5,878 nt of DNA, taken from NCBI GenBank assembly GCA_022827045.1, contig JAJDTQ010000278.1, positions 1 through 5,878 on the forward strand, written 5' to 3'. This DNA comes from Candidatus Binatia bacterium. GTDB taxonomy: Bacteria; Desulfobacterota_B; Binatia; UBA9968; JAJDTQ01. A model generated the notes under the pieces. The model saw only the letters and a program-made list of their open reading frames with translations. It was not told where the DNA came from and did no database searches. The translations under genes were made by a program, and so were the position numbers. Shown here one piece after another: positions 1 to 5,878 of this stretch (position 1 is its first letter; each line of letters starts with the position of its first letter).

Positions 1-21
1 ATCGCAGCTTGACGACACGTC

Positions 22-459
22 CTAAGCCATGGCCCGCGCTCGTCTCGACAACCACGCCGTTTCCTGTCGAGAAAGTCGCGCCATCACCTGCGGCGGATGA
101 AACCCGTGCGAGAGTTCCCGCAGCTTGTCAATTCCAATTTCGCGCCGCTTTATTACATCGGAGAGAACCAACGCCAAGGCACGACTCGTTCCCCTAAAGT
201 ACTCATCAAATTCGCGTCGGCTCACCGCCGCGCAACCCCTATAAGTTTTCCACACTGCAGCAGGCGTCCCCCTAATGATGTCGGCAACAATCGCTGAACC
301 GACGATTGCTCCTAGAGGGAGCGTTGCATAGATCCAGAGTCTCGTTCCCTGCCCGATTGTTGGAATTCTACGACGCAACTCTACCGTCTTGGTACCGGCC
401 AGTATCGCCCGCGCATAATTTGGCTTGATTGAAATTAACGCTTCGTCGCCGTTTCTCAC
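22..459 (-). CDS. ASCH-domain protein (PUA superfamily), coupled to the GNAT-PIN gene
   Basis: This is a complete 145-residue protein, the usual size for a stand-alone ASCH domain. The ASCH signature is clear near the N-terminus: K12-P, then A-I-L-A-G-T-K-T-V-E-L-R at residues 18-29, giving the family G-x-K-x-x-E-x-R pattern (G22, K24, E27, R29). A W-I-Y-A strand follows at 42-45, then A-I-V-G-S-A at 51-56, where the core beta-barrel continues. No signal peptide or membrane segment is seen. Known ASCH proteins bind RNA or nucleosides; some are RNases (ZmASCH), and E. coli YqfB is an N4-acetylcytidine amidohydrolase that uses a lysine. The start is GTG at 459, chosen because GTGA overlaps the TGA of the upstream gene and a GGGGG ribosome site lies 8 bases before it. 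The product should be made together with the GNAT-PIN protein. Domain assignment is firm; substrate and activity are unknown. Confidence 0.88.
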   Translation of the reverse strand: MRNGDEALISIKPNYARAILAGTKTVELRRRIPTIGQGTRLWIYATLPLGAIVGSAIVADIIRGTPAAVWKTYRGCAAVSRREFDEYFRGTSRALALVLSDVIKRREIGIDKLRELSHGFHPPQVMARLSRQETAWLSRRARAMA

Positions 460-2603
460 TCACCCCACCCCCTATCCAAGATACTGGCCACTGTGCAACT
501 CGATACCCGCTTAGCGGTAACCAGGTTCGCGTTGTCCACCGCCCCTGCTTTTTTCAGCCAATCGAGAGGCACCGGCCTCGGCAGGAGGAAGGTGTTCTCG
601 AAGCTCGTTACAAGTAGTTCATCGCTCTTCGAAAAACTGCCTACTTCGACAACCAAGCGCCTTCGCGACTCTTTGGGAATATCCGCCTTGTTTCTAATCT
701 CAGCGTCGACGATACGGGCAACCGCGACAATGCAACCCCTGCCGCCACGGTTCATCGACTCGTAGAATAGAATGGGTGACTCAGGGCGCATAGCATTCAC
801 CGCGCGTGGTGTATTCACGTACACCCGTTGAGATCGAAATCCTGCATCCTTGTCATGAACAAGACCAAGAGACATCTGTGTGTCGGCACCCAAGAGATCC
901 TTCGAATAGTCTCGCGTTATCGGGACAATAACGCCGTCTTGATCGGCCCGTATTAGAAGCGTCGGCCCCAACAGATTTTCGAGGCCCTTGAGGGACAGGC
1001 TGATCTCTTCACCCTGACCCGTCTTGACAGAAAATCTTTCTGCGGCAGGACCTGTTGGCATTTCCGCGGGCAATTCCAAACCCGTCCGTAGCCTTAGCTC
1101 TCGGGTGGCGGCTTTCCAGTTGGTGATCGTGACCGGGCGTCCCATTACCACCTTAACGAAAGTCGACGTGGAAGGCTGGCGCACGAAACCGCACGCTCGT
1201 GCAGCTGTAGTCACCGTCGACTGCCCTGCCACACGCTCCAATTCGATCACCCTCGCACCTGTCGCACTTGCCCTACGCAACATCGCGTCAAGTAAATGGT
1301 CAACGTACAATTCAACGTCCAACGTTTCTGGTCGACCATGAATGAATAACCGGCAAACCGGTTGTGGTGTCCTGGGCTCAAGCAGTACAGCGCAGGCTAC
1401 TACATCGTCGTTCCGAGATATCGCCATCCGGGTGAATTCAAAAGAATGTCCCCCGTCCGCGGCGAATTCATCCACCAATCCCCGCGGCAGGCTCTGATCC
1501 TCCATGTATCCTCGGACGGTTTGTGCACTCACGTCAGCACAAACAAACCCGGCACCGTACCGCGGCTCCAGCGGACGAGCAGCGTCGGAAGGAAGGAGCA
1601 TCAACACTTCGTCCACTGATAGGATGTCGATGCCGAATCGTCTCAGCAACTCGGTGCGGCTTCGCAGGATAGCACCATCCCTAGTTACGAACGCCGACGC
1701 ACGAGCGAGTGCGGCATGCGCAAGGTGGCTGGCATCGCTCCACGCTTGGGTACGTCGAGCCCCCGATGCCCGGCCTTGGATGAAGACAACGTCATGCATC
1801 TGATCCCGAAGTTCCTGAAGTTGAGATGCATCAGCCTTGGGTATGCGTGGCAAACGCAAAGCGAGTTGAAGAACTGGATCCTCGGCGGCTTGCTCTGATG
1901 TTCGCCGGAGCTCCCCTACAAACTCATCCGCAACGGCGAGACGCACTGTGTGGGCAAGGGCAGCACCAAACAACTTTCGTGCGGACTCCGACTGAGAACG
2001 GTTGAGTACCAAGTCAAAGTAGACATTGAGGTCTAGTGCAAAGAAAGGCGCTTCCCGCGCGCTTCGTCCACGGATTCCCAAGTCGATTTCATCTGCAGTA
2101 CCGTTTTCTCTTGAGAATAGCGTGTCCGTATCTAGTTCGCGGACATGGACGACGATCTGTCTATGCCGCGACGCGCCTCCCGGTTGCGTCCGCACGCGTT
2201 CAAAACCATTCTTTCGATAGAAGGCAAGCGCGGGGCTCAAGTCCGACGCCACGTAGGCGCGAATCGTCATGAAGCCGAATTGCTCAAGTTCATCGACCAA
2301 AGCGCGAATGAGGGCGGAGGCCACGCCTTGCTGCCGATAGGAGTTGATCGTCGCTATCTGTTGGATCTTTGCGTAGGGAAACACGCCGCTGTAAAGTACA
2401 TAGCCAACCAATCGTTGTCGATCGAGAGATCGATCAAAGAGCGCCAGCAACTTCCCTCGAACAATCCCGTCCCGCAACGCCTGCTCCGGCAGGAACCCGA
2501 GCCCGCTTCTCTCGGAATCGGCTAGAGCGACGATTTCCTCGATGTGAGCGAGAATACGCTCCGGTTCTCTTTCTATGAATAGGTCGGGGCGCATGGGATG
2601 CAT
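456..2603 (-). CDS. Multidomain GNAT acetyltransferase - PIN ribonuclease - GNAT-like - PUA/EVE-like protein
   Basis: This 715-residue, apparently cytosolic protein has four readable modules. Residues about 8-156 are a GNAT N-acetyltransferase with the acetyl-CoA loop R90-Q-Q-G93-V-A95 and the late A-L-A-F-Y-R-K-N-G-F motif (125-134; Y129 is the usual general acid position). Residues about 186-340 are a PIN domain: L-D191-L-N-V-Y-F-D, an acidic E227 or E231, W-S-D290, and V-T-R-D309, together the expected metal-binding acids. Residues about 350-488 resemble a second GNAT fold but lack the R/Q-x-x-G-x-G/A loop. Residues about 540-712 look like a PUA/EVE-type domain (R-V-Y-V-N-T-P-R 593-600, I-L-F-Y-E-S 611-616, I-V-A-V-A-R-I-V 625-632). 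A TGA lies two codons before the ATG at 2603. ATG at 2594 is an alternative and sits better behind a weak GAGAG. GNATs acetylate proteins, tRNA or small molecules and PIN domains cut RNA; the target here is unknown. Confidence 0.85.
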   Translation of the reverse strand: MHPMRPDLFIEREPERILAHIEEIVALADSERSGLGFLPEQALRDGIVRGKLLALFDRSLDRQRLVGYVLYSGVFPYAKIQQIATINSYRQQGVASALIRALVDELEQFGFMTIRAYVASDLSPALAFYRKNGFERVRTQPGGASRHRQIVVHVRELDTDTLFSRENGTADEIDLGIRGRSAREAPFFALDLNVYFDLVLNRSQSESARKLFGAALAHTVRLAVADEFVGELRRTSEQAAEDPVLQLALRLPRIPKADASQLQELRDQMHDVVFIQGRASGARRTQAWSDASHLAHAALARASAFVTRDGAILRSRTELLRRFGIDILSVDEVLMLLPSDAARPLEPRYGAGFVCADVSAQTVRGYMEDQSLPRGLVDEFAADGGHSFEFTRMAISRNDDVVACAVLLEPRTPQPVCRLFIHGRPETLDVELYVDHLLDAMLRRASATGARVIELERVAGQSTVTTAARACGFVRQPSTSTFVKVVMGRPVTITNWKAATRELRLRTGLELPAEMPTGPAAERFSVKTGQGEEISLSLKGLENLLGPTLLIRADQDGVIVPITRDYSKDLLGADTQMSLGLVHDKDAGFRSQRVYVNTPRAVNAMRPESPILFYESMNRGGRGCIVAVARIVDAEIRNKADIPKESRRRLVVEVGSFSKSDELLVTSFENTFLLPRPVPLDWLKKAGAVDNANLVTAKRVSSCTVASILDRGWGE
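468..472 (-). promoter_or_regulatory. Ribosome binding site deciding the GTG start of the ASCH gene
   Basis: A GGGGG run on the minus strand lies inside the last codons of the GNAT-PIN gene, 8 bases before the GTG at 459. The good spacing together with the GTGA stop/start overlap supports reinitiation at GTG rather than at a downstream codon. Confidence 0.5.
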
Positions 2604-2635
2604 CTCTCAGCTAGCACAGGAGCCGTCTCCCAGTA

Positions 2636-2655
2636 TTGACAGGCTATCCCGTCAA
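2636..2655. repeat. Inverted repeat TTGAC-N10-GTCAA before the GNAT-PIN gene
   Basis: Perfect 5-base arms (2636-2640 and 2651-2655) surround a 10-base spacer, 33 bases upstream of the ATG at 2603. The spacing would suit a dimeric regulator or a leader hairpin. With arms this short it could be chance; the position just ahead of a potentially toxic gene is the only reason to record it. Confidence 0.3.
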
Positions 2656-2760
2656 CTCGAGAATCAACCACCGTTTGTCTACAACCTTCCACGACTTCCT
2701 CCAATTCCCCAGACGGCGGCCTTCAGCGATCTAATTTATCTTCGGAATTGTAGCTGGAGA

Positions 2761-2789
2761 AGTAAACTCACCGGAACGCCGCAGGTCAA
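2761..2789 (-). promoter_or_regulatory. Candidate sigma-70-like promoter for the GNAT-PIN/ASCH unit
   Basis: On the minus strand, TTGACC (2789-2784, 5 of 6 to consensus) is followed after a 17-base spacer by TTTACT (2766-2761, 4 of 6). Transcription would begin near 2754 and leave a leader of about 150 bases before the ATG at 2603. A TACAAT and an AT-rich GATAAATTAGAT follow just downstream and could serve as other -10 elements. The 301-base gap 2604-2904 holds no gene I can support. Promoter consensus in this organism is unknown, so this is tentative. Confidence 0.3.
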
Positions 2790-2904
2790 ACCTCTGTTTT
2801 CTCTGTCTCTGAAGGTCACGTATCGTTCCGCAAACTGTCGTGCAACCCGGCACTTACGATGCGCCATTCCGGGAGTTGGAAACAATACTCCGAATCCATC
2901 GCTT

Positions 2905-3486
2905 TCATGCCCTTGTGATGTCGACACAAATGCTCGTTGCCCTCCACCCCTGATAGTTGCCGCTAAAACGCCGATCCATAGGGTAGTCCCAAGGCTGGCC
3001 GCGGGAAACATTCACCGTCAAGGCATTCAGTCCTCGACGCCACTCCTCGATATCCTTCTCGGCCCGTTCCAGCCTCTCATCAAGACGTCCAGCACCGTTT
3101 GCGATGAATACCGCTAGGACTCCACGGGGCACATTCCCATTTTCGACGAGTCCTCTGAGCCGGTTCAGGTCATCTTCGCAATCAGTCCTATTCCAATCCC
3201 GTTTCGCCTCAATGACACATTCCGGATTCCCATCATCGAGCAGCGCAATGTCCACCCGGCGACCGTCGTCGGCACTATTGGCCGAAATCTCAGCAAAGGC
3301 CATCTCGAGCCGGAGACTCTTCTCGTCAACACCTTGACGTTGCTCCGCCACGGTCCTGGCGATGCCGACGACCATCAGCCCCTCGCAAGCAGAATCGTTC
3401 AACCAGCATTCGCCTCGCGACCACGTCTCGTAATCAAGGTTTGCGTTGTGGATGCCTTCGTGTATCCCGCGGATGAGTTCGCGCAT
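2905..3486 (-). CDS. PD-(D/E)XK nuclease-like protein, function unknown
   Basis: Read from ATG at 3486 this is 193 residues. The nuclease core is visible: R-V-D79-I-A-L, then 13 residues later E93-A-K95, the classic D...ExK of the restriction-endonuclease fold. E35 in an A-C-E-G-L-M-V-V segment is placed like the helix-A glutamate of this fold. The N-terminus (M-R-E-L-I...N-L-D-Y-E-T-W-S) resembles how I recall small nuclease-like proteins of this kind beginning. The frame stays open upstream to a TTG at 3651 (248 residues), but that stretch includes an AT-rich direct repeat and looks non-coding. The ATG has a GGGAAG ribosome-like site 8 bases ahead. No methyltransferase or helicase partner is in the window, so a classical restriction system is not shown. 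It lies 301 bases upstream of the GNAT-PIN gene in the same direction. Whether it cuts DNA, and which DNA, is unknown. Confidence 0.75.
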   Translation of the reverse strand: MRELIRGIHEGIHNANLDYETWSRGECWLNDSACEGLMVVGIARTVAEQRQGVDEKSLRLEMAFAEISANSADDGRRVDIALLDDGNPECVIEAKRDWNRTDCEDDLNRLRGLVENGNVPRGVLAVFIANGAGRLDERLERAEKDIEEWRRGLNALTVNVSRGQPWDYPMDRRFSGNYQGWRATSICVDITRA

Positions 3487-3578
3487 AATTGTTGCTTCCC
3501 GAAACGCGTGTGACAGTGCCGAAGTAACATTGTCGAACGGCCACCCCGGTCGAACCAAGGGGCCAAGGATGGGGTCAA

Positions 3579-3604
3579 TTGAATTGTGATTCTCTTGAAT
3601 TGTG
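3579..3604. repeat. 10-base direct repeat TTGAATTGTG, 16 bases apart
   Basis: Two perfect copies (3579-3588 and 3595-3604) sit in an unusually AT-rich patch upstream of the nuclease-like gene. The start-to-start distance of 16 bases is about one and a half helical turns. If the gene begins at 3486 the repeat is in its leader or promoter region and may be a regulator site. If it begins at 3651 the repeat encodes residues near 16-24. The rest of 3487-3705 shows no other gene. Confidence 0.5.
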
Positions 3605-3705
3605 GTTTCAACCACTTCGCGGCGCGGACCCTGATTGGCGGTACCGTGCAAATCGCCAATCTCTGGCGGACAAACCGTGCGGTATGCGAGGTGACCGAAA
3701 ACGAA

Positions 3706-4143
<438 letters not shown>

Positions 4144-4185
4144 CGGTTCGGTTCTCCATGTTCGGGAAGCTCCCGTGCTCACCCG

Positions 4186-4398
4186 CTAGAATTCGTCCGC
4201 GTCGATCCCGAGGTCGGCGAGCATCTTGGCGAGCAGTCCCTTGCCGATCTCCTTCTTTCGATCCTTGACGGTCGTCTTGCGATCGCCCGCGTAGAGCGTT
4301 CCGTGCGACCCCGGCCCTTCCGACACCACGAAGCGAATCGCCAGATTCCGGGCCCTTGCCCATTTGCGGACCCTGGCGATGAACTGCCGCCCGGTCAT
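4186..4398 (-). CDS. hicA: HicA-family toxin (mRNA interferase)
   Basis: This 70-residue protein has the double-stranded-RNA-binding-like HicA fold. The hallmark G-S-H-G-T-L-Y at 30-36 carries the catalytic histidine H32. It is followed by K-D-R-K-K-E-I-G-K-G-L-L-A-K-M-L at 45-60, typical of HicA proteins with a longer helix 1. HicA cleaves mRNA (and tmRNA in E. coli) when free of HicB. All key positions look intact, so the toxin should be active. The ATG at 4398 has only a GGCGGG directly touching it, not a spaced ribosome site. This fits the candidate promoter placed so close that the transcript would begin at or near the start codon. hicB follows 42 bases downstream. A separate ribosome site for hicB would help to keep antitoxin in excess. 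Confidence 0.93.
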   Translation of the reverse strand: MTGRQFIARVRKWARARNLAIRFVVSEGPGSHGTLYAGDRKTTVKDRKKEIGKGLLAKMLADLGIDADEF

Positions 4399-4404
4399 CC
4401 CGCC

Positions 4405-4434
4405 ATAGTGTCAGCCGCCCGTGGCGACTGTCAA
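4405..4434 (-). promoter_or_regulatory. Candidate hicAB promoter with overlapping repeats
   Basis: On the minus strand a perfect TTGACA (4434-4429) is followed after 18 bases by CACTAT (4410-4405, weak -10). Only 6 bases separate the -10 from the hicA ATG. A TGTCA direct repeat (4409-4413 and 4429-4433, 20 bases apart, about two helical turns) and a CGCCA-N16-TGGCG inverted repeat (4401-4426) overlap it and are plausible HicB operator half-sites. The rest of 4399-4593 holds nothing I recognise. Confidence 0.4.
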
Positions 4435-4593
4435 CAATGGCCGATGAGCACCCGCGGCCGGCACGACGGCACCGTTGGCCACCAAGGCTCGCCACCTTGC
4501 GGCAACCCCACACTCGGCAGACCACCGCCGGGCCGCCGTTGCCGGATTCCGCAAGCCATGCGGCGTCTCCGATTCAGGCCAACGCGCCGATCC

Positions 4594-4866
4594 CTAACGC
4601 AATCCATCCCGTAGGGCCTTGGCGGCCTTGAACGAGGGGGCCTTCGACGCCGCGATGGCGACGCTCTCCCCCGTCCGCGGATTCCGCCCCGTCCGCGCCG
4701 GCCGGCTCTTCGTCGAAAACGTGCCGAACCCCCGGACGGACACCGTGTCCCCGTTCGCCAGAGCGTCCCGGATGACCTCGAACACCGCATCCACCGCGCC
4801 CTCCGCCTGGGCCTTCTTCAGCGAGACCCGGCCGGCGACGTGGACGGCGATATCGGACTTCCTCAT
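4594..4866 (-). CDS. HU/IHF-family nucleoid DNA-binding protein
   Basis: This is a complete 90-residue protein, the standard HU length. N-terminal helices M-R-K-S-D-I-A (1-7) through about residue 38 form the dimer base. The family signature follows: V-R-G-F-G-T-F at 44-50, then the DNA-binding arm [12 protein letters not shown] at 55-66, with P63 at the position that intercalates between base pairs. It ends with the conserved [10 protein letters not shown] at 77-86. HU dimers bend and constrain DNA in the nucleoid and assist recombination and replication. The ATG at 4866 is backed by AGGGGG (4881-4876) 9 bases ahead. An inverted repeat lies in its leader. It has the high GC of the right half, so it is probably not part of the left accessory segment. 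It could be the main HU or one of several paralogues. Confidence 0.96.
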
Positions 4867-4900
4867 TGCGTGCTGCCCCCTGAGTTGAATCTTTCGTGAT

Positions 4901-4919
4901 GGACGGCGTCAGCCCGTCC
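4901..4919. repeat. Inverted repeat GGACGG-N7-CCGTCC in the HU leader
   Basis: Perfect 6-base arms (4901-4906 and 4914-4919) around a 7-base loop, centred about 44 bases upstream of the HU start. It could be a regulator site, for example autoregulation, or a leader hairpin in the HU mRNA. No T-run follows in either direction, so a terminator is unlikely. Confidence 0.4.
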
Positions 4920-5010
4920 GCGCGTTTCTCCGGATCGACACAGACGACGCTTCAAGCCGACCCCTCACCACGAGTCCCATCGGCTCAAACGTAGCGCCGC
5001 ACGTTGCCTG

Positions 5011-5027
5011 CCGCAAACCAGTTGCGG
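5011..5027. repeat. Inverted repeat CCGCAA-N5-TTGCGG in the divergent region
   Basis: Perfect 6-base arms (5011-5016 and 5022-5027) flank the loop ACCAG, with a possible G-T pair extending the stem. It lies near the middle of the divergent intergenic region, a suitable place for an operator, but GC-rich DNA makes such repeats common. Confidence 0.35.
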
Positions 5028-5209
5028 TCGCACCGGAACGCGACCGCTCGTGCGGCCGTGAACGCTCCCGCCTCCGCCGGCCGGGTGCGTCGCCCGTCGA
5101 GATCCGGACCCGCGCCATCAGGAGCCCGGGGCGAGCCGGGGAAGGGGCGAAGCACGGTGAAGCGGCGGGCGTTCGCGCAGTGCCGCCGGCAGAGTGGAGG
5201 CTATGAACC

Positions 5210-5587
5210 ATGACAGGAACACTCACTACACAGAATCGCGGCCCGGATTCGGGTCGGGAACGCGCTGGACGCACCTGGCGCGCCCGCGCCTTCGTGCTCG
5301 GCGGGCTCGTCCTCGCCGCCGTCTACACCACGGCGGCGCTCGCGCTCGGCGCGGGCGCCAAACACATCGGCCTGCTCTGGATCGGAGCGATTGCCTGGGC
5401 CTTCGCCACAAGCCTCGCGGGCGCCCTGTGGCGGGGGTTCCGTCACCGCGACTGGTCCGCCTTCTCCCGTTACGAGCTCCCGAAAGACGACAGCGAATTG
5501 CACGAGTTCACTTTCAAGACGGGCCGGTATTCCTGGCTCCGCAAAATGGAGGATGAGCTGCTCCACGACGACCGTCATCTTCGCTGA
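5210..5587 (+). CDS. Small two-helix membrane protein, unrecognised
   Basis: This 125-residue protein has an N-terminal soluble stretch of about 26 residues containing basic R-E-R-A-G-R-T-W-R-A-R. Two hydrophobic helices follow at about 27-49 (F-V-L-G-G-L-V-L-A-A-V) and 53-74 (I-G-L-L-W-I-G-A-I-A-W), then a basic W-R-G-F-R-H-R boundary. A charged C-terminal tail of about 45 residues carries K-T-G-R-Y-S-W-L (103-110) and an acidic, histidine-containing end (E-D-E-L-L-H-D-D-R-H-L-R). Basic residues flank both sides of the helix pair, so the topology is uncertain; both ends in the cytoplasm is likely. The start at 5210 is firm: GGAGG at 5196-5200 is 9 bases ahead, and the nearby ATG at 5203 is in another frame. 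Base composition matches the high-GC host. I do not recognise the family and assign no function. Confidence 0.85.
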   Translation: MTGTLTTQNRGPDSGRERAGRTWRARAFVLGGLVLAAVYTTAALALGAGAKHIGLLWIGAIAWAFATSLAGALWRGFRHRDWSAFSRYELPKDDSELHEFTFKTGRYSWLRKMEDELLHDDRHLR

Positions 5588-5691
5588 TCCGTCGCGGCGG
5601 CGGTCCCGCCTGCCGGGCCCGGGCGCTTCGGCCTCACCGACACGCCGCCGGCCGCCGGAAGGTGGTGGTCGGCGGGGCGGGGCGAGTCACC

Positions 5692-5713
5692 GGGGGTCCG
5701 AGGACGGACTCCC
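5692..5713 (+). promoter_or_regulatory. Strong 9-bp hairpin upstream of the last gene
   Basis: GGGGGTCCG (5692-5700) pairs with CGGACTCCC (5705-5713) across the loop AGGA: nine pairs including one G-T. It ends 29 bases before the ATG at 5743. It could be a leader structure or help end transcription from the membrane gene, but no T-run follows. A direct repeat TCCCCCACG (5710-5718 and 5722-5730) overlaps its right arm and reaches the ribosome site. The remaining 5588-5691 is GC-rich with no gene seen. Confidence 0.5.
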
Positions 5714-5742
5714 CCACGTCATCCCCCACGGAGGTTGCCGCC

Positions 5743-5878
5743 ATGCCCGACACGAACATTACCGAAGATCATCGCCGCGCGTTCGAGGCCCTGACCAGCG
5801 GCCGGTTCCAAAACTTCTGCCTCGTCAGTTGCTTCGTCGACGGCGAACCAACCGCGGCCATCGCCGCCGTCAACATCA
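5743..5878 (+). CDS. N-terminus of a hypothetical protein, cut by the window end
   Basis: Forty-five codons are present, from ATG at 5743 (MPDTNITEDH...) to the window edge. GGAGG at 5730-5734, 8 bases ahead, makes the start secure. The visible part reads as a short helix (H-R-R-A-F-E-A-L-T-S-G) followed by beta-like C-L-V-S-C-F-V, then D-G-E-P-T-A-A-I-A-A-V. This resembles small conserved hypothetical proteins I recall from planctomycetes, in which the sequence continues into a short alpha/beta domain of unknown role; related-looking openings occur in DUF6117-type proteins. Neither link can be shown from 45 residues. It follows the membrane-protein gene after 155 bases in the same direction, and the two may or may not share a transcript. 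Confidence 0.8.
   Translation, partial: MPDTNITEDHRRAFEALTSGRFQNFCLVSCFVDGEPTAAIAAVNI

What the first reader, a model, noticed from the sequence alone, without database searches (positions are those of the whole stretch)
22..2603. Coupled GNAT-PIN-GNAT-PUA protein and ASCH protein: candidate undescribed RNA-targeting system
The sequence shows one 715-residue protein carrying a GNAT acetyl-CoA loop, four PIN-type acids and a PUA/EVE-like C-terminus, whose stop codon overlaps the start of an ASCH gene (GTGA). GNAT toxins acting on tRNA (TacT, AtaT), PIN toxins (VapC) and ASCH RNases or acetylcytidine hydrolases are known separately. One acetyltransferase plus RNase plus two PUA-superfamily modules in a two-gene unit suggests a system that marks, reads and cuts RNA, as a toxin-antitoxin or anti-phage module. 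I know of no named system with this layout, though similar large GNAT-annotated proteins next to ASCH genes seem to be widespread.
Basis: partly seen in the sequence, partly recalled or inferred. Interest (0 to 1): 0.78.

Follow-up and report, generated by a model that had tools for sequence, protein, structure and literature searches.

The report
Predicted four-domain toxin with ASCH partner
This is a two-gene unit, probably a bacterial toxin–antitoxin or anti-phage module, and it is an unusual four-domain version of a kind already predicted in print, with an extra acetyltransferase-type domain added to the front.

Summary
The minus strand encodes a 715-residue protein (456-2603) whose stop overlaps an ASCH gene (22-459). 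Two structure models, fold searches and profile matches support GNAT1-PIN-GNAT2-EVE/PUA. The four PIN acids are identical in 118 of 118 aligned sequences.

"Undescribed" is wrong. (PIN)-GNAT-EVE + ASCH operons were described as predicted toxin-antitoxin modules by Bell et al. 2020 (PMC7641849), who credit Iyer et al. 2013. PADLOC lists candidate PDC-M11. An Escherichia phage record annotates the short form as GevT toxin/GevA antitoxin.

What differs: residues 188-709 align end to end with PIN-GNAT-EVE proteins, so this protein carries an additional N-terminal GNAT; the old GNAT lacks the cofactor-loop motif. These proteins' ASCH partners form one clade (95/89). All 6 loci found by toxin search have ASCH next door; four Zymomonas-like genomes keep ASCH with no toxin nearby, as expected for an antitoxin.

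Likely mechanism (inferred): a PIN ribonuclease toxin, aimed by EVE, conditioned by GNAT1, restrained by ASCH. The genes lie in a GC-poor block (54-57% against 66-70%).

The parts
456..2603 (-). 715-aa GNAT1-PIN-GNAT2-EVE protein, predicted toxin/effector
2109..2591 (-). GNAT1 (residues 5-165), R90xxG93xA acetyl-CoA loop
1590..2048 (-). PIN domain (residues 186-338), acids D191, E231, D290, D309
   Evidence: PIN_3 E 1.4e-4, below cut-off; acids 118/118, all acidic in 8 of 8 distant relatives
1134..1556 (-). GNAT2 (residues 350-490), GNAT fold without an RxxGxG/A loop
462..944 (-). EVE/PUA-superfamily domain (residues 554-714), invariant F613-Y614-E615-S616 in alignment A2
22..459 (-). 145-aa ASCH protein, predicted antitoxin/partner; start overlaps the toxin stop (GTGA)
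   Evidence: PDC-M11B E 1.1e-26; ZmASCH E 1e-29; GevA 36% identity, E 6e-24
1..3700 (.). GC-poorer block (54-57%) holding the pair and a nuclease-like gene, against 66-70% in windows from 3601 on

Best explanation
A toxin-antitoxin-type anti-phage/stress module, a four-domain relative of the (PIN)-GNAT-EVE/ASCH kind (GevTA, PDC-M11). Proposed working: the PIN domain is the killing endoribonuclease; the EVE/PUA domain docks it on modified RNA (a tRNA is the first guess); GNAT1 binds acetyl-CoA and either acetylates the bound RNA or aminoacyl-tRNA or gates the nuclease; GNAT2 is a structural relic; the ASCH protein, made from the overlapping gene, keeps it off until infection or stress. Shown here by computation: domain folds (GNAT1, GNAT2, PUA), intact PIN acids, tight linkage, a shared lineage with its own ASCH clade, patchy distribution. 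Inferred: toxicity, target, antitoxin role, trigger.
For: Colinear profile alignment of residues 188-709 with PIN-GNAT-EVE (E 2.6e-8 for a single comparison). Homologous ASCH annotated as GevA antitoxin beside GevT toxin in a lambdoid phage. ASCH adjacent in 6 of 6 loci found by toxin search (two of the six, in G642 and G437, had also come up in the ASCH search). ASCH without a toxin in the 10-16 kb fetched in 4 of 4 Zymomonas-like genomes. A natural PIN-GNAT-EVE-ASCH single-ORF fusion, L042. PIN acids conserved. Patchy: 3 of 385 class genomes at E 1e-60 and 2 of 398 phylum genomes at E 1e-40. Mobile or defence-type neighbours at 5 of 9 four-domain loci: integrase plus Eco57I methylase (L059), nSTAND3 (L014), MvaI/BcnI plus Vsr (L032), HNH (L045), HicAB-like plus nuclease-like gene (window). 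GC break.
Against: No experiment on any four-domain member was found. GevT/GevA roles are known to me only from a record's labels; 'GevT toxin' and 'GevA antitoxin' are in no held paper. Neighbour counts have no base-rate control, and only part of the neighbours was scanned (L032 10, L045 5, L034 3, L059 2, L014, L044 and L060 1 each, L033 none); the window's HicA, HicB and nuclease-like matches are below cut-off; L034 sits among housekeeping genes. The whole toxin matches PDC-M11A models only at its C-terminus. Direct BLAST of the toxin to GevT finds nothing. PIN alone and GNAT2 alone compare weakly with the canonical proteins (E 0.009 and 0.16). Whether the Zymomonas-like genomes hold a toxin elsewhere was not tested.
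Confidence: 0.62

Rival explanations
1. The acetyltransferase is the toxin (aminoacyl-tRNA acetylation, as in TacT/AtaT) and the PIN domain is a helper or safety device.
For: GNAT1 keeps the acetyl-CoA loop in most aligned relatives and sits first in the chain; short GevT has no PIN yet is labelled a toxin. Bell et al. suggest aminoacyl-tRNA targets for GNAT-EVE.
Against: In 8 distant relatives the loop Gly is lost in 2 and Tyr129 is Trp in 3, while all PIN acids stay acidic. GNAT1 is nearest in fold to N-alpha-acetyltransferases.
Confidence: 0.2
2. The ASCH protein is a second ribonuclease, like ZmASCH, acting with the large protein rather than against it.
For: ZmASCH is homologous (E 1e-29) and degrades ssRNA in vitro (PMC5615036, passages).
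Against: Of the three ZmASCH residues reported to matter, only Tyr47 (Y44 here) is kept in the window protein; Lys53 is G50 and Ser128 is V125. GevA is labelled antitoxin. ASCH is kept without a nearby toxin in Zymomonas-like genomes.
Confidence: 0.12
3. The ASCH protein erases a base acetylation made by the GNAT (YqfB-like deacylase).
For: ASCH protein YqfB hydrolyses N4-acetylcytidine (PMC6972931, passages); a K-x-x-E-x-R motif lies where YqfB has K-x-x-T-x-R.
Against: The YqfB nucleophile Thr24 is replaced by Glu27, invariant in 38 of 38 ASCH rows (matched by motif spacing, not by an alignment tool).
Confidence: 0.05
4. A housekeeping RNA-modification or quality-control enzyme with no conflict role.
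For: GNAT1 resembles RimI/Ard1; one locus lies among metabolic genes (L034).
Against: Very patchy distribution, GC-distinct block, integrase and restriction neighbours in several loci.
Confidence: 0.1

Closest known systems
(PIN)-GNAT-EVE + ASCH predicted toxin-antitoxin operons (Iyer 2013, not seen; Bell 2020, PMC7641849, passages and section 10 seen)
   Same: PIN, GNAT-like and C-terminal EVE in the same order; ASCH gene in the same operon; patchy, partly beside restriction systems
   Different: An additional N-terminal GNAT with the acetyl-CoA loop; the original GNAT lacks the KLGE/RGRKLGE-type motif of canonical members; PIN and GNAT2 strongly diverged; ASCH without HTH
PADLOC candidate PDC-M11 (A/B)
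   Same: ASCH matches PDC-M11B along most of its length (E 1.1e-26); EVE end matches PDC-M11A (E 4.3e-7)
   Different: Whole-protein match to PDC-M11A absent: only profile 310-464 of 486 aligns, whereas four ordinary PIN-GNAT-EVE proteins match nearly end to end at 1e-115 or better
GevT/GevA of Escherichia phage PhiR47_2 (PV340567)
   Same: GNAT-EVE gene overlapping an ASCH gene; ASCH proteins 36% identical
   Different: GevT is 357 aa without PIN or extra GNAT; no BLAST-level similarity to the window toxin, only profile-level
ZmASCH (ZMO0922; 5GUQ)
   Same: Homologue of the ASCH partner (E 1e-29); conserved Tyr47
   Different: In Zymomonas-like genomes no toxin gene stands near it; Lys53 and Ser128 not kept in the window protein
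TacT/AtaT GNAT toxins and VapC PIN toxins (recalled)
   Same: GNAT and PIN folds, used there as toxins
   Different: Both combined in one chain with EVE; ASCH instead of RHH/HTH or VapB antitoxins

Membership tests
(PIN)-GNAT-EVE/ASCH modules as described by Bell 2020 | EVE/PUA domain at the C-terminus of a GNAT-like domain | tested here: met
   Model of 345-715: GNAT fold then PUA/EVE fold
(PIN)-GNAT-EVE/ASCH modules as described by Bell 2020 | PIN domain N-terminal to that GNAT (often present) | tested here: met
   Pfam match below cut-off and PIN fold not searched alone
(PIN)-GNAT-EVE/ASCH modules as described by Bell 2020 | ASCH gene in the same operon (almost all, per that paper) | tested here: met
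   Window overlap GTGA; 6 of 6 toxin-found loci
(PIN)-GNAT-EVE/ASCH modules as described by Bell 2020 | Toxin and antitoxin activity (predicted, not shown, also in that paper) | not testable with these tools
   Needs expression assays
PDC-M11 as defined by PADLOC models | Near full-length match of the large protein to a PDC-M11A model | tested here: not met
   Only residues 538-691 align; so it is not filed as PDC-M11A, only as a relative
PDC-M11 as defined by PADLOC models | Partner matches PDC-M11B | tested here: met
   E 1.1e-26, profile 2-125 of 132
VapBC | PIN toxin with an adjacent VapB-type antitoxin (recalled) | tested here: not met
   Adjacent overlapping gene is ASCH
TacTA/AtaRT-type GNAT TA | Single GNAT toxin with an RHH-type antitoxin (recalled) | tested here: not met
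   Partner is ASCH; GNAT is one of four domains
YqfB-type ASCH amidohydrolase | Thr-Lys-Glu triad, nucleophile Thr24 (PMC6972931) | tested here: not met
   Motif position is an invariant Glu27; matched by motif spacing to the residues given in the paper
ZmASCH-type ssRNase | Tyr47, Lys53, Ser128 contribute to binding/cleavage (PMC5615036) | tested here: not met
   Only Tyr47 kept (Y44); G50 and V125 at the other two

The most novel reading that the evidence does not exclude
A distinct lineage in which the acetyltransferase function of a PIN-GNAT-EVE toxin moved to a newly gained N-terminal GNAT while the old GNAT decayed into a scaffold, giving an acetyl-CoA-dependent, modification-reading tRNA/RNA nuclease with its own co-inherited ASCH antitoxin: marking, reading and cutting RNA in one chain.
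Probability: 0.28. Interest if true: 0.72.

Novelty: new variant of a known kind. Interest (0 to 1): 0.5.

Why it matters
PIN-GNAT-EVE/ASCH modules are predicted to be toxins or anti-phage systems, but Bell et al. 2020 state that none of their modules had been characterised then. The four-domain lineage separates the questions: which GNAT is active, whether PIN or GNAT kills, and whether ASCH is the antitoxin. It also suggests that the solved ZmASCH RNase is an orphan relative of these ASCH partners, which gives the published structure a testable biological context.

Tried and rejected
"Undescribed system" was rejected after PADLOC, Bell et al. 2020 and the GevT/GevA record. Viral contigs: 185 pattern matches, none confirmed. 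Phage records: no match to the whole toxin. Plasmids: one record. The genome-contig scan brought 13 loci that match only within residues 35-181 (the GNAT1 part); these were not counted. Literature: PDC-M11 in no held paper. 'GevT toxin', 'GevA antitoxin': no held paper; 'GevTA' only in three papers unrelated by title. Bare GevT/GevA/GevAT match 10,572 papers; the 15 listed were unrelated by title, as were the nine besides Bell et al. among the 10 listed of 57. The one PhiR47 paper (PMC13190303, one passage) has no 'Gev'. 'GNAT-PIN' and 'two GNAT' have zero uses in Bell et al., and 'GNAT-PIN' none in the 10 listed papers. Passages of two defence-genomics papers (PMC12839542, PMC10853773) did not show the four-domain layout. 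Rfam and tRNA scans of the window were empty. Promoter and terminator scans gave about what shuffles give. No repeats of 16 bases or more mark an insertion boundary. A defence-neighbour enrichment test with same-genome controls was considered and not run, so the neighbour counts are anecdotal. Domain-by-domain profile comparison with canonical proteins is strong only for EVE (E 3e-7); PIN alone (E 0.009) and GNAT2 alone (E 0.16, or 0.06 with the GevT-containing set) are weak, and the case rests on the single colinear alignment.

Full report
What is there. The minus strand holds a 715-residue ORF (456-2603) and a 145-residue ORF (22-459) that overlap by GTGA. Pfam finds GNAT (62-134, above cut-off), PIN_3 (190-309, E 1.4e-4, below cut-off), EVE (602-705, E 0.0096, below cut-off) and, in gene 2, ASCH (above cut-off).

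Conservation. The alignment A2 holds the window and 117 of the 120 relatives listed (three fragments left out). D191, E231, D290 and D309 are identical in 118 of 118; R90 118, G93 113, Y129 118. In 8 more distant four-domain proteins every PIN acid stays acidic (the fourth is D or E), R90 is kept in 7, G93 in 6 and Tyr129 in 5 (Trp in 3). GNAT2 shows no RxxGxG/A loop in the window or in any of the 8. Canonical proteins carry KLGE-, RGRKLGE- or similar motifs at that place, GevT a weaker RGQR form. The most constant catalytic part is therefore the PIN domain.

Relation to known modules. A profile of the family aligns from residue 188 to 709 with four PIN-GNAT-EVE proteins in one colinear match (probability 95, E 2.6e-8 for that single comparison); a set of eight that includes GevT aligns from 398 to 712 (probability 87, E 3.9e-6). 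Taken alone, EVE is significant (E 3e-7), PIN weak (E 0.009) and GNAT2 not significant (E 0.16 and 0.06). PADLOC matches the window's ASCH to PDC-M11B (E 1.1e-26) but the large protein only at its C-terminus to PDC-M11A (E 4.3e-7). Four ordinary PIN-GNAT-EVE proteins match PDC-M11A at 1e-115 or better over most of their length, while of six other four-domain proteins five match weakly (best E 9e-12) and L034 not at all. Escherichia phage PhiR47_2 labels its GNAT-EVE gene GevT toxin and its ASCH gene GevA antitoxin; these match PDC-M11A and B at E 2e-133 and 7e-52. Window ASCH and GevA are 36% identical; the toxins show no BLAST similarity. Bell et al. 2020 (PMC7641849; search passages and section 10 read) describe the PIN-GNAT-EVE/ASCH operons as predicted TA modules, the PIN forms often near type I restriction systems, and say no module had been characterised. 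I did not find the extra N-terminal GNAT in the passages read; the figures and Iyer et al. 2013 were not available.

Survey. Four-domain proteins: 3 of 385 genomes of one class at E 1e-60, 2 of 398 of the phylum at E 1e-40, 1 of 43 of one order, the same genome as, and one plasmid. All six of these loci have an ASCH ORF next to the toxin, from 14 bases of overlap to a gap of 2; two of the six had also been found by the ASCH search. Starting from ASCH (PDLC04425, E 1e-8), 11 of 398 genomes matched: 2 four-domain, 4 PIN-GNAT-EVE (one, L042, fused to ASCH in one ORF; one, L043, preceded by HTH-ASCH; in one, L041, ASCH has a C-terminal extension that I read as a P-loop ATPase), 3 GNAT-EVE, and 2 cut by contig ends. 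[quoted passage not shown] L035, L036 and L039 by length and sequence alone). From ZmASCH, 9 of 397 genomes of one family matched at E 1e-10: 4 copies of 99, 89, 77 and 61% identity, in genomes of about 2 Mb, have no four-domain toxin in the 10-16 kb fetched around them (the rest of those genomes was not searched for one), 2 are four-domain loci (L059, L060), L061 has PIN-GNAT-EVE by sequence, L054 is the L043 locus again, and L052 was not examined.

Lineage. In a tree of 22 ASCH proteins the 14 partners of four-domain proteins (window included) form one side of a branch (95/89; 96% of 200 bootstrap trees). Seven of the 14 are labelled only by a shared longest-contig length. L059, L060 and the Zymomonas-like copies were found later and are not in it. 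The tree has long branches, and its root is only a midpoint.

Context. GC is 54-57% in the 500-base windows of 1-3700 and 66-70% in those from 3601 on, with the change near 3600-3800. A nuclease-like ORF (2905-3651; HSDR_N E 0.0011, below cut-off) and hicA/hicB-like genes (also below cut-off) stand upstream. Elsewhere: phage-type integrase and Eco57I methylase on either side (L059), nSTAND3 protein next door (L014), MvaI/BcnI nuclease and Vsr within about 9 kb (L032), HNH gene next door (L045). The three L034 neighbours scanned are metabolic or cupin-type; for L044 and L060 one neighbour each was scanned without a defence match; L033 neighbours were not scanned. So 5 of 9 loci, without a base-rate control.

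ASCH chemistry. Of the ZmASCH residues reported to matter (Tyr47, Lys53, Ser128; passages of PMC5615036), only Tyr47 is kept in the window protein (Y44; G50 and V125 stand at the others). YqfB's nucleophile Thr24 (passages of PMC6972931) corresponds by motif spacing to Glu27, invariant in 38 of 38 rows. Both enzymatic readings of ASCH are weakened; a binding or antitoxin role is favoured. ASCH kept without a nearby toxin, and the toxin never without ASCH in six toxin-found loci, agree with this.

Verdict. A new four-domain variant of a known predicted toxin-antitoxin/anti-phage kind. Folds, linkage and lineage are supported by computation; toxicity, target and antitoxin action are inferred.

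Noticed in passing
window 2905-3651 (-): 248-aa ORF with a weak HSDR_N/PD-(D/E)XK-like match (E 0.0011, below cut-off) directly upstream of the toxin and inside the GC-poor block.
   Followed up: partly
window 3706-4398 (-): HicA-like (70 aa) and HicB-like (158 aa) genes in hicAB order, both below Pfam cut-offs, in the GC-rich part; an HU gene lies at 4594-4866.
   Followed up: no
L042 1234-3150 (+): Single 638-aa ORF that is PIN-GNAT-EVE fused to ASCH: both partners in one chain.
   Followed up: partly
L055-L058: Zymomonas-like genomes keep an ASCH of this family without a toxin nearby, beside similar flanking ORFs (one ArgJ-like in L055); ZmASCH, the solved RNase, is 99% identical to the L055 copy.
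   Followed up: partly
L041 8181-9158 (+): ASCH with a C-terminal extension that reads like a P-loop ATPase beside a PIN-GNAT-EVE gene; L061 has a separate AAA_17 gene (E 2.2e-12) after PIN-GNAT-EVE.
   Followed up: partly
L014 14120-14578 (+): ASCH ORF beside the Caulobacter plasmid toxin is missing from the PLSDB gene table.
   Followed up: no
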